A stretch of DNA of 64,000 nucleotides, from positions 1 to 64,000 of IMG/VR virus record IMGVR_UViG_3300017917_001123; one strand, written 5' to 3'. This DNA comes from a virus. The translations under genes were made by a program, and so were the position numbers. Positions 1-64,000 of this stretch are shown here, in pieces (within the stretch, counting starts at the first letter, position 1; the number at the start of each line of letters is the position of its first letter). Below the pieces are notes generated by a model, which had not been told where the DNA came from, did no database searches, and was given only the letters and a program-made list of their open reading frames with translations.

Positions 1-220
1 AATCTCAGTGTACACCTGGGAAATGCACAGTCAATGGGTCCTCTGTCTAGCTAGCACGGCCAATACTGTTGATGTCAGGAGGTTATGGGTCATGCCTGTG
101 ACTTCCGTAACGAAAGTAGAATAAGCTGTGGCCACAGCCTCTATATAAGTTGACACGTTAAAAGCAAACGGCAATAGGGTTATTGTTGTCCATAACGAAA
201 CGATACAACTAAAAGAATAT
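1..220. other. Noncoding leader of the tRNA cluster, possibly structured
   Basis: I see no plausible coding region here. It contains a 14-base perfect palindrome GCTGTGGCCACAGC at 125-138, a short hairpin GTCA/TGAC near 89-102, and a CCTC/GAGG pairing that could close the first 80 bases. This fits the 3' part of a folded RNA that starts outside the window, or processed spacer of a tRNA transcript. A TTGACA at 150-155 has no good -10 element at the right distance, so I do not call a promoter. Confidence 0.35.
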
Positions 221-294
221 GCGGGGTTCGTATAGTGGTAATACCTCAGCCTTCCAAGCTGATGCGGAGAGTTCGATTCTCTTACCCCGCTCCA
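221..294 (+). tRNA. tRNA-Gly (anticodon TCC)
   Basis: A complete cloverleaf with an encoded 3' CCA. The acceptor arms GCGGGGT and ACCCCGC pair with a terminal wobble. The anticodon loop is CTTCCAA, giving TCC, which reads GGA and GGG glycine codons. The T arm has a canonical GTTCGATTC loop. It is the first of five tRNA or tRNA-like genes in the first 5.7 kb. Confidence 0.95.
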
Positions 295-384
295 GAGCAT
301 TCTCGGGCAGGCTAGTCCTGTGGGAATCAAGGCCGGCCAGGGGGCGCGGCGCCAAGCACGAAAAAGGCCTTGGCCAACATGCTC
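295..384 (+). ncRNA. Compact folded RNA between two tRNA genes
   Basis: The first and last six bases pair exactly: GAGCAT (295-300) with ATGCTC (379-384). Inside are a hairpin CAGG/CCTG with loop CTAGT (308-320), and a 7-bp helix CAAGGCC (328-334) with GGCCTTG (366-372) that encloses a hairpin GGCG/CGCC (343-353). The stretch is far richer in G and C than its surroundings and begins one base after the CCA of tRNA-Gly. It has no T arm or anticodon arm, so it is not an ordinary tRNA. I infer a separate small RNA released when the flanking tRNAs are processed; its role is unknown. Confidence 0.5.
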
Positions 385-396
385 CCTACGATTTAT

Positions 397-473
397 TGGC
401 TAGTAGCTCAGTTGGTAGTAGCATTTGACTGTTAATCAAAGGGTCGCTGGTTCGAGCCCAGCCTAGCCAGCCA
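397..473 (+). tRNA. tRNA-Asn (anticodon GTT)
   Basis: A complete cloverleaf with an encoded CCA. Acceptor TGGCTAG pairs perfectly with CTAGCCA. The anticodon loop CTGTTAA gives GTT, reading AAC and AAU. The T arm contains GGTTCGAGCCC. Confidence 0.95.
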
Positions 474-505
474 ATTTCAACAATTTTTTAAGTGGGTAGA
501 TAAAT

Positions 506-964
506 ATGAGTATGCTAAAGTTTATCACAGATATTACTGATCCACTGTTGAAATTCATTAAGGATGATCCAGTGCGTCCTGAAATTCCTGTAGACTTTAG
601 AGTTAGCCCTAACCGCTTTGTTAGCGGCCTAATCGAAGGTGAAGATCCGCAAGCTATGGTATGTGTTAGCTTGTGCGACAATGTCCCAAGTTCAGTAACA
701 GAGCTTGCTCAAGAAGCAATGGCTCCTACTACTGCTATTTTTTACACTATCTGGAGTTATGCTCCTGGCGCAGGCCGCGAGCTTCTAGAAGAAACTGTAA
801 AAGAAATCCAGGCAAAGTTTCCTAACGTAACTCGTTTTGTTACACTCAGTCCTAAAACTGAAATGGCACGCCGCTTTCATTTGAAGAACGGTGCTGTTGT
901 TTTCCGTGAAAATGACGAAAGTGTGAACTACGAATACGAAGTATTAAAGACTGACGCCGCTTAA
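506..964 (+). CDS. Putative GNAT-fold acetyltransferase-like protein
   Basis: A 152-residue soluble protein. The C-terminal half (about 95-150) reads like the end of a GNAT domain: an alternating strand/helix pattern, the segment SPKTEMARRFHLKNGA, where an acyl-CoA-binding helix would lie, and a final acidic strand. I cannot identify a substrate and the N-terminal half is not recognisable, so the assignment rests on fold pattern only. A late-promoter core TAAATA (501-506) overlaps the first ATG; the second ATG at 512 would then be at or near the transcript start, so the true product may lack two residues. It converges on the oxygenase gene and overlaps its 3' end by 21 bases. Confidence 0.6.
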   Translation: MSMLKFITDITDPLLKFIKDDPVRPEIPVDFRVSPNRFVSGLIEGEDPQAMVCVSLCDNVPSSVTELAQEAMAPTTAIFYTIWSYAPGAGRELLEETVKEIQAKFPNVTRFVTLSPKTEMARRFHLKNGAVVFRENDESVNYEYEVLKTDAA

Positions 965-1582
965 ACTTTCCTTGTGCCCAATAAATCCACGTAGCATTAC
1001 GTTAAAACTCAGTGAGACTCGATTGTTTTCACTCTTGTTTTCACGGACTTCGTGACTCATAGGACTTAGCCACATCATAAGTTCCGAAGGGCCAGGATTA
1101 ACAAATACGGAGTTACGACTAATCATACCCATCGGGTGTTGCTTAGAATCGTCGGTGTTAGGAACAAATTGGAACTCGTAGGGATTATGAAAAACAATCG
1201 GGCTCTTCTCTGTTCCAAAAGGATAGTAGGTGCCCGATATGATTGAGTTTCGATGACTATGAATATGGTGGATCATTCCGGGAGGAGTTACATTGATCCA
1301 ACTTTGTAGCAACTCGCATTCTACATCAACATAGCAAAGAACTTCTTTAGCATAGTAATTGATATTTTCAAGTAACTGCTTTTTAAGATCTGCTAGTTCA
1401 GGACGTTCTAGAATTTCAATAGAGTTATGAATCAAGTTACCTTGGTTTGTTCTCAGTGGTTCTGTTTCAACAATTTTTAAGATAGCCTGATTAGACTGGT
1501 CGGTGTTATCTAGTTTGTGGCGGAATAATGGCCAAGCAAACAACGGAAAAATTCCAATATCTTGTGTATTCATAGTAGACAT
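944..1582 (-). CDS. 2OG-Fe(II) oxygenase, phage type
   Basis: A 212-residue member of the 2-oxoglutarate/iron oxygenase family common in T4-like aquatic phages. Visible signatures are an HxH-type iron site in the segment MIHHIHSHRNSIISGTYY (H108, H110), a distal His in SHEVRENKSE (H177), and R188 in NNRVSLSFN, which would bind the 2-oxoglutarate carboxylate. Such enzymes hydroxylate or otherwise oxidise a small molecule, nucleic acid or protein; the substrate is not evident. It is transcribed opposite to its neighbours and diverges from the epimerase gene. A TAAATA element on its own strand touches the start codon (1587-1582). Confidence 0.8.
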   Translation of the reverse strand: MSTMNTQDIGIFPLFAWPLFRHKLDNTDQSNQAILKIVETEPLRTNQGNLIHNSIEILERPELADLKKQLLENINYYAKEVLCYVDVECELLQSWINVTPPGMIHHIHSHRNSIISGTYYPFGTEKSPIVFHNPYEFQFVPNTDDSKQHPMGMISRNSVFVNPGPSELMMWLSPMSHEVRENKSENNRVSLSFNVMLRGFIGHKESLSGVSL

Positions 1583-1626
1583 ATTTAAGTATGTATGTTA
1601 TACTAGATAAAAAATTAGGAGAGCAG

Positions 1627-2511
1627 ATGATTATTGTAACAGGCGCAGGCGGTTTTATTGGTAGTGTCATGGTTGGTTATCTCAACAGCATTGGCATTAC
1701 TGATATTATTGCCGTTGACGATATGCCACATCCGGAACAATATAAGAACTTAGTTGGAAAGAAGTTTCAACTAATTTCTACAAGCGAAATGGAATCGTTG
1801 CTGTCGTACCAACCTGGAAAGATCCAAGGAGTAATCCATCTGGGAGCCAACAGTAATACATTAGCTAATGATTGGGCCAGTGTGTATAAGACTAATGTTC
1901 TAAGTACTCGACAGTGGGCAAACTTGGCAAGACGTGACCATATTCCTTTTGTGTTTGCAAGTTCTGCGGCTATCTACGGAAATGGAAACGGGCCTCTGAA
2001 TCAGTATGCGTTTAGTAAACAAGTAAGCGAAAGCGAACTAGATTGGGGTGTTGTAAATCTACGCTTCTTCAACGTATATGGTCCTAACGAATATCATAAA
2101 GGTCGAATGGCAAGTACTATCTATAACTGGCATAGCCAAATATTAGAAACAGGTAGTATTAAGATCTTTAAAGACAGTGACCAATACTATAGAGATTTTA
2201 TCTACGTTGAAGATGTGTGTCGTGCTTGCTGGCATTTCATTGAAAACTTCCAGCCCGGTACATACGATTTAGGCACAGGACGAAGTGAAAGTTTTGAGCG
2301 TGTTGCTCGTGAGTTGGTAAAACACTATGACGAAGAAGTCTACTTTGACTATATTCCAATGCCGGGAGATTTAGCCAAACAGTATCAAACAGATACAAAA
2401 GCAGACATAAAAGCATTGACAAAAGCAGGCTTTGACACTACAATATGTAGAACAGTTAGCGAAGGAATAGAAGATTACGTTCCCTTCCTAAAAGAAGGAC
2501 GGCGTCTTTGA
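1627..2511 (+). CDS. hldD: NAD-dependent epimerase, ADP-heptose 6-epimerase-like
   Basis: An extended short-chain dehydrogenase/reductase of 294 residues. The Rossmann motif TGAGGFIGS opens the protein; SSAAIYG (about 112-118) and YAFSK (127-131) supply the catalytic Ser/Thr and YxxxK. The rest follows ADP-L-glycero-D-manno-heptose 6-epimerase (HldD/RfaD) closely, including RFFNVYGPNEYHKGRMAS, DFIYVEDV and DLGTGRSESF. I chose the ATG at 1627, behind AGGAGA, over an upstream in-frame ATG at 1591. In bacteria the enzyme finishes the heptose precursor of inner-core lipopolysaccharide. In a phage it may alter host surface sugars or feed virion glycosylation. The cytidylyltransferase at 43831 could act in a related sugar pathway. 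Confidence 0.85.
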   Translation: MIIVTGAGGFIGSVMVGYLNSIGITDIIAVDDMPHPEQYKNLVGKKFQLISTSEMESLLSYQPGKIQGVIHLGANSNTLANDWASVYKTNVLSTRQWANLARRDHIPFVFASSAAIYGNGNGPLNQYAFSKQVSESELDWGVVNLRFFNVYGPNEYHKGRMASTIYNWHSQILETGSIKIFKDSDQYYRDFIYVEDVCRACWHFIENFQPGTYDLGTGRSESFERVARELVKHYDEEVYFDYIPMPGDLAKQYQTDTKADIKALTKAGFDTTICRTVSEGIEDYVPFLKEGRRL

Positions 2512-2514
2512 ACA

Positions 2515-3170
2515 ACCCGGGATCCCATACCCGTTAGGAAATGGGGGTGTAGGCGGCTACCAAAATCCGCCGGGTACGCTAGGACTCGACCTTCATTCCC
2601 TGTTGGGGGAGCGTGAAAACAGCCTAGGGTGAGGAACACTACCTTTCCAGAAGAATAAATGTGTGGACGGAGTAACTGCCCAGTCTAGGGCTTCTGTGGT
2701 GGAAGTAGCTAGACACTTTTAACGAGCAGATTGACGAGATTTTAACGCCACGGCAAGGGCAACATTATCAAGTCGGTTTGCCGACCGAGGGGCTCTATAA
2801 TTTCCCTTCAGTCTGCTCATTAAAGGTCTTTGAAGTTTGACTACACTGGAGAACGCGAGTTAGGTACTAAGTCGACTAACTACCGAAAGCGCCAGGAAGA
2901 TACGGAGTCAGACAGTTTGGTTCGAGTCCAACTAAGACCCTCGATTTTGAAAACTTGTTTCGGCAAGTTTTCCGGTAGGGTAGCGGAGATGAGGAATAGC
3001 ACACAAGTAATCGTCTTGAAAACGAATACTTGACTAAATGGCTTGATTAGCCTCCGTAACTCAGTGCTCCGGGACTATTAGCATAATAGCGTGTTCATTG
3101 TTCCCCGGCAATATTGAGTTCTCTGTTTGTTGTAGGTTGTAAGCAAAAGTTTAATCGCTGGAGCACTTGT
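2515..3170 (+). ncRNA. Large ornate noncoding RNA with a tRNA-like domain (GOLLD/ROOL-type candidate)
   Basis: About 650 bases with no credible gene but many exact helices. Examples: TACCC (2528-2532) with GGGTA (2572-2576) enclosing GGCGG/CCGCC (2552-2571); GAGCAGA (2724-2730) with TCTGCTC (2812-2818) enclosing GTCGG-TTTG-CCGAC (2772-2785); a 9-bp hairpin GAAAACTTG/CAAGTTTTC (2949-2972); CTATTA-GCA-TAATAG (3075-3089); and a closing GTGCTCC (3064-3070) with GGAGCAC (3160-3166). In the middle, 2825-2939 looks tRNA-like: GGTCTT pairs with AAGACC, AGTTAG with CTAACT, and TTGG-TTCGAGT-CCAA is a convincing T arm. Large folded RNAs called GOLLD and ROOL occur in phages near tRNA genes, and some GOLLD members carry a tRNA; membership here is inference. 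Confidence 0.65.
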
Positions 3171-3220
3171 ATCTTGCATTTTGTCCAGCTATTCGCTTGC
3201 TGTCTATCTTACCGTTTTTA

Positions 3221-3249
3221 TTTGAAATATAGGCAAAAGACTGTATAAT
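3221..3249 (+). promoter_or_regulatory. Sigma70-like early promoter
   Basis: A -35-like TTTGAA (3221-3226) and a -10 TATAAT (3244-3249) with a 17-base spacer. The transcript would start near 3256 and carry a short leader with AAGGAAAAGG ahead of the ATG at 3274. Confidence 0.6.
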
Positions 3250-3273
3250 TGTTTTTGAAAAGGAAAAGGCAAA

Positions 3274-3843
3274 ATGAAAGTAACTCTCCGCAAAGCATCC
3301 GCTCTCCAGAACGCAATCCAGGAAGCAATCCGCAACATTGAAGTTAAGCTGGCAATTCAGCTTAACGAATTCGAAGACCCTGCTGTGGTCCTCGACAAAG
3401 CAACCTCAGAGGCTGTCATCAACGACCAACGTCGTGCTAGCTTGACTGCTTGCTTGTACGACATCCGTAGTTTGGTCGGAACTGCCAATGCCGCAAGTGG
3501 CATTAACGACCGCTTGGCAAAGGCCGCTTACATCGATAAGCGTTTGGGACAATTGGCCGGAATGGTCAAGGACGAAGTTCTCCGTGAGAACGTTTCCGTC
3601 ATCCAAGGCAAGCTAGAAAAGCTTCGTACCGCAGAGCCAAAGACTCGCATCTACGGATACGGCGACACAGTAGCTTCCGGCGTTCTTGTTGCCGAGCATG
3701 TTGCCAAGTATAAGGCAGATGTGCTTGAACTTAAGAAGGCCAAGCAAAAGCTCAACGACGAGATTCTTGAGCTTAACGTTCGGACAGAAATCGATCTCCC
3801 AACAGAGGTTGAAATGGTCCTGAACCAAGAAGGCCTAGTGTAA
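3274..3843 (+). CDS. Conserved phage protein, helical, unknown function
   Basis: 189 residues, almost entirely predicted helix, rich in Lys, Glu, Ala and Leu. It has an extended coiled-coil-like C-terminal third (about 135-170, segment HVAKYKADVLELKKAKQKLN). I do not recognise the family. It is a single-gene unit, with its own early promoter, a good ribosome binding site and a terminator right behind it, so it is probably strongly expressed. Codon choice is more C-ending (AAC, ATC, GAC, CTC) than in the virion genes, again suggesting high expression. It directly follows the large structured RNA, so a link with that RNA is possible but unproven. Confidence 0.75.
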   Translation: MKVTLRKASALQNAIQEAIRNIEVKLAIQLNEFEDPAVVLDKATSEAVINDQRRASLTACLYDIRSLVGTANAASGINDRLAKAAYIDKRLGQLAGMVKDEVLRENVSVIQGKLEKLRTAEPKTRIYGYGDTVASGVLVAEHVAKYKADVLELKKAKQKLNDEILELNVRTEIDLPTEVEMVLNQEGLV

Positions 3844-3856
3844 AAACTAGGGCATT

Positions 3857-3891
3857 TAAATACAAGGGAGCATCAGGCTCCCTTTATTTTT
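3857..3891 (+). terminator. Terminator hairpin preceded by a late-promoter core
   Basis: GGGAGC (3866-3871), loop ATCAG, GCTCCC (3877-3882), then TTTATTTTTAT. The T run ends in the ATG of the next gene. A TAAATA at 3857-3862 would start late transcripts near 3869, inside the left arm, so late RNA would lack the intact hairpin. Read-through RNA would form it and terminate. Confidence 0.7.
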
Positions 3892-4488
3892 ATGTTAGAC
3901 AAAATATACGTTATCGACGATGTAATATCCAAAGGTTATCAAGACATGCTAGAGCATGAACTTCTTAACCAAAATGCTCCTTGGCATTTCCAGCGTGACA
4001 TTGCTTTAGATGTCAACGATCCAAAAGCTCAAAAGAATATTAACGGAATGACTCCGGGCTTTAGCCATATCTTTTTTGATGTTGATAGCGGAGGTATTCG
4101 TAGTCCACTGTACTACCTAACTCTGCCTCTGATGTTTGAAGCGTTTGGAAAAATTGGTGTTACTCCTAAAATGATTGTACAAGGACGCAGTTTTATGCAT
4201 GTTCCTTTAGCAAACAAAAAAGAGTACGATAACATCCACGTAGACTACGGGCGAGATCATTTAGTATGCCTGTACTATGTAAACGACACAGACGGTGACA
4301 CTTTTATATTTGACAAGACATTCCGAGATGTCCGCCCGGACGCAGACTTTAGTAAAGTTCAGTGGAATGTTAAACAACGTATTAGTCCTAAGAAGGGCCG
4401 TGTTGTTTTATTCAATGGTAATCAATACCATTCAAGTTCTGGTCCAACTAAAGACATACGTTGTATTATTAACTACGATGTGTTATGA
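3892..4488 (+). CDS. 2OG-Fe(II) oxygenase, prolyl-hydroxylase-like
   Basis: 198 residues with a complete iron/2-oxoglutarate site: H116 and D118 in NIHVDYGRDH, H180 in NGNQYHSSS, and R190 in KDIRCIINYDV. The double-stranded beta-helix core spans about 95-198. This type is common in T4-like phages of aquatic bacteria. The substrate is unknown; hydroxylated amino acids in proteins or modified nucleotides are both possible. There is no clear Shine-Dalgarno sequence, because the preceding terminator T run abuts the start. The stop overlaps the next ATG by four bases (ATGA). Confidence 0.82.
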   Translation: MLDKIYVIDDVISKGYQDMLEHELLNQNAPWHFQRDIALDVNDPKAQKNINGMTPGFSHIFFDVDSGGIRSPLYYLTLPLMFEAFGKIGVTPKMIVQGRSFMHVPLANKKEYDNIHVDYGRDHLVCLYYVNDTDGDTFIFDKTFRDVRPDADFSKVQWNVKQRISPKKGRVVLFNGNQYHSSSGPTKDIRCIINYDVL

Positions 4489-4658
4489 CAGAACAGAAAA
4501 AATCTAAAAACCCTTTTATCAATGCCGCATTGGCCGCAAAGGCCGCCGCAAGTGCTGGAGTGCCAAATTCTAGGACAGCACCGGTACAGCAGGCAAAATT
4601 TAAGAATCAAGTAAGCGGAAATAAGCCAGCCCAGAGATCAGCTGGCCGCGGACGTTAA
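4485..4658 (+). CDS. Small basic Ala-rich protein
   Basis: 57 residues starting MTEQKKSKNPFINAALAAKA. It is basic and disordered-looking, with a central Ala/Lys helix and a Gly/Arg-rich tail (SAGRGR). It overlaps the oxygenase stop by four bases, and its own stop lies one base before tRNA-Thr, so it fits the gap exactly. Function is unknown. Its charge suggests nucleic-acid or membrane contact, but this is only inference. Confidence 0.6.
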   Translation: MTEQKKSKNPFINAALAAKAAASAGVPNSRTAPVQQAKFKNQVSGNKPAQRSAGRGR

Positions 4659-4659
4659 T

Positions 4660-4733
4660 GCTCCTGTAGTATAAAGGCAGTACACTTCCTTGGTAAGGAT
4701 GAGACGCTGGATCGTTACCAGCCTGGAGCACCA
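4660..4733 (+). tRNA. tRNA-Thr (anticodon GGT)
   Basis: A complete cloverleaf with CCA. Acceptor GCTCCTG pairs with CTGGAGC apart from one mismatch. The anticodon loop TTGGTAA gives GGT, reading ACC and ACU. The anticodon stem has one T-T mismatch. The CCA is immediately followed by the stop codon of the opposite-strand methyltransferase gene. Confidence 0.92.
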
Positions 4734-5354
4734 TTATAGCTTTTTAATAGCGATTATAATATCGTCTTCTCTACCTTCAGCAATCCGCTTGCCGTAATAG
4801 GTATCGATCTCAAATTTCTCACCAAGCCCGTGTAAATGATTTTCTAAATGCGGAATGAAGTTCTCGGCTGTTTGAGTATTCACTACGTCTTCAATAAAGT
4901 AGACGCCACCCCTGGCTAAACGTGGCCAGTAGTTTTGAAAGGTCTGCCATTGGCTATTTGCCCTATGGTCGCCATCGTCAATAATGAAGTCCATTGTTTC
5001 TTCGCCAAACTGTGCTGCCAATGCTGGATCAAAAGCACTACAATTCCAATATAAACTAATTCGCTGGTCTTGCTCAATTTCCTCTTGGAAAGGTCTTCTC
5101 ACGGCGTAACCTCCAGCAATATCAAAACTGTAGTAATCAAAATCAGTAAAGTACTTGCTCCAAAGATATGCGCTACCGCCAATGCTAATTCCAATTTCTA
5201 ACATACGAATTTCTTCTGTACGCTTTGGTTCGAAATATTTTTCATAGAATGGCAAATAGCTGTGTCCAGAATCTGCGCTCTTGTCGGTAAAATCTAAACT
5301 GGTTTCACCGTATTGTGCTTTAAGTTCTTCGTTGATTTCGTGTAATGTCTTCAT
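4734..5354 (-). CDS. Class I SAM-dependent methyltransferase
   Basis: 206 residues. The SAM-binding loop is MLEIGISIGGSA (51-62), an acidic residue ends strand 2 in YYSFDIAGG, and the core has FIIDDGDHR followed by GGVYFIEDV, as in the MycE/CmcI-like group of O-methyltransferases. I start it at the ATG at 5354; a longer in-frame reading would run through the upstream tRNA-like gene. A TAAATA on this strand (5365-5360) lies five bases before the ATG. It sits among sugar-related genes and another methyltransferase, so a role in glycan or secondary-metabolite-like methylation is plausible. Confidence 0.8.
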   Translation of the reverse strand: MKTLHEINEELKAQYGETSLDFTDKSADSGHSYLPFYEKYFEPKRTEEIRMLEIGISIGGSAYLWSKYFTDFDYYSFDIAGGYAVRRPFQEEIEQDQRISLYWNCSAFDPALAAQFGEETMDFIIDDGDHRANSQWQTFQNYWPRLARGGVYFIEDVVNTQTAENFIPHLENHLHGLGEKFEIDTYYGKRIAEGREDDIIIAIKKL

Positions 5355-5417
5355 GCGAATATTTACTGGAGAGTCTAATACTTGATCTTTTTCTTGAGTT
5401 TTCGTATAATTAACTAT

Positions 5418-5518
5418 GCGGCTGTGAGCAAATAGGCAAAGCTCTCCACCCTTTGGGTCGAGGTCGGACACTGACTTAGTCAACGTCTTTGGAGGTTCAA
5501 GCCCTCCCAGCCGTACCA
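5418..5518 (+). tRNA. Class II tRNA-like gene with aberrant anticodon arm
   Basis: Acceptor GCGGCTG pairs with CAGCCGT, followed by A and an encoded CCA. The D stem AGC/GCT, the T arm GGAGG-TTCAAGC-CCTCC and a long variable hairpin (GAC..TGAC-TTA-GTCA..GTC) are all convincing, as in Leu, Ser or Tyr tRNAs. The expected anticodon arm is TCCAC-CCTTTGG-GTCGA, which has a C-C mismatch and lacks the near-universal T33; a competing ACCC-TTT-GGGT hairpin is possible. I therefore do not assign an amino acid. It may be a degenerate tRNA or a tRNA mimic. Confidence 0.65.
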
Positions 5519-5561
5519 AATTCTTGATTTATAGATTTTTATATCTGTAAATATCCGAGAC

Positions 5562-5637
5562 GCCCTAGTAGCTCAGTTGGTAGAGCAACTGATTTGTAAT
5601 CAGTAGGTCCGCGGTTCGAGTCCGTGCTGGGGCACCA
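5562..5637 (+). tRNA. tRNA-Thr (anticodon TGT)
   Basis: A complete cloverleaf with CCA. The anticodon stem ACTGA/TCAGT is perfect and the loop TTTGTAA gives TGT, reading ACA, a very common codon in the virion genes here. Together with tRNA-Thr(GGT) the phage covers most threonine codons, which fits the Thr-rich fibre proteins downstream. Confidence 0.95.
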
Positions 5638-5651
5638 AATTACGAGGTTAC

Positions 5652-6224
5652 ATGTTTAATTCTATTGAACAGGTTCGAGCCCATGTCGAACATCTAAAAA
5701 TAGCACCACCGTGGGAAATTAATGAACACCTAGCAACACTAGCAAGACTAGCCGGCGAATGCGAAACAATCTGCGAGTTTGGAGTAGCAACTGGTACTAG
5801 CACATGGGCATTTATGTCTACAGAACCTAAGTGGATGCGAAGCTATGATATTGCTCAATACCCAGAACTTCAGCTACTGATCGATACCGCAAAGAATCTA
5901 AACTGGGATTGGTCACTAACAATTCAAGATACTACGGACCCCGACTTTTATATTCCAGAATGTGACTTACTTTTTATTGATGCTATGCACAATGCCGACG
6001 CAGTTGGTAAAGAGCTTAAAAACGCACCGCGGGTTAAAAAGTACATTGTCTTCCATGATACTGAAAAGTACGGCGAACACGGCGGCGACGAAATGGCCGA
6101 AGTTCGTGAGCACATTCCTGGTATTATGGTAGCCATTCGTGCGTTCTTAGCAGAAAACACAAACTGGCGAATTAAAGAACAATACCAAAACAATCACGGT
6201 TTACTAGTAATTGAAAGATGCTAA
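5652..6224 (+). CDS. Class I SAM-dependent methyltransferase, CmcI-like
   Basis: 190 residues. The SAM motif is CEFGVATGTSTWAF, the acidic residue ending strand 2 lies in RSYDIAQYP, and the motif DLLFIDAMHNADAV is followed by YIVFHDTE. This is the pattern of the cephalosporin-hydroxylase/CmcI-like methyltransferase group. The start ATG lies behind GAGG. It overlaps the next gene by seven bases, and the two probably act in one surface-sugar or small-molecule pathway. Substrate unknown. Confidence 0.78.
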   Translation: MFNSIEQVRAHVEHLKIAPPWEINEHLATLARLAGECETICEFGVATGTSTWAFMSTEPKWMRSYDIAQYPELQLLIDTAKNLNWDWSLTIQDTTDPDFYIPECDLLFIDAMHNADAVGKELKNAPRVKKYIVFHDTEKYGEHGGDEMAEVREHIPGIMVAIRAFLAENTNWRIKEQYQNNHGLLVIERC

Positions 6225-7075
6225 AAGATCTAACTATTGTAATCATTGATTCTCTAAATTACAATGCTACAAAGATTGCGCTAGATCAGACTCGTAAGAT
6301 ATTTCCTGATGCCAAGGTTTTAGTTATTAGCGATCAAAAGTTCTGCGACTGCGATACATTTGTTCAAGTAGAAAAATTTAACTCAATTGAGCACAGCAGA
6401 ATATGTCTACAAGAAGTTGCTAAACACGTAGATACTAATTGGACCTTGTTTGTTCAGTACGACGGTTTCCCAACTAATCCAGAACTATGGACTGACGAGT
6501 TTTTAGAATACGATTATATTGGATCACCTTTTAGAAAGCACGATAAATGGGTAGTAGGTAACGGCGGATTTAGTTTTAGAAGCAAACGCTTGTTAGAACT
6601 AACACACGACTGCCCGCAAATCGATGACGGTGATGTAGGAATGCTAGAAGACCAAGTTATCTCTTTTAGCAGTAGAGAATGGCTAGAATCGCAGGGAATA
6701 AAGTACGCACCGGTTGAATTAGCTAGAAGATTTTCTACTGGAGAAGAACTAGACGCTATTCCTTCTTTTGGGTTCCATGGTCATCACTTAGTTCCAAAAT
6801 ATCTGGGCAAAGATCTTACATACCAATGGATTGATTATGTTGATCTAGACTACTTGCTTTACTACAAAAACATCTACACATTTCCTTACTACATTTGGAA
6901 ATGGGGCGATGAAGTTAAACTTAGAGAATGGTTTATCCATGCTCACAAAGTAAACTACGGTTGGAATAAAAAATGCTTCAGCGAATGTACTTGGAGAATT
7001 CCGTTGCTGTTTCCGGAGCAGGACCTCTACGAGCTACAGAAAATGATTACAATTTACGGCTACACCGGGAATTAA
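6218..7075 (+). CDS. DUF5672-type glycosyltransferase-like protein
   Basis: 285 residues. The middle carries the pattern of the DUF5672 family: YDYIGSPFRKHDKWVVGNGG, then FSFRSKRLL, and an acidic LEDQVISF further on. These proteins have a GT-A-like nucleotide-sugar-binding fold and occur beside methyltransferases in glycan gene clusters. The N-terminal strand IVIIDSLN and DTNWTLFVQYDGF fit that fold. It is translationally coupled to the upstream methyltransferase. The sugar and acceptor are not known. Confidence 0.7.
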   Translation: MLKDLTIVIIDSLNYNATKIALDQTRKIFPDAKVLVISDQKFCDCDTFVQVEKFNSIEHSRICLQEVAKHVDTNWTLFVQYDGFPTNPELWTDEFLEYDYIGSPFRKHDKWVVGNGGFSFRSKRLLELTHDCPQIDDGDVGMLEDQVISFSSREWLESQGIKYAPVELARRFSTGEELDAIPSFGFHGHHLVPKYLGKDLTYQWIDYVDLDYLLYYKNIYTFPYYIWKWGDEVKLREWFIHAHKVNYGWNKKCFSECTWRIPLLFPEQDLYELQKMITIYGYTGN

Positions 7076-7107
7076 TCTTGTAATACAATACGCAAGGATT
7101 TATAATA

Positions 7108-7148
7108 TATAAATACATTGTTAATGGTGCCAACAGGGCTGTTAACAA
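7108..7148 (+). promoter_or_regulatory. Late promoter TATAAATA with a hairpin at the predicted transcript start
   Basis: An exact T4 late-promoter sequence, TATAAATA, at 7108-7115. TTGTTAA (7118-7124) and TTAACAA (7142-7148) form a stem with further pairs inside. The transcript should begin near 7121, so it would begin within this stem. The ribosome binding site of dnaK (AAGGAG) lies outside it. Confidence 0.7.
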
Positions 7149-7171
7149 ACTTGCTTAATAAGGAGAAAAAT

Positions 7172-9082
7172 ATGTCAAAAATTATAGGTATTGACCTAGG
7201 TACAACAAACTCTTGCGTGGCTATCATCGATGGCCCAAATGCTAAAGTTATCGAAAACTCAGAAGGCGCAAGAACAACCCCTTCAATTATTGCTTACACT
7301 AACGAAGAAGTGCTCGTTGGCGCAACTGCCAAACGACAAGCAGTAACAAATCCAAAAAATACATTGTACGCCGTTAAGCGTCTTATTGGACGTAAGTTCA
7401 GTGAGAAAGAAGTACAAAAAGACATCGACTTGATGCCTTACAAAATTATTCAAGCAGACAACGGTGATGCTTGGGTAGAAGCAAACGGTCAAAAACTTGC
7501 TCCGCCACAAATTAGTGCTGAGGTTCTTCGCAAGATGAAAAAGACCGCAGAGGATTTTTTAGGTGAAGAAGTTACAAAAGCAGTTATTACAGTTCCAGCA
7601 TACTTTAACGACTCACAAAGACAGGCTACAAAGGACGCTGGTAAGATCGCCGGCTTGGAAGTACTCCGTATTATTAACGAGCCTACTGCGGCAGCTCTTG
7701 CTTATGGTGTTGATAAAGCTGATGGTAAAGACAGGAAAGTTGCTGTTTACGATCTTGGTGGTGGTACATTCGACATTAGCATCATTGAAATCGCGAATGT
7801 CGACGGTGATAAGCAGATTGAAGTTCTAAGCACCAACGGTGACACGTTCTTAGGCGGTGAAGACTTTGACCAACGCATCATGGACTATCTAGTAGCAGAG
7901 TTCAAAAAGGACAACGGCGTTGACCTAAAGAGTGATGTTCTTGCTCTTCAGCGTCTAAAAGAAGCCGCAGAAAAGGCAAAGATCGAATTGTCTAGCTCTG
8001 CTAGCACAGATGTTAACTTGCCTTACATTACTGCCGACGCAAGTGGTCCTAAGCACATGAACGTTAAGATCACTCGTGCTAAGTTTGAAAGTTTAGTTGA
8101 GGATCTAGTAGAACGCAGTCTAGAGCCATGCCGCATTGCACTAAAAGACGCAGGTCTAAGTGCCAGCGACATCGACGAAGTTATCCTAGTCGGTGGCCAG
8201 ACTCGTATGCCTAAGGTACAAGAAGCAGTTGAGAAGTTGTTTGGCAAGGCACCACGTAAGGATGTTAACCCAGACGAAGCAGTTGCTGTCGGCGCCGCAG
8301 TTCAAGGGCAAGTGTTAGGCGGTGGACGCACTGACGTTCTATTGCTTGACGTTACTCCATTGAGTCTTGGTATCGAGACGCAAGGTGGTGTTATGACTAA
8401 GATGATTAAGAAGAATACTACTATTCCGACTAAGCATAGTCAAACATACAGTACTGCCGAAGACAATCAGCCAGCAGTTACAATTAAAGTCTATCAAGGT
8501 GAACGTGACCTAGTTGCTTATAATAAACTATTGGGCGAGTTTAACTTAGAAGGCATTGATCCTGCTCCACGCGGTATGCCTCAAATTGAAGTTACATTCG
8601 ATATCGACGCAAACGGCATTCTTGACGTCCATGCTAAGGATAAGAAAACTGGCAAGGAAAAGAAAATTACTATCAAAGCAAGTTCTGGTCTAAGTGACGC
8701 AGAAATTGAAAAGATGGTACAGGAAGCCGAAGCCAATGCCGAAGCAGATAAAGAGGCAGTTGCCCTAATTAATCTTCGAAACGAAACCGACGTTCTAATC
8801 CACATGACTGAAAAGTTAATGAAGGAATTGGGCGAAAGCGGTGTTTCGCTAGACGAAGAAGATCAGGCAAAAGAGTCAATCGAAAAAGCCAAAGAAGCTC
8901 TAAAAGGCAACAACAAGTCAACTATTGAAAAAGCTCAAGACGAAGTTAAGGAATGGCACAAGAAGTTCCTACAAAAGTCTCAAGAGCAAAATGAGGCCAA
9001 CAAGCAAGAGTCCGAAATTGACAAGGGACAAAAGCCGGGCTACGAAAATGTAGTTGATGCCGAGTTTACGGAGAAATCTTGA
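7172..9082 (+). CDS. dnaK: Chaperone DnaK (Hsp70)
   Basis: A full-length 636-residue Hsp70. The N-terminal ATPase domain begins [15 protein letters not shown] and includes [13 protein letters not shown] and [12 protein letters not shown]. The substrate-binding domain contains [16 protein letters not shown] and the helical lid follows. No truncation or active-site loss is visible. I start at the ATG behind AAGGAG rather than at an in-frame ATG 54 bases upstream, which lies in the leader hairpin region. A complete bacterial-type DnaK is rare in phages. Here DnaJ (51106), a GroES-like protein (43206), ClpA and ClpP are also encoded. Its late promoter suggests use during virion assembly. Its end overlaps the deaminase start. 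Confidence 0.97.
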
Positions 9083-9507
9083 AACAAAAGCTAGTCGAGG
9101 CTTATATGGACACGGCTGAGAGATTTGCCGAGCTCAGCCATGCCCGCAGACTACATGTTGGTGCGATCGTCGTAAAAGATGATCGCATCATCTCAATCGG
9201 TTACAACGGTATGCCTGCCGGTTGGGACAACAACTGTGAATTTCCAATTCAACATTCTGACGATACGGTAGAACTAAAAACACGGCCCGAAGTTTTACAT
9301 GCCGAAACTAATGCCATTTCTAAATTAGCAAAAAGCACAGAGTCTGGAAATGGTGCTACTATGTTTGTAACACATAGCCCGTGCTTAGATTGTGCCAAGC
9401 TGATTTACCAATCTGGTATCAATACAGTATATTATCGAAATTCTTACCGAAGCGAAGACGGTATAAAATTTCTGGAAAAATCTGGTGTAACAGTAGAAAA
9501 GGTTTAA
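9079..9507 (+). CDS. cd: dCMP deaminase
   Basis: 142 residues of the zinc-dependent cytidine/deoxycytidylate deaminase fold. Zinc ligands and the catalytic Glu are visible: H74-A75-E76 and P101-C102-x-x-C105. It converts dCMP to dUMP, feeding thymidylate synthesis during phage DNA replication. The likely start is TTG, overlapping the dnaK stop (TTGA) and preceded by GGAG; an ATG ten codons later (MDTAERF) is the alternative. It resembles T4 gene cd. Confidence 0.92.
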
Positions 9508-9511
9508 CCTA

Positions 9512-9670
9512 ATGCGTAAGGCTTGGCGGTTATGGGCAAAGGCAATTGGGGAAAAGTCCGGTAGGACTGTACAAGAAGCCGATACTGTTGCTATAATTAG
9601 AACAGTAATTTTGCTCACGTACCTAATTACTAATGGTTTTATTATAGCGGGTGTTATTCGACATTGGTAG
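9512..9670 (+). CDS. Small single-pass membrane protein
   Basis: 52 residues beginning MRKAWRLWAKAIGEKSGRTV, followed by one strong membrane segment (about 31-50, TVILLTYLITNGFIIAGVI). The basic, Trp-rich N-terminus suggests it stays inside. Small proteins with this RKAWRLWAK opening recur in T4-like aquatic phages, as far as I recall. Function is unknown. It directly follows the deaminase gene and precedes a hairpin and late promoter. Confidence 0.7.
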   Translation: MRKAWRLWAKAIGEKSGRTVQEADTVAIIRTVILLTYLITNGFIIAGVIRHW

Positions 9671-9671
9671 C

Positions 9672-9715
9672 CATTATGTAGGTACATAATGATATTTTGC
9701 GTACTTGAGTAAATA
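9672..9715 (+). promoter_or_regulatory. Inverted repeat followed by a late-promoter core
   Basis: A perfect 8-bp inverted repeat CATTATGT-AGGT-ACATAATG (9672-9691), then TAAATA at 9710-9715, 27 bases before the GTG start of the next gene. The repeat may end the upstream RNA or stabilise its 3' end. There is no strong T run. Confidence 0.5.
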
Positions 9716-9741
9716 CATAAGCAAACGCCGTGGAGACTAAC

Positions 9742-10470
9742 GTGGCAAACGCAAAAGAAATCAACTGGTCGGAACTAACAAGAGAAAACCTCTATTCTTA
9801 TTTTAACTCACTAGGCAAAGACGTAGTGGGCCAAAGCCTGACTGCTGATCAAATACAAAAGAAGATCAGCAAGCACATTAAAAAATCCATTCCAATTAGA
9901 ATTGCTAAAGCAGTAGACCCTAGCATCAAACAAACTTTCATATACATCGGCGGATGGTATTATAGTGGACGTGATAAAGAAGGTAAATCTGCTATTACTA
10001 TCGAATTCAGTTATCACCCGTTTGACGAAAAATATAAAATAACACCCTATCGTTGGAGACGCATGGCTCTAACTTTTTCCGATGTTTTACTTCACGAAAT
10101 TGTACACATGAGACAATTCCGTGCTAGAAACTTTAAATCAATTCCCGGATATCAAAGTACAGCTGAACGAGCCAAAGATCGTAAAAACCAAGAGTACTAC
10201 GGTGACCGAGATGAAATGGGTGCGTATGCTTTTAACATTGCCTGTGAAATGATTGATCGTTTTAGCTACGATCCAAAATTGATCAAGGAATATTTAGATA
10301 GCGACAACGCAAGACGCCATAAGAATAGTTCTTGGTTTAGATATCTTAAAGCATTTAACTTCGACCACAATCATGCTATCATCCGTAGAATGAAGAAAAA
10401 AGTTCTACATCAACTAGATAACGCCTATTATGGCAAGCCTTTTAAAACACCAGATTGGTTAACTTACTAA
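9742..10470 (+). CDS. Putative zinc metallopeptidase (HExxH)
   Basis: 242 residues. A HEIVHMRQF segment (about 117-125) lies in a helix, after a strand-rich N-terminal half, matching the HExxH zinc site of metallopeptidases (gluzincin/minigluzincin-like). A later acidic stretch, YYGDRDEMGAYAFNIACE, could supply the third ligand (Glu), as in SprT/anti-restriction-type proteases. I chose the GTG at 9742, six bases behind GGAG; another GTG lies four codons upstream. The late promoter suggests a role in assembly, lysis or virion maturation. The target is unknown. Confidence 0.75.
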   Translation: MANAKEINWSELTRENLYSYFNSLGKDVVGQSLTADQIQKKISKHIKKSIPIRIAKAVDPSIKQTFIYIGGWYYSGRDKEGKSAITIEFSYHPFDEKYKITPYRWRRMALTFSDVLLHEIVHMRQFRARNFKSIPGYQSTAERAKDRKNQEYYGDRDEMGAYAFNIACEMIDRFSYDPKLIKEYLDSDNARRHKNSSWFRYLKAFNFDHNHAIIRRMKKKVLHQLDNAYYGKPFKTPDWLTY

Positions 10471-10480
10471 TCATTAAGGC

Positions 10481-10509
10481 TTGACCTTACCCAAATTCCA
10501 TAGTATAAT
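10481..10509 (+). promoter_or_regulatory. Sigma70-like promoter for a leaderless mRNA
   Basis: TTGACC (10481-10486), a 17-base spacer, then TATAAT (10504-10509). Six bases later comes the ATG (10516), exactly where transcription should start. No Shine-Dalgarno sequence is possible in such a transcript. Confidence 0.8.
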
Positions 10510-10515
10510 AGAACT

Positions 10516-10752
10516 ATGGATATCTTTATAAACACTCATAAAAGCCAAGTCCGTAAGGTAAAACCTGGAGATAAACATTTCCGGATTAATGACGGAATAA
10601 TGATGGCTGATCGAGCATATATCGAAATCACAAATCAGTGTCCAACAAATATTGCTAACCTTATTTTGGAAGCGTATAGTTGTGGTTGGATTAAACCGGT
10701 CGCAAACATGACCGAAAGAGAAATGATGTTTTTAGGCCTTACTCAAGAATGA
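10516..10752 (+). CDS. Small conserved phage protein, unknown
   Basis: 78 residues, MDIFINTHKSQVRKVKPGDK at the start, mixed alpha/beta and slightly basic. No family recognised. It heads a run of tightly packed genes and is expressed from a leaderless early promoter. Its stop overlaps the next start by four bases. Confidence 0.7.
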   Translation: MDIFINTHKSQVRKVKPGDKHFRINDGIMMADRAYIEITNQCPTNIANLILEAYSCGWIKPVANMTEREMMFLGLTQE

Positions 10753-10988
10753 AAAGAATTATACTTCTAGCCCTGTTGATTACTCTAACTGCTTGCTCAG
10801 AAAATACCCGCAAGCCTTTATATCCTACAACTGGTGTTTCTGTAAAAACTCTCAGTGGATACTTTGATGGTAAGATTTCTGTTCTATGTATCGACGGTAT
10901 AAAATATATTGCTACTGAACAGGGCGGTATTACTGTTAAATTCCAATCGTGGAGTGATACAGACCCGACAGTAGAGGAATGCGAATGA
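10749..10988 (+). CDS. Small lipoprotein
   Basis: 79 residues with a classical lipoprotein signal: a basic start, a hydrophobic stretch and the lipobox LTAC, so the mature protein would begin at Cys16 and be lipid-anchored. The remaining ~60 residues look like a compact beta-rich domain with two further Cys. Early expression suggests host envelope modification or superinfection exclusion rather than lysis; this is inference. Confidence 0.75.
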   Translation: MKRIILLALLITLTACSENTRKPLYPTTGVSVKTLSGYFDGKISVLCIDGIKYIATEQGGITVKFQSWSDTDPTVEECE

Positions 10989-11146
10989 ACACAGGCACAC
11001 AACGCTCTAACTTGCCGTTTGAAGATATTTTTTCTGATAATTACACTACAGACGGCCCTACACTCCTGAGCCGACAACAGTCCAAAAAGACAAGCGAACA
11101 ATTACTACGTAAAAAGGTAAAGAATGAAAAAGAAACTAAACATTAA
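10985..11146 (+). CDS. Small hydrophilic protein
   Basis: 53 residues, MNTGTQRSNLPFEDIFSDNY at the start and a very basic Lys/Glu-rich tail. It overlaps the lipoprotein stop by four bases (ATGA) and runs 23 bases into the glycosyltransferase gene. Phages often carry such short coupled genes. No function can be given. Confidence 0.55.
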   Translation: MNTGTQRSNLPFEDIFSDNYTTDGPTLLSRQQSKKTSEQLLRKKVKNEKETKH

Positions 11147-11867
11147 TGTCAAGCCACAAGTTCCACAGCAACCGGCTCCTCAAGTACAAAAGCAAGCGGC
11201 GGCTCCTGCTCCGCAAGCTCAAGCACAATCAGGTGAGAAAAAGAATCCATCAGTTATGATTCTAGTTCCAGCAATGGAAATGGTTAACGCAGAATTTGCC
11301 CAGCACTTGGCTATGGCTTCGGCTAATATGGTTGCTCACGGTATTAAAATTAACTGTGCGTTCAACATTGGATCGGTCATTACTATTGCTCGACGCAATC
11401 TAACTGACATTTTCTTAAAGAGCGATTTTGACTATGCCTGGTGGATCGATAGCGACATGAAGTTTCCAATCGACGCACCTATTAAATTATTGAAGCGTGG
11501 TGTTCCACTTGTTGGGGCGAACTATCGCAGACGTCGTTTCCCAAATCCAGGATTTACTGGCATGATGGGAACTGCTGGAAAGTATTCCGAACTTGTTACA
11601 GACGACAACAGTCCAGCAATGCAGAAAGTCGATGTTCTACCGCATGGATGCGTTATGGTACATCGCTCAGTATATGAGAAGATTCCCCAGCCGCACTATC
11701 TACAAGATTACATTCCAGAAATTAATTTGGAAATTGGCGAGGACATTTATTTCTGCGACAAAGCAAAACAAGCAGGATTTGATGTGTGGTGTGATCACGA
11801 ATTGAGCAGAGAAATTTCTCATATCGGTATCTTCCACTTTAACTACAACTTATCAGTACCGCAATAA
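11124..11867 (+). CDS. GT-A fold glycosyltransferase-like protein
   Basis: 247 residues. A Pro/Ala/Gln-rich disordered N-terminus (about 8-37) precedes a GT-A domain. It has PSVMILVPAMEMVN, then ITIARRNLTDIFLKS, and the acidic DxD-type site DYAWWIDSDMKFP (DSD). A later EIGEDIYFCDKAKQAGFDVW matches the acceptor-side ED motif of family 2-like glycosyltransferases. It would transfer a sugar from a nucleotide donor to a phage or host glycan, or to DNA. The acceptor is unknown. Confidence 0.75.
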   Translation: MKKKLNINVKPQVPQQPAPQVQKQAAAPAPQAQAQSGEKKNPSVMILVPAMEMVNAEFAQHLAMASANMVAHGIKINCAFNIGSVITIARRNLTDIFLKSDFDYAWWIDSDMKFPIDAPIKLLKRGVPLVGANYRRRRFPNPGFTGMMGTAGKYSELVTDDNSPAMQKVDVLPHGCVMVHRSVYEKIPQPHYLQDYIPEINLEIGEDIYFCDKAKQAGFDVWCDHELSREISHIGIFHFNYNLSVPQ

Positions 11868-11885
11868 CACAGAGAAGGAGGTCCT

Positions 11886-12047
11886 ATGGACTTTGAAGCA
11901 ATCGAGCTACGAAAAGTAAAAAACGGTGTAATTGTTCTAATTAGAACAGACGAAGAAGATGCTGAATATATCTTCGATACTAATCGTAAAGCTCTAAAAT
12001 TTGTCAAGGACCTATTAGAAGGTAAAGGCCAAGTAAATGCTGAATGA
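11886..12047 (+). CDS. Small acidic protein, unknown
   Basis: 53 residues beginning MDFEAIELRKVKNGVIVLIR, with a strand-rich first half and a helical end. A near-perfect Shine-Dalgarno sequence (AAGGAGGTCCT) precedes the ATG, the strongest in this region. It overlaps the next gene by eleven bases. Unknown role. Confidence 0.65.
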   Translation: MDFEAIELRKVKNGVIVLIRTDEEDAEYIFDTNRKALKFVKDLLEGKGQVNAE

Positions 12048-12414
12048 AGTTTTTCTTTTTCTCATCCTACTTCAAATTAAACATTGGTATATTGATTTTG
12101 TAAACCAAAGTGAAGCTGAAGTAGTAGGTAAAGGAATTTACGGAAACCAGGAGGGAATTAATCATTCTCTCAAGCAGGCATTAGGAACGTTTCTTGCTGT
12201 TCTTATTATCACAGGGTTTCCTTATATTGTTTGGGCGGGTATTTTAGCGTTTATTGATTTCTTTCTTCATTACCATATCGATTGGGCTAAAATCAATATC
12301 AACAAAAAATACAACTATACGGTCAAAGACAAACAGTTTTGGGCGTGGCTTGGTGCTGACCAACTAGCTCACCAACTTACATACATTGGCCTAGCTTGGA
12401 TGATGTTTGGATGA
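12037..12414 (+). CDS. DUF3307-type membrane protein
   Basis: 125 residues with two or three membrane segments. It carries the polar signature of DUF3307 proteins: an early HWYIDF, an internal HYHIDWAK, and DQLAHQLTYI near the C-terminus. These motifs place His, Asp and Gln near the membrane surface and suggest an enzyme or metal site, but the function of the family is not known to me. Translationally coupled on both sides. Confidence 0.7.
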   Translation: MLNEVFLFLILLQIKHWYIDFVNQSEAEVVGKGIYGNQEGINHSLKQALGTFLAVLIITGFPYIVWAGILAFIDFFLHYHIDWAKININKKYNYTVKDKQFWAWLGADQLAHQLTYIGLAWMMFG

Positions 12415-12764
12415 AAAAGGTAAAGAAAGAATATAAGGTCGGTGACGATGCCTGGGTTTACGGTGTAAGCTCAGGCGCCGGCTTTAATAAACCTGTCAAA
12501 GGTAAAGTAGTACACACAATGGAAATTGATGGTTTTTCGGGTGTACACTATGTAATTGCCATTGACACAGAAATCGAAGCTCTTTTAGAAGTAAGGACTT
12601 GGGAAACTATTAGTCAAGACTCTAAAGGGCCAATTGGTAGTTTTAGAGAAGCACTTACAAAGTATTCCCCAGCAAGAAAACTTCTGTCACGTACAGGGTT
12701 AATTTTGCCGGTTGACGATATCTATGACGAAGAACCAAATGAAGATAACAATCCGGAATCCTGA
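12411..12764 (+). CDS. Conserved phage protein, SH3-like beta-rich
   Basis: 117 residues. The first 60 look like a small beta-barrel (KVGDDAWVYGVSSGAGF, VKGKVVHTMEIDG, HYVIAIDTE); the tail is acidic (DDIYDEEPNEDNNPES). I start at the ATG overlapping the previous stop by four bases, not at an upstream in-frame ATG. Unknown function. Confidence 0.7.
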   Translation: MKKVKKEYKVGDDAWVYGVSSGAGFNKPVKGKVVHTMEIDGFSGVHYVIAIDTEIEALLEVRTWETISQDSKGPIGSFREALTKYSPARKLLSRTGLILPVDDIYDEEPNEDNNPES

Positions 12765-12927
12765 AATAGCTAGTCTTGCCGGCGACTGGTGTAATCAACA
12801 GTTTGGGGAAGAGGGCTGGGATCTTTGGACTCAAGATATTTTCTCAAAAAGCCCAACATATAAATTTGAGTTCTTTAAAGAAAAAGATTTAGTCCTGTTT
12901 AGTTTAAGATGGAGCGAATACGTATAA
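12739..12927 (+). CDS. Small phage protein, unknown
   Basis: 62 residues, MKITIRNPEIASLAGDWCNQ at the start and LFSLRWSEYV at the end. The last strand resembles the LFLMRWS end of the following protein, so the two may be related small folds arisen by duplication. It overlaps both neighbours by 19-26 bases. Confidence 0.6.
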   Translation: MKITIRNPEIASLAGDWCNQQFGEEGWDLWTQDIFSKSPTYKFEFFKEKDLVLFSLRWSEYV

Positions 12928-13208
12928 ACTTTCATGATCATGGACAAGGGACTGAGATTTACAACAATCTTCAGCAAGCTCACATGAAAGAATTCGGACA
13001 ACCAGCAGATTTCTATTCAGGATATTATGAGAAGAAAACAGAATGGCGATCACAACTTACGGAATGGATTTCCAAACAAGGGTACCCTTGCCAAGCATGG
13101 TGTCAGAGGACGAAGCCCAATGGAGAACAAATTTTGGAAAAATACTTGCCAGTGGGCATAGAACTCGAAAGCCCTGGCAGTACCTTGTTCTTGATGAGGT
13201 GGTCGTGA
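12909..13208 (+). CDS. Small phage protein, related to upstream neighbour
   Basis: 99 residues with many Gln, Tyr and Trp, ending FLMRWS. No family recognised. It overlaps the preceding gene by 19 bases, and its TGA overlaps the GTG start of the next (GTGA), a typical coupled arrangement. Another frame is open across its second half; I attribute that to chance. Confidence 0.55.
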   Translation: MERIRINFHDHGQGTEIYNNLQQAHMKEFGQPADFYSGYYEKKTEWRSQLTEWISKQGYPCQAWCQRTKPNGEQILEKYLPVGIELESPGSTLFLMRWS

Positions 13209-13474
13209 CTACTAAAGAAATTGTTGTTCATACATTTCAAATGGGTGATGTAGATGATCCAGATTTGTATGCGGCAGAGCCACTATACCAGTGGCAACAG
13301 AGCGATCAAGGTAAGTGGGTTATGGAACGTGCTATTGAGGTGCCGGTGTGGCACAGAATGGCAGACCCCGCAAACTTTGGTCACAAGTACTTGATAACAG
13401 CAACGTTTCAAGAAAAACATATTACAGAATTTTATTTGAGGTTTGGAAATGCCTATAAGGGAATATCAATGTGA
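13205..13474 (+). CDS. Conserved T4-like phage protein, unknown
   Basis: 89 residues from the GTG at 13205. The core, VVHTFQMGDVDDPDLYAAEP followed by LYQWQQSDQGKWV, is a pattern I associate with a short protein conserved in T4-like phages. The open frame extends upstream to 13043, but the conserved part begins at about 13205, where GTGA couples it to the previous stop. Function unknown. Confidence 0.65.
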   Translation: MTTKEIVVHTFQMGDVDDPDLYAAEPLYQWQQSDQGKWVMERAIEVPVWHRMADPANFGHKYLITATFQEKHITEFYLRFGNAYKGISM

Positions 13475-13622
13475 AGAATGTGGTTCAGAGTGGGAAGAAC
13501 TTCGCCGTGATCAAACGGACCCAGAAGAATGTCCTAATTGTGGAGAGAAGGATTGCGTCCATCGAAAACTCGCCGCAGGATCCTTCCAATTTAAAACAAA
13601 AGGGTTCTCTGGTACAACTTAA
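13449..13622 (+). CDS. FmdB-family zinc-ribbon protein
   Basis: 57 residues with two zinc-binding knuckles: C8-E-E-C11 and C28-P-N-C31, in the arrangement of FmdB-type regulators (PIREYQCEECG). The C-terminal KLAAGSFQFKTKGFSGT also fits that family. Such domains bind zinc and may touch nucleic acids. It overlaps the previous gene by 26 bases. Confidence 0.75.
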   Translation: MPIREYQCEECGSEWEELRRDQTDPEECPNCGEKDCVHRKLAAGSFQFKTKGFSGTT

Positions 13623-13638
13623 ACCAAAGAAATGATGT

Positions 13639-13644
13639 TATAAT
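13639..13644 (+). promoter_or_regulatory. -10 element of a leaderless promoter
   Basis: TATAAT, with the ATG at 13651 six bases after it. The -35 region is weak (CTTAAAC-like). The spacing to ATG is the same as in eight other cases in this window. Confidence 0.6.
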
Positions 13645-13650
13645 AGTCGT

Positions 13651-14592
13651 ATGACATTAAAGCCCGTTAACGCACACTTAGACGCTGTAACAATTACAGA
13701 CATCGAAAATCACAAGCAGATTACAACTGCTGAACTCTGTCGCGATCTAGATAACCTGAACAAGTTTGAAGCATTGGAAAATGCTAATAACTTTTCTGGA
13801 AATCCTTTTCTATATCACTTTCAATTTAAGAACTTGCTAAAATGTCGCAGACAAGATGGTAAGACTATCTACGACATTTGGAATGACAAGGCAGAGTGGG
13901 ATAAGTTAATCGAAAACACAAAGGTACGTAACAGAGGCGGCCGTACTGCCGCAGGTAACATATTTGAATGTTTTAGAATCAACTTAGGTAGTGTTGTTAT
14001 GTTTAAGGCAACAACTGCCAAATATCTTTATAAAAAGTACAAAGCAAAAAGCGTACTAGATCCCACAGCAGGGTGGGGAGGTCGTATGTTAGGTGCTTGG
14101 TCGTTAGGAATTAACTATACCGGTATTGACACTAACGTAGAAATGATTCCTGCGTATAACGACATGATAGCATTTTTAGATGCCCAGACTGGATTCGATA
14201 ATAGCCTATTCGAAGTAGAAAAAGACTTTAATCTTAAAATGATTTGGCAAAGTTGTTTAGATGTAGACTTTAGCCAGATTGACTACGATTTTGTCTTAAC
14301 TAGTCCGCCATATATTAATTTGGAAATATATGAACACATGGAACTGTGGGACTCTGATACAGCGTTTTATAAAGAGTTCTTTATTCCACTTTGGCAAAAG
14401 TGTGTCGACAATATCAAACCAGGCGGGCATGTATGCTTTAACATTAGTCCAAAAATGTATGAAGACGCAGTTAAAAATGGATTACCCGTTTGTCACGCAG
14501 AAGAAGACTTAAAACAACAAATGGGTCAAAAACATGACTCGCTCAAAAAAGGTAAAAAGAAACAGGACAAAATATACATTTGGAACTGTTGA
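13651..14592 (+). CDS. DNA methyltransferase, N4-cytosine/N6-adenine type
   Basis: 313 residues. The SAM-binding motif I is VLDPTAGWGGRMLGAW (about 135-150) and the catalytic motif IV is TSPPY (about 217-221). The next acidic strand, TGIDTNVEMIP, would bind the ribose. A TSPPY motif after the SAM motif is typical of exocyclic amino methyltransferases, more often N4-cytosine than N6-adenine. No restriction enzyme is nearby, so it probably shields phage DNA from host restriction or marks DNA. Leaderless early expression fits modification before replication. Confidence 0.85.
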   Translation: MTLKPVNAHLDAVTITDIENHKQITTAELCRDLDNLNKFEALENANNFSGNPFLYHFQFKNLLKCRRQDGKTIYDIWNDKAEWDKLIENTKVRNRGGRTAAGNIFECFRINLGSVVMFKATTAKYLYKKYKAKSVLDPTAGWGGRMLGAWSLGINYTGIDTNVEMIPAYNDMIAFLDAQTGFDNSLFEVEKDFNLKMIWQSCLDVDFSQIDYDFVLTSPPYINLEIYEHMELWDSDTAFYKEFFIPLWQKCVDNIKPGGHVCFNISPKMYEDAVKNGLPVCHAEEDLKQQMGQKHDSLKKGKKKQDKIYIWNC

Positions 14593-14617
14593 CAAAACCT
14601 ACGAGCGATGTTATACT
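14589..14617 (+). promoter_or_regulatory. Sigma70-like promoter for a leaderless mRNA
   Basis: TTGACA (14589-14594), a 17-base spacer, TATACT (14612-14617), then six bases to the ATG at 14624. It lies across the end of the methyltransferase gene. Confidence 0.8.
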
Positions 14618-14623
14618 ATTAGT

Positions 14624-15160
14624 ATGAAATTAACATGTCTTGATCTTGAATTTAATCAGCCTTCTGGAAAAATAGTCCAAATTGGCGCTGTTGTGGGCGA
14701 CACAAATAACGGCGAAGTTACACATCGTCTGCGTATCTACGTAGATCCAGGTGAGCCCATTGCTCCTTATATTACCGAACTTTGCGGTATTAGTCAGGAT
14801 CAAATTGATAAGCAAGGTGTACCTCTTAAGGACGCTTATCTAGAACTTAAAGACTTCCACAGAAAGTATTCAACTTTTATCAATCCGATTACCTGGGGAG
14901 GTGGCGATAGTCAGGCTGTGTTTGACAAGCTCGACGAAGACACTAGGGCAGATTGGTGTTTTGGACGTCGATGGATTGATGCCAAAACTCTACATGTAAG
15001 CAAAATGATTTCTGAAGGCCGAGTACTCTCAGGAGGACTAAGTACGAGCATGAAGCATTACGGTTTGAAGTTCCAAGGACGCAAACACGATGCTCTCGAC
15101 GATGCTGAAAACACTTTCAGGATCTATTATGAAATGTTAGTAAGGATGAGGAATAGGTAA
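14624..15160 (+). CDS. DEDDh 3'-5' exonuclease
   Basis: 178 residues of the DnaQ/RNase T exonuclease superfamily. Metal-binding residues: D7 and E9 in CLDLEFNQPSG, Asp in GGGDSQAVFD, and His/Asp in GRKHDALDDAENTF (DEDDh type). The DNA polymerase at the right end has its own exonuclease domain, so this is a separate nuclease, perhaps for RNA turnover or repair. The frame is open 90 bases further upstream, but the promoter places the transcript start at this ATG. Its stop shares a base with the next ATG. Confidence 0.85.
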   Translation: MKLTCLDLEFNQPSGKIVQIGAVVGDTNNGEVTHRLRIYVDPGEPIAPYITELCGISQDQIDKQGVPLKDAYLELKDFHRKYSTFINPITWGGGDSQAVFDKLDEDTRADWCFGRRWIDAKTLHVSKMISEGRVLSGGLSTSMKHYGLKFQGRKHDALDDAENTFRIYYEMLVRMRNR

Positions 15161-15468
15161 TGGGAGCCGCAAGAGAACCAGATCAGGCAGATTTTGATTT
15201 GGAAAGATTTGTTGACTTGTTTGACGAATGTATGACATCAACCAATCCTTCTGTACAAAAGGCATTTAAGAACTTACTATTAGTAGCAAGTATCGCAAAC
15301 AGTGATACAAGAAATGTTCCAGTAACAAAAGGGCCACTACGCAGGCTAGTGGATGATGTTTATAACTTAAATCGGCGATTAAGCAGATTAGAAGATGAAT
15401 TAAGGACTGAGCAAGGTTCTACAAAATTTGTGCCTACACTAGGACACACATTGTCAAATTTAAAATAA
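15160..15468 (+). CDS. Conserved phage protein, helical, unknown
   Basis: 102 residues, all helical, with a coiled-coil-like stretch VDDVYNLNRRLSRLEDELRT. Overlaps the exonuclease stop by one base. No family recognised; the shape suggests a small oligomer or an adaptor for its neighbour. Confidence 0.65.
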   Translation: MGAAREPDQADFDLERFVDLFDECMTSTNPSVQKAFKNLLLVASIANSDTRNVPVTKGPLRRLVDDVYNLNRRLSRLEDELRTEQGSTKFVPTLGHTLSNLK

Positions 15469-15477
15469 AGGAAAAAC

Positions 15478-15849
15478 ATGACAAACCCGTTTCGCGATCA
15501 AGAGAAATTTATGCGAGCCTGCGACCAATCTGTGGGCGAATACAATGAAGCACAATACAAACTCTATCTTGACCTAATGGAAGAAGAATGGAAAGAACTT
15601 CGAGTAGCGTTGGATAGTGGTGATCGTGTTGAACAACTGGATGCGCTGTTGGACTTTATTGTTGTTACAACAGGTGCTATCCATTCAGCAGGCTTTAACG
15701 GCGAAGGTGGATGGAAAGAAGTTATGAGTACAAACTTTGCCAAGATTGATAAAGAAACTGGCAAGGTGCGTAAGCGTGAAGATGGCAAGGTGCTAAAACC
15801 CGTAGGTTGGGTCGCACCTGATTTGAAACCTTTTATTACTAAGGAGTAA
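15478..15849 (+). CDS. MazG-like nucleotide pyrophosphohydrolase
   Basis: 123 residues of the all-alpha MazG/PRA-PH-like fold. The acidic motif EEEWKEL and the second site LDALLDFIVVTTGAI form the Mg-binding core, and NFAKIDKETGKVRKREDG resembles the tail of phage PRA-PH-like enzymes. Such enzymes hydrolyse NTPs or (p)ppGpp-like nucleotides, and phage MazG proteins are thought to lower the starvation signal or clean nucleotide pools. A good AAGGAAAAAC site precedes the ATG. Confidence 0.82.
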   Translation: MTNPFRDQEKFMRACDQSVGEYNEAQYKLYLDLMEEEWKELRVALDSGDRVEQLDALLDFIVVTTGAIHSAGFNGEGGWKEVMSTNFAKIDKETGKVRKREDGKVLKPVGWVAPDLKPFITKE

Positions 15850-15851
15850 GT

Positions 15852-16523
15852 ATGTACACAAGTGTTTATCGTTCAGCAGGCGAGATTAATACTGCTATGG
15901 CACGTGTCTATGGACACATGGGACTGGCAGTTATTACTTCAATGATTGTTAGTTTCTTTGTTGGCAATAGTGCCGCATTGATGGAGTTTTTCTTTTCTGG
16001 GGCAATGAAGTGGGTAGTTATTTTTGCTCCGCTGGTCGCAATCCTAGGTGTTAGTGTTGCTATGGAAAAAATGAGCAAAAGTGCTCTAACAATTTTCCTA
16101 CACGGTTTTGCCGCATTGATGGGCTTGAGTTTTGCTACAATTTTTGTAGTCTATAACCTAGGTAGCATTGTATCGGCATTCATGGCCGCCGCAGTATTGT
16201 TTGGCACTATGAGCTTCTATGGTTACTTTACTAAAAAGAATCTAGACTCAATTGGCTCATTCTTGCTTGTTGGTCTAATTGCGATCATCATTGCTAGTAT
16301 TATCAACATTTTTATTGGTAGCACAGTATTCCAAATGGTTATTAGTGCGATTGCTGTACTTGTGTTCTTGGGGCTAACTGCCTATGACACACAAAAAATT
16401 CGTGAGTTGGTCAGTGTCGACAGCGACGGTAAAGCAGAGATTATGGGTGCTCTTAGCCTATACCTAGACTTTATTAACTTGTTCTTGTCACTGCTTCAAC
16501 TGTTTGGTGGACGTAAGGATTAA
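15852..16523 (+). CDS. Bax inhibitor-1 family membrane protein
   Basis: 223 residues with six or seven membrane segments covering the whole chain. It matches the Bax inhibitor-1/YccA/YbhL family: GLSFATIFVVYNLGSIVSAF, a TMSFYGYFTKKNL segment, and a C-terminal LGLTAYDTQKIRELVSVD, where the conserved Asp pair of the pH-sensing calcium leak is expected. In E. coli, YccA restrains the membrane protease FtsH; T4-like phages also meet FtsH and HflKC. A role in protecting envelope proteins or altering ion leakage is inference. It follows the MazG gene by two bases. Confidence 0.88.
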   Translation: MYTSVYRSAGEINTAMARVYGHMGLAVITSMIVSFFVGNSAALMEFFFSGAMKWVVIFAPLVAILGVSVAMEKMSKSALTIFLHGFAALMGLSFATIFVVYNLGSIVSAFMAAAVLFGTMSFYGYFTKKNLDSIGSFLLVGLIAIIIASIINIFIGSTVFQMVISAIAVLVFLGLTAYDTQKIRELVSVDSDGKAEIMGALSLYLDFINLFLSLLQLFGGRKD

Positions 16524-16525
16524 TA

Positions 16526-17356
16526 ATGCGTAACTATTGGACATGTACAAAATTTGCCGACTGGCTTCGTGGTACTACAAAAGGTGGTGCTAAGACAGCC
16601 GAAGGTTGGGATGAATGGGAGGCCCGTGCTAAGGCCGCTTACCCTATTCGTTGGTGGCTGGCCGAAGAAGGGCTAGACTACATCCAGCGGTTTGTTATGT
16701 ACATTCCTGACAAAATTTACGCCGTTAAGTATTACATCAACAATCGTTTCATTACCAAAACACATGCCCTAACCGCACATCCTCGTGATATTAAACCAGG
16801 TCAGTGGCATGATGTTGGTAATCGTTTTCTCCCTTGTTTGTTTAACGAGCTTGTTGATTTTGTCGAAGTAGAACTAGCATGGTGGCATCTTGCCTGGAAC
16901 GGCGAAGAAAGAGCCAAGTACAAAGCACCATGGTGGAGATTTGGATGGTGGAACATTAGACTCTGGCGCTGTCCACAAGCAGGACTAGATAATCTTGAAT
17001 GGCAACGTAACCTTCGTTGGACTGAAGATGAAGTAGGTCCAGACTCACCAAATCTCGGCAAACTCACACCGCAAGCAGTCAAAGCACAAGAAATCCTAGA
17101 CTTGTACAAGTGGTGGACTGAAGTATATCACAACAGACCAGACCCACATGAAGCAAGTGGGTGGAGTGCTTACTGTGAAGCAAGTCGTTTAGCTAACGGT
17201 GGCAAACTAAGTTGGAGCAGTGACAAGAGTCCTGAACTTAAAAAGATGAGCACCAAGGCGCATAAACTACTACGCAAGATTGAAGCAGACTATGAGAAAG
17301 AAGACGAACAAATGATGATTCGTTTAATCAAAGTTCGCCACGGACTATGGACATGA
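16526..17356 (+). CDS. Conserved phage protein, Trp-rich, unknown
   Basis: 276 residues with many Trp residues in repeated short motifs (EARAKAAYPIRWWLAEE, KAPWWRFGWWNIRLW). Soluble, alpha-helical, with a highly charged C-terminus. I recognise it only as a protein typical of T4-like aquatic phages; no enzyme motif is visible. Its end is coupled to the next gene by ATGA. Confidence 0.65.
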   Translation: MRNYWTCTKFADWLRGTTKGGAKTAEGWDEWEARAKAAYPIRWWLAEEGLDYIQRFVMYIPDKIYAVKYYINNRFITKTHALTAHPRDIKPGQWHDVGNRFLPCLFNELVDFVEVELAWWHLAWNGEERAKYKAPWWRFGWWNIRLWRCPQAGLDNLEWQRNLRWTEDEVGPDSPNLGKLTPQAVKAQEILDLYKWWTEVYHNRPDPHEASGWSAYCEASRLANGGKLSWSSDKSPELKKMSTKAHKLLRKIEADYEKEDEQMMIRLIKVRHGLWT

Positions 17357-18129
17357 ATGATACATTAAAAATTGGTTGGACACCATTTGTCCACAACGAA
17401 GGAAAACCTAGTGATAGTTTTGGATACTTTTCAGAATGGCAACACGTTGCTATTCAGCCCCCAGAAGTAGCCTATAAGAGCATTGCCGCAGATCGTCCGG
17501 GCAGTGATATTTTGCCCTGTCCGGGAATTACTGGGTACTTCAAAAACACCTTTCTTGTTCGTAGTCCAATTGATTTAACTATTACCGTCAAGCCAGATGT
17601 TAAAACTGTTAGCATTGAAGGGTTTGATCAAAAGTTCTACAACGAGTGGGTCATTCGCAGACCGAACGATTTTATTAATCCAGAAAAGCCAATTGTAACA
17701 CTAGGACCTAAATTAGTATTTGTAGCAGACGAAGATGTCATGCTTGAATCACTACCTGCGATGATGCACGATAGCCCTGCGCTTCGTAAGATTCGTGTAA
17801 TTCCAGGAACTTACAATATTCATCGATGGGTTCGCCCGGTAGATTTTACATTTGAAGTCCTTGACTCTAGTGAACCGATTGTGTTTAAAAGAGGCGATCC
17901 GTTATTTTATCTACGCTTTATTGATCCACAGGATCGTAAAGTTGAGTTGGAAAGAATTCCCCAAAATGACGAACTTCTTAAAACAATGTACGGAATGGTA
18001 GTTTTAAAGAACTACGTAAAGAATGTAAAATTAAATAAGTTATACGACATGGCACACGACTGGATTAAAGATAAGAAGTGGTTGCCAGGGTCAAAGAAAA
18101 AACGTTGTCCTTTTCATTGGGGAAAATAA
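17353..18129 (+). CDS. Conserved phage protein, beta-rich, unknown
   Basis: 258 residues. Mostly strand-like, with recurring short aromatic/Pro segments (IQPPEVAYKSI, FKRGDPLFYLRFIDPQDRK). The overall look recalls phage proteins of a jelly-roll or cupin-like fold, but no metal ligands line up. The C-terminus is basic with a CPFHWGK end. I take the ATG that overlaps the previous TGA; an ATG two codons upstream is possible. Confidence 0.6.
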   Translation: MNDTLKIGWTPFVHNEGKPSDSFGYFSEWQHVAIQPPEVAYKSIAADRPGSDILPCPGITGYFKNTFLVRSPIDLTITVKPDVKTVSIEGFDQKFYNEWVIRRPNDFINPEKPIVTLGPKLVFVADEDVMLESLPAMMHDSPALRKIRVIPGTYNIHRWVRPVDFTFEVLDSSEPIVFKRGDPLFYLRFIDPQDRKVELERIPQNDELLKTMYGMVVLKNYVKNVKLNKLYDMAHDWIKDKKWLPGSKKKRCPFHWGK

Positions 18130-18486
18130 ATGATTGATATTCTTATTTGGGCTTTTATTTTTTGGGGTATGCTCCAATTGTTCAGAGCGATCATTGGTAC
18201 AATGGCTCTAAAAGAAGTTCAAGTTAAAGTCAAAGAGCACCTTGACAAAATTATCCACGAAGTTAAAGTGGAAAAACACCACGACACAGAGTACTGGTTC
18301 GATAAAGAAACTGATCAATTTTTGGGCCAGGGTAAAACTATAGAAGAAATAACAGCACACATCAAGTCCAGATTTCCAGACCACATTTTTGTACTACCAC
18401 CAAAAGGCGTACTATGTGCTCCAAAATGGCAGTTTGTAGATCGACTTGACGCTACAGAAAGAGCCGAACACTATGCCAATAAGTGA
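18130..18486 (+). CDS. Membrane-anchored phage protein, unknown
   Basis: 118 residues with a single N-terminal membrane segment (IDILIWAFIFWGMLQLFRAI), followed by a cytoplasmic-type hydrophilic domain with a helix rich in Lys, Val and His. The ATG directly follows the previous stop. No family recognised. Confidence 0.65.
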   Translation: MIDILIWAFIFWGMLQLFRAIIGTMALKEVQVKVKEHLDKIIHEVKVEKHHDTEYWFDKETDQFLGQGKTIEEITAHIKSRFPDHIFVLPPKGVLCAPKWQFVDRLDATERAEHYANK

Positions 18487-18670
18487 AAAAGAAATGTTTC
18501 AACGTTTAGAGATTGCGTTGAAAGTATATTATGATGAATTTAAATTAGATCAGGGTAGCCAAATACAGCTTGACCTTTTTATCAACTGGCTGTATAATCA
18601 ATACGGACTAGTTAGAAAAGGGGTTGGTAATGAAAAGCAATTGGACACCGTTCCGAAAGTGGGTTCATGA
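18473..18670 (+). CDS. Small helical phage protein
   Basis: 65 residues from MPISEKEMFQRLEIALKVYY. A helical protein, slightly acidic. It overlaps the previous gene by 14 bases and the next by 41. A nine-codon upstream extension is open but would overlap more. Unknown. Confidence 0.5.
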   Translation: MPISEKEMFQRLEIALKVYYDEFKLDQGSQIQLDLFINWLYNQYGLVRKGVGNEKQLDTVPKVGS

Positions 18671-18806
18671 TCTTTGGTTAGAAAACTGCGAGGAGCATCG
18701 CCAATACGGCGAAAACCTCTTTCTAGAAAAAGAATATTTCCAGCGTTACAAATTTTGGCTCAAGCGTGAATACAAGCATCAAATGAAGGCACAACATGGC
18801 AACTAA
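18630..18806 (+). CDS. Small basic Trp/Tyr-rich protein
   Basis: 58 residues starting MKSNWTPFRKWVHDLWLENC and ending with a basic helix. AAAGGGG precedes the ATG at a usable distance. Unknown function; possibly an early host-takeover peptide, judged only by size and position. Confidence 0.5.
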   Translation: MKSNWTPFRKWVHDLWLENCEEHRQYGENLFLEKEYFQRYKFWLKREYKHQMKAQHGN

Positions 18807-19059
18807 AAAGAAACTTGAAGATCTGACTTCCGAAGAAGTTAAAGAACTCAAAATCGAGTTCGCCCCTGGTTGCTTCGACAACTTCGAAGGAAGTCAAGAA
18901 GAACTCGACGAACTGATCGGCGAAATCACTCGTATGATTCAATCCGGTGAGTTCATGGAAAAGTCTAAGCCACTTGATCCAGACGACCTTAGCGACGAAG
19001 AATTGGAAATTTTGGCTCGTGCCTTTGACGCAGAAACTAAGCCACGGAATCTACAATGA
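18796..19059 (+). CDS. Small acidic protein, unknown
   Basis: 87 residues, strongly acidic (many Glu and Asp), helical, ending in DDLSDEELEILARAFDAE. Overlaps both neighbours by 4-11 bases. The acidity would suit a DNA mimic or a partner of a basic protein; this is inference. Confidence 0.6.
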   Translation: MATKKKLEDLTSEEVKELKIEFAPGCFDNFEGSQEELDELIGEITRMIQSGEFMEKSKPLDPDDLSDEELEILARAFDAETKPRNLQ

Positions 19060-19484
19060 AAGCAGAAAAGCCCGCAGAAGGAATTTTGAAAACCCACGAT
19101 TGGGGACACTCAAAGTGGTATCATGTTATCTGCGGCTGTGGTCAGCCCGATCATAGTCTTACAGTTGAAGTAGAAGCAGAGGATACAGGTGTTAACATCA
19201 ATACCTACGCAACTATTAAGACTGACTACTGGACTGAAACAGTTAAGCCAAATGTTGGCATGGATAACGAATGGCTAGAAGAATTTGATTGGGCATGGAA
19301 ATCTATCTTTAATAGCATCATTCGTAAAGTTAAATTAACTTGGCAACTGTGGACCAAAGGTTATATCCAGGCCGAAACAACTATCGCAATGAGCGAGCAA
19401 CAAGCTCTTAATTTTGCTGAAACTTTAAAGTCTGCTATTAAAGATGCCAACCAACTCCGAGAAGAACGTATCAAAAAGCCCTGA
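19056..19484 (+). CDS. Conserved phage protein with CxC motif, unknown
   Basis: 142 residues. An N-terminal beta-rich domain carries CGCGQPDHSLTVEVE and a nearby His, which could bind metal. The C-terminal half is helical (AMSEQQALNFAETLKSAIKD). Similar proteins are found in several T4-like and other phages, but I know no function. It starts within an ATGA overlap and runs 41 bases into the next gene. Confidence 0.6.
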   Translation: MKAEKPAEGILKTHDWGHSKWYHVICGCGQPDHSLTVEVEAEDTGVNINTYATIKTDYWTETVKPNVGMDNEWLEEFDWAWKSIFNSIIRKVKLTWQLWTKGYIQAETTIAMSEQQALNFAETLKSAIKDANQLREERIKKP

Positions 19485-20013
19485 GCGACACACTTTCCAA
19501 AGAGAAGGTTACGTAAAACGCCAGGCAGAAAAGGGCGAACCTGTCAATGAGGCATACGTCGACATGTTCGATAAAATCCTTGAACAGGAAGAACACAAGT
19601 TCGACGAACCAGAATCACGCAAAGACAACCTAGAATGGGATTTGCGTTCTACTGAATGGATCCTTGAAAAGGCTCGTGCTAAAGAGTCGTATGCCCAAAA
19701 TATCTATGCGGCATTGTGTAATACCGAATGGCAACGTTTGGATGTTATGCCCATTTTAAAGGACCAACGTTGGTCTTGCTCCTGGCGCTATGCTGGAGGT
19801 ATTGTGGCAGATATGCGACAAGAGGGCGACTACATTGATTGGTACTGCTCTGGAATGGGCGGGCTCAACATGGAATACGACGGCAAAGAAACTAACGAGC
19901 AATGGCAAAAGCGAACTGGCTACGTTCCAGAAAGCGTAGTTACTGACGAAATTCGGGCAGATTTCCAAAAGCTAGGTTGGATTTTGGTTGAATCCGACGA
20001 CGATTCTGCTTGA
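19444..20013 (+). CDS. Conserved phage protein, unknown
   Basis: 189 residues. A charged helical N-terminus (1-60) is followed by a globular domain with ALCNTEWQRLDVMPILKDQ, RWSCSWRYAGGIVADMR and DWYCSGMGGL. This second half looks like a widely spread phage domain of unknown function. It is the last gene of the early block; the next promoter begins inside its stop region. Confidence 0.65.
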   Translation: MPTNSEKNVSKSPERHTFQREGYVKRQAEKGEPVNEAYVDMFDKILEQEEHKFDEPESRKDNLEWDLRSTEWILEKARAKESYAQNIYAALCNTEWQRLDVMPILKDQRWSCSWRYAGGIVADMRQEGDYIDWYCSGMGGLNMEYDGKETNEQWQKRTGYVPESVVTDEIRADFQKLGWILVESDDDSA

Positions 20014-20038
20014 CAAATACCAAAACATCTCTTATAAT
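20010..20038 (+). promoter_or_regulatory. Sigma70-like early promoter
   Basis: TTGACA (20010-20015), a 17-base spacer, TATAAT (20033-20038). A perfect consensus promoter; the transcript would begin near 20045 and carry a ~60-base leader. Confidence 0.85.
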
Positions 20039-20048
20039 ATAATTGTTA

Positions 20049-20081
20049 GCTTGATTAAGCGACCCGAGAAATCGGTTTTTT
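20049..20081 (+). terminator. Leader hairpins, possible attenuator
   Basis: Two short hairpins at the very start of the transcript: GCTT-GATT-AAGC (20049-20060) and CCGA-GAAA-TCGG (20064-20075), followed by six T. The second looks like a small intrinsic terminator with a GNRA tetraloop. With only four base pairs it would be leaky and may adjust expression of the ParB-like gene. Confidence 0.45.
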
Positions 20082-20105
20082 AACTTTGAAATGGAGATGT
20101 CCAAA

Positions 20106-21110
20106 ATGGCTAAAACTGCCGCTAGCACTACCTTGAACCCTTACGTGACTTCTAAGTCCGCTGTGGTCCCACTAGTTTCTGTAGCAACCACGCTCGCAAA
20201 GAAACTAAAATTTAATCCCCAAAAATTTGAGAAAAATAAATTCAACAAGTTTGCTTGGGTTGATCCTAACCTTATCGATGTGAATTTTGGTTCTCAGCGT
20301 TGGCCCGACGAACCCCATATCGGAAAACTTGTAAAGAAGTTTAATCCTTACAAATGTACTCCCCTAGTTTGTGTTTACAGAACTGACCTTGGTCGTTATC
20401 GAGTTTGTGATGGTCTTCAACACGGATCTGGCATGATTGTCACATTCTTTGGTTGCCTTAACAACGGGCTCGAAGTTCCAATCTGGTACGTCGAAGCCGA
20501 CGACGAGTTTGTTGAACACGATATCTTCCTTGCTCTTAACCGCGATAACTTGCCTATGGCCAAGTACTTTATCCATGACCAAGAAGTTAAGATGAAGGTT
20601 CCTAAGGCTGTAGAAATTGAACGTCTTGTTAAACGAGCAGGCGCATTTACTGCCTATAATAGTCGCAAGCCCGGTGCTATTACTCACATTAGCGACTTGT
20701 ACACTGGTCATAAAGTTTTGGGCAAGGACTGCCTACAAAAAGCTATCGAATGCCTGCGTGACTATTTCCCGGACGACAAAATTCATACTGCGTCGATGCT
20801 AGGTATTGGTAAGGTCTTCCTTCTTCTTAAAGAGCAAGGTTTGCTTACTGACGAAATTATTAGCGAAGTTGGTGGCGCATTGTTTGCTAATTTTGAAGAC
20901 AGTGATCGACTTCACCTTGATATCAAAGACGAATTCCAAAAAACTTATCCGTCAAACTACAAAGGTATGAACGCAATGGAGAAAGTTGCGTCCGGTGTGA
21001 TTGATGTCTACGAGCAGTATTACGGCAAACCGATTGGTATTGACAAGCCTTTTGACATTACTATGCCTATTTTGGCTACTGTTAAAGATGAGGATTTAGT
21101 AAATGCCTAA
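20106..21110 (+). CDS. ParB-like nuclease-domain protein
   Basis: 334 residues. The segment from about 55 to 130 follows the ParB/Srx fold: VDPNLIDVNFGSQRWPDE, then TPLVCVYRTDLGRYRVCDG and LQHGSGMIVTFFG, where the usual GQHR-type motif reads GLQHG. The rest is helical with no HTH that I can name. Proteins of this type in phages may bind nucleotides or cut DNA. I start at the ATG eight bases behind GGAG, five codons after an upstream in-frame ATG. It overlaps the HNH gene by eight bases. Confidence 0.7.
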   Translation: MAKTAASTTLNPYVTSKSAVVPLVSVATTLAKKLKFNPQKFEKNKFNKFAWVDPNLIDVNFGSQRWPDEPHIGKLVKKFNPYKCTPLVCVYRTDLGRYRVCDGLQHGSGMIVTFFGCLNNGLEVPIWYVEADDEFVEHDIFLALNRDNLPMAKYFIHDQEVKMKVPKAVEIERLVKRAGAFTAYNSRKPGAITHISDLYTGHKVLGKDCLQKAIECLRDYFPDDKIHTASMLGIGKVFLLLKEQGLLTDEIISEVGGALFANFEDSDRLHLDIKDEFQKTYPSNYKGMNAMEKVASGVIDVYEQYYGKPIGIDKPFDITMPILATVKDEDLVNA

Positions 21111-21522
21111 CTTGTATCCTAAGTACGATCCTGCTACTTACGTTACAAGAGACTTATTCCGCAAGGTTGTAGAAACTAAAGATCTTCGCTACGTCTGGGC
21201 ATATAAAAATGCCCAGAAGTGGGGAGTAGATTACGAACAGTTTCGCAATCTTTGCGGAACTCACTGTGCGTGTTGCGGCAGTGAGTTAGACTACGGTCTT
21301 GGAAAAAATAACGTAAACAAGTCAGATATAAACACACCGAGTACTGATCATAAAATTCCTCGCAGTTTGGACGAATCTAAAACTAACGATATTAGTAATC
21401 TTTGGATTATTTGTAACAGATGTAATACTTTAAAATCATCTGCTACTCAAGACGACATCCATAGATACAAAAAAATTGTCGAAGCCTTAGAGTCTTTCAG
21501 TATTGACAAAACCAAAACATGA
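21103..21522 (+). CDS. HNH endonuclease
   Basis: 139 residues with a clear HNH site: a zinc knuckle CACCGS, the catalytic segment STDHKIPRS (DH), Asn in DISNLWIICNRCN, and a second CxxC-like pair. It may be a homing endonuclease or a packaging/host-DNA nuclease; its coupling to the ParB-like gene suggests joint use. No intron is seen next to it. Confidence 0.85.
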   Translation: MPNLYPKYDPATYVTRDLFRKVVETKDLRYVWAYKNAQKWGVDYEQFRNLCGTHCACCGSELDYGLGKNNVNKSDINTPSTDHKIPRSLDESKTNDISNLWIICNRCNTLKSSATQDDIHRYKKIVEALESFSIDKTKT

Positions 21523-21531
21523 TGCTACAAT
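21503..21531 (+). promoter_or_regulatory. Sigma70-like promoter for a leaderless mRNA
   Basis: TTGACA (21503-21508), a 17-base spacer, TACAAT (21526-21531), then six bases to the ATG at 21538. It lies within the end of the HNH gene. Confidence 0.75.
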
Positions 21532-21537
21532 TATATC

Positions 21538-21966
21538 ATGACTAAGAAACTTGACCGCAAAACTGTAGAAATTGGTAAGAAGCGTATTCCGCTTCGCAAG
21601 CTTCTACATGGCAAAGAAATCCGCGAAGCCGCAAAAGCTCTCGAAGATTTCCGTTTAGGACTAAATGAGCAAGAGCTCCTTTATGGAGCCAAGCTCACTG
21701 TTAAAATGGACAGTTACGGAGAAGCGGTATTGTATGCTCATCGTTTGGAGACAGACAAAGAGTATGCTGATCGGATTGAAAAGGCTCGAATTGCGGCCGA
21801 ACAAAAAGCCGAACGTGAACGTAAACGTAAGCTAATGGAGGTAGAACGAGCTGAACGAGCTAAGGAAATTCAAAAGCAAAAAGCTCTTGAAAGCATCCTA
21901 TCTATCGCAAAAGCAAACGGTTTGGGCAATGAAGAATTGGAAAAATTGCTCAAAGCATCCAATTGA
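21538..21966 (+). CDS. Helical coiled-coil phage protein, unknown
   Basis: 142 residues. The second half is one long charged helix (KARIAAEQKAERERKRKLME) with coiled-coil character. The N-terminus is basic. No family recognised. A leaderless start is predicted. Confidence 0.65.
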   Translation: MTKKLDRKTVEIGKKRIPLRKLLHGKEIREAAKALEDFRLGLNEQELLYGAKLTVKMDSYGEAVLYAHRLETDKEYADRIEKARIAAEQKAERERKRKLMEVERAERAKEIQKQKALESILSIAKANGLGNEELEKLLKASN

Positions 21967-21991
21967 CAAAGTGGTAAAAAGGTTGTATAAT
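21963..21991 (+). promoter_or_regulatory. Sigma70-like early promoter with leader
   Basis: TTGACA (21963-21968), a 17-base spacer, TATAAT (21986-21991). The leader is about 30 bases and has GGAG before the ATG at 22026, unlike the leaderless promoters. Confidence 0.85.
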
Positions 21992-22025
21992 ATATACATA
22001 CAGTTAAACAACGGAGTAAACAAAT

Positions 22026-23234
22026 ATGGCAACTAAAGCACCAGCAGTTAAAAAGACTCGAGTTACTAAGGCTCAAGTTCAGGCACATCGTGCTAACGCA
22101 AAACGAGATATGAGCCCAAAATGGGATGATGTAGAGAATCTTTCTGCTGATGATTTTGCCCGAAAGTTCCGGCAAGCAATGGATTGGTATCGTTTGGAAA
22201 CTACTGCCAAAGATCTCAAGCCTAATGTTATTAACTGGATGAGCCGTAACGATTATTCTAAGGCAGATATCCAAGCATTTAAAAAGACCAAAGACAACCG
22301 CTGTTCCGGTACTATGGGTGCCATTGCTTCTTGTTTGCTCAAAGGTATGCCAGCACAACGCAAGGACTTTAACGAAGGCCGAGATACTGCTGAATGGCTT
22401 AAGGATGCTATTGCTAAGGTTATTTCGGAAGGCAAAGACGATATTGATGAGGACGAGGACGCACCTAAGGTCGAAAAGCCTGTAGTCTATGTTCCTAGCA
22501 TCCAAGAACGTCTGCGTGATGCGGCCGGTCAAATGAGCGAAGAAATTGACTATGCCATTGACGAGTGGGTTGTTGATCCTGATAAGTTTGATCCAAAGGC
22601 ATTTAAGATTGTTAGCCTGCTCCGCGGTAAAGGTGTCAAGGCCGCACATGCTCGTATTATTAAAAGTTTTTACGAGCGTAGCCTTGCCGATTTCGAAGAA
22701 CTTCAGCAAAAAGGTTGTGATGAGCAACTAGTAGAAGCATACGAACACGTTAGCAAGAAGAACATTAAAAAGATGTACGAGTTCTTGCTCGGTGTTATGT
22801 CGGCTTGCGATCAAATTGTAGGCGAAGCTAAGTTGAACAAGAAGCCTCGTGCTAAGAAAGTTAAGCCCGCAGAAGAACTGGTTAAGAAGCTCAAGTTCAA
22901 AGCAACTGACGACAAGCTAGGTGTTACTTCTGTTCCGCCTGCTCAGCTAGTTGGTGCTCAGGGTGCCGTTGTGTATAACACCAAGACTCGAAAGCTGGGT
23001 ATCTACATTTCAATGAATAGCTCAGGACTTGAAGTTAAGGGAACTAGCATCGGTAACTTTACTGCTAAGTCTACTCAAAAGACTTTGCGTAAGCCCGAGC
23101 TACAACTTCGAGAGTTCAAAGACCAAAATACTCAGAAGCGTGTAACCGATTGGTTTGCTAAGATCAAGGCTACTGAAATTGCTCTCAATGGTCGCCTTAA
23201 CGCAGAAACTATGATCCTAAAGGTGTTTAAATGA
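22026..23234 (+). CDS. Conserved large early phage protein, unknown
   Basis: 402 residues. A basic Ala/Lys-rich N-terminus, a helical central part, an acidic linker (GKDDIDEDEDAPKVEKP) near 135-150, then a helical region and a C-terminal beta-rich domain (about 300-402). It has a strong promoter and ribosome binding site and codons typical of high expression. I have seen this type only as a hypothetical protein of T4-like phages. The modular structure could fit a DNA-binding or scaffold role. Confidence 0.7.
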   Translation: MATKAPAVKKTRVTKAQVQAHRANAKRDMSPKWDDVENLSADDFARKFRQAMDWYRLETTAKDLKPNVINWMSRNDYSKADIQAFKKTKDNRCSGTMGAIASCLLKGMPAQRKDFNEGRDTAEWLKDAIAKVISEGKDDIDEDEDAPKVEKPVVYVPSIQERLRDAAGQMSEEIDYAIDEWVVDPDKFDPKAFKIVSLLRGKGVKAAHARIIKSFYERSLADFEELQQKGCDEQLVEAYEHVSKKNIKKMYEFLLGVMSACDQIVGEAKLNKKPRAKKVKPAEELVKKLKFKATDDKLGVTSVPPAQLVGAQGAVVYNTKTRKLGIYISMNSSGLEVKGTSIGNFTAKSTQKTLRKPELQLREFKDQNTQKRVTDWFAKIKATEIALNGRLNAETMILKVFK

Positions 23235-23398
23235 AAGCATTGATGGTATTTGTATTCCTAGCTATCGGTAACATTGTGTATCAGTTCTTTTATCCTGAAC
23301 CAAATTTTGCTGTAGCATTTGAACGTACATATTTTCAAGGAAGTGCCTTATTGACGTACTATCTTCTAGATAAGTTCGTTTGGAGAAGTACAGTATGA
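23231..23398 (+). CDS. Small membrane protein
   Basis: 55 residues, MKALMVFVFLAIGNIVYQFF at the start and a second, weaker hydrophobic stretch (SALLTYYLLDKF). It overlaps the upstream stop by ATGA and the downstream start by four bases. Likely an inner-membrane peptide; function unknown. Confidence 0.6.
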   Translation: MKALMVFVFLAIGNIVYQFFYPEPNFAVAFERTYFQGSALLTYYLLDKFVWRSTV

Positions 23399-23688
23399 TT
23401 AACCTGCGATTTAGTATTACCAATCCTTGGTGGGACAGGTTTGAAAACATTAAGTGTTGGGCCGGTGGAACACCTTTCAAGCATAAGTTCTGGGAAGTAC
23501 AGATTATGAAGAGTGACGACATTGTTGCTTTTGATTTGCGTACTACTACACAAACAGATCACGCAGGCATTGACTTGTGGGTAGGCCTGTTAGGTTATTC
23601 TATTAACGCACAGCTCTACGACAATCGACATTGGAACTTTAAAGAAAATCGCTGGATGGTTTATACAGAAGACGAGGGATACCATTGA
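23395..23688 (+). CDS. Conserved phage protein, unknown
   Basis: 97 residues, MINLRFSITNPWWDRFENIK at the start, with many aromatic residues and an even strand pattern. This protein type recurs in many phages. Start chosen at the ATG with GGAGAAG upstream and overlapping the previous stop; a five-codon upstream extension is less likely. Unknown function. Confidence 0.7.
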   Translation: MINLRFSITNPWWDRFENIKCWAGGTPFKHKFWEVQIMKSDDIVAFDLRTTTQTDHAGIDLWVGLLGYSINAQLYDNRHWNFKENRWMVYTEDEGYH

Positions 23689-23888
23689 AATTTATTCAGA
23701 TCGGATTACTTGTACTGTTTGCCTTATTCCTTTGGAGTGTTATGTTTGGCTTGATTTACTTAGGTAATACTATTGCTGGAAACGCAGGTAAAGTGTATAA
23801 TTGTAGTATTGCGGAAATCAGTCCGGACTTTACACCAAAGATGCGACAGGAATGTCGTCGTCTTAACTCACAGACTTACAACAAATGA
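23685..23888 (+). CDS. Small membrane protein with TTG start
   Basis: 67 residues. One N-terminal membrane segment (IQIGLLVLFALFLWSVMFGL, continuing a few residues) and a short external or periplasmic-type tail with two Cys. The start is TTG, overlapping the previous stop (TTGA) and preceded by GAGGGA. Unknown. Confidence 0.6.
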   Translation: MKFIQIGLLVLFALFLWSVMFGLIYLGNTIAGNAGKVYNCSIAEISPDFTPKMRQECRRLNSQTYNK

Positions 23889-24352
23889 AGAAATTGTTTT
23901 ACATTAAAGAAGGTCGAAAGTATGTACCCGTTAGCGAGTACGACAGCGACTTGATAGATGCTTTTACTAAAGGAACGCATCTAGTTATGGTCTATCCAGG
24001 TGGCTCAAGTCGCAAGTATAATGTCGACCCTAACTATGCCGCAATGATTGCCGCAGGGCGTGTGGCCGAAGATGCTATCAGCAAGACCATTATGGAAAAG
24101 AGTGCCCTGCGTGTTCCGGAAAAATATCATCCGCTTACAGAAGAGCAATTGGCAGCGTGGAAGCATCTTGCCGAGACATTTGGACAAGAACGTTTTGCTC
24201 TTGAATGGTGTTCATATCGCGAAGCCGCAGAAGCAGGCGTCAAGGCAATGATGGCAGAAGCAGAGAAGCTTATGGAGCACGAAAGTGTTCGTAAGGCATA
24301 TGAGCATTTTATGTTGGTATGTAAATTGGTGAAAGAAAATGACGCTACCTGA
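23885..24352 (+). CDS. Conserved phage protein, unknown
   Basis: 155 residues. A short N-terminal beta hairpin (KKLFYIKEGRKYVPVSEYDS) is followed by a helical body with many Ala and Glu. I recognise no enzymatic motif. Overlaps both neighbours by 4-14 bases. Confidence 0.65.
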   Translation: MKKLFYIKEGRKYVPVSEYDSDLIDAFTKGTHLVMVYPGGSSRKYNVDPNYAAMIAAGRVAEDAISKTIMEKSALRVPEKYHPLTEEQLAAWKHLAETFGQERFALEWCSYREAAEAGVKAMMAEAEKLMEHESVRKAYEHFMLVCKLVKENDAT

Positions 24353-24599
24353 CGAACGCTATCGTGCTATTAAATGGGCAGAACAGCTTTGTCGAGATCT
24401 CATGGATCCTAGCAAAACTCCTAGAGTGCCGAAAACTATTCGGCAACGGGCTTACAGCGTTCTGCGGCATTTTCCCGAAGAATACTATTTGGCAATGTTA
24501 GCAGAAGCAAGGCCAGATATTATAGAACGAAGAGGTAAACCATTTGATCCTCTGTACAAAATGGTTAAAGATTACGAATTTAAAAAGGAAGAAAAATGA
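24339..24599 (+). CDS. BPSL0761-family protein
   Basis: 86 residues. The opening [20 protein letters not shown] and the middle [20 protein letters not shown] match the small BPSL0761 family known from beta- and gammaproteobacteria and their phages. No biochemical function is known to me. It is coupled to clpP by a four-base overlap. Confidence 0.75.
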
Positions 24600-25216
24600 A
24601 CCTAGTACCAATGGTAGTTGAAAAGACCAGTCAAGGCGAACGTGCTTATGACATTTACAGCCGCTTACTCAAAGAGCGCATTGTTTTCCTAAACGGCCCT
24701 GTAGATGATCACAGCGCAAACTTGATCGTAGCACAGATGCTGTTCTTGGAAAGCGAAGATCCTACTAAGGACATTAACTTCTACATTAATAGCCCAGGTG
24801 GACTGGTTACTGCTGGTTTGAGCATTTATGACGTTATGCAGTTCGTTAAATGCGATGTAGCAACCTATGTTATGGGTCAAGCGTGTTCAATGGGTTCGTT
24901 CCTGGCACAGGCAGGTGCCAAAGGCAAGCGTTATGTGTTGCCCGAATCACGCACAATGATTCACCGTGTTAGCTCAGGTACTCCAGGTACCAAAGGTAGT
25001 GTTCACGTTCAAGAACTACAATTTGAAGACGCTAAACGCACTTTTGAAGAAAGCCAGCGCATTAATAAGCGTCTAACTGAACTGTATGTGCGCCACAATA
25101 CCGCAGGTAAGACCTACGAAGAAATGTTCGAAGCGATGAAATTTGATACATTTTTGGGCTCCGAAGAAGCGGTTGCTTGGGGTCTAGCAGACCACGTTAT
25201 CAGCAAGCACGAATAA
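24596..25216 (+). CDS. clpP: ClpP protease subunit
   Basis: 206 residues, near the length of bacterial ClpP. The Ser-His-Asp triad is complete: S98 in GQACSMGS, H123 in [10 protein letters not shown], and D184 in [12 protein letters not shown]. The oxyanion region [11 protein letters not shown] is intact. ClpP forms a double seven-membered ring that degrades proteins fed by a Clp ATPase. The phage also encodes a ClpA (52415) whose ClpP-contact loop is present, so both halves of the machine are supplied. It could remove host regulators or process virion proteins. Confidence 0.95.
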
Positions 25217-25221
25217 ACTAC

Positions 25222-25283
25222 AGCGTATTCCGCTAAATAGTAGGTATAGCCCAAACGGGCCTTATCTACTATTGGAATACGCT
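25222..25283 (+). promoter_or_regulatory. Late promoter buried in a long hairpin that hides the start region
   Basis: AGCGTATTCC (25222-25231) pairs perfectly with GGAATACGCT (25274-25283), AATAGTAG (25236-25243) with CTACTATT (25266-25273), and GCCC with GGGC around an AAAC loop. The late core TAAATA (25234-25239) lies between the two left arms. Read-through RNA from clpP would trap GGA, the only purine-rich site before the ATG at 25285. Late RNA starting near 25246 lacks the left arms and would be free. Confidence 0.75.
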
Positions 25284-25284
25284 A

Positions 25285-26190
25285 ATGTCTATAAATGATG
25301 TTTTAACCCTAGAAAACGGCAAATTAGTCGCACGTAGCGACCTAAATATCTACGGTGTTTTGACCGCAAATAAGGTCGTAACACACGAGCTTGTAGCACA
25401 CCAACGCTATGATGCTACATACTTTGAATTTTCAAAGAACACTGAATCCGGCACAAACGCAGGCCGCGGATTCCTATGGCCAAATAACGATTACAATCGT
25501 ATGCTTATTTGGCGTGATGATCCTAGTCGTTTTTGGTTATCTGACAGCGTTGACTTAGCACCAGACCGTTCTTATCACGTTAACGGTACTCAAGTACTCA
25601 GCCTAAATACTCTAGGCGGTAGTGTAGTAAATTCCAATTTACAAAAGGTAGGTAACTTAAAAGACCTAACAGTAGTAGGTAATGTAAACTTTGCTGATCA
25701 ACTTTTCTTTAACGCAACTAGTGGTCGTTTAAGTGTTGGCGGAGAAGGTGGATCAGGTATTCTAACAGTCTACGATCGTAACAACGATGTTGAAGTTGTA
25801 ATCACAGGCGGTGAAGACGGTCGTGCTAAAATTGGTGCTATCCAAACTCGTTCAGTAGACATTATTACAGATAGTCAAACAAGACTAAGCGTAGAATACA
25901 ACGGCGATTTCACAGTAGGTCATGAAACTAATCGCGAAACAGTTAGCAGAATTTACGGCAAAGTAGGCATAAACGTAAAGACTCCTAAAGAAGATTTAGA
26001 AGTTGCTGGTAATATTCGTTTCGCCAACAAGTTAATGGCAGCAGGTGCCGGAGCCCCGTCTGTAGGATATCACAATAAAGGTGATATGATTTGGAACAGC
26101 AATCCAAAAGAAAACGACTACATTGGGTGGATCTGTATTCAATCAGGCACCCCAGGCGAATGGCGTCCATTTGGTTTAATCGGCAATTAA
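25285..26190 (+). CDS. Virion structural protein, fibre-like
   Basis: 301 residues, strand-rich, with Gly/Asn turns as in trimeric tail-fibre shafts. The start SINDVLTLENGKLVARSDLN and the mid segments NRMLIWRDDPSRFW and GKVGINVKTPKEDLEVAGNI (typical of fibre C-terminal regions) support a receptor-binding or baseplate-attached fibre. Expression from a hairpin-embedded late promoter also fits a virion component. The exact place in the particle is unknown. Confidence 0.75.
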   Translation: MSINDVLTLENGKLVARSDLNIYGVLTANKVVTHELVAHQRYDATYFEFSKNTESGTNAGRGFLWPNNDYNRMLIWRDDPSRFWLSDSVDLAPDRSYHVNGTQVLSLNTLGGSVVNSNLQKVGNLKDLTVVGNVNFADQLFFNATSGRLSVGGEGGSGILTVYDRNNDVEVVITGGEDGRAKIGAIQTRSVDIITDSQTRLSVEYNGDFTVGHETNRETVSRIYGKVGINVKTPKEDLEVAGNIRFANKLMAAGAGAPSVGYHNKGDMIWNSNPKENDYIGWICIQSGTPGEWRPFGLIGN

Positions 26191-26289
26191 AAACTGCTGA
26201 CAAAATCCCAGTAGAAACACTGATAAGTACTAGAGTCATAACAATGACTTTAGGCAAATCAGCATAGGCAAACTATAGGGAGAAAAATT

Positions 26290-26610
26290 ATGGACGCAAG
26301 GCTTAAAAAACATTTAGATAAACTTCACGCATTTGACAACGAACGAAAGGGTTGGTTAATCCTTAGCTCATTCGTTGTGGCAACAGTCCTTGGAATTATT
26401 TTTGAATGGGATCATATTGTTGCTAGTAGGTACCTTTGGCTAATCGGTAGCGCAGGACTAGTGTTATCAGTCTGTTGGTGGTACTGGGCAATGAGATTAG
26501 TCCGACATCTTTTAGAATCCAAAAACGACGAATACCAATTACTAAGCGACATTGTCGATATGGTAAAAGCGGTAAAGCACGACGTTAAAAAATTAGACGA
26601 CAAGTCTTGA
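26290..26610 (+). CDS. Two-pass membrane protein
   Basis: 106 residues with two membrane segments (GWLILSSFVVATVLGIIF and YLWLIGSAGLVLSVCWWYWA) and a helical, charged C-terminus. GGGAG precedes the ATG. Could be a holin-like or envelope-modifying protein, but it lies far from the lysis genes. Function unknown. Confidence 0.7.
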   Translation: MDARLKKHLDKLHAFDNERKGWLILSSFVVATVLGIIFEWDHIVASRYLWLIGSAGLVLSVCWWYWAMRLVRHLLESKNDEYQLLSDIVDMVKAVKHDVKKLDDKS

Positions 26611-26635
26611 CCTATTAAATAAGACCGTATATAAT
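26607..26635 (+). promoter_or_regulatory. Sigma70-like promoter, leaderless spacing
   Basis: TTGACC (26607-26612), a 17-base spacer, TATAAT (26630-26635), six bases to an ATG at 26642. Confidence 0.75.
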
Positions 26636-26641
26636 TACATT

Positions 26642-26728
26642 ATGCGGTCTCAGGCATTCATCCCGCAATATAAATTCTGCGTGTCATCAAACTTACTGAA
26701 AAGGGCAAGAGATGACTTGGATCATTGA
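26642..26728 (+). CDS. Leader-peptide-like small ORF ahead of queD
   Basis: A 28-codon frame (MRSQAFIPQYKFCVSSNLLK at its start) opening exactly at the predicted transcript start. It overlaps the queD start by 17 bases, with queD in a different frame. The invariant six-base promoter-to-ATG spacing shared with real genes is the main reason to call it. It could couple translation of queD or regulate it; a functional peptide is also possible. Short length keeps this tentative. Confidence 0.45.
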   Translation: MRSQAFIPQYKFCVSSNLLKRARDDLDH

Positions 26729-27263
26729 TAAAACATTTGAATTCTGCTATGGTCACAGAGTTCACACACAAACATTAAACGGCGAATATGCCGCTGACCT
26801 AAAATGCGCTTGTCGCCATCTTCATGGACACGAAGGCAAGATGCAGGTATTCCTTACAGCACCGCAACTAGATAAAACTGGTATGGTTACTGACTTTAGA
26901 CACCTAGAATGGCTAAAGAAATGGATCAATACATATATTGATCATCAGTTTGTTATTGATAGGAACGATCCACTTTATGATAAAATTATTGGCAATCGTG
27001 GGCTTGTGCCTGTACATATTCCTGATACTGATCATGTCGCCGGATGGCATTTGGACCTCACTGGATTGGAGTCAAACTCTCCGGAGTATGAATATTACGA
27101 AGGGTTCATGGTAGTAGACTTTGTTCCAACTTCCGAAAAGCTCAGTGCTTGGATGGCTGAACTTGTAGAAGCCAAAATGAAGAAGCTCGGAGTAACTGTA
27201 CATCACATCGATTGGTGGGAAACTCCAAAATCTCGCTCTGTATTTTACCGAGACGGCTTGTAA
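26712..27263 (+). CDS. queD: QueD-like 6-carboxy-tetrahydropterin synthase
   Basis: 183 residues of the T-fold pterin synthase family. Zinc ligands are visible in FCYGHRVH (H15) and CACRHLHGHEG (H38 and H40), with the catalytic Cys beside them (C34). QueD makes a precursor of preQ0/queuosine and of the 7-deazaguanine DNA modifications some phages use. No queC, queE or folE is in this window, so either they lie elsewhere or the host completes the pathway. Confidence 0.85.
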   Translation: MTWIIDKTFEFCYGHRVHTQTLNGEYAADLKCACRHLHGHEGKMQVFLTAPQLDKTGMVTDFRHLEWLKKWINTYIDHQFVIDRNDPLYDKIIGNRGLVPVHIPDTDHVAGWHLDLTGLESNSPEYEYYEGFMVVDFVPTSEKLSAWMAELVEAKMKKLGVTVHHIDWWETPKSRSVFYRDGL

Positions 27264-27286
27264 TGTTCCAGAAATCGTGTTATAAT
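27258..27286 (+). promoter_or_regulatory. Promoter for a leaderless mRNA
   Basis: TTGTAA (27258-27263), a 17-base spacer, TATAAT (27281-27286), six bases to the ATG at 27293. A TGTTA/TAACA inverted repeat brackets the -10 element. Confidence 0.7.
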
Positions 27287-27292
27287 AGTAAC

Positions 27293-27466
27293 ATGATTTC
27301 ATATACTGTAACACTCGAAGAAGACCCCGCAACTGGCGAATTAATCATGCCATTTCCTCCCGACCTGCTTAACCAAATGGGTTGGGATTTTGGAGACACA
27401 ATTATTTGGCATGATAACCAGGACGGGTCTTTTTCTTTGACTAAGAAAGAGCAAGATGACAACTAA
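27293..27466 (+). CDS. AbrB/SpoVT-like small DNA-binding protein
   Basis: 57 residues from MISYTVTLEEDPATGELIMP. The pattern with PFPPDLLNQMGWDFGDTIIW and a final beta strand fits the swapped-hairpin AbrB/MazE fold, in which dimers bind DNA. It has no toxin partner nearby. Its end overlaps uvsE by eleven bases, so it may regulate that gene or simply travel with it. The frame is open upstream, but the promoter dictates this start. Confidence 0.7.
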   Translation: MISYTVTLEEDPATGELIMPFPPDLLNQMGWDFGDTIIWHDNQDGSFSLTKKEQDDN

Positions 27467-28487
27467 GCGAATTGGCTTTGCCTGTAAGTGGATCGACCAT
27501 GCCGGGCAAGTTGATGGCATCAAGCCCAAAGACGAATGTAAGATCTATAACACAGGAAGCACTACTGTGGCTTGGCTCAATCGTCAAACTAAGTCTGCGG
27601 CCGAAGAAAAGCTGTGGGATTTGATGAAAGGTAACATCGAATCTATTCGTAAACTAGTAACCAAAGTAGGAGAACAAGATGAGCACCTTAGAATGGTTCG
27701 CATTTCAAGCGATATTTTGCCTGTCTACACTGAGTCTAGTTGGCGGTATTTTTGGCAGTTACCTGACGTTCGACAATATGCGGAACGGCATTTTGCCGAA
27801 GTCGGTCGCATCGCACGTGATCGCAATGTGCGCCTTAGTTTCCATCCTGGGCAGTTTACCGTTCTTGCTAGCGATAATCCTGATATCGTAGAACGCAGTA
27901 TTGAAGAATTTGAGTATCACGTTGATATGGCTCGTTGGATGGGCTATGGACAAAAGTTTCAGGACATGAAAATCAACGTACATATCGCCGGTCGACAAGG
28001 TCCAGACGGCATCCGAAAAGTGTTAGGTCGACTAACACCCGAAGCACGTAACACACTGACAATCGAAAATGAAGAAATTACACACAATCTTGACACCTGC
28101 TTGGAACTTGCGGACGTGGTTCCAATCGTTCTTGACATCCACCACCATTGGATCAACTCTGGTGAATATATTCAACCTACTGATGACCGTGTTAAAAAGG
28201 TGGTTGATTCTTGGCGCGGCGTTCGCCCTACTTTACATTATTCTGTATCACGGGAAGAGCATCTTACTGACCATCCCGCAACCGTATCACCCTGTCTTAG
28301 TACGCTGATCGAAAGCGGGCACAAAAAAGCAAAGCTCAGAGCACATTCTAATTTCTACTGGAATACAGCAGTTAATGAATGGGCACTGAGCTTCTTGGAA
28401 ACGCACGATATCATGTGCGAATCTAAGGCTAAGAACCTTGCTAGCTTTGCGTTAGCCAGCGAGGCTGTTAAACTTAAACTGATTTAG
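27456..28487 (+). CDS. uvsE: UV damage endonuclease UvsE
   Basis: 343 residues of the TIM-barrel UVDE family. Typical segments are RIGFACKWIDHAG at the start, LRMVRISSDILPVY, RLSFHPGQFTVLAS, the metal-site strand INVHIAGRQG and the central VPIVLDIHHHWIN. The enzyme nicks DNA 5' to UV photoproducts, starting alternative excision repair. T4 uses DenV for this purpose; here a different enzyme fills the role, consistent with sunlit water. It overlaps the convergent gene by 14 bases. Confidence 0.93.
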   Translation: MTTKRIGFACKWIDHAGQVDGIKPKDECKIYNTGSTTVAWLNRQTKSAAEEKLWDLMKGNIESIRKLVTKVGEQDEHLRMVRISSDILPVYTESSWRYFWQLPDVRQYAERHFAEVGRIARDRNVRLSFHPGQFTVLASDNPDIVERSIEEFEYHVDMARWMGYGQKFQDMKINVHIAGRQGPDGIRKVLGRLTPEARNTLTIENEEITHNLDTCLELADVVPIVLDIHHHWINSGEYIQPTDDRVKKVVDSWRGVRPTLHYSVSREEHLTDHPATVSPCLSTLIESGHKKAKLRAHSNFYWNTAVNEWALSFLETHDIMCESKAKNLASFALASEAVKLKLI

Positions 28488-28752
28488 TAGTTTTTTTGCT
28501 ACGTGTAGTTTTTGCCTTAACAGCAGGTTTCTTAGCTTCTGCTTTAGGTTTACGGCCAGCTGTCTTTTTAGCGGCTGGCTTTTTCTTTGGCTCTGCCGCA
28601 GGTGCTGGTTCAGCAACAGGTGCTGGTTCAGCAACAGGTGTTTCAACCTTGTATGGTGCTGGAGCTTCAGCAGGTGTTTCTACTTTCTTCGCAGGACGGA
28701 AAAGTAGATAACCAGCAATAACAACAACAACAAGAATAACAATAATTTCCAT
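28474..28752 (-). CDS. Membrane-anchored Lys/Ala/Pro-rich protein
   Basis: 92 residues. An N-terminal membrane segment (IIVILVVVVIAGYLLF) is followed by a Pro/Ala/Glu linker with a duplicated AEPAPVAEPAP pattern and then a histone H1-like tail (KKKPAAKKTAGRKPKAEAKK and on). The tail could bind DNA or acidic polymers, tethering DNA to the membrane. Near-identical 19-base repeats encode the linker (28606-28640). A late-type TAAATA on this strand (28789-28784) lies upstream. Confidence 0.75.
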   Translation of the reverse strand: MEIIVILVVVVIAGYLLFRPAKKVETPAEAPAPYKVETPVAEPAPVAEPAPAAEPKKKPAAKKTAGRKPKAEAKKPAVKAKTTRSKKTTKSV

Positions 28753-28783
28753 AATAGGGGTTTCCTTTAAAAAGTATGTGTTT

Positions 28784-28801
28784 TATTTACACCTATAAAT
28801 A
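28784..28801. promoter_or_regulatory. Divergent late promoters
   Basis: TAAATA on the minus strand (28789-28784) and an exact TATAAATA on the plus strand (28794-28801), only four bases apart. The plus-strand element is followed by a hairpin ATCAGA/TCTGAT (28801-28824). The arrangement would serve the Lys/Ala-rich protein and the SufC-like gene late in infection. Confidence 0.65.
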
Positions 28802-28831
28802 TCAGAGAAGAAGAAAAATCTGATGCGTGAC

Positions 28832-28861
28832 TTGCTTTGCTAACTAATAACATAGTATAAT
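28832..28861 (+). promoter_or_regulatory. Promoter for a leaderless mRNA
   Basis: TTGCTT (28832-28837), an 18-base spacer, TATAAT (28856-28861), six bases to the ATG at 28868. With the late promoter upstream, the SufC-like gene could be made both early and late. Confidence 0.65.
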
Positions 28862-28867
28862 AACAGT

Positions 28868-29602
28868 ATGCTGAAAATAAAAAATCTAACCGCAGTAGCA
28901 CACGAACAACAAGTACTAACTGACATCAACTTACAAGTCGAAGAAGACGAAGTCCATGCGATCATTGGCCCAGAAAAAGCTGGAAAAACAGCCCTAATGT
29001 ACGCACTTGTTGGGTTACCTTATATAGAGGTAGCTGAAGGAACTATACACTATAAACGTAAAAAAATAAACGCTATGCCTATGCATGAGCGTAGTTTGAG
29101 CGGCATTGTTGGTGTATTTCAAGAAATGATCGAAGTGCCTAATTTAACAAATTGGGAGCTCTTAGAAGCTGTTTTAAAATATCGCAAAGATCCAAGAAAC
29201 ATAGACGATCTAAAAGAACTATATGTAACTCATTGCTTAATGCTAGGGCTAGATCCAATCCACGGTGATTTAGAAGCATCAAGCGACACAATGGACTATG
29301 AGCAAGCAGTTAAAAACGAACTGCTGATAATGTTCATGCTAAACCCTAAACTAGCACTAATTGATAACTTTGATGAAAAGTTAGACGAAGAAAATAAAAA
29401 GTTGCTAGCCGAAAGCATTGCTGATATGGCACACGCCGGTGGCCGAGCAACTATTGTATTTTCAAAAAACAAAGCAGTATTAGAAACAATCAATCCTACT
29501 CATGTACACGTTATGGTTGATGGAAAGCTAGTACTATCTGGTGGAAAAGAATTATTACAAAGGATAGAAGAAGATGGGTATTCAGAGCTTTCTGCAAGCT
29601 GA
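28868..29602 (+). CDS. SufC-like ABC ATPase with altered catalytic motifs
   Basis: 244 residues. Start, length and order follow SufC, the ATPase of the SUF iron-sulfur assembly complex. Walker A is kept (GPEKAGKTA, K40) and the Q-loop Gln is present (Q85). The signature motif (usually SGGE) is replaced by TMDYE near 141-145. The Walker B ends D166-N167 instead of Asp-Glu, and the switch His is Lys (K200 in FSKNK). It may bind ATP but hydrolyse it poorly or not at all. It overlaps the SufB/D-like gene by 29 bases. These comparisons are from memory of SufC sequences, not a computed alignment. Confidence 0.8.
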   Translation: MLKIKNLTAVAHEQQVLTDINLQVEEDEVHAIIGPEKAGKTALMYALVGLPYIEVAEGTIHYKRKKINAMPMHERSLSGIVGVFQEMIEVPNLTNWELLEAVLKYRKDPRNIDDLKELYVTHCLMLGLDPIHGDLEASSDTMDYEQAVKNELLIMFMLNPKLALIDNFDEKLDEENKKLLAESIADMAHAGGRATIVFSKNKAVLETINPTHVHVMVDGKLVLSGGKELLQRIEEDGYSELSAS

Positions 29603-30404
29603 AAAGGGTGATCCGGATTGGCTGTTTAGTCCAGATGAATATTTTGGAAAACAATTTAAACTATCGGACGCAAATACTATAGAGCTAAAGGACGGAAGGA
29701 CCGATAGCATTACTCTACGCCTAAGTCCTAACGAATCAGGAATGCTAGCCAAGCATCTTCGTATTGATGTTAGGGAAGAAGCAACTCTCGACTTAATTGT
29801 TATTAACGAATCTAGTCCCAAAACACAGCAGGTCTTTATCTACGATATTAAAATTCGTGAAGGCGGCCTTTTAAACCTAGGGATCTTTGCCAAGGGCGGA
29901 AAGTTTAACAAACATATATTTCAAGTAAGCATTGAAGACGGTGGAAATTTTGCCAGCTATGGTTACATTAGCAACAACGACGGCGGCGATACTGAGGTCA
30001 TTACCAAAGTCTTTCAACAGGGCGTACATTCATTGTGTACGCAGTTAATTGGAGCCCAGGCCGGAAAAGACAGTCAAACAGTCTATCAAGGAATGGTTCG
30101 AATTGACGGTGAAGCAGAACTTGCTGAAGCTGGCTTAGAAAGCGTTAACATTGTTACAGGAGATAACGGTCGTTGCTGGAGTAGACCAGAAGTGTTGAGC
30201 GAAACAATTACAGCAAAGACCCGATACGGAAGCCAGACAACTTGTTTAGATAGCAACATTACCTATTATCTAGCAAGTAAGGGGTTGCCACCAGAAGTAT
30301 CTCAAAAGGTTGTACTTAACAGCTTTCAAACTCCAATCTTTAACCTTGTTAAACAGGAAGATATTCGAGAAGAAGTAGAACAGTTATTCAATACGCAAGA
30401 ATAA
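29574..30404 (+). CDS. SufB/SufD-like beta-helix protein
   Basis: 276 residues, about half the length of SufB, covering the right-handed beta-helix core and the C-terminal helical part. The segment SRPEVLSETITAKTRYGSQT with YYLASKG further on aligns without gaps to the SufD/SufB C-terminal region. There, the conserved Cys and His of KCSHGAT-type sequences become Thr216 and Tyr218. A Cys at 201 sits near, but not exactly at, the SufB acceptor Cys. It presumably pairs with the SufC-like protein; whether they still build Fe-S clusters is doubtful. It directly precedes the giant virion gene. Confidence 0.75.
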   Translation: MGIQSFLQAEKGDPDWLFSPDEYFGKQFKLSDANTIELKDGRTDSITLRLSPNESGMLAKHLRIDVREEATLDLIVINESSPKTQQVFIYDIKIREGGLLNLGIFAKGGKFNKHIFQVSIEDGGNFASYGYISNNDGGDTEVITKVFQQGVHSLCTQLIGAQAGKDSQTVYQGMVRIDGEAELAEAGLESVNIVTGDNGRCWSRPEVLSETITAKTRYGSQTTCLDSNITYYLASKGLPPEVSQKVVLNSFQTPIFNLVKQEDIREEVEQLFNTQE

Positions 30405-30477
30405 CTAAATACCCTATAATACGATAAACCTCGAGTTTGGGGCTGTTGCGGCCCCAATAAATATAGTATCGTAGGGG
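30405..30477 (+). promoter_or_regulatory. Two late-promoter cores within a ribosome-site-sequestering hairpin
   Basis: TAAATA occurs at 30406-30411 and 30458-30463. Between and around them, TACGATA (30420-30426) pairs with TATCGTA (30467-30473), CCCTA (30412-30416) can pair with TAGGG of the Shine-Dalgarno (30472-30476), and TGGGGC/GCCCCA forms an inner hairpin. RNA made from the second promoter starts near 30470, lacks the left arms and leaves AGGGG free for the ATG at 30483. Confidence 0.75.
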
Positions 30478-30482
30478 ATAAA

Positions 30483-33400
30483 ATGGCAACTACTTCATCA
30501 AATAGACTAATAATTAACCTTGGTTCGCAAGCAAACGATGGTACAGGTGACGCAATTAGAGCGGCATTTGACAAGGTTAATCAAAACTTTGAGACAATTT
30601 TCAACGTAGCAGGTATCGGTTCGGGCCTGTTATTCACTAAACTAGCAGATGCTCCAAGATTGCTGTCGGCCAACAAAATGTTGGTTACAGACGCAACAGG
30701 TTTAACTGTAACACAAATGTCTATAGTTGGTGCCCAGGGCATCCAAGTAACTGTAGACCAAGGCCAAAAGCGTGTTTTAATTGACGCAACAGTAACAAAC
30801 TTAGTTAACGATCCTAACCCAGTTCTTTCTAATAACTTGAGCGGCGGTGTTGTTAATCGCGGTATAAATTTTGCTGATCCAGTTGATGATCAAGACATCG
30901 CAACAAAGAAATGGATCTACGATAACTTCCTAAATCGCGATTCTAACTACCAATACATTTCAAGTACAAACCCAATCACAGGTGCCAATGTTACATCTAC
31001 GATCGTAGAAGGTAGCACACTACGCCACAATATCCAAATTCAGCCTACAGGTGTAAACACAGCATCTAACGCAGGAAAGGTTATTACACTATTTGACAGC
31101 GACGGTGTTAGCCTAAAAGACTTTGATGTGTCAGTAGGTGCTTGGAGACCAAGCCACGTAACTCGTAAAGATTATGTTGATACAAAGATTTCTTTACAGG
31201 GTATCGACACCATTGATCCAGAGACAGGACAAATTAATCCTAGCTTTGGTCAGATGACCGGACCTCTATACCTATCGAGAGATCCGCGAGAACAAGACCC
31301 AGGCAACGTAGCCGCAACAAAGGCCTATGTCGACTCTGTAGGTTTTCCAAGCCGTCAAAACTTTTATGTAAGTTTGAATGGTAGTGATGCTCGTTATGAT
31401 ATTCCAGCATACAAGCGAGGACGTTCTTTTGCTTGGGCTTTCCGTACAGTTAACAAAGCCGCTCAGGCCGCATTACAGTATTCCAAAGCATCTGAAATTA
31501 AGCTAGGTGTTTACCAGCGTGTTATTACTTCTAACAACTACAAAACTCCTGTTGAGATTTTAAGTATTGGTCCAGGAACAATTTCTGGAACATATAAAAT
31601 TAGTGTAACCTACACAGGCGGAAACGGTACTGATCCTTTCATTGAAAGAAGTATTCGTCCAGGACAGTTCTTACAAGGTATTAGTACAAACGCAATTGGT
31701 GAAATTCTAAACGTTGCTTTAGAGCCAGCAAGTAACGTCGAAGAATACTATGAAGTCCGTTTAGTCGACTACGCAGATACATTCGAATCACCTATTACTC
31801 CTAGCGACCTAGCAGGTGAAGTAACATTTACTCTGTTTGAGCCAAACTTAATTGAGATTCCAGATTTCTGGATCGGTTATAAGTTTGTAGTCGATAGTGT
31901 AGCAGGCGGCGGTGTCGGTGAAATTATTGGATTCGATTTATACTACCACCCTAACGGTAACATTTATAACCAAGTTATTGTTAGAATGAGCGAGCCATTA
32001 AGTAGCACAAACATTATTAGTGGTGACAACTGGCACGTTTATTCTGGTTACTTCAGCGTTGGCGAATCTTTACGCTACGGTCAAAAGTATAACAAACTAG
32101 AAATTTCTATTCTTGTTGAGTCTGGCGAATTTAACGAACAGCTACCGATTAGAATTGGCGACAACATTTCTGTTAAAGGTGATGAATTCCGTCGTACAAT
32201 GATCAAGCCAGCCTACGTTAGAGGTACAGCACGTTGCGGTATTTCTACAAGTAAGTGGGCTAACATTTGGTTCCGCAGAGACACGCAGATTGACGGTATT
32301 ATTGTTACACAATTAAACACATCAACTGATTATGCGGCTCTAACTACAGCAACTCCAGATGGTGTAACAAACGATGCTTCAACAGAAGTAATCACATTTA
32401 CACTAGGCTCAGGTACTGCTGATCCAGACTGGATTAAGAAAGTCTTTATTGGAGCAGGTGGCCGAGGTGAAATTAAAGCAGTTCTAGGTAATACATTCAC
32501 GGTTGACATTGCTGAAAACGACAACGGTATTAGAAGAATCGATAGTGCGGCACCTATTGCCGCAGGTGATTGGAGCATTTATGAACCATACAACTTTGGT
32601 TACCATTACCTAAGAGATGCTAGCCGTCCATTAAACTTCTTAGCAGGTCCTAACCCAGGTGGTTACAACTTCGCTTCAAAGATTCTATTAGACAACATCG
32701 AGTTTATTAAGTCCGAAGTAATTGGTTGGATCGACCAAACATACAGTGGCGGATTTACATATAACGTAGCTGACTTCCAACGCAACACTGGATTGTTAGT
32801 CGATGCGGTTGCTCAAGATTTATTATTCAGCGGAACAAGCCAAGCAACATTTGCGGGCTTGTTAAATTGGAATCGAAACGGCGTACAATCTGCCTTTGCT
32901 GGCGGTGTAACTATTGCTTCAAATGCTGTAACATACATTAAAGAATTAGCACAGAAAGTTGTCCAGAAAGATTTAACAGGTACAAGATACCAAAGTGCTG
33001 TAACTCAAACAACATCTGGCATTGGAGCGGCAACTCCAGCAGAAGCATCTACAATCGCTGCCGACATAGATGTTATTCTAAATATTTTCTTGAACGGAAC
33101 AGCTGATGTTCAAGATACAATTATTCCAAACGGATTAACTAAGAGTTCAGATCCTGATGTACAGAATGCTCACGATTTGTTACAAGCAAACAAGCTCTAC
33201 ATCCAAGCAGAAGCTATTGCCTTTGTTGAAGCAACCAAAGCTAATGGATTTACATACGATCAAAACAAATACACTCAAAATTTTGGATTTATTGTTGACG
33301 CAGTAAGTACAGACCTTCTATACGGTGGTAATAAACAATCTGTCCAACTTGGAACATATTACTGGAACTTTGATGGCAGTTCATCAGCAATTGCAAACGA

Positions 33401-36400
33401 ACTTTCACAAACAGTTGCGGCTTATAACTACATCAAATCAATTCTGCCAGATATCATCCAAGGTACCGCTCTAGCAGTAACACAACAAAATACTGTTCCT
33501 CAAGTTATTATTGGCTACGGTCCAGGAGATGCTTCTGCTGTAACACAAGCACAGGCTAAGATTGATGTTGTTACTAACATTACTTCTAACGGTCCAAGTG
33601 TGGCTAGTGCTCAAAGCACATTACCGTTAACAAGAAGCACTGATCCAGATATTATCAACGGAGCAATTTTACTATCAGCAAACAGAACATTTATTATTGC
33701 TGAAACTATTGCGTTTGTTAATAATTCTTTCTTAACAGGATTTGTTTACGATAGAGAAACTTGCCGTAGAGACATTGGCTTAATTGTCGATGCGTTAGCA
33801 TTTGACTTAAAGAACGGTGATATTAACTCATCAATTAACGCGGCTGATAGCTATTACGCAGGCAATGTTCAACAAGTTCTTCAAAACGAACTAGCACAAA
33901 CTGTGGGCGCAATCGGTTATATTAATACTCTAGCGCAACAACTATTTGATCAAACTCCTATTACAACACTATACGGTTTTGTTCCACAGAGAATAGACAC
34001 TATTATTGGTGAAGTAGGGGCAAAGGCTCAAGTTACCAACCTAACTACAGCAATGCAGGGTATCTTAAACAACGATCCTGCGTTCAACCCACCTAAGTAT
34101 AACGACGAAATGGACATCTTCTTAATGAACGATGCGACCATGTTACGTTACTTAGGCGGTAACGGTCACGGTGGCTTTATGAAGGTACTTGACCCAGAAG
34201 GACAAATTAAATCTAAGTCACCATATACTCAGACATGTTCATCATTCTCACAGAGTATTGGCCGACACAGATTTGCTGGTGGTTTCTTTGTTGACGGATT
34301 CTGCGGTAACTTGCCATTAGTTACAGCAGCCGGTACAGCAAGTCCAGATACAAACGGTAACTTAATTTACATTCCAGTAACTGGCGTGAGACGTTTACCT
34401 GTATTCCCAACTTACTTTATTCACGAAGGTGTTAAGTACGAAGCGGACTACATGCAGAATTATGACCCAGTTAACCAAACTGGTACTCTTGTTCTAAACC
34501 CAAACAACCCAGGTGGTATTAGTTCCGTAAGTGTTAACAGCGGAAATACACAAAACGAATTTAAACCGAACGTTGCTCAACTACCAGTAACATTTAGTTC
34601 TCCAGGCACACCTGGTGGTGCTACTGCTCGTGGTTATGCTGTAACTAACGCATCTGGTAATATACAAACCATTGTTATCACATTCCCAGGTGTAGGATAT
34701 GTAACAGAACCAAGTGTTAGCCTAGGCGGTGCTACGTTTAACTTTATTATCGACGGCGGTGCTATTACATCAATGTCTGTCAACTACGGCGGTATTGGTT
34801 ATACAACAGGTACACAAATTAATATTGCAAGTCCAGGCGGTGCCGGGTTAACTGCTACCGCAACAATTACAGGTGTTGACGGACTTGGCGCAATTACTTC
34901 TATCAATTTAGTATCAGGCGGTACAGGATACACTAGTGTTCCAACTGTTACATTTGGTCGTCAAGTATTCAGCGCAAACTTAGTAAACGGCTTTATTGGC
35001 AATTTACCATCAAAACTAGAACTAATTACTGCTGGTAACCGTTCTATGTTAGCCAACGACTTTACACAGTTAAACGATTTAGGCTATGGTATTTTTGCTA
35101 CCAACGGTGGATTCATCGAAAACGTTTCGATGTTCACTTACTACTGCTATACCTCATACTACGCACTGAACGGTGCTATTCTAAGAACTATTACAGGTTC
35201 TACAGCTTACGGTACTTACGGTCTAGTCGCAGAAGGTTCAAACCCATTAGAGGTACCAACTGCGGTTACAATGTCAGACGAATTAACACAGATTGCTACT
35301 GTTTATAATCAGGCTCCGTACATTAACGCCAAAGGCGGTGCTGACATTTATGTAACACTAGACAGCACCTACGGTTACCCTCCATACTCTAATGGGGAAA
35401 TTGAGATCAATCACAACGGTATTAGAAAGACATATTCTCTAAGATCTGCTAAACAGATTTCTGGAAACTTATATGCTCTATCAATTGATTCAACCGGTGG
35501 TGGATTATACGCTATTGTTCCGAACGGCGAGCCGTTGACAATTCGTGTTAAGTTTATTTGGAGACTAGGCGGCTTAAATGCTAAGACATTAACTCGTCCA
35601 AGTACAGTTTTAACACTGGCGGAAAACTCAATTTACAACTACCGTATTCTAGAGTACACAGACTTAGGTAGTGACTATGCGTTAGCTGAAGCTGATCAGT
35701 CATATGACTACATTCAACTAACTCCATACAGTCAGAGTAACCTATATCGCCAAGGTGTTGGTCGCCCAACTATCAGCGTTGCTGGTAGTGGTTACACTTC
35801 GACAACTACACAGTATGGTGTAACATTTGACAGTCCTCCATCAAAGACTGCGGTAGTTAACGGTGTTCAGGGAACTGTTGATAGTCCAGTAACACAGTTA
35901 TCGATCGCAAGTTCTAGCGGAGCAATTCACCCTGGTATGAGAATTACTGGTGCTGGCGCTATTGCTAACCAGTACGTAACTTGGGTGAGCTTGGATAGAT
36001 CTATTATTCAAACAAGCCAGGCACAGGTTTGGTCGACTGCAAGTGCTACACTAACATTTGTTGGTACTACCGCAACTGGTTATGCCAAGGCCAACGGAAC
36101 AAGCATTACTGGAATCACAATTACTGATCCCGGTACTGGTTACGACACAGCGCCAGGTGTTACAATCGTACCCGGAAGTGGTGTACAAGCTCAGGCAACT
36201 GTTTCCTTAAGCGGTACAAGCGGAACTAACATTGTTAAGGTTCTTCCTTTAAATGGACAAGATACTGCTCGTATTAACATTGGACTAACAAGCCCAACTC
36301 CATACTATTACGTATTTGGTTACGAAGGTCAGACTTATAAGATTACAGATTATAAGACTCCTGTTCAAACAGGTCAAGCATGGGGCGAAATTCAAATTTC

Positions 36401-38849
36401 TGGTTACAATAACGCATTGGCTACTCTAACAAGAGAAATGATGCTAGATCCATTGTATGCCGGTGTAACTAAAAACACTCCAGGATCTGTTACTGTTCAA
36501 ATTTCAACATTACGTGCTACAGCTCACGATATGATTGACGTCGGTACTGGCGGTTACGCAACTTCCAAGATACCGAACGACTTATACGGACCTCCAACAA
36601 TTACTCCAAACCCTGCTCAAGAAGTTCTTGAGAAAGGTAAAGGTCGTGTTTACTATGTAACAACAGACCAGGACGGTAACTTCCGCGTTGGTAAGTATTT
36701 TGCCGTTGACCAAGGCCGCGGTACTGTTACAATTAGTGCTCCAATTAGCTTAACTGGTATTAGTAAGTTGAGTTTCAAGAAGGGCGTCGAAGTTGACGAG
36801 TTCTCTAAAGACGACACCATGGCAACCGGTAGCCTAAGCAAGGTACCTGTAGAAACAGCTATTATCGGTTACATTGATAAACGTCTAGGTATTGATAAAT
36901 CTGGCTCTGTAGCAACTGGTATTATTGGCCCAGCTGTTATGGCGCTAAACGGTGTTAATGCTATGACTGGTTCCTTAAACATGGGTTCCAACAAGATCAT
37001 TAACCTACAAGTTCCGACAAGTTCAAGTGACGGCGCAACTAAAGGTTACGTTGACGGCAAGATAAGCCTAGACGGTATGGATGAAAACACAAATGATGGC
37101 GGTCAAGATGCCGGCATCATGAATGGTCCATTACGTCTAAATGCTGATCCGGGTATAATTACCGCTGTAACAACAGCAACAGTAAACATCGGTAACACAG
37201 TTGTTTACTTAAACTCAACAGCCGGTTTGTATAAAGGCATGCAGTTGAATACTAGCGGTTTTGCTCCTGGCGCATTTATTTCGCAGATTAATAATAGTAC
37301 TGCTATTACCGTGAGCGCGGCCGCAGTAGGTCAGGTATTAAACGGCGTAACTGTTACATTTGATCCAGTTCGCCAGGGCGCAACAAAACGTTATGTCGAT
37401 CGTTCAGCACAAATTACTAAACTACGTGACGTTGTTTTAACAAGTGCGGCAGATACTGACTTATTAATGTTTGGTGGTTTACTAAGTGCTAACAGCAATA
37501 CTTCGACTCCGCTGTACGAAGCAAGTCGTAGCGTTATTAACGTAACAAATAATACTTCGGCAATTACTAATACAGCATCATCAAGTGGCGGTGGTAGTGA
37601 TATTACAGTATCTCGTTCAAACAATCAAGTAACATTCAAGTTAGTCGGTGGACAAGGTGCGGCAAACCCAATTACTAACTATCACGTTAACGACAATGCG
37701 GCAATTGCCCAAAGCAAGTTAAACATGCAGGCCGCAGGTGTAACACCAAGTTCAGCAGGCGTTGTTCAAGCAAGTCGTGGTCTAGCAGTATTTGATCAAT
37801 ATGTGTTTACAGCAACTAACGGTTGGATTAGCTTAGTCGATTCTGCTACTACTACCGACGGTGTTGCTCCAAGCAAACTACGTCAAGTAGGCGCAGGTGG
37901 TGCATTAATTGGTAACACAAACTTAGCCGCAGGCGGAGCAATGAGCTACTTGTCTAGCTCTACTGTCCGTGCTTGGTTAGGTGTTATTGATTCTGCGTCA
38001 GGCGGTACATTTAACGGTGACCTAAACGTTAATAATATATTTGCCAATGCGGCTGGTACATACGACATTGGATCTTCAGGAACTCGATTTAGAGCAATCT
38101 ATGGCGGAACTGGTAGCTTTAGCGGCAACGTAACTGATAACGGTAACCGTGTACTAACAAGCGTAACATTAAGCGCAGGTGACAACATTGGTGTAGCAAG
38201 TTCTAAGACTGGCGCAGACTATGCTCTATCTGTAACTAACTTAGGTGTACGTACTATTGCTGGTACTGCTAACCAAGTGTTTGTTGGTGGTGGATCGGCA
38301 ACTGCCGCAACAACTGGTACTGTAACACTAAGTTTACCACAAAACATTCATACTGCGGCAGATGTTCAGTTTAACAAGGCAAGCCTAAAATACCTAACAG
38401 CGGTAGATGCTGGTAGTGGTTGGGCCGTTGTTCAAGGAACATGGAAACTAGACACAAATGCTAGCTTCCAAGCAACATACGCTGACTTGGCAGAACGTTA
38501 CACCAGCGATGTTCAATACGAGCCAGGAACAGTTCTAGTGTTCGGCGGTGAAAAAGAAGTTACAATCAGTTCTGTTGCTAACGATCGTCGAGTAGCAGGT
38601 GTTGTTTCTACAAATCCTGCTTACAACATGAACACATCAATTGAAGGTGTTGATATTGCTCTACAAGGCCGTGTACCATGTAAAGTAGTAGGATACATTA
38701 AGAAAGGTGACCTAATGGTAACTAGTTCGATTCCAGGCGTTGCGACAAGCAATGATGATCCTAAGACAGGTACTATTATTGGTAAGGCATTGGAAGATTA
38801 TAACAGCAATGATGTTGGCATAATCGAAGTAGCAGTAGGAAGACTATAA
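30483..38849 (+). CDS. Giant virion fibre/structural protein
   Basis: 2,788 residues. The fibre-type motif ATKxYVD or variants recurs near residues 139, 227, 277, 2185 and 2299. Three related ~165-residue units begin near 739, 907 and 1072 (for example GFTYNVADFQRNTGLLVDAV and GFVYDRETCRRDIGLIVDAL). Several GYxxxPxV modules follow near 1402-1481, 1769 and 1886. The C-terminal domain (from about 2666, ADLAERYTSDVQYEPGT) matches the end domain of many aquatic T4-like fibres and ends in a compact beta fold. It is probably a long tail-fibre or baseplate-attached protein, strongly enriched in Thr, Asn and Gly. Confidence 0.88.
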   Translation: MATTSSNRLIINLGSQANDGTGDAIRAAFDKVNQNFETIFNVAGIGSGLLFTKLADAPRLLSANKMLVTDATGLTVTQMSIVGAQGIQVTVDQGQKRVLIDATVTNLVNDPNPVLSNNLSGGVVNRGINFADPVDDQDIATKKWIYDNFLNRDSNYQYISSTNPITGANVTSTIVEGSTLRHNIQIQPTGVNTASNAGKVITLFDSDGVSLKDFDVSVGAWRPSHVTRKDYVDTKISLQGIDTIDPETGQINPSFGQMTGPLYLSRDPREQDPGNVAATKAYVDSVGFPSRQNFYVSLNGSDARYDIPAYKRGRSFAWAFRTVNKAAQAALQYSKASEIKLGVYQRVITSNNYKTPVEILSIGPGTISGTYKISVTYTGGNGTDPFIERSIRPGQFLQGISTNAIGEILNVALEPASNVEEYYEVRLVDYADTFESPITPSDLAGEVTFTLFEPNLIEIPDFWIGYKFVVDSVAGGGVGEIIGFDLYYHPNGNIYNQVIVRMSEPLSSTNIISGDNWHVYSGYFSVGESLRYGQKYNKLEISILVESGEFNEQLPIRIGDNISVKGDEFRRTMIKPAYVRGTARCGISTSKWANIWFRRDTQIDGIIVTQLNTSTDYAALTTATPDGVTNDASTEVITFTLGSGTADPDWIKKVFIGAGGRGEIKAVLGNTFTVDIAENDNGIRRIDSAAPIAAGDWSIYEPYNFGYHYLRDASRPLNFLAGPNPGGYNFASKILLDNIEFIKSEVIGWIDQTYSGGFTYNVADFQRNTGLLVDAVAQDLLFSGTSQATFAGLLNWNRNGVQSAFAGGVTIASNAVTYIKELAQKVVQKDLTGTRYQSAVTQTTSGIGAATPAEASTIAADIDVILNIFLNGTADVQDTIIPNGLTKSSDPDVQNAHDLLQANKLYIQAEAIAFVEATKANGFTYDQNKYTQNFGFIVDAVSTDLLYGGNKQSVQLGTYYWNFDGSSSAIANELSQTVAAYNYIKSILPDIIQGTALAVTQQNTVPQVIIGYGPGDASAVTQAQAKIDVVTNITSNGPSVASAQSTLPLTRSTDPDIINGAILLSANRTFIIAETIAFVNNSFLTGFVYDRETCRRDIGLIVDALAFDLKNGDINSSINAADSYYAGNVQQVLQNELAQTVGAIGYINTLAQQLFDQTPITTLYGFVPQRIDTIIGEVGAKAQVTNLTTAMQGILNNDPAFNPPKYNDEMDIFLMNDATMLRYLGGNGHGGFMKVLDPEGQIKSKSPYTQTCSSFSQSIGRHRFAGGFFVDGFCGNLPLVTAAGTASPDTNGNLIYIPVTGVRRLPVFPTYFIHEGVKYEADYMQNYDPVNQTGTLVLNPNNPGGISSVSVNSGNTQNEFKPNVAQLPVTFSSPGTPGGATARGYAVTNASGNIQTIVITFPGVGYVTEPSVSLGGATFNFIIDGGAITSMSVNYGGIGYTTGTQINIASPGGAGLTATATITGVDGLGAITSINLVSGGTGYTSVPTVTFGRQVFSANLVNGFIGNLPSKLELITAGNRSMLANDFTQLNDLGYGIFATNGGFIENVSMFTYYCYTSYYALNGAILRTITGSTAYGTYGLVAEGSNPLEVPTAVTMSDELTQIATVYNQAPYINAKGGADIYVTLDSTYGYPPYSNGEIEINHNGIRKTYSLRSAKQISGNLYALSIDSTGGGLYAIVPNGEPLTIRVKFIWRLGGLNAKTLTRPSTVLTLAENSIYNYRILEYTDLGSDYALAEADQSYDYIQLTPYSQSNLYRQGVGRPTISVAGSGYTSTTTQYGVTFDSPPSKTAVVNGVQGTVDSPVTQLSIASSSGAIHPGMRITGAGAIANQYVTWVSLDRSIIQTSQAQVWSTASATLTFVGTTATGYAKANGTSITGITITDPGTGYDTAPGVTIVPGSGVQAQATVSLSGTSGTNIVKVLPLNGQDTARINIGLTSPTPYYYVFGYEGQTYKITDYKTPVQTGQAWGEIQISGYNNALATLTREMMLDPLYAGVTKNTPGSVTVQISTLRATAHDMIDVGTGGYATSKIPNDLYGPPTITPNPAQEVLEKGKGRVYYVTTDQDGNFRVGKYFAVDQGRGTVTISAPISLTGISKLSFKKGVEVDEFSKDDTMATGSLSKVPVETAIIGYIDKRLGIDKSGSVATGIIGPAVMALNGVNAMTGSLNMGSNKIINLQVPTSSSDGATKGYVDGKISLDGMDENTNDGGQDAGIMNGPLRLNADPGIITAVTTATVNIGNTVVYLNSTAGLYKGMQLNTSGFAPGAFISQINNSTAITVSAAAVGQVLNGVTVTFDPVRQGATKRYVDRSAQITKLRDVVLTSAADTDLLMFGGLLSANSNTSTPLYEASRSVINVTNNTSAITNTASSSGGGSDITVSRSNNQVTFKLVGGQGAANPITNYHVNDNAAIAQSKLNMQAAGVTPSSAGVVQASRGLAVFDQYVFTATNGWISLVDSATTTDGVAPSKLRQVGAGGALIGNTNLAAGGAMSYLSSSTVRAWLGVIDSASGGTFNGDLNVNNIFANAAGTYDIGSSGTRFRAIYGGTGSFSGNVTDNGNRVLTSVTLSAGDNIGVASSKTGADYALSVTNLGVRTIAGTANQVFVGGGSATAATTGTVTLSLPQNIHTAADVQFNKASLKYLTAVDAGSGWAVVQGTWKLDTNASFQATYADLAERYTSDVQYEPGTVLVFGGEKEVTISSVANDRRVAGVVSTNPAYNMNTSIEGVDIALQGRVPCKVVGYIKKGDLMVTSSIPGVATSNDDPKTGTIIGKALEDYNSNDVGIIEVAVGRL

Positions 38850-41560
38850 TGACAGCACCAGTATGGGTAACACCAGCAGGTGATTTAGGAACCATTGAGC
38901 AAGTCAGGGCTTGTAACATAAGTTTACAAGCCTCTGGTTCCAACATCACATATTCGTTAATCAGCGGAGAAATTCCTAAAGGTCTACAGATAAACACAAC
39001 AACTGGAAGCCTTTACGGAACACCATTTTACGTTGGTAATAATATTGACTACGAATTTGTTATCCGTGCTAAAAATTCTAGTGGTGCTTCGGATAGAACA
39101 TTTACACTAACTGTGGCCGGTCCAGTGGATCCATTATGGGATACGCCAGCTGGTTACTTACAAGTCGGTCCTAACTTAGAACCTTATGCCTTAAACAAAA
39201 ATCGTGTTGACTTTAGATTACAGGCAACCGTAGCAGGCTTGCCTCAAGGCCAAAGCCTAAGATACTATATTGCCGAAAATGACGGCCAGCTTCCTCCCGG
39301 ACTATCTCTAAACGAATCTACAGGATTAATCAACGGGTATGTTAATGATCAGCTGACTATTGATTATCTTGCTAGTAAGAGTGGCGGATACGATGCTGAG
39401 TACTACGACGTATATCCATATGATCATGCGTTAATTATTAATAACGTTGTAGAAGGTAAGCTAGTAAGTATCACAAAAATTTATCAGTTTTACATAACAG
39501 TAACTGACGGTGTTAGTGCGTCTAGAAGAAAATTCCAAATTAGAATCGAAGACCCTAATACTTTTAGAGCAGATACAACACAGATCACTGATGATACAAC
39601 CAACTACCTAGCAAACATTGGATATCTAATTCCTCCAATTTGGTTAGGTACCGATAATAGCATTTTACCTAACCCAAGTAATTTAGGTACACTCCGTGCT
39701 AACAATAATCAGGTAATAGATTTAAACGCATACGATCCATATCCTTTTGTAGGTCCTATTAGTTTTGATTGGGAAACTATTCAAGTTAATCCCGAAATTA
39801 GAATGTTGTCCAACTCAGAGACAAACATTACAGGTGCGCCAACTTCAAACTTAGCAGGACAAAGTTTTTTAATTGTTAGTAAGGCAGTCGGTGTTCCGAC
39901 TGCTGGAATGTACTTACAGTTATTCACTTACCTTCCGAACGCAACACAAACAATTTACAGAATTAATTCAGTAGAAAAATACGGTAGTGATGGCTATAAA
40001 CTAGGTATTGGTATTGTAACAAAGTATAAGGGGGAAATTAACACAGTTAACAATTTCCCTTTATCAAATACCGCGGGGGATATGTACAAGGTACTGGCTG
40101 ATAATCGGTATTACGTGTGTACTGGAGTTCCGTCTACATTTATTGATGTAGGAGCAAATGCGCCTGGGTACATTGATTATTACTTAGAAAATACAATTAC
40201 AGATCTTACCACAGTATTTGTTGGAAGTTTAAGTAAGCAACCGCCAGGCTTGGAATTAGATATTGAATCTGGATTACTATACGGACGTATTCCTTATCAA
40301 CCTGCTTACAGTCAAAACTACAGATTTACTGTAAGAATTACAAAAACTGATCAAGAAAATGGCCAGTCAGTTTCCGATAATCATATCTTTAATCTAACAC
40401 TTAAAGGCGATATCGAAACTACTATTGCCTTTACCAGCGGAACAGTTCTAGGCGACCTAAGACCAGGACATGTTAGCGAGTTATCAGTTGAAGCAATTCA
40501 TACTGCCGCAAATTTAGATATCACTTATAGCTTAACTGGAGGTAAGCTACCACCGGGATTAACTTTAACACCGACTGGAAATATTACAGGTGTAATCCCT
40601 ACAAATATTCAAACTAACTTTGATGTTGGAGCAACTGGGTTTAACACAACAACCTTTGACGGCGGAACTACAACATTCGACAGAACATATACATTTAATA
40701 TCACTGCTAGAGATAGTTACTTGTTCTCAGCCGTAAGTAAAGATTTTACAATTAACATTGTCGAAAACACAGTCACACCTTACACAAATATCTACGTTAA
40801 ACCATTATTAAAGAAAGAACAACGAGCATACATTAGAAGTCTTGTAGAAGATCTCAATATTTTTGATCCAAAGCTAATGTACAGACTCGACGACCCAAAC
40901 TTCGGTGTTCAACGAGAAGTTAAGATGACACTCGAATACGGTGTTCAAAAAATTGACCTAGACAAGTATGTCCCGGCCCTCACAACTTACTTTAAAAGAA
41001 GAAGATATTTCTTTGGCGATTTGAAAACAGCCATTGCTGTTGATAGCAAGGGCAACCATTTATATGACGTAGTCTACTTAGATATTGTCGATGACCAGAT
41101 GCTTGGAAATACCATCAGTGTAGCAAAGAGCTTTACTCAGGAAGTTAACGGACAAATAGTCACATACTATCCCGACAGCGTTTTAAACGAGCAATTTGCC
41201 ATAAGTTCAATTACCATTGATGCGAACCATCCAATATCTATTAACGATGAGTATAGACCTAGATTTATGCAGACTCTACAAGCCGATACTGGCGTTCCAT
41301 TGGGGTTTGTTAAGGCACACGTCTTATGCTACACGTTACCTAACGAAAGCAGTAAAATTGTAAGCAGTATTAAAAGATCTGGTTTTGATTTTAAATTAAT
41401 CGACTTCGATATTGATAGAATTGTCATCGAAGATACACTAGATTTTGAAGGTAAAAAATATCTAGTGTTTGGAGCAAGCAGTACAGATACTGGCTTCTAT
41501 CTAAGCACCGAAGACGATGAGGATATCTTAACTGAGGATGAGGTAGCTTTATCAATATAA
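38849..41560 (+). CDS. Virion protein with Ig-like (He_PIG) domains
   Basis: 903 residues. Three clear Ig-like repeats of the putative-Ig type: GEIPKGLQINTTTGSLYGTP, GQLPPGLSLNESTGLINGYV and GKLPPGLTLTPTGNITGVIP. Between them are larger beta domains, and the C-terminal 200 residues look different (helix/strand, KPLLKKEQRAYIRSLVEDLN). Such domains bind sugars or surface proteins and often decorate tails. It overlaps the giant gene by one base (TAATG), so the two are probably co-assembled. Confidence 0.85.
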   Translation: MTAPVWVTPAGDLGTIEQVRACNISLQASGSNITYSLISGEIPKGLQINTTTGSLYGTPFYVGNNIDYEFVIRAKNSSGASDRTFTLTVAGPVDPLWDTPAGYLQVGPNLEPYALNKNRVDFRLQATVAGLPQGQSLRYYIAENDGQLPPGLSLNESTGLINGYVNDQLTIDYLASKSGGYDAEYYDVYPYDHALIINNVVEGKLVSITKIYQFYITVTDGVSASRRKFQIRIEDPNTFRADTTQITDDTTNYLANIGYLIPPIWLGTDNSILPNPSNLGTLRANNNQVIDLNAYDPYPFVGPISFDWETIQVNPEIRMLSNSETNITGAPTSNLAGQSFLIVSKAVGVPTAGMYLQLFTYLPNATQTIYRINSVEKYGSDGYKLGIGIVTKYKGEINTVNNFPLSNTAGDMYKVLADNRYYVCTGVPSTFIDVGANAPGYIDYYLENTITDLTTVFVGSLSKQPPGLELDIESGLLYGRIPYQPAYSQNYRFTVRITKTDQENGQSVSDNHIFNLTLKGDIETTIAFTSGTVLGDLRPGHVSELSVEAIHTAANLDITYSLTGGKLPPGLTLTPTGNITGVIPTNIQTNFDVGATGFNTTTFDGGTTTFDRTYTFNITARDSYLFSAVSKDFTINIVENTVTPYTNIYVKPLLKKEQRAYIRSLVEDLNIFDPKLMYRLDDPNFGVQREVKMTLEYGVQKIDLDKYVPALTTYFKRRRYFFGDLKTAIAVDSKGNHLYDVVYLDIVDDQMLGNTISVAKSFTQEVNGQIVTYYPDSVLNEQFAISSITIDANHPISINDEYRPRFMQTLQADTGVPLGFVKAHVLCYTLPNESSKIVSSIKRSGFDFKLIDFDIDRIVIEDTLDFEGKKYLVFGASSTDTGFYLSTEDDEDILTEDEVALSI

Positions 41561-41563
41561 ATA
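41556..41563 (+). promoter_or_regulatory. Late promoter TATAAATA
   Basis: The exact T4 late consensus, overlapping the stop codon of the 903-residue protein. It is 22 bases before the ATG at 41585, with AGGA in between as ribosome binding site. Confidence 0.8.
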
Positions 41564-41584
41564 TAGAACAAATGAGGACTTAAC

Positions 41585-42196
41585 ATGGCTAGTACAGCAA
41601 CTACATACATTTCAGCAGTTAATACAGCATTTCCTGTAGCAGGTGTTGACAACGATACACAAGGTTTTAGAGATAATTATGCTAACATTAAAAACGGCAT
41701 GACTTCTCTAGCCAATGAAATTAGCGCAATTCAATCAGAAGGTGTGTTTACTACACAAACTAATGATTTTCAACAAGCTATTGTTCAAAACGCACAACTC
41801 CAATCAACAGGTTATGTAGTTGCCCAAAAGAAAGTTGGCGAAATTGGCGGTAATCAGACTTTAGATTATTCCGAAGCAAACTACCAAATTTGGAAAATTA
41901 CTAGCGCAACCAATTTTAGCTTTGCTAACTTTCCAGACAATGTTAATACATACAGTCCTTTACAGCTCGAGCTTTACAGAGATCCAGCAACAACATCAAC
42001 TGTAGCAGTTACATTTGTTGGCGCATCACCAGAGGATATTTTGTTAGACTACAATCCAAATGCTCAAACATCAAATCCTATTTCTCTAACTACTTCTAGT
42101 TCTGTTTTATACGAAATTGCTAGAACATTTAATTCGTCAAGTACTGCGTTTACTGCCTATAGAATTAGATTCCTCGGCGGTCCTTTTAAGCCTTAA
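41585..42196 (+). CDS. Virion structural protein
   Basis: 203 residues. The N-terminal 60 residues are helical (DTQGFRDNYANIKNGMTSLA), like the attachment part of fibre proteins; the rest is beta-rich, with many Thr, Ser and Asn. It follows the fibre genes and a late promoter, and I take it as a fibre or neck/whisker-type component. Proteins starting with this ISAVNTAFPVAGVDNDTQGF pattern occur in aquatic T4-like phages. Confidence 0.75.
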   Translation: MASTATTYISAVNTAFPVAGVDNDTQGFRDNYANIKNGMTSLANEISAIQSEGVFTTQTNDFQQAIVQNAQLQSTGYVVAQKKVGEIGGNQTLDYSEANYQIWKITSATNFSFANFPDNVNTYSPLQLELYRDPATTSTVAVTFVGASPEDILLDYNPNAQTSNPISLTTSSSVLYEIARTFNSSSTAFTAYRIRFLGGPFKP

Positions 42197-42199
42197 TCT

Positions 42200-42436
42200 A
42201 TGTTTAATCCCCTGATGCCTGATCTTAGAGAAGTTAAAGATCAGGAACTTGAAAACAAATTACACGAGTTAACCAAAAAATATTGGATAGCGGCTCGTGG
42301 CGGTAACGGCGGACTTGCTCAACAAATTCTAGTTGCTTTAGAAAGCTACAAAGATGAAATGCGTAGAAGGCAAGTTGAGCAACAGCGTTCATTAATGGAA
42401 AAACAAAACAAGGATCTTGACGATCTTATCAAATAA
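42200..42436 (+). CDS. Small conserved phage protein, helical
   Basis: 78 residues, two helices, the second charged (YKDEMRRRQVEQQRSLMEKQ). It starts three bases after the previous stop, probably without its own promoter. Similar small proteins lie near tail genes in T4-like aquatic phages. Function unknown. Confidence 0.65.
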   Translation: MFNPLMPDLREVKDQELENKLHELTKKYWIAARGGNGGLAQQILVALESYKDEMRRRQVEQQRSLMEKQNKDLDDLIK

Positions 42437-42465
42437 TTGACATAGTACAAATAACGTGCTATAAT
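42437..42465 (+). promoter_or_regulatory. Leaderless promoter inside an inverted repeat
   Basis: TTGACA (42437-42442), a 17-base spacer, TATAAT (42460-42465), six bases to the ATG at 42472. The whole promoter is an inverted repeat: ATTGACA with TGTCAAT and TAGTAC with GTGCTA, around an AAATAAC loop. Confidence 0.8.
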
Positions 42466-42471
42466 GTCAAT

Positions 42472-43005
42472 ATGAAAATCAACGAATTCGGACAAGTAAT
42501 TTTAAACGGACAAGAAGTCTTTGACGGCTTGTATTCCGGTAAAATTACCGATCTTAAGGAGTTGAATATTGACGACAATAAGACTGTTGAGCAATTCAAC
42601 AAAGCACGTCAAGAAAACGCAGATCCTTTTCCATTAATACAAGTATTTGAACAAACCGTAGACAATATCAAAGAGTTTGACCATAAAAACCAAGATAATT
42701 GGTTTATGGGAGACTATTACAAAGAAATGGATATTGCTAAATGGTTAGTAGAACGCTGTACCACCCAAGAAGAACTAGATCGAGTAGGACAAGAACTTAT
42801 CCTATTTGTCCAACATGACATGCTAGACGTTCTTAAATATCTTAAATACTTGGTTGATACTATGCGCTACCACAATGTTTTATGGGGCGTAGGTAGAGGA
42901 TCTAGTGTAGCCAGTTATTGCTTATTCTTAATTGGGGTACATAAGATAAACAGTATCAAGTACAACCTTGATATTAATGAATTCCTAAAAGGAGAGGTAC
43001 AATGA
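42472..43005 (+). CDS. DnaE-like polymerase III alpha fragment
   Basis: 177 residues. The C-terminal part (VLKYLKYLVDTMRYHNVLWG then GRGSSVASYCLFLIG then NSIKYNLDINEFL) corresponds to the start of the palm domain of bacterial DNA polymerase III alpha (GRGS...ITDLDPL..ERFLNP). The stretch that follows in DnaE, with the catalytic Asp residues, is absent, and the phage has its own family B polymerase. It therefore cannot polymerise by itself; it may be a decoy or an interaction module. Related short proteins occur in T4-like aquatic phages. Leaderless early expression. Confidence 0.75.
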   Translation: MKINEFGQVILNGQEVFDGLYSGKITDLKELNIDDNKTVEQFNKARQENADPFPLIQVFEQTVDNIKEFDHKNQDNWFMGDYYKEMDIAKWLVERCTTQEELDRVGQELILFVQHDMLDVLKYLKYLVDTMRYHNVLWGVGRGSSVASYCLFLIGVHKINSIKYNLDINEFLKGEVQ

Positions 43006-43205
43006 CAAGACGTGTTTACAGAACAATGCAGGGTAAAGAAGTTGATATGGATCAGTTGCTACAGCGCAACGAAACCATTCCAGCAGTAGGGAACGTTCGA
43101 ATGAATGCTCGCGGTGACGAGTTAGGACAAGGTGGTAAAGTTGTTCGCACTCGCGAAGAAATTGTTAGTCAGTATTACAAGGACAAACAAGAAGGCGAGG
43201 AATAA
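43002..43205 (+). CDS. Small conserved phage protein
   Basis: 67 residues, MTRRVYRTMQGKEVDMDQLL at the start, hydrophilic, with a central QRNETIPAVGNVRMNARGDE. Known to me only as a small protein conserved in T4-like aquatic phages. Coupled to its neighbours (four-base overlap upstream, no gap downstream). Confidence 0.7.
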   Translation: MTRRVYRTMQGKEVDMDQLLQRNETIPAVGNVRMNARGDELGQGGKVVRTREEIVSQYYKDKQEGEE

Positions 43206-43586
43206 ATGGCTGTCACAGGCAAAATTACACCACTTAAAGACAAAGTAATCATTTCCGATATGAACTTTGGCGAGGACTTTACACAGTCCGGAATCGTTTT
43301 ACCAAGCGACAACGCAAAAGGTAGCGGAGTACGCCCACGCTGGGCAAGAGTTTGGGCAGTAGGTCCAGAACAGATAGATGTCAAAGTAGGTGAATGGGTA
43401 CTAATGGAACACGGACGTTGGAGCCGTGCTATTAAGTACACTGAAGAAGACGGTACTGAAAGAGAAATCTTCTTAGCAGACATAAAAGGAATGATGTTAA
43501 CTGCGGATGAAAAGCCTAGCGATGTGATGAGGAACATTACACACGGAGCAGGTTCAAACGTGAACTTTAACATCCCAGGAGCATAA
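43206..43586 (+). CDS. GroES-like co-chaperonin (gp31 role)
   Basis: 126 residues. The GroES barrel is visible: ITPLKDKVIISDMNFGED at the start, the mobile-loop region GEDFTQSGIVLPSDNAKGSG, and RPRWARVWAVGPEQIDVKVG then EWVLMEHGRW. The C-terminal extension (about 100-126) is not found in bacterial GroES. In T4 the equivalent gp31 lets GroEL fold the large capsid protein gp23. It lies one base from its downstream neighbour. Confidence 0.85.
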   Translation: MAVTGKITPLKDKVIISDMNFGEDFTQSGIVLPSDNAKGSGVRPRWARVWAVGPEQIDVKVGEWVLMEHGRWSRAIKYTEEDGTEREIFLADIKGMMLTADEKPSDVMRNITHGAGSNVNFNIPGA

Positions 43587-43783
43587 TGAAGCAATACCAG
43601 CATCAAGAGTTTAAGTTCGAATCAAAGAACGAAGTTGACCGCATAGCGGTATTAGAAGAACAAGTACAAAAATTAACCAATGAGGTTCGACAACTTAAAC
43701 AAATGAATGATTTCTTGCTACGGCAAGATCAACGTAACCGAAGTAGCTTTGACCAAATATCAAGGCGGACAACTTCAAAATAA
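43586..43783 (+). CDS. Small coiled-coil protein
   Basis: 65 residues. One coiled-coil helix (DRIAVLEEQVQKLTNEVRQL) with charged ends. It overlaps the co-chaperonin stop by one base and may assist it or form a small oligomer. No family recognised. Confidence 0.65.
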   Translation: MKQYQHQEFKFESKNEVDRIAVLEEQVQKLTNEVRQLKQMNDFLLRQDQRNRSSFDQISRRTTSK

Positions 43784-43786
43784 AAC

Positions 43787-43824
43787 TACAGGGCTTGACA
43801 TAGCCCTGTATTTTTTTGTATAAT
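43787..43824 (+). terminator. Terminator whose loop is the -35 element of the next promoter
   Basis: TACAGGGC (43787-43794), loop TTGACATA, GCCCTGTA (43803-43810), then seven T. The loop contains the -35 TTGACA (43795-43800), and TATAAT follows at 43819-43824 with an 18-base spacer. Six bases later comes the ATG at 43831. One 40-base element both ends the co-chaperonin operon and starts the next, again with leaderless spacing. Confidence 0.85.
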
Positions 43825-43830
43825 AGCAGT

Positions 43831-44310
43831 ATGATTTTCAATCACGTAAAAGAACTAAAACAACAAGGCAAAAAGATTGGAATAACCTTTTCCACTTTTG
43901 ATATGCTACACGCCGGGCATATCGCAATGCTAGCCGAAGCAAAGAATCACTGCGACTATCTTATCGCAGGACTACAGACTGATCCAACTATAGATCGCCC
44001 AACTGAAAAGAATAGACCAGTTCAAAGTATTGTCGAACGCCAAATTCAACTTGCGGCTTGCCGTTATGTTGACGAAGTGGTAGTATATCAAACAGAGCAA
44101 GATCTAATCGACCTGTTGCTTATTCTGCCCGTCGATGTTAGAATACTAGGTGTCGAGTACGAACAAAAGAATTTCACAGGGCGAAGCGAATGTGCTGAAA
44201 AAGGCATCGAACTAGTGTTTAACAGTCGAGACCATTCTTTTAGCTCTAGCAGTTTGCGTAAGCGAGTAGCACAAGCAGAAACTAATAAAATTTTAAAGGA
44301 AGAACAATGA
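43831..44310 (+). CDS. Cytidylyltransferase-like nucleotidyltransferase
   Basis: 159 residues of the HxGH nucleotidyltransferase fold. HAGH in STFDMLHAGHIAMLAEAKNH binds the nucleotide, and DHSFSSSSLRKRV supplies the C-terminal SSxxxR motif. It resembles glycerol-3-phosphate cytidylyltransferase (TagD) and the second half of HldE. A CDP- or ADP-linked sugar precursor is likely, which may connect it to the heptose epimerase at 1627. I use the ATG dictated by the promoter, not one five codons upstream. Coupled to gp44 by a four-base overlap. Confidence 0.85.
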   Translation: MIFNHVKELKQQGKKIGITFSTFDMLHAGHIAMLAEAKNHCDYLIAGLQTDPTIDRPTEKNRPVQSIVERQIQLAACRYVDEVVVYQTEQDLIDLLLILPVDVRILGVEYEQKNFTGRSECAEKGIELVFNSRDHSFSSSSLRKRVAQAETNKILKEEQ

Positions 44311-45227
44311 AAGAATTGTGGGTAGAAAAATATCGTCCTAAACGTATTGCTCAATATGTGTTTAGAGATGACCATCAGCGTAAGCAAGTTGAGTCATGGG
44401 TTAAGGAAGGATCAATTCCACATCTTTTGTTAAGCGGATCTGCTGGTATTGGTAAAACTACCCTTGCTAAAGTTCTATGTCACGAGTTAGGGATTGAAGA
44501 ATACGACATTCTAGAAATCAACGCTTCACGTGATAACAACGTTGAAACTGTTCGTGATAAAATTATCAACTTTGTACAAATGATTCCTTTCGGTCCGTTT
44601 AAGGTCGTGCTACTTGACGAGGCTGATTATCTAACTCCAAACGCACAGGCTATCTTACGTGGTGTTATGGAAACATACTCAAGCACAAGTCGATTCATTC
44701 TAACTTGTAACTATCCTAATCGTATTATTCCTGCGATCCATAGTCGCTGTCAAGGCTTCCATGTTGAGAAAACTGATCAGACAGAATTTACTGCTCGTGT
44801 AGCAACTATTTTAGTCGAAGAAAATGTTGAGTTCGACTTAGACACACTTGACACGTATGTTAAGGTAACTTATCCAGACTTGCGTAAGTGTATTAACATG
44901 GTACAGCAACATGTTAATGATAACAAGTTGGCAATGCCAGATCGTGGAGATGAAGGCGAAGCAGACTACAAGTTTGAAATGGTTGAATTGTTTAAGAAAG
45001 GGCAAATCCAAGCCGCACGTAAATTAGTTTGTGCTAGTGCTCGTCCGGAAGAAATGGAAGATGTATATCGCTGGATGTACGATAACTTGGATTTATTTGG
45101 CAAGGACGAAGAAACAAAAGATGCGGCTTTGTTGATTATTAAACAAGGTCTAGTAGATCATACAATTATTGCCGATCCAGAAATTAATCTTGCCGCAACG
45201 CTTGTTAAGTTAGCAAGACTTCAATAA
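44307..45227 (+). CDS. 44: Clamp loader ATPase subunit gp44
   Basis: 306 residues, AAA+ family. Walker A is GSAGIGKTT (about 44-52), Walker B LLDEADYL, sensor region ILTCNYPNRIIPAIHSRCQ with the SRC motif of clamp loaders. This subunit, with gp62, loads the sliding clamp gp45 onto DNA, for replication and, in T4, for late transcription. The remaining subunits are not in this window. It ends in a strong terminator shared with phoH. Confidence 0.93.
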   Translation: MKELWVEKYRPKRIAQYVFRDDHQRKQVESWVKEGSIPHLLLSGSAGIGKTTLAKVLCHELGIEEYDILEINASRDNNVETVRDKIINFVQMIPFGPFKVVLLDEADYLTPNAQAILRGVMETYSSTSRFILTCNYPNRIIPAIHSRCQGFHVEKTDQTEFTARVATILVEENVEFDLDTLDTYVKVTYPDLRKCINMVQQHVNDNKLAMPDRGDEGEADYKFEMVELFKKGQIQAARKLVCASARPEEMEDVYRWMYDNLDLFGKDEETKDAALLIIKQGLVDHTIIADPEINLAATLVKLARLQ

Positions 45228-45230
45228 CAA

Positions 45231-45283
45231 AAAACCGCGTAATCCAAACTGTGCAGGTCTTTAGGATTTACGCGGTTTCTTTT
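45231..45283. terminator. Bidirectional terminator
   Basis: AAACCGCGTA-ATCC (45232-45245) pairs with GGAT-T-TACGCGGTTT (45264-45278), with one bulged base. A T-rich tail follows on the plus strand and an A run precedes on the other side, so RNA from both gp44 (plus) and phoH (minus) would end here. Confidence 0.85.
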
Positions 45284-45302
45284 GAATACTTTCAGGGGTT
45301 AT

Positions 45303-46070
45303 TTAATCATCCAGCTCCTTGTAGATTGACAGGACTTCACGCACAACAGGGTGACGTTCAATGTCCTTAGTTTCAAATTTAGCAACGGCTACCATTCTGT
45401 GCTCGCTCACCTCCTCATATCTCTCTAAAAAGTCGAGTAAGCCGTTTTCCTTTGGTCTATCTGCTTGTTGTAAGTCGCCAGTTACTACCATACGACTTCC
45501 TTCGCCTAAGCGAGTTAAAAGCATCTTCATCTGACTCTGTGTAGCATTTTGCATTTCATCCGCTACAATAAACGCATTTTTAAATGTGCGTCCACGCATA
45601 TAAGCGAGCGGACTAATTTCAATGGTACCTTCCTCTAGCATATCTGCTATCTGACGAGTATGATAATACTCCTGGAATACATCCATAATTGGCTTTGTCC
45701 AAGGTTCCATTTTTTGATTTAGCGTTCCTGGTAGGAATCCGTGTTCCTCATCAACGCTAACAGCGGGTCTAGTTACGACGATTTTATCAATCACCCCCTC
45801 TTTTAATTGTTTGATAGCCCACTGTACCCCAAGCATAGTCTTACCGGTGCCCGCAGGCCCGATGGCAAAAACTATATACTTTTTGGGATTTTTAAGCAGT
45901 TCTAAATACGATTCCTGGCTCGTATTGCGAGGAATGATCTGAACCTGCTGTTTCTTTTTGAAATACTGCTGTATTTCTATAGTGTTTTGAAAATCATTAG
46001 GACGCACATTGCGAGGATCGCTTTGTGTACGTCGTTTAGCACTATTTCTTGACAAATTATGTCCCTCCAT
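45303..46070 (-). CDS. phoH: PhoH-like ATPase
   Basis: 255 residues. Walker A GPAGTGKTML, then a characteristic VTRPAVSVDEEHGFLPGTLN block, ISPLAYMRGRTFKNAFIVAD with Walker B, and the conserved MVVTGDLQQAD. PhoH proteins are ATPases found in most aquatic T4-like phages; the link to phosphate stress is by homology to the host gene and the true role is unclear. It is one of only four genes on the minus strand here. A TAAATA (46094-46089) lies 19 bases ahead of the start. Confidence 0.93.
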   Translation of the reverse strand: MEGHNLSRNSAKRRTQSDPRNVRPNDFQNTIEIQQYFKKKQQVQIIPRNTSQESYLELLKNPKKYIVFAIGPAGTGKTMLGVQWAIKQLKEGVIDKIVVTRPAVSVDEEHGFLPGTLNQKMEPWTKPIMDVFQEYYHTRQIADMLEEGTIEISPLAYMRGRTFKNAFIVADEMQNATQSQMKMLLTRLGEGSRMVVTGDLQQADRPKENGLLDFLERYEEVSEHRMVAVAKFETKDIERHPVVREVLSIYKELDD

Positions 46071-46088
46071 TCAGGAGACCTGCAGAGA

Positions 46089-46147
46089 TATTTACATAGG
46101 ACTTCAAAAAACTATATCAAATGGGGTTATTTTAAAAACGCTAAATA
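46089..46147. promoter_or_regulatory. Divergent late-promoter cores
   Basis: TAAATA on the minus strand at 46094-46089 (for phoH) and on the plus strand at 46142-46147 (for the structural gene starting at 46170). The plus element is followed by a small AGGGA/CCCT hairpin. Confidence 0.55.
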
Positions 46148-46169
46148 TTATCGTTATCAGGGAACCCTT

Positions 46170-46724
46170 ATGCACGATATCGTAGACGTTATTAAAAATA
46201 TTCAAACATTGGCCGCAGATGATAGCGCATTTAGAATTCTAAAGGATTTTGAGCGTGTGCTAGACGAGTTAGATCTATATGTATTTGACAACTGGGAGGA
46301 CGGCGAGTTGCTTGCTGGCCCAGAAGTTAGCAGATACTTCGTAAGCTGTAAATTTATGTGGCCTAGAGATGAGATGCCCGACCCAAGAGGCGGAGAGCGT
46401 CTATTAGACTACGGTTGTAAAGTTAGCTATCAAAAGACTAACATTTTAGTTCCTCGCAAAGTTTATAAGCCTAGCGATTTCCGCCCAGGCACAAAGAAGG
46501 GCAAAATTGACCCACATCCAATTTGGATTGTAGAAATTCAAATGCCTAAAAAATTAATGCATGATATCTTTACAGGCAAAGAACTTAAAGACAACATGAA
46601 GTACGCAGACAGTATGCGTAGAAATACAACAGACAATCTTACTTCAACAGGTGAAGCTGAAATGGAAGGCGCACCACTAGAGCAAGAACCAACAACTGAG
46701 ACATCAAGCAATGCCACAATCTAA
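46170..46724 (+). CDS. Conserved virion-associated protein
   Basis: 184 residues. A helical N-terminus (MHDIVDVIKNIQTLAADDSA), then a beta-rich part with YVFDNWEDGELLAGPEVSRY and VSCKFMWPRDEMPDPRG, and a disordered acidic tail. The pattern is typical of a protein conserved in T4-like aquatic phages and annotated as structural. I take the ATG after the late promoter; a longer frame starting at 46059 would run through the promoter. Overlaps the next gene by 14 bases. Confidence 0.7.
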   Translation: MHDIVDVIKNIQTLAADDSAFRILKDFERVLDELDLYVFDNWEDGELLAGPEVSRYFVSCKFMWPRDEMPDPRGGERLLDYGCKVSYQKTNILVPRKVYKPSDFRPGTKKGKIDPHPIWIVEIQMPKKLMHDIFTGKELKDNMKYADSMRRNTTDNLTSTGEAEMEGAPLEQEPTTETSSNATI

Positions 46725-47457
46725 ACTATTCGAAGGCCTTCGCAAAGGCGATCTTGTAAACTGTGTCGAGCATGTGTTTACAGTTGACCAATTTACTAGC
46801 AAAATGGGCAACGATCGAGACGTTGCTGTTTTACGTTTTAGAGTTAAAGATAAATTCCCAGCAATTGATATGATGGAATTTATTGAAAAAGGTTACCCAT
46901 TTGTCCTTGATGCTGATATTAGCTCAGGCGAAGAGAAAGACGGAAAGTACAGCGTGTTTGTTGAGTTAGAAAGAACAAAGCAATTACCTCAACACATTAA
47001 TAGTATTATTGAAGGACTTTCTTCATTGACAAACATTTCAGACTGGCGTTTCCGTTTTTACAAAGATGTTACTAGTCAAGACTACTCAACAGAATCAATT
47101 ACAGAAAATGTTCCGTTAACTCCTGCTGATTATGACGTAAGTTTAAATGAAGCAAGAAAAACAGAAGTATCAGAATTCTTTGACCAAGGAACTGCTGATA
47201 TTGAAATTGATGAAAGTCTAAATGTAACATTTAAGAAAGCATTCTGGGAAAGCATAACATTAAAACTAGTTTGCTTAGGTGATTACAATCAAGTTAAAGA
47301 TAGTGTACAAGGAGCAGTACGAGTCGACGAAGCTTCCGCTAGCCAAACATTATTTTTAAACAAGTATCTAGGCAATTACGAAATTCACAAAATTGGAGAA
47401 CAATTTTTAATTCGTAATGGCAATAAGGCTGCGGTAGTAGAATTTAACAAAGGATAA
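46711..47457 (+). CDS. Conserved virion-associated protein
   Basis: 248 residues, mixed alpha/beta, with LFEGLRKGDLVNCVEHVFTV at the start and a long acidic middle. It follows the previous structural gene in the same order I associate with aquatic T4-like phages. No enzyme motif. The exact structural role is unknown. Confidence 0.7.
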   Translation: MPQSKLFEGLRKGDLVNCVEHVFTVDQFTSKMGNDRDVAVLRFRVKDKFPAIDMMEFIEKGYPFVLDADISSGEEKDGKYSVFVELERTKQLPQHINSIIEGLSSLTNISDWRFRFYKDVTSQDYSTESITENVPLTPADYDVSLNEARKTEVSEFFDQGTADIEIDESLNVTFKKAFWESITLKLVCLGDYNQVKDSVQGAVRVDEASASQTLFLNKYLGNYEIHKIGEQFLIRNGNKAAVVEFNKG

Positions 47458-47461
47458 AAAT

Positions 47462-48097
47462 ATGAGTAACGGATTTGATTTTGAGTTTACATTAGCAAAA
47501 TTTAAAGAGTGTGTTGGTAATCCTCCACATGCCGAACATTGGTTCGAAGCAATCTGTCAAATTTTGCCAGACTACGATATTAATACCCCAAGTCGTTTAG
47601 CGGCTTTCCTAGCACAGACAGCACATGAATCGGGCGGCTATCGTGCTATCAAAGAGAACCTAAACTACAGAGCAGTGACATTACGTAAAGTATTCCCAAA
47701 GTATTTTCCAACAGACGAGTTAGCCGCACAGTACGCTAACAAGCCCGAGAAGATTGCTAATCGTGTCTATGGCGGACGTATGGGCAATGGTCCAGAAGAA
47801 TCTGGCGATGGATATCGTTATTGCGGTCGTGGTCTTATTCAGTTAACTGGTAAGGACAACTATACACGCTACGCACAGAGTCTTGAGATTAGTGTAGAAG
47901 AAGCACAAGAACACTTAACAACTTTCGAAGGTTGCGTACAATCAGCCGCATGGTTCTGGGAAGCTAATAACTTGAACCAATGGGCAGATAAAGGCGACAT
48001 CCTAACATTGACCAAACGTATCAACGGTGGTACCATTGGACTAGAGGATCGTATCAAGCATTACAATCACGCACTACACGTATTAGGAGCACACTAA
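47462..48097 (+). CDS. GH19 endolysin
   Basis: 211 residues. A glycoside hydrolase 19/chitinase-like lysozyme: FLAQTAHESGGYRAI carries the first catalytic Glu, and YRYCGRGLIQLTGKDNY carries the substrate-binding block. It would cut peptidoglycan at the end of infection. No signal peptide is visible, so it needs a holin. It opens the lysis cassette and is followed two bases later by the spanin-like genes. Confidence 0.9.
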   Translation: MSNGFDFEFTLAKFKECVGNPPHAEHWFEAICQILPDYDINTPSRLAAFLAQTAHESGGYRAIKENLNYRAVTLRKVFPKYFPTDELAAQYANKPEKIANRVYGGRMGNGPEESGDGYRYCGRGLIQLTGKDNYTRYAQSLEISVEEAQEHLTTFEGCVQSAAWFWEANNLNQWADKGDILTLTKRINGGTIGLEDRIKHYNHALHVLGAH

Positions 48098-48098
48098 T

Positions 48099-48560
48099 AT
48101 GTGGATGCTTTGGTGGGTGCCCGATAGTTTGTTACAATGGATAGTTCATGGTATCCTAGTAGCAGGTGCTATCGGTACATTCTTAAGTTTCTTTTTACTT
48201 CATAGAATTGTACGTTGGTTTCCTGCCTTAGCACCGTGGCATTTACTAATTCAAATTGTTAGTATTGTTTTATTAGTAGGCGGTGTTTATTTTAAAGGCG
48301 GTGTTGATACTGAAACTGCCTGGAGAGCAAAAGTTGAGGAAGCAAAGGCCAAAGTTGCTGAAGCAGAAAAGGCTAGCGATGAACTGAACAAGAAGCTCGA
48401 AGAAGAAAAGAAAAAGAAAGAAAAGGTTCGTGTTGAATACTACGCAACAGTAAAAACACAAATCAAAGAAGTTGAAAAACAAATTAACGCAGATTGTAAA
48501 TTAGATCCTAAAGTAAATGAACTAATTAACAAAGCCGCTAAAAATCCGGAGGCAAAATAA
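48099..48560 (+). CDS. Inner-membrane spanin-like protein (Rz role)
   Basis: 153 residues. Two N-terminal membrane segments (WIVHGILVAGAIGTFLSFFL and LLIQIVSIVLLVGGVYF) followed by a long periplasmic-type coiled coil of Lys/Glu repeats. Such a layout suits an inner-membrane spanin, except for the extra membrane pass. With the lipoprotein encoded next it would bridge and fuse the two membranes after endolysin action. A holin role is an alternative. Confidence 0.7.
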   Translation: MWMLWWVPDSLLQWIVHGILVAGAIGTFLSFFLLHRIVRWFPALAPWHLLIQIVSIVLLVGGVYFKGGVDTETAWRAKVEEAKAKVAEAEKASDELNKKLEEEKKKKEKVRVEYYATVKTQIKEVEKQINADCKLDPKVNELINKAAKNPEAK

Positions 48561-48829
48561 TGAAACGTTTAGCATTATTACTTCCAGCGTTTTTATTAAC
48601 CGGATGTTTAGCAACTGCTCCAGTAGTACCTAAATGGCCAGAGGTACCTGCTGAATTGTTAGTAGCATGTCCTGACTTAAAACAAGTGGACCCTAGTAAC
48701 ACACAACTAAGCACAGTAATCGAAGTTGTAACAGACAACTACAAAGAGTACTACGATTGTAAAGCAAAAGTCGATGACTGGATTACTTGGTACAAAGGCC
48801 AACAAAAAATCTGGGAAACATTAAAATGA
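48560..48829 (+). CDS. Outer-membrane spanin-like lipoprotein (Rz1 role)
   Basis: 89 residues with a lipoprotein signal ending LTGC, a Pro-rich stretch right after it (ATAPVVPKWPEVPAELL), and a helical C-terminus. It overlaps the previous gene by one base. This order (coiled-coil membrane protein, then Pro-rich lipoprotein) is that of Rz/Rz1 pairs. Confidence 0.75.
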   Translation: MKRLALLLPAFLLTGCLATAPVVPKWPEVPAELLVACPDLKQVDPSNTQLSTVIEVVTDNYKEYYDCKAKVDDWITWYKGQQKIWETLK

Positions 48830-49227
48830 AACGCATCGTACTAGTAAGCATGTTAACATTACTAAGCGGATGTACATTGTTAGATGCTTACCTAATGAAG
48901 TACGATCCCAACGAATATCAAATGATTGCCGATATTCGCACTACAGCAAATATTTCTAAAACACAATGCGATAATCCATTACTAAGTGTCAGTAACGCAA
49001 CTGTAATGGCAAACAAAACTCTAGCATTTGTACAGTTCGCACAATACGTACCGCGCAACGACAAAGTTAAAGCCGCAAGCATTGAATTAGATAAAATTGC
49101 TCAAGGTTTAAAAGACCAATACGAAAAAAGCAGTAAAGTAAGCCCTGTATTTTGTAAACTTAAATTTAGCAGTATTGAAAGTTCTGCTGAAACTATTCAA
49201 CGAGTCGTAGGAGATAAACCAAGATGA
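48826..49227 (+). CDS. Second lipoprotein of the lysis region
   Basis: 133 residues. Lipobox LSGC after a short hydrophobic signal, then a helical domain with two further Cys (QCDN, FCKL) that may form a disulfide. I start at the ATG overlapping the previous stop by four bases. Function unknown; it could be an extra spanin component or a superinfection-exclusion lipoprotein. Confidence 0.75.
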   Translation: MKRIVLVSMLTLLSGCTLLDAYLMKYDPNEYQMIADIRTTANISKTQCDNPLLSVSNATVMANKTLAFVQFAQYVPRNDKVKAASIELDKIAQGLKDQYEKSSKVSPVFCKLKFSSIESSAETIQRVVGDKPR

Positions 49228-49478
49228 GCATCGAATACAATCAAAGTCTACTGGCTAGTATCAGCAGTTCAAATCCAAATATTAGTGCCGCCGCACAACA
49301 AGTTAACGAGTTAACTGAAATGTGTAAACGCGGAGAAATAAGTCAAGAAGAATACGCTGAATTAATTTTAGACGTACAACGCCAAGTAAACATTGAAGCA
49401 AACATGGCCGAATTAGAAGCTATGGAAAGGTTAAATACTGCTATCAATGGACTTGTCAGTATAGCCAAGTTAGTCTAA
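49224..49478 (+). CDS. Small helical protein of the lysis region
   Basis: 84 residues, all helix, with a short-SHOCT-like segment (LTEMCKRGEISQEEYAELIL) in the middle. SHOCT-type segments help small proteins form oligomers. Coupled to the previous gene by a four-base overlap. Function unknown. Confidence 0.65.
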   Translation: MSIEYNQSLLASISSSNPNISAAAQQVNELTEMCKRGEISQEEYAELILDVQRQVNIEANMAELEAMERLNTAINGLVSIAKLV

Positions 49479-49495
49479 CACTTTAAGGAGCGTCA

Positions 49496-49777
49496 ATGGA
49501 AGACAAAAAGTTACTCAAGTGGCTGTTAATACTATTAATTGCGCCGCTTGCTGGAGCCTATTTTAGCGACGGGGAGCGTTTCCGCTACCCTTGCCAAAAC
49601 CCAGATAACTGGGACAAAGCAATATGTAAGATGCCAGCATGTGATGTTACTCGTACATGCCCTGAGCACATTTTTAAGGGCCAGCGTGACCCAAGACTAG
49701 GACCGCCAACAGAAAGCACACCTGCTAAACCTGTTGCAGCATCAACACCAACACCACAAGGAGCAATTTGTAAATGA
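49496..49777 (+). CDS. Small membrane/secreted protein, Cys-rich
   Basis: 93 residues. One N-terminal hydrophobic segment (WLLILLIAPLAGAYF), then a short domain with five Cys (PCQNPD, AICKMPACDVTRTC) likely to form disulfides outside the cytoplasm, and a Pro/Thr-rich tail ending CK. Preceded by AAGGAG. Function unknown. Confidence 0.7.
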   Translation: MEDKKLLKWLLILLIAPLAGAYFSDGERFRYPCQNPDNWDKAICKMPACDVTRTCPEHIFKGQRDPRLGPPTESTPAKPVAASTPTPQGAICK

Positions 49778-50355
49778 GCTGGATAAAAGATTATTTTGAA
49801 GCAAAGGCCAACGCACAGGCCAACAAACCGGAGACTATTGTTTATACAGAAGAGCAGTTAATGGCTCGTTTGAAGTTCTTCATTGGTATTTGCTTATCAC
49901 TAACACTATTTGGTATTGTGTTTGTTGTTCTATATTCGTTAATCTTCGTAACACAACCACTAAACGCAATTAGCCCTATCGATCAAAAGTTCTTTGAACT
50001 TATTATTCCTATTGCTACATTCTTAACAGGTACACTATCTGGAATTATGTTAGCAAGCCCGGGAGATAAAGAAGCACAGAAGCAGGCATTAACTGCCGCA
50101 AACAAAGGTTGGGATCGACCACCTACACCTGTAGCACCTGCTCCATCAACACCACCATCTAGTGGTTTTGGCGGCGGGTTTGGTTCAGCATCAGTAGCTC
50201 CAGCAGTGGGCGGATTTGGCGCACCAGCAGGAGGCGGTTTTAGTGCTCCAGCAGTAAGTAGTTTCGGAGCCCCGGCAGCAACATTTGGCGGACCAATTGC
50301 TACAACAGCAAGCGGTAAAAAGATTGTTCCTGAAGAACCACAACCAGAACTATAA
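49774..50355 (+). CDS. Two-pass membrane protein with FG-rich tail
   Basis: 193 residues. Two membrane segments in the first 105 residues, then a low-complexity tail of Gly, Phe, Ala and Pro with repeated FGAPA, FGGP and GFGG units. It ends in TTASGKKIVPEEPQPEL, almost the same end as the next protein. The membrane half recalls phage holin-like proteins. The tail resembles disordered FG-repeat sequences; what it does is unknown. Confidence 0.7.
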   Translation: MSWIKDYFEAKANAQANKPETIVYTEEQLMARLKFFIGICLSLTLFGIVFVVLYSLIFVTQPLNAISPIDQKFFELIIPIATFLTGTLSGIMLASPGDKEAQKQALTAANKGWDRPPTPVAPAPSTPPSSGFGGGFGSASVAPAVGGFGAPAGGGFSAPAVSSFGAPAATFGGPIATTASGKKIVPEEPQPEL

Positions 50356-50367
50356 TCGGAAAAAGCA

Positions 50368-50820
50368 ATGAGCGAGCTTCTAGCATCTGAAAAGAAAAAA
50401 GAAGATTGGATGAACAGTAAATGGCGTCCAATGATGGGCTGGATGTACATGGTTGTATGTATGGCAGACTTTGTTGTATTTCCGATTCTATGGAGTATTA
50501 TACAAGTTGTCGGCGACGGTAAAGTTGAAACACAATGGTCGCCGATTACACTACAAGGCGCAGGATTGTTCCATATGGCAATGGGAGCAGTACTTGGTGT
50601 AGCCGCATTTGGCCGCACACAAGAAAAATTAGCAGGAGCAAACGTTGGCGGATTATCTACACCACCAAGCGGGGTTACAACATCTGGCGTATCTACGTCA
50701 AACGGATTCGGTTCGACGACCCCCGCAAGTAGCTTTGGCGGAGGCGGGTTTGGAGGCTCACTTACAACAACAGCGAGCGGAAAACCAATTGTCCCAGTCG
50801 GACCACAACCAGAACTTTAA
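50368..50820 (+). CDS. Three-TM holin-like protein with FG-rich tail
   Basis: 150 residues. The first 85 fit the three-transmembrane holin family (WMNSKWRPMMGWMYMVVCMA, PITLQGAGLFHMAMGAVLGV). A Gly/Ser/Thr-rich tail follows (TPASSFGGGGFGGSLTT) and the end TTASGKPIVPVGPQPEL mirrors that of the previous protein. I take it as the likely holin releasing the GH19 endolysin. The paired tails suggest the two membrane proteins interact or were built by exchange of a tail segment. Confidence 0.75.
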   Translation: MSELLASEKKKEDWMNSKWRPMMGWMYMVVCMADFVVFPILWSIIQVVGDGKVETQWSPITLQGAGLFHMAMGAVLGVAAFGRTQEKLAGANVGGLSTPPSGVTTSGVSTSNGFGSTTPASSFGGGGFGGSLTTTASGKPIVPVGPQPEL

Positions 50821-50831
50821 AGGAAAATAAA

Positions 50832-51032
50832 ATGAAAAAGGTATTAGCATTATTAGCAATCGCATTTGCCAGTACAGCATTTGCCGGCGGCGAAATGAAA
50901 GAAGTTTGCGAAGTCCAAAAGGACAAAGCAGGTAAAGTAGTTAAGAACAAAGATGGTTCTGACAAGCAAGTTTGTAAGAAAATCAAGGTTCATAAGAAAG
51001 TTGAAGGTACAAAAGTTCCAGAAAAGAAATAA
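50832..51032 (+). CDS. Small secreted protein
   Basis: 66 residues with a clear signal peptide (KKVLALLAIAFASTAFAGG, cleavage after AFA). The mature ~48 residues are very basic with two Cys (EVCEVQ, QVCKKIK), suggesting one disulfide. AAGGAAAAT precedes the ATG. Could act in the periplasm at lysis; function unknown. Confidence 0.7.
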   Translation: MKKVLALLAIAFASTAFAGGEMKEVCEVQKDKAGKVVKNKDGSDKQVCKKIKVHKKVEGTKVPEKK

Positions 51033-51041
51033 TTCTGGTTT

Positions 51042-51076
51042 TTGACATAGCAAGGCTATGAGTGTATAATTACACT
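51042..51076 (+). promoter_or_regulatory. Early promoter overlapped by a palindrome
   Basis: TTGACA (51042-51047), a 17-base spacer, TATAAT (51065-51070). The -10 is the centre of a perfect inverted repeat AGTGTA-TAAT-TACACT (51061-51076), and the spacer contains CATAG-CAAGG-CTATG. It drives dnaJ, def and clpA with a normal leader. The palindrome could be an operator. Confidence 0.75.
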
Positions 51077-51105
51077 TATACCTTGCTTTTTATTTGGCGG
51101 AAAAT

Positions 51106-51912
51106 ATGGATTACTATGAAACATTAGGCGTGCCTAAAGGGGCGTCAGAAGAAGAAATTAAAAAAGCCTATCGCAAATTGGCTATGAAGCATCATCCCGA
51201 CCGAGGTGGGGATGCTTCTAAATTTAAAGAAATTGAAGAAGCGTACAGAATACTAGGCGACCCAAATGCTAGAGCAGAGTACGATCAACCAAAACAATAC
51301 TCGTCTAGAGCAGACGGATTCGGAGTCCCTCCAGGCTTTGAAGGATTCTTCCATCACTTTGGAGGAAACTTTAGCGACTTGTTTCGTCCACAACGACCCC
51401 GAAATAGAGATTTAAATTTCCACACTCGTATTACACTAGAAGATGCGTTCTACGGTAAAGAGCTTGTGGTTAATTTCTTTAAAGCAAACGGTCAAGAAAA
51501 AATCCTTAATGTAAAAATTCCACAGGGCATTCAAAACGGAATGACTCTGCGCTTACAAGGTGTAGGCGATGATAGTTTACCGCAAGCACAGGTTGGAGAT
51601 GTACTAATTACGGTCGAAGTAGTACAAAATAGAGAATTCAAACGTCAAGGGGATGATTTAATCAAAGAGGTTGAAATTAACTGTATCGATGCTATGCTTG
51701 GTAAAGAGATACTAATTACAACTATTGATGGAAAAACACTAACAGGTCGTGTTCCTCCGGGATCGCAACCAGATAGTATCCTAAACATTCCCGGACAAGG
51801 AATGCCCAACATGAATAACCCAAACAGTCGTGGTAGATTGTTGCTACACATAAGAATGACTGTTCCGCAGTTAACTGAAGATCAAAAAGAACAACTTAAG
51901 AAGATATTTTAA
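51106..51912 (+). CDS. dnaJ: DnaJ-like co-chaperone (type II, CbpA-like)
   Basis: 268 residues. J domain at 1-60 with the HPD motif (H30-P31-D32) in MKHHPDRGG, a Gly/Phe-rich linker ([17 protein letters not shown]), and two C-terminal substrate-binding domains. The Cys-rich zinc domain of classical DnaJ is absent, so it is a type II J protein. It should stimulate the phage DnaK or the host one. The ATG at 51106 has a GGCGGAAAAT leader; a TTG four codons upstream is less likely. First gene of an operon with deformylase and ClpA. Confidence 0.93.
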
Positions 51913-52422
51913 ATGCTAGATATAGTTAAATTCCCAAATCCAATTTTAAGACAGAAGATGCCGGACTTCGACTTTTCAAATCCAGTTATGGACCCAAAAG
52001 AACTGGAGAAAGAAATGATCGAAACAATGTTAAAGAACTACGGAATGGGTCTGGCCGCCAATCAAGTAGGAATAGCTACACGGGTGTTTACTATGGGACA
52101 CCCAACAATGCCAGAAAATGCCAAAGCGTTTTTTAATCCAGAAATTGTAGCAAACACAGAATCTGTCAAAGATTTGGAAGAAGGATGCTTGAGTTTTCCC
52201 GGAATTTATGTTAATATTAAACGTCCTACAGCCATAAAGGCTCGTTGGCAAAATAGTTCCGGTGAATGGGAGGAGGGAGAGTTTGAAGGATACGAATGTA
52301 AATGCTTCTTACATGAATTCGATCATTTGGAAGGAATTGTTTTTTCAGATCGAGTCAGTCAGTTAAAATGGGCTATGGCAATTAAAAAACTTAAATCTAA
52401 TAAGAGGAAACACAATGCTTGA
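51913..52422 (+). CDS. def: Peptide deformylase
   Basis: 169 residues. All three active-site motifs are present: GMGLAANQVG (44-53), EGCLS (90-94) and HEFDH (134-138), whose Cys and two His bind the metal. It removes the formyl group from new proteins. Phage deformylases usually lack the bacterial C-terminal extension; here a basic tail (KKLKSNKRKHNA) replaces it. It starts directly after the dnaJ stop and overlaps clpA by eight bases, so it may prepare phage proteins for the Clp or chaperone system. Confidence 0.95.
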   Translation: MLDIVKFPNPILRQKMPDFDFSNPVMDPKELEKEMIETMLKNYGMGLAANQVGIATRVFTMGHPTMPENAKAFFNPEIVANTESVKDLEEGCLSFPGIYVNIKRPTAIKARWQNSSGEWEEGEFEGYECKCFLHEFDHLEGIVFSDRVSQLKWAMAIKKLKSNKRKHNA

Positions 52423-54691
52423 ACCAAGCCAAGACCTAGAGAAAATTTTTGAACGTGCTATTAAGCTCGCAATGAGCCATAAGCACGAATACATTACACT
52501 AGAGCATTTCTTATACGGTCTTCTCATAGATCCTAAGTTTGAAAAAACTCTTACAAACTTTGGAACAAATGTTTCCGACCTAGTAAAAGATATCGAGCTA
52601 TATGTAAGCTCAGAGCTTAACGATATCAAAATTGAAGAGGAAATTAAACCAAAGAAAACACACAGCATGGAACGTATGCTGAATCGTGCTTTCACGCAAG
52701 TATTGTTCAGCGGTCGCTCTACTATTGAGCCCGTTGATTGTTTTATTAGTTTGTTCAGCGAAAAGAAATCATTTGCTGTCTATAGCCTACGCAAGGCAAA
52801 GATCGATAAAGACAAGTTTATTGAATATATTAATCAAGAAGCGATCGAAGAAGAAGCAACAGAAGGCGAAGGTACTCCAAGCCCGCAACTCGAACGTCTG
52901 CTTGTTCAGTATTGCCAGAACCTTACTAAGAAGGCAAAAGAGAAAAAGATCGATCCAGTTATTGGCCGCGAAAAAGAAATTGAGGAAATGCAACTTATCC
53001 TTGCTCGCCGTACTAAGTCTAATGTTATGCTTATCGGTGATCCAGGCGTAGGTAAGACTGCTATCGCAGAAGGCCTTGCTAAGAAGATTGTCGAAGGCAA
53101 TGTTCCTAAGTACATTCAAGATCACACAGTTTACAACCTAGACATTAGCTCTATGCTTGCGGGCAGTAAGTATCGCGGTGATTTTGAAGAACGTCTCAAG
53201 ATGGTCATCACTGCCCTTGAGAAGAAAAAGAAATGTATTCTGTTTATTGACGAGGCACACATGATGAGTGGTGCTGGCGCAGTAAGCGGTGGTTCAAACG
53301 ACATGGCTAATATGCTCAAGCCAGCACTTGGCAAGGGCACTATTAAAGTTATCGCAAGCACAACGTGGGAAGAATTCCGCAAGCACTTTGAAAAGGATCG
53401 TGCGCTGATGCGTCGATTCCAGCGTGTTGTTGTAGACGAGCCTAATGAAGCAACTGCTATTAAGATCCTTAAAGGTCTTAAGAAGTATTACGAAAAGCAC
53501 CACAACGTTAAAATTACTAATCAAGCAATTATCGATGCTGTTAAGTATAGCGTCAAGTATATTAGTGATCGTCATTTGCCCGATAAAGCAATTGACTTGA
53601 TTGATTGTGCCTGTGCTCGCTTTAAGGTCAAAGACGAAGAAGGCGGTATTGTTGACCATGACGAGATTGTGTTCGAAGTGGCTAAGATTGCTAACTTGCC
53701 GTTAGATCAAATTGCCGCTAAGGAAAACAAGAACCTTAAGGACATGGATAAAAACATGCGAGGTAAGGTGTTTGGTCAAGAAAAAGCAATCGATGCTCTA
53801 CTTGACAAGATTTATATCGCACAAGCAGGTTTGAAATCTATTAACAAACCAGTTGGTAACTTCTTATTCGTTGGACCTACGGGTTGCGGTAAGACTGAAA
53901 CTGCTAAAGTATTAGCAGAGTCTATGGGTGTTCAATTGGTTCGCTTTGATATGAGCGAATTCCAAGAACAACATTCTGTAGCAAAGTTCATTGGTGCGCC
54001 TCCGGGATATGTTGGATTTGAGGACAATGCCGGCCAACTTATTACTAAACTACAAGAACATCCTAACTGTATTCTATTGCTTGACGAAATCGAAAAAGCA
54101 CACCCAAGCGTAAGCCAAGTACTGCTAGGATTGATGGATAACGGATTTGTAACTGGTTCTAATGGTAAGAAGGCAGATGGTCGTAACGCAATCATCATTC
54201 TTACTTCTAACCTAGGCGCATCAGATGCTGAAAAGAACGCTGTTGGTTTCGGTAAGATGGAACGTGATTACGATAACAAAGATGCTGTTAATCGTTTCTT
54301 TGCTCCAGAATTCCGCAATCGTTTAGACGGCATTATCCAGTTCAACAAACTCGGTCAAGATACAATGATTAAGATTGTTAAGAAGTTTATCGACGAACTT
54401 AATGCTCTTATTAAAGATAAGAATATTCATGTTAAACCAGACATGGCAGCTCTTGAGTATCTTGTTAAGAAAGGCTTTAATCCTAAAATGGGTGCTCGTC
54501 CGTTGGCTCGGGTTATCGATGAAGAAATTAAAAAGCCTCTATCACGAGAAATCCTGTTTGGCAAATTGTCAAACGGTGGAGTCGTAAACTTGACGTTTAA
54601 AGACGACAAGTTTGTGTTTGAGCTAGTTGAAGTATTGTCAATCGACAAAGCAGTAACGTCAGAAGAGGCAGATGAAGAAACTGTTGACTAA
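52415..54691 (+). CDS. clpA: Clp protease ATPase ClpA
   Basis: 758 residues, as far as I recall the length of E. coli ClpA. An N-terminal domain (1-150) is followed by two AAA+ modules: Walker A GDPGVGKTA near 208 and GPTGCGKTE near 487, both with their Walker B motifs (ILFIDEAHMM and LLLDEIEKAH). No long middle coiled coil is present, so it is ClpA-type, not ClpB. A VGF segment near 610 (KNAVGFGKM) takes the place of the IGL/IGF loop that docks on ClpP. It should unfold proteins for the phage ClpP. Confidence 0.93.
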   Translation: MLEPSQDLEKIFERAIKLAMSHKHEYITLEHFLYGLLIDPKFEKTLTNFGTNVSDLVKDIELYVSSELNDIKIEEEIKPKKTHSMERMLNRAFTQVLFSGRSTIEPVDCFISLFSEKKSFAVYSLRKAKIDKDKFIEYINQEAIEEEATEGEGTPSPQLERLLVQYCQNLTKKAKEKKIDPVIGREKEIEEMQLILARRTKSNVMLIGDPGVGKTAIAEGLAKKIVEGNVPKYIQDHTVYNLDISSMLAGSKYRGDFEERLKMVITALEKKKKCILFIDEAHMMSGAGAVSGGSNDMANMLKPALGKGTIKVIASTTWEEFRKHFEKDRALMRRFQRVVVDEPNEATAIKILKGLKKYYEKHHNVKITNQAIIDAVKYSVKYISDRHLPDKAIDLIDCACARFKVKDEEGGIVDHDEIVFEVAKIANLPLDQIAAKENKNLKDMDKNMRGKVFGQEKAIDALLDKIYIAQAGLKSINKPVGNFLFVGPTGCGKTETAKVLAESMGVQLVRFDMSEFQEQHSVAKFIGAPPGYVGFEDNAGQLITKLQEHPNCILLLDEIEKAHPSVSQVLLGLMDNGFVTGSNGKKADGRNAIIILTSNLGASDAEKNAVGFGKMERDYDNKDAVNRFFAPEFRNRLDGIIQFNKLGQDTMIKIVKKFIDELNALIKDKNIHVKPDMAALEYLVKKGFNPKMGARPLARVIDEEIKKPLSREILFGKLSNGGVVNLTFKDDKFVFELVEVLSIDKAVTSEEADEETVD

Positions 54692-55352
54692 AAAACTGTT
54701 CTATAGAAAGTACCCTTACAAAGTAGAATTAAAATGTGAGGGTGCTAACTATATTAGATACAGAGGCATCGATGCCGTTATCAGAGGGTGCGAAAAGGAC
54801 GAAAAGTTTGAAGGTCGCACCTACTGGGGACGTTTGACTAAAGAAGTTGATACTGTTAAACTCCATAAATTTGCTAAGATTATTAAGCCGTTTTTATCCA
54901 AAGGCTTAAAAGTCAGAAGCGAAGGCAGTCGCTATAATTTCTTTTTAGAAGATAAAGCTACTACAGATTTCCTTGTTAAAAAGTTTGAGGAATTTGTAGT
55001 TTCTGTTTCCGAGCCTGCTAGTGAAGAAGAGCTCGAGTTTTTAACTGATAATAATCGAAAGGTTATTGTTGACGAGCTCCCTTACGGTAAGTTTAAACAT
55101 AAAATTGTCTTTAAGAATAACTGGTCTATAGTAAAGGGTCAGAACTTTCTAAACTGGATAAAAAAGTACCCAGAAGAAGACTACAAAATCTCTAGATCAA
55201 GTTACGAGTACTTGTCGGCCCAATCTAGATACTGTCAAGACCCGTTTATGTACATTACAGAAGCTAAAATGCTTACAATGTTACAGCTTTTTGCTGGAGA
55301 TAACATCAAATATGTGGAAGAATTTGTGCCACGGTCTACCTTACTCCTGTAA
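54672..55352 (+). CDS. Unrecognised protein
   Basis: 226 residues, basic, mixed alpha/beta, many Lys, Tyr and Phe. No known motif. Segments such as SRYNFFLEDKATTDFLVKKF and DPFMYITEAKMLTMLQLFAG alternate strand and helix like a ferredoxin-like or nucleic-acid-binding fold. It overlaps clpA by 20 bases, the last gene of the dnaJ-def-clpA operon, so it could be an adaptor or substrate of that machinery; this is inference from position. Confidence 0.6.
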   Translation: MKKLLTKKLFYRKYPYKVELKCEGANYIRYRGIDAVIRGCEKDEKFEGRTYWGRLTKEVDTVKLHKFAKIIKPFLSKGLKVRSEGSRYNFFLEDKATTDFLVKKFEEFVVSVSEPASEEELEFLTDNNRKVIVDELPYGKFKHKIVFKNNWSIVKGQNFLNWIKKYPEEDYKISRSSYEYLSAQSRYCQDPFMYITEAKMLTMLQLFAGDNIKYVEEFVPRSTLLL

Positions 55353-55358
55353 TAAATA
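55353..55358 (+). promoter_or_regulatory. Late-promoter core TAAATA
   Basis: AATAAATA directly behind the stop of the previous gene and 20 bases before the ATG of the next structural gene, with AAGGAAAAAAC as ribosome binding site. Confidence 0.65.
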
Positions 55359-55377
55359 CAGGGCGTAAGGAAAAAAC

Positions 55378-55821
55378 ATGCCGGCACTGAGTAAAACACT
55401 AAACTTCTATACAGATATCTATACAACAGGCACTACTGTAGTAATGACTACTACTAGTCAACTCAGCATGCCTGCTTATTACAAAACCCATAGCACCAGC
55501 AATCCTCCCTGGAATAAGCTAACATTTGCTAGCAATCCAGAAAAAGGCACAGGCTACTATGGTCTTTCTGGCGGATTACATACTGTAACATATTCAGTAA
55601 GTAACACCTTTGCCGGAACTGTTACAATGCAAGCTACTTTAGCCGCAACACCAGCGGAATCTGACTGGTTTGACGTAGACGGCACTAAGATGACTAGAGT
55701 TTATCAAAACACAAACTCAACATCTACAGTAGCAACAACATTCACAGGGAACTTTACTTGGGTTAGAGCCGTTGCCGAACTAGGGCAAGGTACGCTATTA
55801 AACATCAAGTACAATTACTAA
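55378..55821 (+). CDS. Small virion protein, beta-rich
   Basis: 147 residues, almost all beta strand, rich in Thr, Asn and Ser. Such proteins decorate capsids or tails. The late promoter supports a structural role. No signal peptide. Known to me only as a conserved protein of aquatic T4-like phages. Confidence 0.65.
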   Translation: MPALSKTLNFYTDIYTTGTTVVMTTTSQLSMPAYYKTHSTSNPPWNKLTFASNPEKGTGYYGLSGGLHTVTYSVSNTFAGTVTMQATLAATPAESDWFDVDGTKMTRVYQNTNSTSTVATTFTGNFTWVRAVAELGQGTLLNIKYNY

Positions 55822-55822
55822 T

Positions 55823-56206
55823 ATGAAACTATACGAATTTTTTGGAACATGGCAAGCGAAGAACCCAATGGATGTTGATAATCCAATGGATAAGAACGGC
55901 GACGGTAATGTTACCCGAGAAGAAAAAGAACAATTCAAAAACGATCTTTTCTTTTATATTTTAGACAACGACGATATTCACAAGAAACAGTTCTACGAAG
56001 TAACAGAACAAATTTACGCAGACAAGAAGGTAGGCGAAAATGTTTGGATGCCGATGGTTAACAGAGGCTGTATGGAATATTACAAAGAACGCCACCTTCA
56101 AGACGATCCATCAGATTTGTTTACAAAGGAATTTAGAGAAGACCTTTGTAAAATGTTAGATGACCACTTCCGCAAAGACGTCTTAAAAGGCGAATACAAG
56201 TATTAA
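55823..56206 (+). CDS. Conserved phage protein with an EF-hand-like loop
   Basis: 127 residues. The segment DKNGDGNVTREEKEQF (about 23-38) is a textbook EF-hand loop: Asp, Asn, Asp, Gly, Val, Glu at the calcium positions. Only one such loop is present, so it resembles single-EF-hand (dockerin/calerythrin-like) proteins. The rest is helical. Calcium could stabilise a virion contact. It starts one base after the previous stop. Confidence 0.7.
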   Translation: MKLYEFFGTWQAKNPMDVDNPMDKNGDGNVTREEKEQFKNDLFFYILDNDDIHKKQFYEVTEQIYADKKVGENVWMPMVNRGCMEYYKERHLQDDPSDLFTKEFREDLCKMLDDHFRKDVLKGEYKY

Positions 56207-56214
56207 GGACTGAA

Positions 56215-59091
56215 ATGCTTTTAACTGAATTTTTTAAGATTGTCAATGAAGGCGGAAACCTTGCTGTAGGTGGGCAAGAGGCTGAACAAATTAATTTAAA
56301 GGTTACTAACAGAAGTTATATTGTTCCTATCCTAAACGACCTTCTTTCAGGCATCAATAGTGCGTTCAATAAAAAATACAAGAAGCCCCTATGGAATCCT
56401 GAACTAATTCAAAATCAAAGATTCCTAAGCGGAAGTTCTCTACACTTTTTTAACGTAAGAGGAATTCCGGACGAGGTATTTGTACAAAAGAAACCAAAGG
56501 TTGGCGACATTGACACAATGGTTCCTAGAGAACTAGAAGCAGAACTAGAACAGTTCTTAGCAAGTATTCAAGGAAAGCAAATCGGTAGCGCAAAGTTTAT
56601 TGGCTTCCAGCGTGGTAACGAACAGTTCAGCAGTCTTTGGGAATTACAAGAACCTCCTATTAAAATTCAAATTGATTTAGAGTTTGTTGAATACCAGCAA
56701 GGTAATCCAACAGACTGGGCAAGATTTAGTCACAGCTCAAGCTGGGACGATATGAGCGAAGGTGTTAAGGGCGTTTTCCACAAGTGGATGATTAACGCAT
56801 TAACAAGTCTAACATCTCAAGACTTCTTACTTCGAAAGATGGTAGGCCGAGGCAACGCAAGAGCAGAACAGAATGTTCCTACAACAGACAACATGATTTC
56901 TTTTGCTGTTAGTAGTAAAGAGGGCGGTGGCCTACGTGCCAAGTACGAGCCAGTCCTAGATGCCAGCGGTCAGCCGCTAGTAGTAGACGGGTTGCCTGTT
57001 ATGAAGAGATTACCTACAACAGGCTACGAACAAGATCTAGGAAAGATATTTCAAGCAATATTAGGCCATAGAGTAAATGAAAAAGGTCTACAACAAGCGT
57101 TACCAAAAACTTGGTCATTTGTCGGATTGCTAGACTTAGCCAATTCTATCTTTACACAAGAAGAAAAACAAAATCTTGTTCAAAGTATGATCAACAAATG
57201 CTACGGACAAGGCGCACAGGGTTTATATAAAAACGATCCTGAAAGAGATTCTGCTGAAAAAGATGCGGCACTTAATTTAATGTTCAAGAAATTAGGAGTT
57301 CAACCTCCGGCAGACTTTAAGCAGATAAAAGCAGACTACGTAGCAAACTATCGTCGTGTAAGCGAAAGCCGTTTATTTGAAGAAGAGCCACAGGTAAAGG
57401 CACAGTTCCGCAAAGGCATGCCGCACTTACGCAACCTTAAGCCTGCGGACTTAATTGACTTCTTGGAAGAACTACACGAAAAGAACGGTGCTTTCAAATT
57501 AGCAAACATTCCGCTAAATGTTAAAGTTGACGGCTTTGGCGGACGGTTTGGAAAGAACAGCGAAGGTAAGCCTTTTATGGCAACTAGCAGAACAGAGCCT
57601 CGCTACGAAGCAGGCTTTGTTAAGTATCATCAACAAAAAGGCACAACAGATCCAGAGATCCTACAACGTGCTGGATTATTTGATCAGCTATTCAACGAAA
57701 TGATGAAGGCTGTTAAACTTGTCGACAGCAAGTTAGGACCAGACTTCTTAGTAAACAAACAAGTTACTTGTGAAGTTTTATTCTTGCCATTTGCTACACG
57801 TACAGAAAGCGGTCGACTAAAGTTTGTAGGAATAGAATACGACGAACTACCCAAGGGTGTTGACCTAGCCCTAGTCCCATTCCGTGTAACTGATGCCACA
57901 ACAGGAGATGATCTTCCAGATGGAGATCAGATTGTTGAAAAATTAACCACCTTAGGACAACAAGGTAGTGTTATGTTTATTAACAATAGTCTAACACAGG
58001 ACGAGGCATTAGATGTTACTGCTATTGTTCCGCCTATGGAGAACCTACAACAGTTCAAGGCTATGTTAGCAAGTCGTAAGCGTGATCAAGTTGCCGCAGT
58101 AAAGGCCGCAATGGAACCAGTTGGACTTGCTTTAGAGAAAGCAATCGGTGAGGATCCTAATATTGTAGGCAAAGACATCCTCGGTAAAGATTACGAAGGC
58201 ATTGTTATTAACACACGCATGGGTCCTGTTAAAGTAACTAGCCCAGAACAAAAACAAATTATTGCTAACAAGCAGGCCGCAAAAGCAACTGCTCGTCAAG
58301 AACAACCCCGAGACAATCAAAAGAAGGTAGCTGTAGTTGCTATCGGTAGTGCTATTGGGCACATGGGGCATCAACAACTATTTGATTTTGCTGTTAAGAA
58401 AGCAGATGAAACCGGTGGGGATCCGTATTTCTTTATCGGTAATGCTGAAGGTAAGGATGATCCTATTCCTGTACCCGATAAAGTTAAAACGTGGCATCTA
58501 CTCTATCCGCAGTATGCTAAGAACATTAGTGCAGTTACTATGGAGGGAGGGTCATTACTCCAAAAAGTTAAACACGAGCTAATTAATCCGTTGCCCAACA
58601 AACTTCCTAGATATACTACTATCTATATAGTTGTAGGTAAGGACAGAGAAATGATGGCAAATCAAATGGCTAGTGCTTTAATGAAAGCAGTTAATAAGTT
58701 TCCAGGATACGAAAACGTTAAAGCGATTCCATATGTAACAAGCAGAAGCGAAGACGAAGGCGGAACAGGAGTGAGTGGTACTGCCCTGCGCACAGCCATT
58801 AAAACAAAAACTCCGGAAGAAGCATTTGCAATATGGGACAAAGCATTTAATGGTGGTAACTTTGGTGCTGAAAAAATTCCGGCCGAATGGATTAAGCATT
58901 TAATGAGTGTAGCAAAACAGAATATGAATATTCAAAAGCCTGCTCCTGCTCAATTACCTAAGCAGGCAAAGCCACAGGTAAAACTACCACAACAACCTGC
59001 TCCACAACCAAAACGAGGCCAAGTTAATGTCGGCGAAGCGTGGGAAGTAGAAATTGCCAAAGCTATTTCTTTACTAGAAGGTAAGAAATGA
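56215..59091 (+). CDS. Multidomain protein with three nucleotidyltransferase-like domains
   Basis: 958 residues. (1) Near 70-160, a polymerase-beta-type site: SGSS (72-75), GDIDTMV (D98, D100) and KIQIDLEF (D154). (2) Near 430-670, a ligase/capping-type adenylylation domain: KVDG (K437 as candidate lysine), CEVLF near 518, and EGIVI near 661 followed by VKVTS. (3) Near 700-860, an HxGH domain: AIGSAIGHMGHQQLFDFA. A Pro/Gln linker and short helix end the chain. Parts of this are known in T4-like aquatic phages as structural proteins with a cytidylyltransferase-like domain. Activity, order of reactions and substrate are unknown; the ligase-like middle part is my reading from motifs. Confidence 0.8.
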   Translation: MLLTEFFKIVNEGGNLAVGGQEAEQINLKVTNRSYIVPILNDLLSGINSAFNKKYKKPLWNPELIQNQRFLSGSSLHFFNVRGIPDEVFVQKKPKVGDIDTMVPRELEAELEQFLASIQGKQIGSAKFIGFQRGNEQFSSLWELQEPPIKIQIDLEFVEYQQGNPTDWARFSHSSSWDDMSEGVKGVFHKWMINALTSLTSQDFLLRKMVGRGNARAEQNVPTTDNMISFAVSSKEGGGLRAKYEPVLDASGQPLVVDGLPVMKRLPTTGYEQDLGKIFQAILGHRVNEKGLQQALPKTWSFVGLLDLANSIFTQEEKQNLVQSMINKCYGQGAQGLYKNDPERDSAEKDAALNLMFKKLGVQPPADFKQIKADYVANYRRVSESRLFEEEPQVKAQFRKGMPHLRNLKPADLIDFLEELHEKNGAFKLANIPLNVKVDGFGGRFGKNSEGKPFMATSRTEPRYEAGFVKYHQQKGTTDPEILQRAGLFDQLFNEMMKAVKLVDSKLGPDFLVNKQVTCEVLFLPFATRTESGRLKFVGIEYDELPKGVDLALVPFRVTDATTGDDLPDGDQIVEKLTTLGQQGSVMFINNSLTQDEALDVTAIVPPMENLQQFKAMLASRKRDQVAAVKAAMEPVGLALEKAIGEDPNIVGKDILGKDYEGIVINTRMGPVKVTSPEQKQIIANKQAAKATARQEQPRDNQKKVAVVAIGSAIGHMGHQQLFDFAVKKADETGGDPYFFIGNAEGKDDPIPVPDKVKTWHLLYPQYAKNISAVTMEGGSLLQKVKHELINPLPNKLPRYTTIYIVVGKDREMMANQMASALMKAVNKFPGYENVKAIPYVTSRSEDEGGTGVSGTALRTAIKTKTPEEAFAIWDKAFNGGNFGAEKIPAEWIKHLMSVAKQNMNIQKPAPAQLPKQAKPQVKLPQQPAPQPKRGQVNVGEAWEVEIAKAISLLEGKK

Positions 59092-59381
59092 AACAGTATA
59101 AAATAACCAGCGAACATTTAAATACTGACAGTCCAGATGATTGCCAGCTAGATCCAAACGATCCAATTCACGAGCTAAAGGTTGTTCAATATTTGGCAGG
59201 GCTAGGTGCCCAACAACGTTTAGCAGAGTACAGAAATAGTTTAAATCAAGGTAGCAATATTACATTGACAGCCGCAGAAAATGCACGTATAATGCGTGAA
59301 CAAAACATTAAACCAGGAACACCAGAATGGTTTAAGTTATGGTTCAGCTTACCGTACTTTACAGGCGAGAAGAAAACATGA
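59088..59381 (+). CDS. Small conserved phage protein
   Basis: 97 residues, helical, MKQYKITSEHLNTDSPDDCQ at the start. Coupled to its neighbours by four-base overlaps. Likely co-made with the multidomain protein; no function known. Confidence 0.65.
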   Translation: MKQYKITSEHLNTDSPDDCQLDPNDPIHELKVVQYLAGLGAQQRLAEYRNSLNQGSNITLTAAENARIMREQNIKPGTPEWFKLWFSLPYFTGEKKT

Positions 59382-59686
59382 GAGCTGAACAATTTTTAAA
59401 CAAACAATGGTTGACTGAGGATTGGCAAAAGGTCAACAAGAAAGACAAAACAGACGGAATGAGCGACAAGGCTGTTAAAGCATATCGTCGTGAAAATCCA
59501 GGTAGCAAATTAAAAACTGCTGTAACCAAAGACCCAAGTAAAATTAAAAAGGGATCTAGTGATGACAAGCGCCGTTCGAGCTTCTGTGCTAGAATGAGCG
59601 GAATGAAGAAGGCACATGCCTCAGCAAAAACAAAACGAGATCCCGATAGCCCAATTAACAAAGCACTAAGACGTTGGAACTGTTAA
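59378..59686 (+). CDS. Conserved basic phage protein (DUF6321-like)
   Basis: 102 residues, very basic. The end RDPDSPINKALRRWNC and the MKKAHASAKTK segment match a short domain repeated across aquatic T4-like phages. It may bind nucleic acid or sit inside the head. I start at the ATG overlapping the previous stop; a 13-codon upstream extension is open. Confidence 0.7.
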   Translation: MRAEQFLNKQWLTEDWQKVNKKDKTDGMSDKAVKAYRRENPGSKLKTAVTKDPSKIKKGSSDDKRRSSFCARMSGMKKAHASAKTKRDPDSPINKALRRWNC

Positions 59687-59687
59687 C

Positions 59688-60521
59688 ATGAAGAAACCAG
59701 AAGTGTATCTAGATATGGACGGAGTATTGGCGGACTTCTTTACGGAGTACGCTAAACTTGCCGGAATTAAAAGCGGAAACTATAGAGACATTCCGCCTGC
59801 TAAGACTGATCCTACATTACAAAAAATGGTAGGTACAGATTTTTTTGCTCGTTTGCCTAAGTTTCCATCAGCAGACGACTTAGTGTCTATGGTTGTAAAG
59901 ATGTATGGACATTATCATATTTGCTCGAGCCCTTTGCGTGGAGATCACGAAAACTCAGAAGCACAAAAGAAAGTGTGGATTGAAAAACATCTAAATCCAC
60001 AACCTGTTGATATTGTTATTACTCCGAATAAAGCAAAATGGGCAGTTCAAAAAGACGGTACTCCTAACATTCTTATTGATGACAGAGGTAGCAATATTTC
60101 TGCTTGGGAGGCCGCAGGCGGTATTGGTATCAAATATCAAGCCGACGAGGACAGTTTACAAACCGTTGTTCAAGGATTAAGTCGTGCTAATAAAATCCTA
60201 AAAGGAGAAGAAAAGCACGAGCCACAAAAATTAGTAAGCAAAGATCGCAGTTTGCCAGTAGCAACACACGACAAACCAAATAGCGCATCAGATTTAACAA
60301 CTGTTAAAGAATACGTAAGTTCTTCAGCAGTAACCGGAGTAGCGGCAGTGGGCGGATCAAGTGCCAGCGTTGGTCATCAACTACAACGTAGAGCATTTAA
60401 TAAGTCTTATACAGGAAGCCCTACTACAGGAACAGGTAAAAAATCACCTAAACAACCAAAGCCTAAAATGCAAAAGCCAGGCACAAACGCATTAGATAGC
60501 AAAGGACCATTAGTAACATGA
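59688..60521 (+). CDS. HAD-type 5'-nucleotidase-like protein with tail
   Basis: 277 residues. The first ~165 are a HAD phosphatase: VYLDMDGVLADFF (catalytic Asp pair), HICSSPLRG, and ILIDDRGSNI with the acidic metal site. It resembles cytosolic 5'(3')-deoxyribonucleotidases, which dephosphorylate dNMPs. The rest is a low-complexity basic tail (KQPKPKMQKPGTNALDSKG), unusual for such enzymes and perhaps a virion-attachment segment. Coupled to the next gene. Confidence 0.8.
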   Translation: MKKPEVYLDMDGVLADFFTEYAKLAGIKSGNYRDIPPAKTDPTLQKMVGTDFFARLPKFPSADDLVSMVVKMYGHYHICSSPLRGDHENSEAQKKVWIEKHLNPQPVDIVITPNKAKWAVQKDGTPNILIDDRGSNISAWEAAGGIGIKYQADEDSLQTVVQGLSRANKILKGEEKHEPQKLVSKDRSLPVATHDKPNSASDLTTVKEYVSSSAVTGVAAVGGSSASVGHQLQRRAFNKSYTGSPTTGTGKKSPKQPKPKMQKPGTNALDSKGPLVT

Positions 60522-62002
60522 ACGAGAATAAAAAAGGCGTAAGAGCCAAAAAACATAAAGTAGCTCATATCGAGCCAAGCAAGCCTCGCAACTTTGTTGC
60601 TAAGAATGCTATTCAGGGCGGAGCAGGTGCTCACAAGGATAAAAAGAAAGCAATGAAGCAAGGTGATACTAAGCACAAGAAAAGTTATGCCGAACATCTT
60701 GACGTTATGTTAAAAAATGCGTTAACAGAAACTAGACAACTTAACGAAACAGGCCTAGACCCAATTCGCCGAATGAAGGCTATTCAATTCATTTGTAACA
60801 AGACAGGTTGGGAAAAGAATTACTTAGAACTAGCCAGCGACGAAGAATTAATGGATCTATACGTAAAAATTAAAAAAGGCGAACCAGTAGGCGAAGGTGG
60901 CGGAATCAGTAAAGATAAAGAAACCAAATTCCATGCTAAGTTAGACAAACTAGTTCACAACACATTTGGTAAAAGAAAAGACGAAAGCGTAAATCCAGAA
61001 TACGACGACGAAGCCGGTATGGCCGACAATAACTTAGAAACACTAGAACGTGCTGTTCAAGGTATTGACGACTTAATCAACAAAGGCGACAATTTGCCCG
61101 AGTGGTGCCAAGAAAAGATTGCTGTTGCTAAATCAATGTTAGTTACAGTTTGGGACTACATGAAGTCTGAAGAAGAAAAAGGCGTATCAGAAGGCGATGA
61201 CCAAAATGTATATAATGTCGACTGGATTGAAAAAGTTCGAGCTGAAGTGGAATCCGGAAGAGATTTAGACGATGCGTTAGATGATCTTCGATACGAATTA
61301 GAAAACGAATATGATGCTGACGAAAATACCGTAGCAAATATTTTAGCTAAAGTTGAGATTAACCTTTCAGACTTACGCTACGGCCTGGGAGAGCAACTAC
61401 AAAAAGTTTCAGAAGGTTCTAAAGTCGACCGCCAAGCAATGCACATTACTAAAAGCATGATGAAACGTCATGGTATGAGCCGCGACGAAGCCGAGGCTGC
61501 GGCCTGGGCACATATCAAGCATCCTAAAAAGAAAAAAGCTCGCAAGGAAAGCGTAGCGGAAGGCGCAATGGATGAACTTTACGCAGATTTATCTGATGCG
61601 TATAATAAACTTGCTCCAAGTATTGAAAAATACAAAGACAAAAAGGGTGCTGAAAATCTATATCAGACTTTAGCGGCAATCGCTAAACAATACGGTGCTG
61701 TTTCAGAATTTAAACGAATGTTAAATGGTGCTCAAAATCGTGCCCATTTAGATTACGATACTAACCCGGGCGGGTTTGAAAACTGGTTCTGGTACTTACC
61801 GTTTGCTGACGATCAAGTAGATGAAGCTTGCTGGAAAAATTACAAACAAATTGGTATGAAAAAGAAAGGTGGACGTACAGTTCCTAATTGCGTACCTAAA
61901 GAAGGTTGGACACACGACAGCTTGGCCGCACAATTATTTGAGCAAGAGTTAACCTACGAAGACAAGCTAAATAACATGTTAGCAAAGAAGATTCAAAAAT
62001 GA
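60518..62002 (+). CDS. Multidomain virion-associated protein
   Basis: 494 residues, modular, with short domains seen separately in other phages: a basic N-terminus, an acidic DDEAGMADNNLETLERAVQG then IDDLINKGDNLPEWCQEKIA block (about 165-225), a MKRHGMSRDEAEAAAWAHIK segment, and a C-terminal CWKNYKQIGMKKKGGRTVPN domain. The beads-on-a-string build and high charge suggest an internal head or packaged protein. Function unknown. Confidence 0.75.
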   Translation: MNENKKGVRAKKHKVAHIEPSKPRNFVAKNAIQGGAGAHKDKKKAMKQGDTKHKKSYAEHLDVMLKNALTETRQLNETGLDPIRRMKAIQFICNKTGWEKNYLELASDEELMDLYVKIKKGEPVGEGGGISKDKETKFHAKLDKLVHNTFGKRKDESVNPEYDDEAGMADNNLETLERAVQGIDDLINKGDNLPEWCQEKIAVAKSMLVTVWDYMKSEEEKGVSEGDDQNVYNVDWIEKVRAEVESGRDLDDALDDLRYELENEYDADENTVANILAKVEINLSDLRYGLGEQLQKVSEGSKVDRQAMHITKSMMKRHGMSRDEAEAAAWAHIKHPKKKKARKESVAEGAMDELYADLSDAYNKLAPSIEKYKDKKGAENLYQTLAAIAKQYGAVSEFKRMLNGAQNRAHLDYDTNPGGFENWFWYLPFADDQVDEACWKNYKQIGMKKKGGRTVPNCVPKEGWTHDSLAAQLFEQELTYEDKLNNMLAKKIQK

Positions 62003-62433
62003 GTGATTTAACTAAAGCCGCAAAAATAGCATTCGCAAGTGAATTTGCTTTTTACTTAAAAGCACAGAACTTCCATTGGAACGTCGAAGGTCCATTGTTC
62101 CTTCAGTTCCACGATTTATTTGGTAAAATTTACGGCGAAGTTTATGATAGTATCGACGCATTCGCTGAGCAAATTCGTGCCTTAGGTTCTTATGCTCCTG
62201 CGGCATTTAGCAAGCTCAGTATGCTAAGTCAAATAGACGATGAAGCAGATGTTTTGCCAGCAGACCAAATGCTTCAAGAACTTCTTGCTGATAATGAAAA
62301 AATGATTAAAATCCTAAAAATGGTTTTTGATCTTTCTGAACAACAAGGTACAAACGGTTTTAGTGATTTCATCGCCGGACGCATGGATGCTCATGCTAAA
62401 CACGGCTGGATGTTACGTTCTTCACTAAAATGA
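61999..62433 (+). CDS. Dps/ferritin-like protein
   Basis: 144 residues, four-helix bundle. The inter-subunit ferroxidase site of Dps proteins is intact: H26 in NFHWNVEG, H38 in LQFHDLF, and D53/E57 in DAFAEQIR. Dps cages oxidise and store iron and protect DNA from peroxide. The size is slightly below bacterial Dps (about 160). It lies in a structural gene run, so it could be packaged or act late to protect replicating DNA. Confidence 0.88.
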   Translation: MSDLTKAAKIAFASEFAFYLKAQNFHWNVEGPLFLQFHDLFGKIYGEVYDSIDAFAEQIRALGSYAPAAFSKLSMLSQIDDEADVLPADQMLQELLADNEKMIKILKMVFDLSEQQGTNGFSDFIAGRMDAHAKHGWMLRSSLK

Positions 62434-62624
62434 AAATCAACCAACTACTAGAAAATTTCGCCGATGGTAAAAAGCCAGGCCGCAAAGGCTTGGCAAAACG
62501 TTCTGGAGTAAACTGTAAAGCATCAGTTTCAACTCTACGCAAGGTAGCTAAAAATAGCTCAGGCGAAAAACAACGTATGGCACACTGGTGTGCTAATATG
62601 AAATCTGGTAAATCTAAAAAATAA
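62430..62624 (+). CDS. Small basic phage protein
   Basis: 64 residues, very basic. The segment GKKPGRKGLAKRSGVNCKAS and NSSGEKQRMAHWCANMKSGK match a short domain widely repeated in aquatic T4-like phages. Two Cys. Coupled to dps by a four-base overlap. Probably nucleic-acid contact or head-internal; function unknown. Confidence 0.7.
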   Translation: MKINQLLENFADGKKPGRKGLAKRSGVNCKASVSTLRKVAKNSSGEKQRMAHWCANMKSGKSKK

Positions 62625-62751
62625 GTGCGACCCCAATTTGCCCTGACGAATGCCAATTCGTTGATGCCGTACGAAGAAAAGTGGAAAATTCGTACATCTA
62701 GGATCCTCGGAAGCCACTTTAACAGTCGCACAAAATATTTAACATCAAGAC

Positions 62752-62781
62752 TTGACTTTTATCTTAGCAGTAAAGTATAAT
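62752..62781 (+). promoter_or_regulatory. Sigma70-like early promoter with leader
   Basis: TTGACT (62752-62757), an 18-base spacer, TATAAT (62776-62781). The leader is about 18 bases with TAGGAGAAC ahead of the ATG at 62806. The preceding ~125 bases hold no convincing gene; an inverted repeat CGTACGAA..TTCGTAC is present (62668-62694). Confidence 0.75.
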
Positions 62782-62805
62782 TAAACACATAGGAGAACAA
62801 CACAC

Positions 62806-63108
62806 ATGAGCAAAATTTTTGGCGCACCAGAACAAGCAAAAATTAAACAACTAATTTCAGAAGGCGTTACTGTACTTCAAGAGATCGAGGATCTTAATGA
62901 AGGTCTCAACGATACTATTAAAGCAGTCGCAGAAGAGCTAGAAGTAAAACCGAGCATTATTAAAAAAGCAATTAAAATCGCACAAAAGGGCGACTGGGAA
63001 CGTGTATTCAATGAGTTCGATGATCTAGAAACTATTGTCGACATCAGCGGTCATGCTATTCGTCAAGACGACTACGATGCCCAAAACCCAAACCGTAGCG
63101 AGGACTAA
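62806..63108 (+). CDS. Putative dsDNA-binding late transcription co-activator (DsbA-like)
   Basis: 100 residues, all helical. The pattern IKQLISEGVTVLQEIEDLNE then LNDTIKAVAEELEVKPSIIK KAIK is that of the small T4-like protein annotated DsbA/dsDNA-binding protein in aquatic relatives. In T4, DsbA binds near late promoters and helps gp33/gp55-directed transcription. The assignment rests on size, helix pattern and family memory. It heads the replication operon with DNA polymerase. Confidence 0.65.
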   Translation: MSKIFGAPEQAKIKQLISEGVTVLQEIEDLNEGLNDTIKAVAEELEVKPSIIKKAIKIAQKGDWERVFNEFDDLETIVDISGHAIRQDDYDAQNPNRSED

Positions 63109-63407
63109 TGGATCATATTAGTAATGTCATTGTTGACATTTATAAGTGGGCGGAGAGGGACTATCGCGAATGGCCTTTTAGGTTTGTTATCGAAGTCCTT
63201 GCCTGGGCTATTAGCATTGGCTGTAGTATTACTATGGCCTTTACTGTGCCTACTCCTCCTCTACTTATTCTATATCCCATCTGGATCTTAGGATGTGCGA
63301 TGTACGGTTGGGCCGCGTGGACTCGCGGTAGTTTTGGAATGGTAGCTAACTATATTCTGCTAACCACAATAGATACTATTGGGTTAGTGAACATGTTAGT
63401 TAAATAA
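63108..63407 (+). CDS. Three-pass membrane protein, conserved in aquatic T4-like phages
   Basis: 99 residues with three hydrophobic segments (VIEVLAWAISIGCSITMAFT, PLLILYPIWILGCAMYGWAA, SFGMVANYILLTTIDTIGLV). The Pro/Trp/Gly pattern with YPIWILGC and TRGSFGMVANY is conserved in related phages as I recall. Function unknown; it may be a small transporter-like or sensor protein. Overlaps the previous stop by one base. Confidence 0.75.
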   Translation: MDHISNVIVDIYKWAERDYREWPFRFVIEVLAWAISIGCSITMAFTVPTPPLLILYPIWILGCAMYGWAAWTRGSFGMVANYILLTTIDTIGLVNMLVK

Positions 63408-63422
63408 TAACGAGAAAGGTTT

Positions 63423-63474
63423 AGCGAGCCATAAGTCGCTGTTTAGAAGGTTAGCCGGCCATAAGCGGTAGGAG
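63423..63474 (+). promoter_or_regulatory. Tandem hairpin operator before DNA polymerase
   Basis: Two hairpins with the same 8-base loop GCCATAAG: AGCGA/TCGCT (63423-63440) and GCCG/CGGT (63454-63469). The second abuts the Shine-Dalgarno GGAG (63471-63474) of the polymerase gene. T4 and RB69 DNA polymerases repress their own translation by binding a hairpin with an 8-base loop at this place, so this is a likely autogenous operator. Confidence 0.75.
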
Positions 63475-63479
63475 AAAAA

Positions 63480-64000
63480 ATGAGTTACATCGATGCCATC
63501 TGGGATCGTGACAACGACGTTGTACGTGTCGCTGAACGTGATCCTAAAAAGGGTAGAATCTTCGTAGATTATCCAGCCCGTTATCAATTTTATTACCCCG
63601 ACAATAAAGGAAAGTACAAATCCATTTACGGGGAAAGTCTATCAAAAGTCACTTGTAAAACATTCAAAGACTTTATCAAAGAACAAAAAATCCACTCAAG
63701 TCACAAGCTATACGAAAGCGACATTAACGCTGTGTTTCGTGTGCTTGAAGAAAACTATCTAGGAAAAGATGCTCCGAAACTAAATGTAGCATTTTTCGAT
63801 ATTGAGGTGGACTTCGATCCAGAACGCGGTTACGCATCTCCAGACGATGCGTTCATGCCAATTACTGCGATTGCTGTTCACCTACAATGGTTAGATACAC
63901 TGGTCTGTCTTGCTATTCCTCCAAAGACACTTACAATGGAGCAGGCACAAGAGTTAGTTAAAGATTTTCCTAACACACATCTCTTTGAAAGCGAAGCAGA
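63480..64000 (+). CDS. 43: Family B DNA polymerase gp43 (5' part, cut by window end)
   Basis: The first 173 residues are visible. The N-terminal domain (MSYIDAIWDRDNDVVRVAER at the start) matches T4-type polymerases, and exonuclease motif I is FFDIEVDFD (D107, E109), showing proofreading. The rest lies beyond the right edge. The gene is preceded by the twin-hairpin candidate operator and a GGAGAAAAA ribosome binding site. This identifies the phage as T4-like. Confidence 0.95.
   Translation, partial: MSYIDAIWDRDNDVVRVAERDPKKGRIFVDYPARYQFYYPDNKGKYKSIYGESLSKVTCKTFKDFIKEQKIHSSHKLYESDINAVFRVLEENYLGKDAPKLNVAFFDIEVDFDPERGYASPDDAFMPITAIAVHLQWLDTLVCLAIPPKTLTMEQAQELVKDFPNTHLFESEA

Follow-up and report, generated by a model that had tools for sequence, protein, structure and literature searches.

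A SufC–SufD-like gene pair with replaced catalytic residues shares one genomic slot with complete SUF operons in large T4-type phages

The locus is located in a 64,000-nucleotide stretch of viral DNA (referred to below as the window), which covers positions 1–64,000 of the IMG/VR record IMGVR_UViG_3300017917_001123. Two genes of the window, one sufC-like and one sufD-like, lie between uvdE and one giant fibre gene (Table 1); their products are termed C and D, respectively. The preliminary description of this DNA placed a coupled SufC-like and SufB/D-like gene pair directly before the giant fibre gene, and its coordinates are correct. The end of the sufD-like gene is separated from the fibre ORF by 78 nt. 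On the left side, one short ORF runs divergently from the pair; short divergent ORFs of this kind are present at the equivalent place in many relatives. Further upstream in the same region, the window encodes one 6-pyruvoyl-tetrahydropterin-synthase (QueD-like) protein (26712–27263) and one ClpP-type protease (24596–25216), both of which recur in relatives.

Table 1. Features of the uvdE–fibre interval in the window
Feature	Position	Strand	Remarks
uvdE (UV damage endonuclease)	27456–28487	+	left border of the variable Fe-S/SOD slot
Divergent ORF between uvdE and the slot	28474–28752	−	92 aa; small, membrane-anchored, low-complexity
TATAAATA, T4-type late-promoter core	28794–28801	+	74 nt upstream of the sufC start
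sufC-like gene (probable pseudo-ATPase)	28868–29602	+	244 aa
sufC/sufD overlap (3′ end of sufC, 5′ end of sufD)	29574–29602	+	29 nt
sufD-like gene	29574–30404	+	276 aa; β-helix core and C-terminal helices, without N-terminal helical domain
Giant fibre gene	30483–38849	+	2788 aa; right border of the slot

Over the window alone, TATAAATA is not above chance (3 copies versus 4.5 expected). In the gap that precedes the first slot gene in 78 related loci, it occurs in 12 sense copies versus 0.5 expected; these loci are not independent, and owing to their kinship the nominal p value overstates the enrichment. Another 11 copies are on the other strand of the gap, oriented for the divergent gene. At positions 28753–28867 of the window and the equivalents in relatives, the motif is strongly enriched on both strands of the divergent gap. 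This arrangement suggests that divergent T4-type late promoters are located upstream of the slot operon, and the sufC–sufD pair is probably expressed late.

Both proteins are homologous to SUF components, as also indicated by phmmer/hmmsearch against PDB sequences. C matches the NCBIfam sufC profile with an E-value of 1.9e-44, its 152 bits being below the trusted cut-off of 213; the sequence identity to E. coli SufC is only ∼30%. D matches Pfam SUFBD_core (E-value 2e-19) and NCBIfam sufD (2.5e-23). The AlphaFold models of C and D have pLDDT values of 91 and 88, respectively. In Foldseek searches, the C model matched E. coli SufC (5awf_C) with a TM-score of 0.89, and the D model matched E. coli SufD and SufB chains with TM-scores of 0.65–0.75, the best superposition being that with 5awf_B (0.75). 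The core match of D begins near residue 33, and the N-terminal helical domain is absent; every phage relative of the family has the same short D, also those with a full operon. In the SufD tree, D groups with cellular SufD against SufB with an SH-aLRT support of 100. The designation SufB/D-like in the preliminary description thus holds at the level of the SUFBD family and is refined to SufD; the tree rules out that D is SufB or archaeal SmsB.

Residue equivalences were assigned by alignment to E. coli SufC, SufD and SufB. C keeps the Walker A motif GPEKAGKT with Lys40, Gln85 of the Q-loop and Asp166 of Walker B. Different from the E. coli protein, its SGGE signature is replaced by TMDYEQ, and the equivalents of Glu171 and His203 are Asn167 and Lys200, respectively. 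The alignment confirms what had been described for C, namely that Walker A and the Q-loop are kept, whereas the signature, Asn167 and Lys200 are changed. The ABC catalytic set of C is incomplete: SGG, Glu and His are absent, and Lys40 and Asp166 are present. In D, His360 and Cys358 of E. coli SufD correspond to Tyr218 and Thr216. Both replacements had been read correctly; however, position 216 is uninformative. E. coli complementation does not require Cys358 (PMC6006206), and position 216 is Ala in phages with a complete SUF operon; loss of Cys358 was therefore rejected as evidence, and only position 218 of D carries weight. The sulfur acceptor/ligand Cys405 of SufB aligns with Ser190 of window D, in a different column from 216. 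The residues essential in E. coli are Lys40, Glu171 and His203 of SufC and His360 of SufD (PMC6006206), of which the window keeps only Lys40. Shifted catalytic residues, a possibility that the preliminary description had raised against itself, are excluded, because, in 42 sequences, the aligned blocks surrounding Walker B and the H-loop are gap-free. Judged from these residues, C is probably a pseudo-ATPase and not a working SufC.

IMG/VR was scanned from D and, separately, from C. The pair is present in about 50 contigs, and the pairing is obligate: C precedes and overlaps D in every one (two contigs end inside C), and neither C nor D alone was found in the scans from both sides. Wherever both ends are present, the overlap is usually 23–32 nt in length, and it is 11 nt in L037 and L038. 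Several pair-bearing records are jumbo-size (326–355 kb), and the T4-type gp23 capsid gene is present in 8 of the 11 records tested. No cultured close relative was found, the best UvdE match being <49%.

Three architectures share the slot from uvdE to the fibre gene. Class I, represented by four relatives (L040–L043), carries one complete SUF operon, sufB-C-D-S-E-(T)-A; SufB, SufS, SufE, FeS_assembly_P and the A-type carrier were confirmed by Pfam, and some of the operons include glutaredoxin or Fe/Mn-SOD. Class II (L070–L074, L078 and L079) has the order sufC-sufD-sufS-iscU-iscA, without sufB; the short contig L073 shows only C, D and SufS. One decayed version of class II, with a degenerate SufS of 334 residues, is found in L037–L039. 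Class III (the window, L001–L017 and L020–L036) contains C and D only, and sufB, sufS, sufE, sufT and sufA are missing from the slot; the pair is often preceded by SOD, though not in the window. Further viral contigs with SufB were also observed (L048–L067), several with whole SUF operons in other order and without such a fibre slot; some may belong to other phage lineages and some may be host DNA. The sufBCD genes of Microcystis phage MaAM05 were considered as an isolate precedent and rejected. The end of that GenBank record (MW495066.1, 259819–273876; L248) reads like a bacterial chromosome, with pxpA, panB and panC in addition to sufBCDS, and the record is probably mislabelled or contains host contamination.

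The preliminary description pointed to related phages for the conservation of the substitutions; there, a graded series was observed. In class I, C has intact SGGE, Asp-Glu and His, and D has His218. Class II C has SAGE, Asp-Asp (Glu replaced by Asp) and His, and is in worse state in L073 and L037. In class III C the signature is absent altogether, whereas Glu167 is kept in 73% and His200 in 52% of the sequences; some members outside the subclade of the window may retain hydrolysis without a normal signature. In the window subclade, which comprises seven contigs, Glu and His are both missing in all. The SufC tree was built from 71 proteins, 65 of which are cellular or of this phage family. On this tree, Glu167 was lost at least four times, His200 at least eight times and SGG at least three times; His218 of SufD was also lost at least four times. 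Lys40 and Asp166 are unchanged in the 65 SufC proteins. Because Lys40 and Asp166 are invariant and Glu167, His200 and SGG were lost repeatedly, nucleotide and magnesium binding look selected, and hydrolysis does not.

The pair is under strong purifying selection in close relatives. For class III pairs with unsaturated dS, omega (dN/dS) is 0.04–0.10 for C and 0.02–0.05 for D, or about 0.03–0.1 overall. For the L005–L020 pair, which belongs to the catalytically stripped subclade of the window, the values are 0.04–0.06 and 0.025–0.05, respectively, and those of the L009–L015 and L025–L026 pairs are similar. Between the window and L001, dS is saturated and omega was left out; the value taken for the window is that of its subclade. 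Loss of partner genes and catalytic residues would also be expected of one non-functional relic on its way out, but frames that are intact and overlap in about 50 contigs, omega of 0.03–0.1, invariant Lys40 and Asp166 and pLDDT of ∼90 make such a relic very improbable. The earlier statement that the fold is preserved while the chemistry is lost is supported by the confident models, the purifying selection in close relatives and the repeated loss of residues essential in E. coli. The pair probably no longer serves as the original enzyme and has taken on another role.

In the SufC tree, class III forms one clade (SH-aLRT 98) beside the full-operon phages; with the tree rooted by cellular SufC, it stands among the full-operon phages, some forks being open. 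In the SufD tree, one clade (96) on the SufD side unites the D proteins of all three phage classes. Classes I and II group together (99), and class III is set off by one weaker branch (79), being sister to I and II, not nested within them. The cellular outgroups examined and other phage SUF loci carry SUF operons, and classes I, II and III share the slot, the shortened D and the overlap; loss from a full operon is therefore the most parsimonious order. The ancestry of the pair is that of a SUF operon. We infer that the window pair is the eroded remainder of one phage-borne SUF operon, the full-operon ancestor itself resting on parsimony.

The slot is not specific to SufCD. Among the best 80 uvdE loci in IMG/VR, 67 have a fibre or tail gene and lack SufCD; their slot is occupied by combinations of SOD, IscU, IscA and the small divergent conserved gene, or by nothing recognised. 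The uvdE–fibre interval is thus a recurrent phage Fe-S/oxidative-stress slot. Many uvdE phages show the order uvdE–SOD–IscU–IscA–small divergent gene–fibre (L166–L245).

The preliminary description had considered reuse of the pair as a module for fibre proteins. The β-helical D, together with C, could act as chaperone or structural cofactor of the adjacent giant fibre in fibre or virion assembly: in all contigs that extend far enough, the pair adjoins a fibre or tail gene, one late-promoter-like site is upstream, and D is β-helical like many fibre parts. However, the pair inherited its place from the full SUF operon, in which sufA directly adjoins the same fibre gene (L041 and L042). In relatives devoid of SufCD the fibre is still there, and the slot contains IscU/IscA or nothing; the fibre type that follows the pair is a different one in L009, L012, L015–L017, L025 and L026. 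Since the slot holds SOD, IscU or IscA in SufCD-free relatives, a functional connection cannot be read from proximity to the fibre. The data therefore lend no support to fibre reuse as the reason for the location, and we regard an assembly role as quite improbable. Iron loading of an HxH or Cys-rich fibre was also rejected; the fibre contains no HxH and only 6 Cys in 2788 residues.

The phage of the window has other Fe-S genes elsewhere. In its 331,570-bp record, which may be incomplete and was searched by family and stretch by stretch, D is the only SUFBD match, no second SUFBD protein was found, and no class-V desulfurase (Aminotran_5) was found. The SufB scaffold and the cysteine desulfurase SufS, by which a SUF system is recognized, are thus missing from the record. 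C and D are homologues of SufC and SufD, yet they lack the functional hallmarks of both proteins and of the SUF system. The phage encodes IscU and two A-type carriers at 282.6–283.7 kb, and 15 radical-SAM domains at 240–277 kb. These domains (G000:C1:240100-277000; L246 and L247), located outside the window, are packed within ∼37 kb, and many have CX3CX2C motifs. Such an array near IscU and A-type carriers is unusual for a phage and plausibly represents an Fe-S client set. Records that encode IscU, among those tested, have several radical-SAM domains; the others have at most one weak match. In the long class III records G002 and G003, IscU was not found and only A-type carriers were; the tie between SufCD and phage IscU is one of co-occurrence only. 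With IscU, A-type carriers and as many as 15 radical-SAM domains, these phages seem to depend on Fe-S supply and not to destroy it.

This apparent need bears on the idea, also raised in the preliminary description, that the pair is a dominant-negative inhibitor, in which dead C and D would enter host SufB/SufC/SufD complexes and jam the host SUF scaffold. The losses do strike residues whose mutation kills SUF in E. coli (PMC6006206), and SufB was dropped while the two subunits able to poison the host complex were kept. However, C shares only ∼30% identity with E. coli SufC and D is without its N-terminal domain, and a phage with its own IscU/IscA and 15 radical-SAM domains appears to depend on Fe-S clusters. 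The losses are also gradual and lineage-specific, and look like relaxed constraint on hydrolysis, not selection for a poison. We therefore consider inhibition of host SUF unlikely.

The pair might instead still serve as a scaffold for Fe-S clusters or in iron loading, with ligands that were re-invented, such as Cys201 and His114. All 33 class III sequences tested have Cys201, where classes I and II mostly have Ala, and no phage D protein of the family deviates from His114; archaeal SMS demonstrates that the position of cluster sites in SufC/SufB-type complexes is not fixed (PMC12192291). Set against this, the His360 equivalent is lost, Cys211 and Cys220 are mostly lost, and SufB and desulfurase were not found in the class III records tested. 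On balance, we regard such re-invention as improbable. The apparent loss of all six conserved Cys in class III (Fisher p ∼0.004) was set aside as polarised evidence, since these Cys are mostly absent from cellular SufD and several are gains of classes I and II.

Among known systems, the closest structural analogue is the E. coli SufC2D2 subcomplex (2zu0); SufBC2D (5awf) was compared alongside it. Like these, the phage pair has SufC and SufD folds, with the β-helix and C-terminal helices of D kept, and like E. coli it has the overlapping gene order C-D. Different from them, it has no adjacent SufB, SufS, SufE or SufA, D is without its N-terminal domain, and Glu171, His203, the signature and His360 are gone. 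SufC2D2 is considered probably non-physiological in one review (PMC6006206), yet the phages appear to retain exactly that pair. Bacterial SUF operons are matched by L040–L043 in gene order and intact C motifs, whereas the window has only stripped C and D. The archaeal SMS system (SmsC2B2) is also a two-protein SufC plus SufB/D-like system without partners; however, it has a SufB-type protein, an intact ATPase and cluster-binding Cys on SmsC, whereas phage D is SufD and the sole Cys of window C is residue 123, with none near the C-terminus.

Our preferred explanation, which we hold with about even confidence, is that the pair is an eroded SUF-operon remainder that forms a SufC2D2-like pseudo-complex, binds ATP without turnover and acts in Fe-S supply through protein contacts. 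The ancestor of these large T4-type phages would have carried a complete SUF operon between uvdE and the giant fibre gene. The window class would then have dropped sufB, sufS, sufE, sufT and sufA, leaving sufC and sufD as an obligate overlapping pair. C and D most likely still form a SufC2D2-like complex, which should bind Mg-ATP, given the invariant Lys40 and Asp166. In the window subclade, ATP hydrolysis is predicted to be very poor or nil, with the signature, the catalytic Glu and the switch His missing, and a nascent cluster would presumably not be ligated as by SufBC2D, SufB and His360 being missing. The pair may thus serve as an accessory or regulatory Fe-S module that works by protein contact in late infection, its partners being host SUF/ISC or the phage IscU and A-type carriers. 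A more specific version, possible though unlikely in our judgement, is that a full SUF operon was acquired, its scaffold was swapped for IscU, and the leftover SufC–SufD became an ATP-gated, non-hydrolysing switch on Fe-S delivery via IscU or host contact. If true, this natural SufC2D2 would be a new kind of regulator of Fe-S biogenesis.

Phage Fe-S auxiliary genes, sufE, nifU and others, have been described in marine viromes (PMC8940887). Like those, the present genes belong to Fe-S biogenesis on phages; different from them, being single genes read as auxiliary metabolism, the phages here carry whole SUF operons and one stripped, conserved SufCD pair. In the literature searched, the coverage of which stopped short of subscription papers and preprints, only single phage Fe-S genes were found (sufE, nifU; PMC8940887), and we found no earlier report of complete Fe-S assembly operons in large T4-type phages. 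These phages offer a graded natural series from the working SUF operon to the stripped SufCD pair, all of it in a single phage lineage and a single genomic slot. The series makes it possible to test the roles of SufC and SufD apart from SufB, ATP hydrolysis and cluster ligation.
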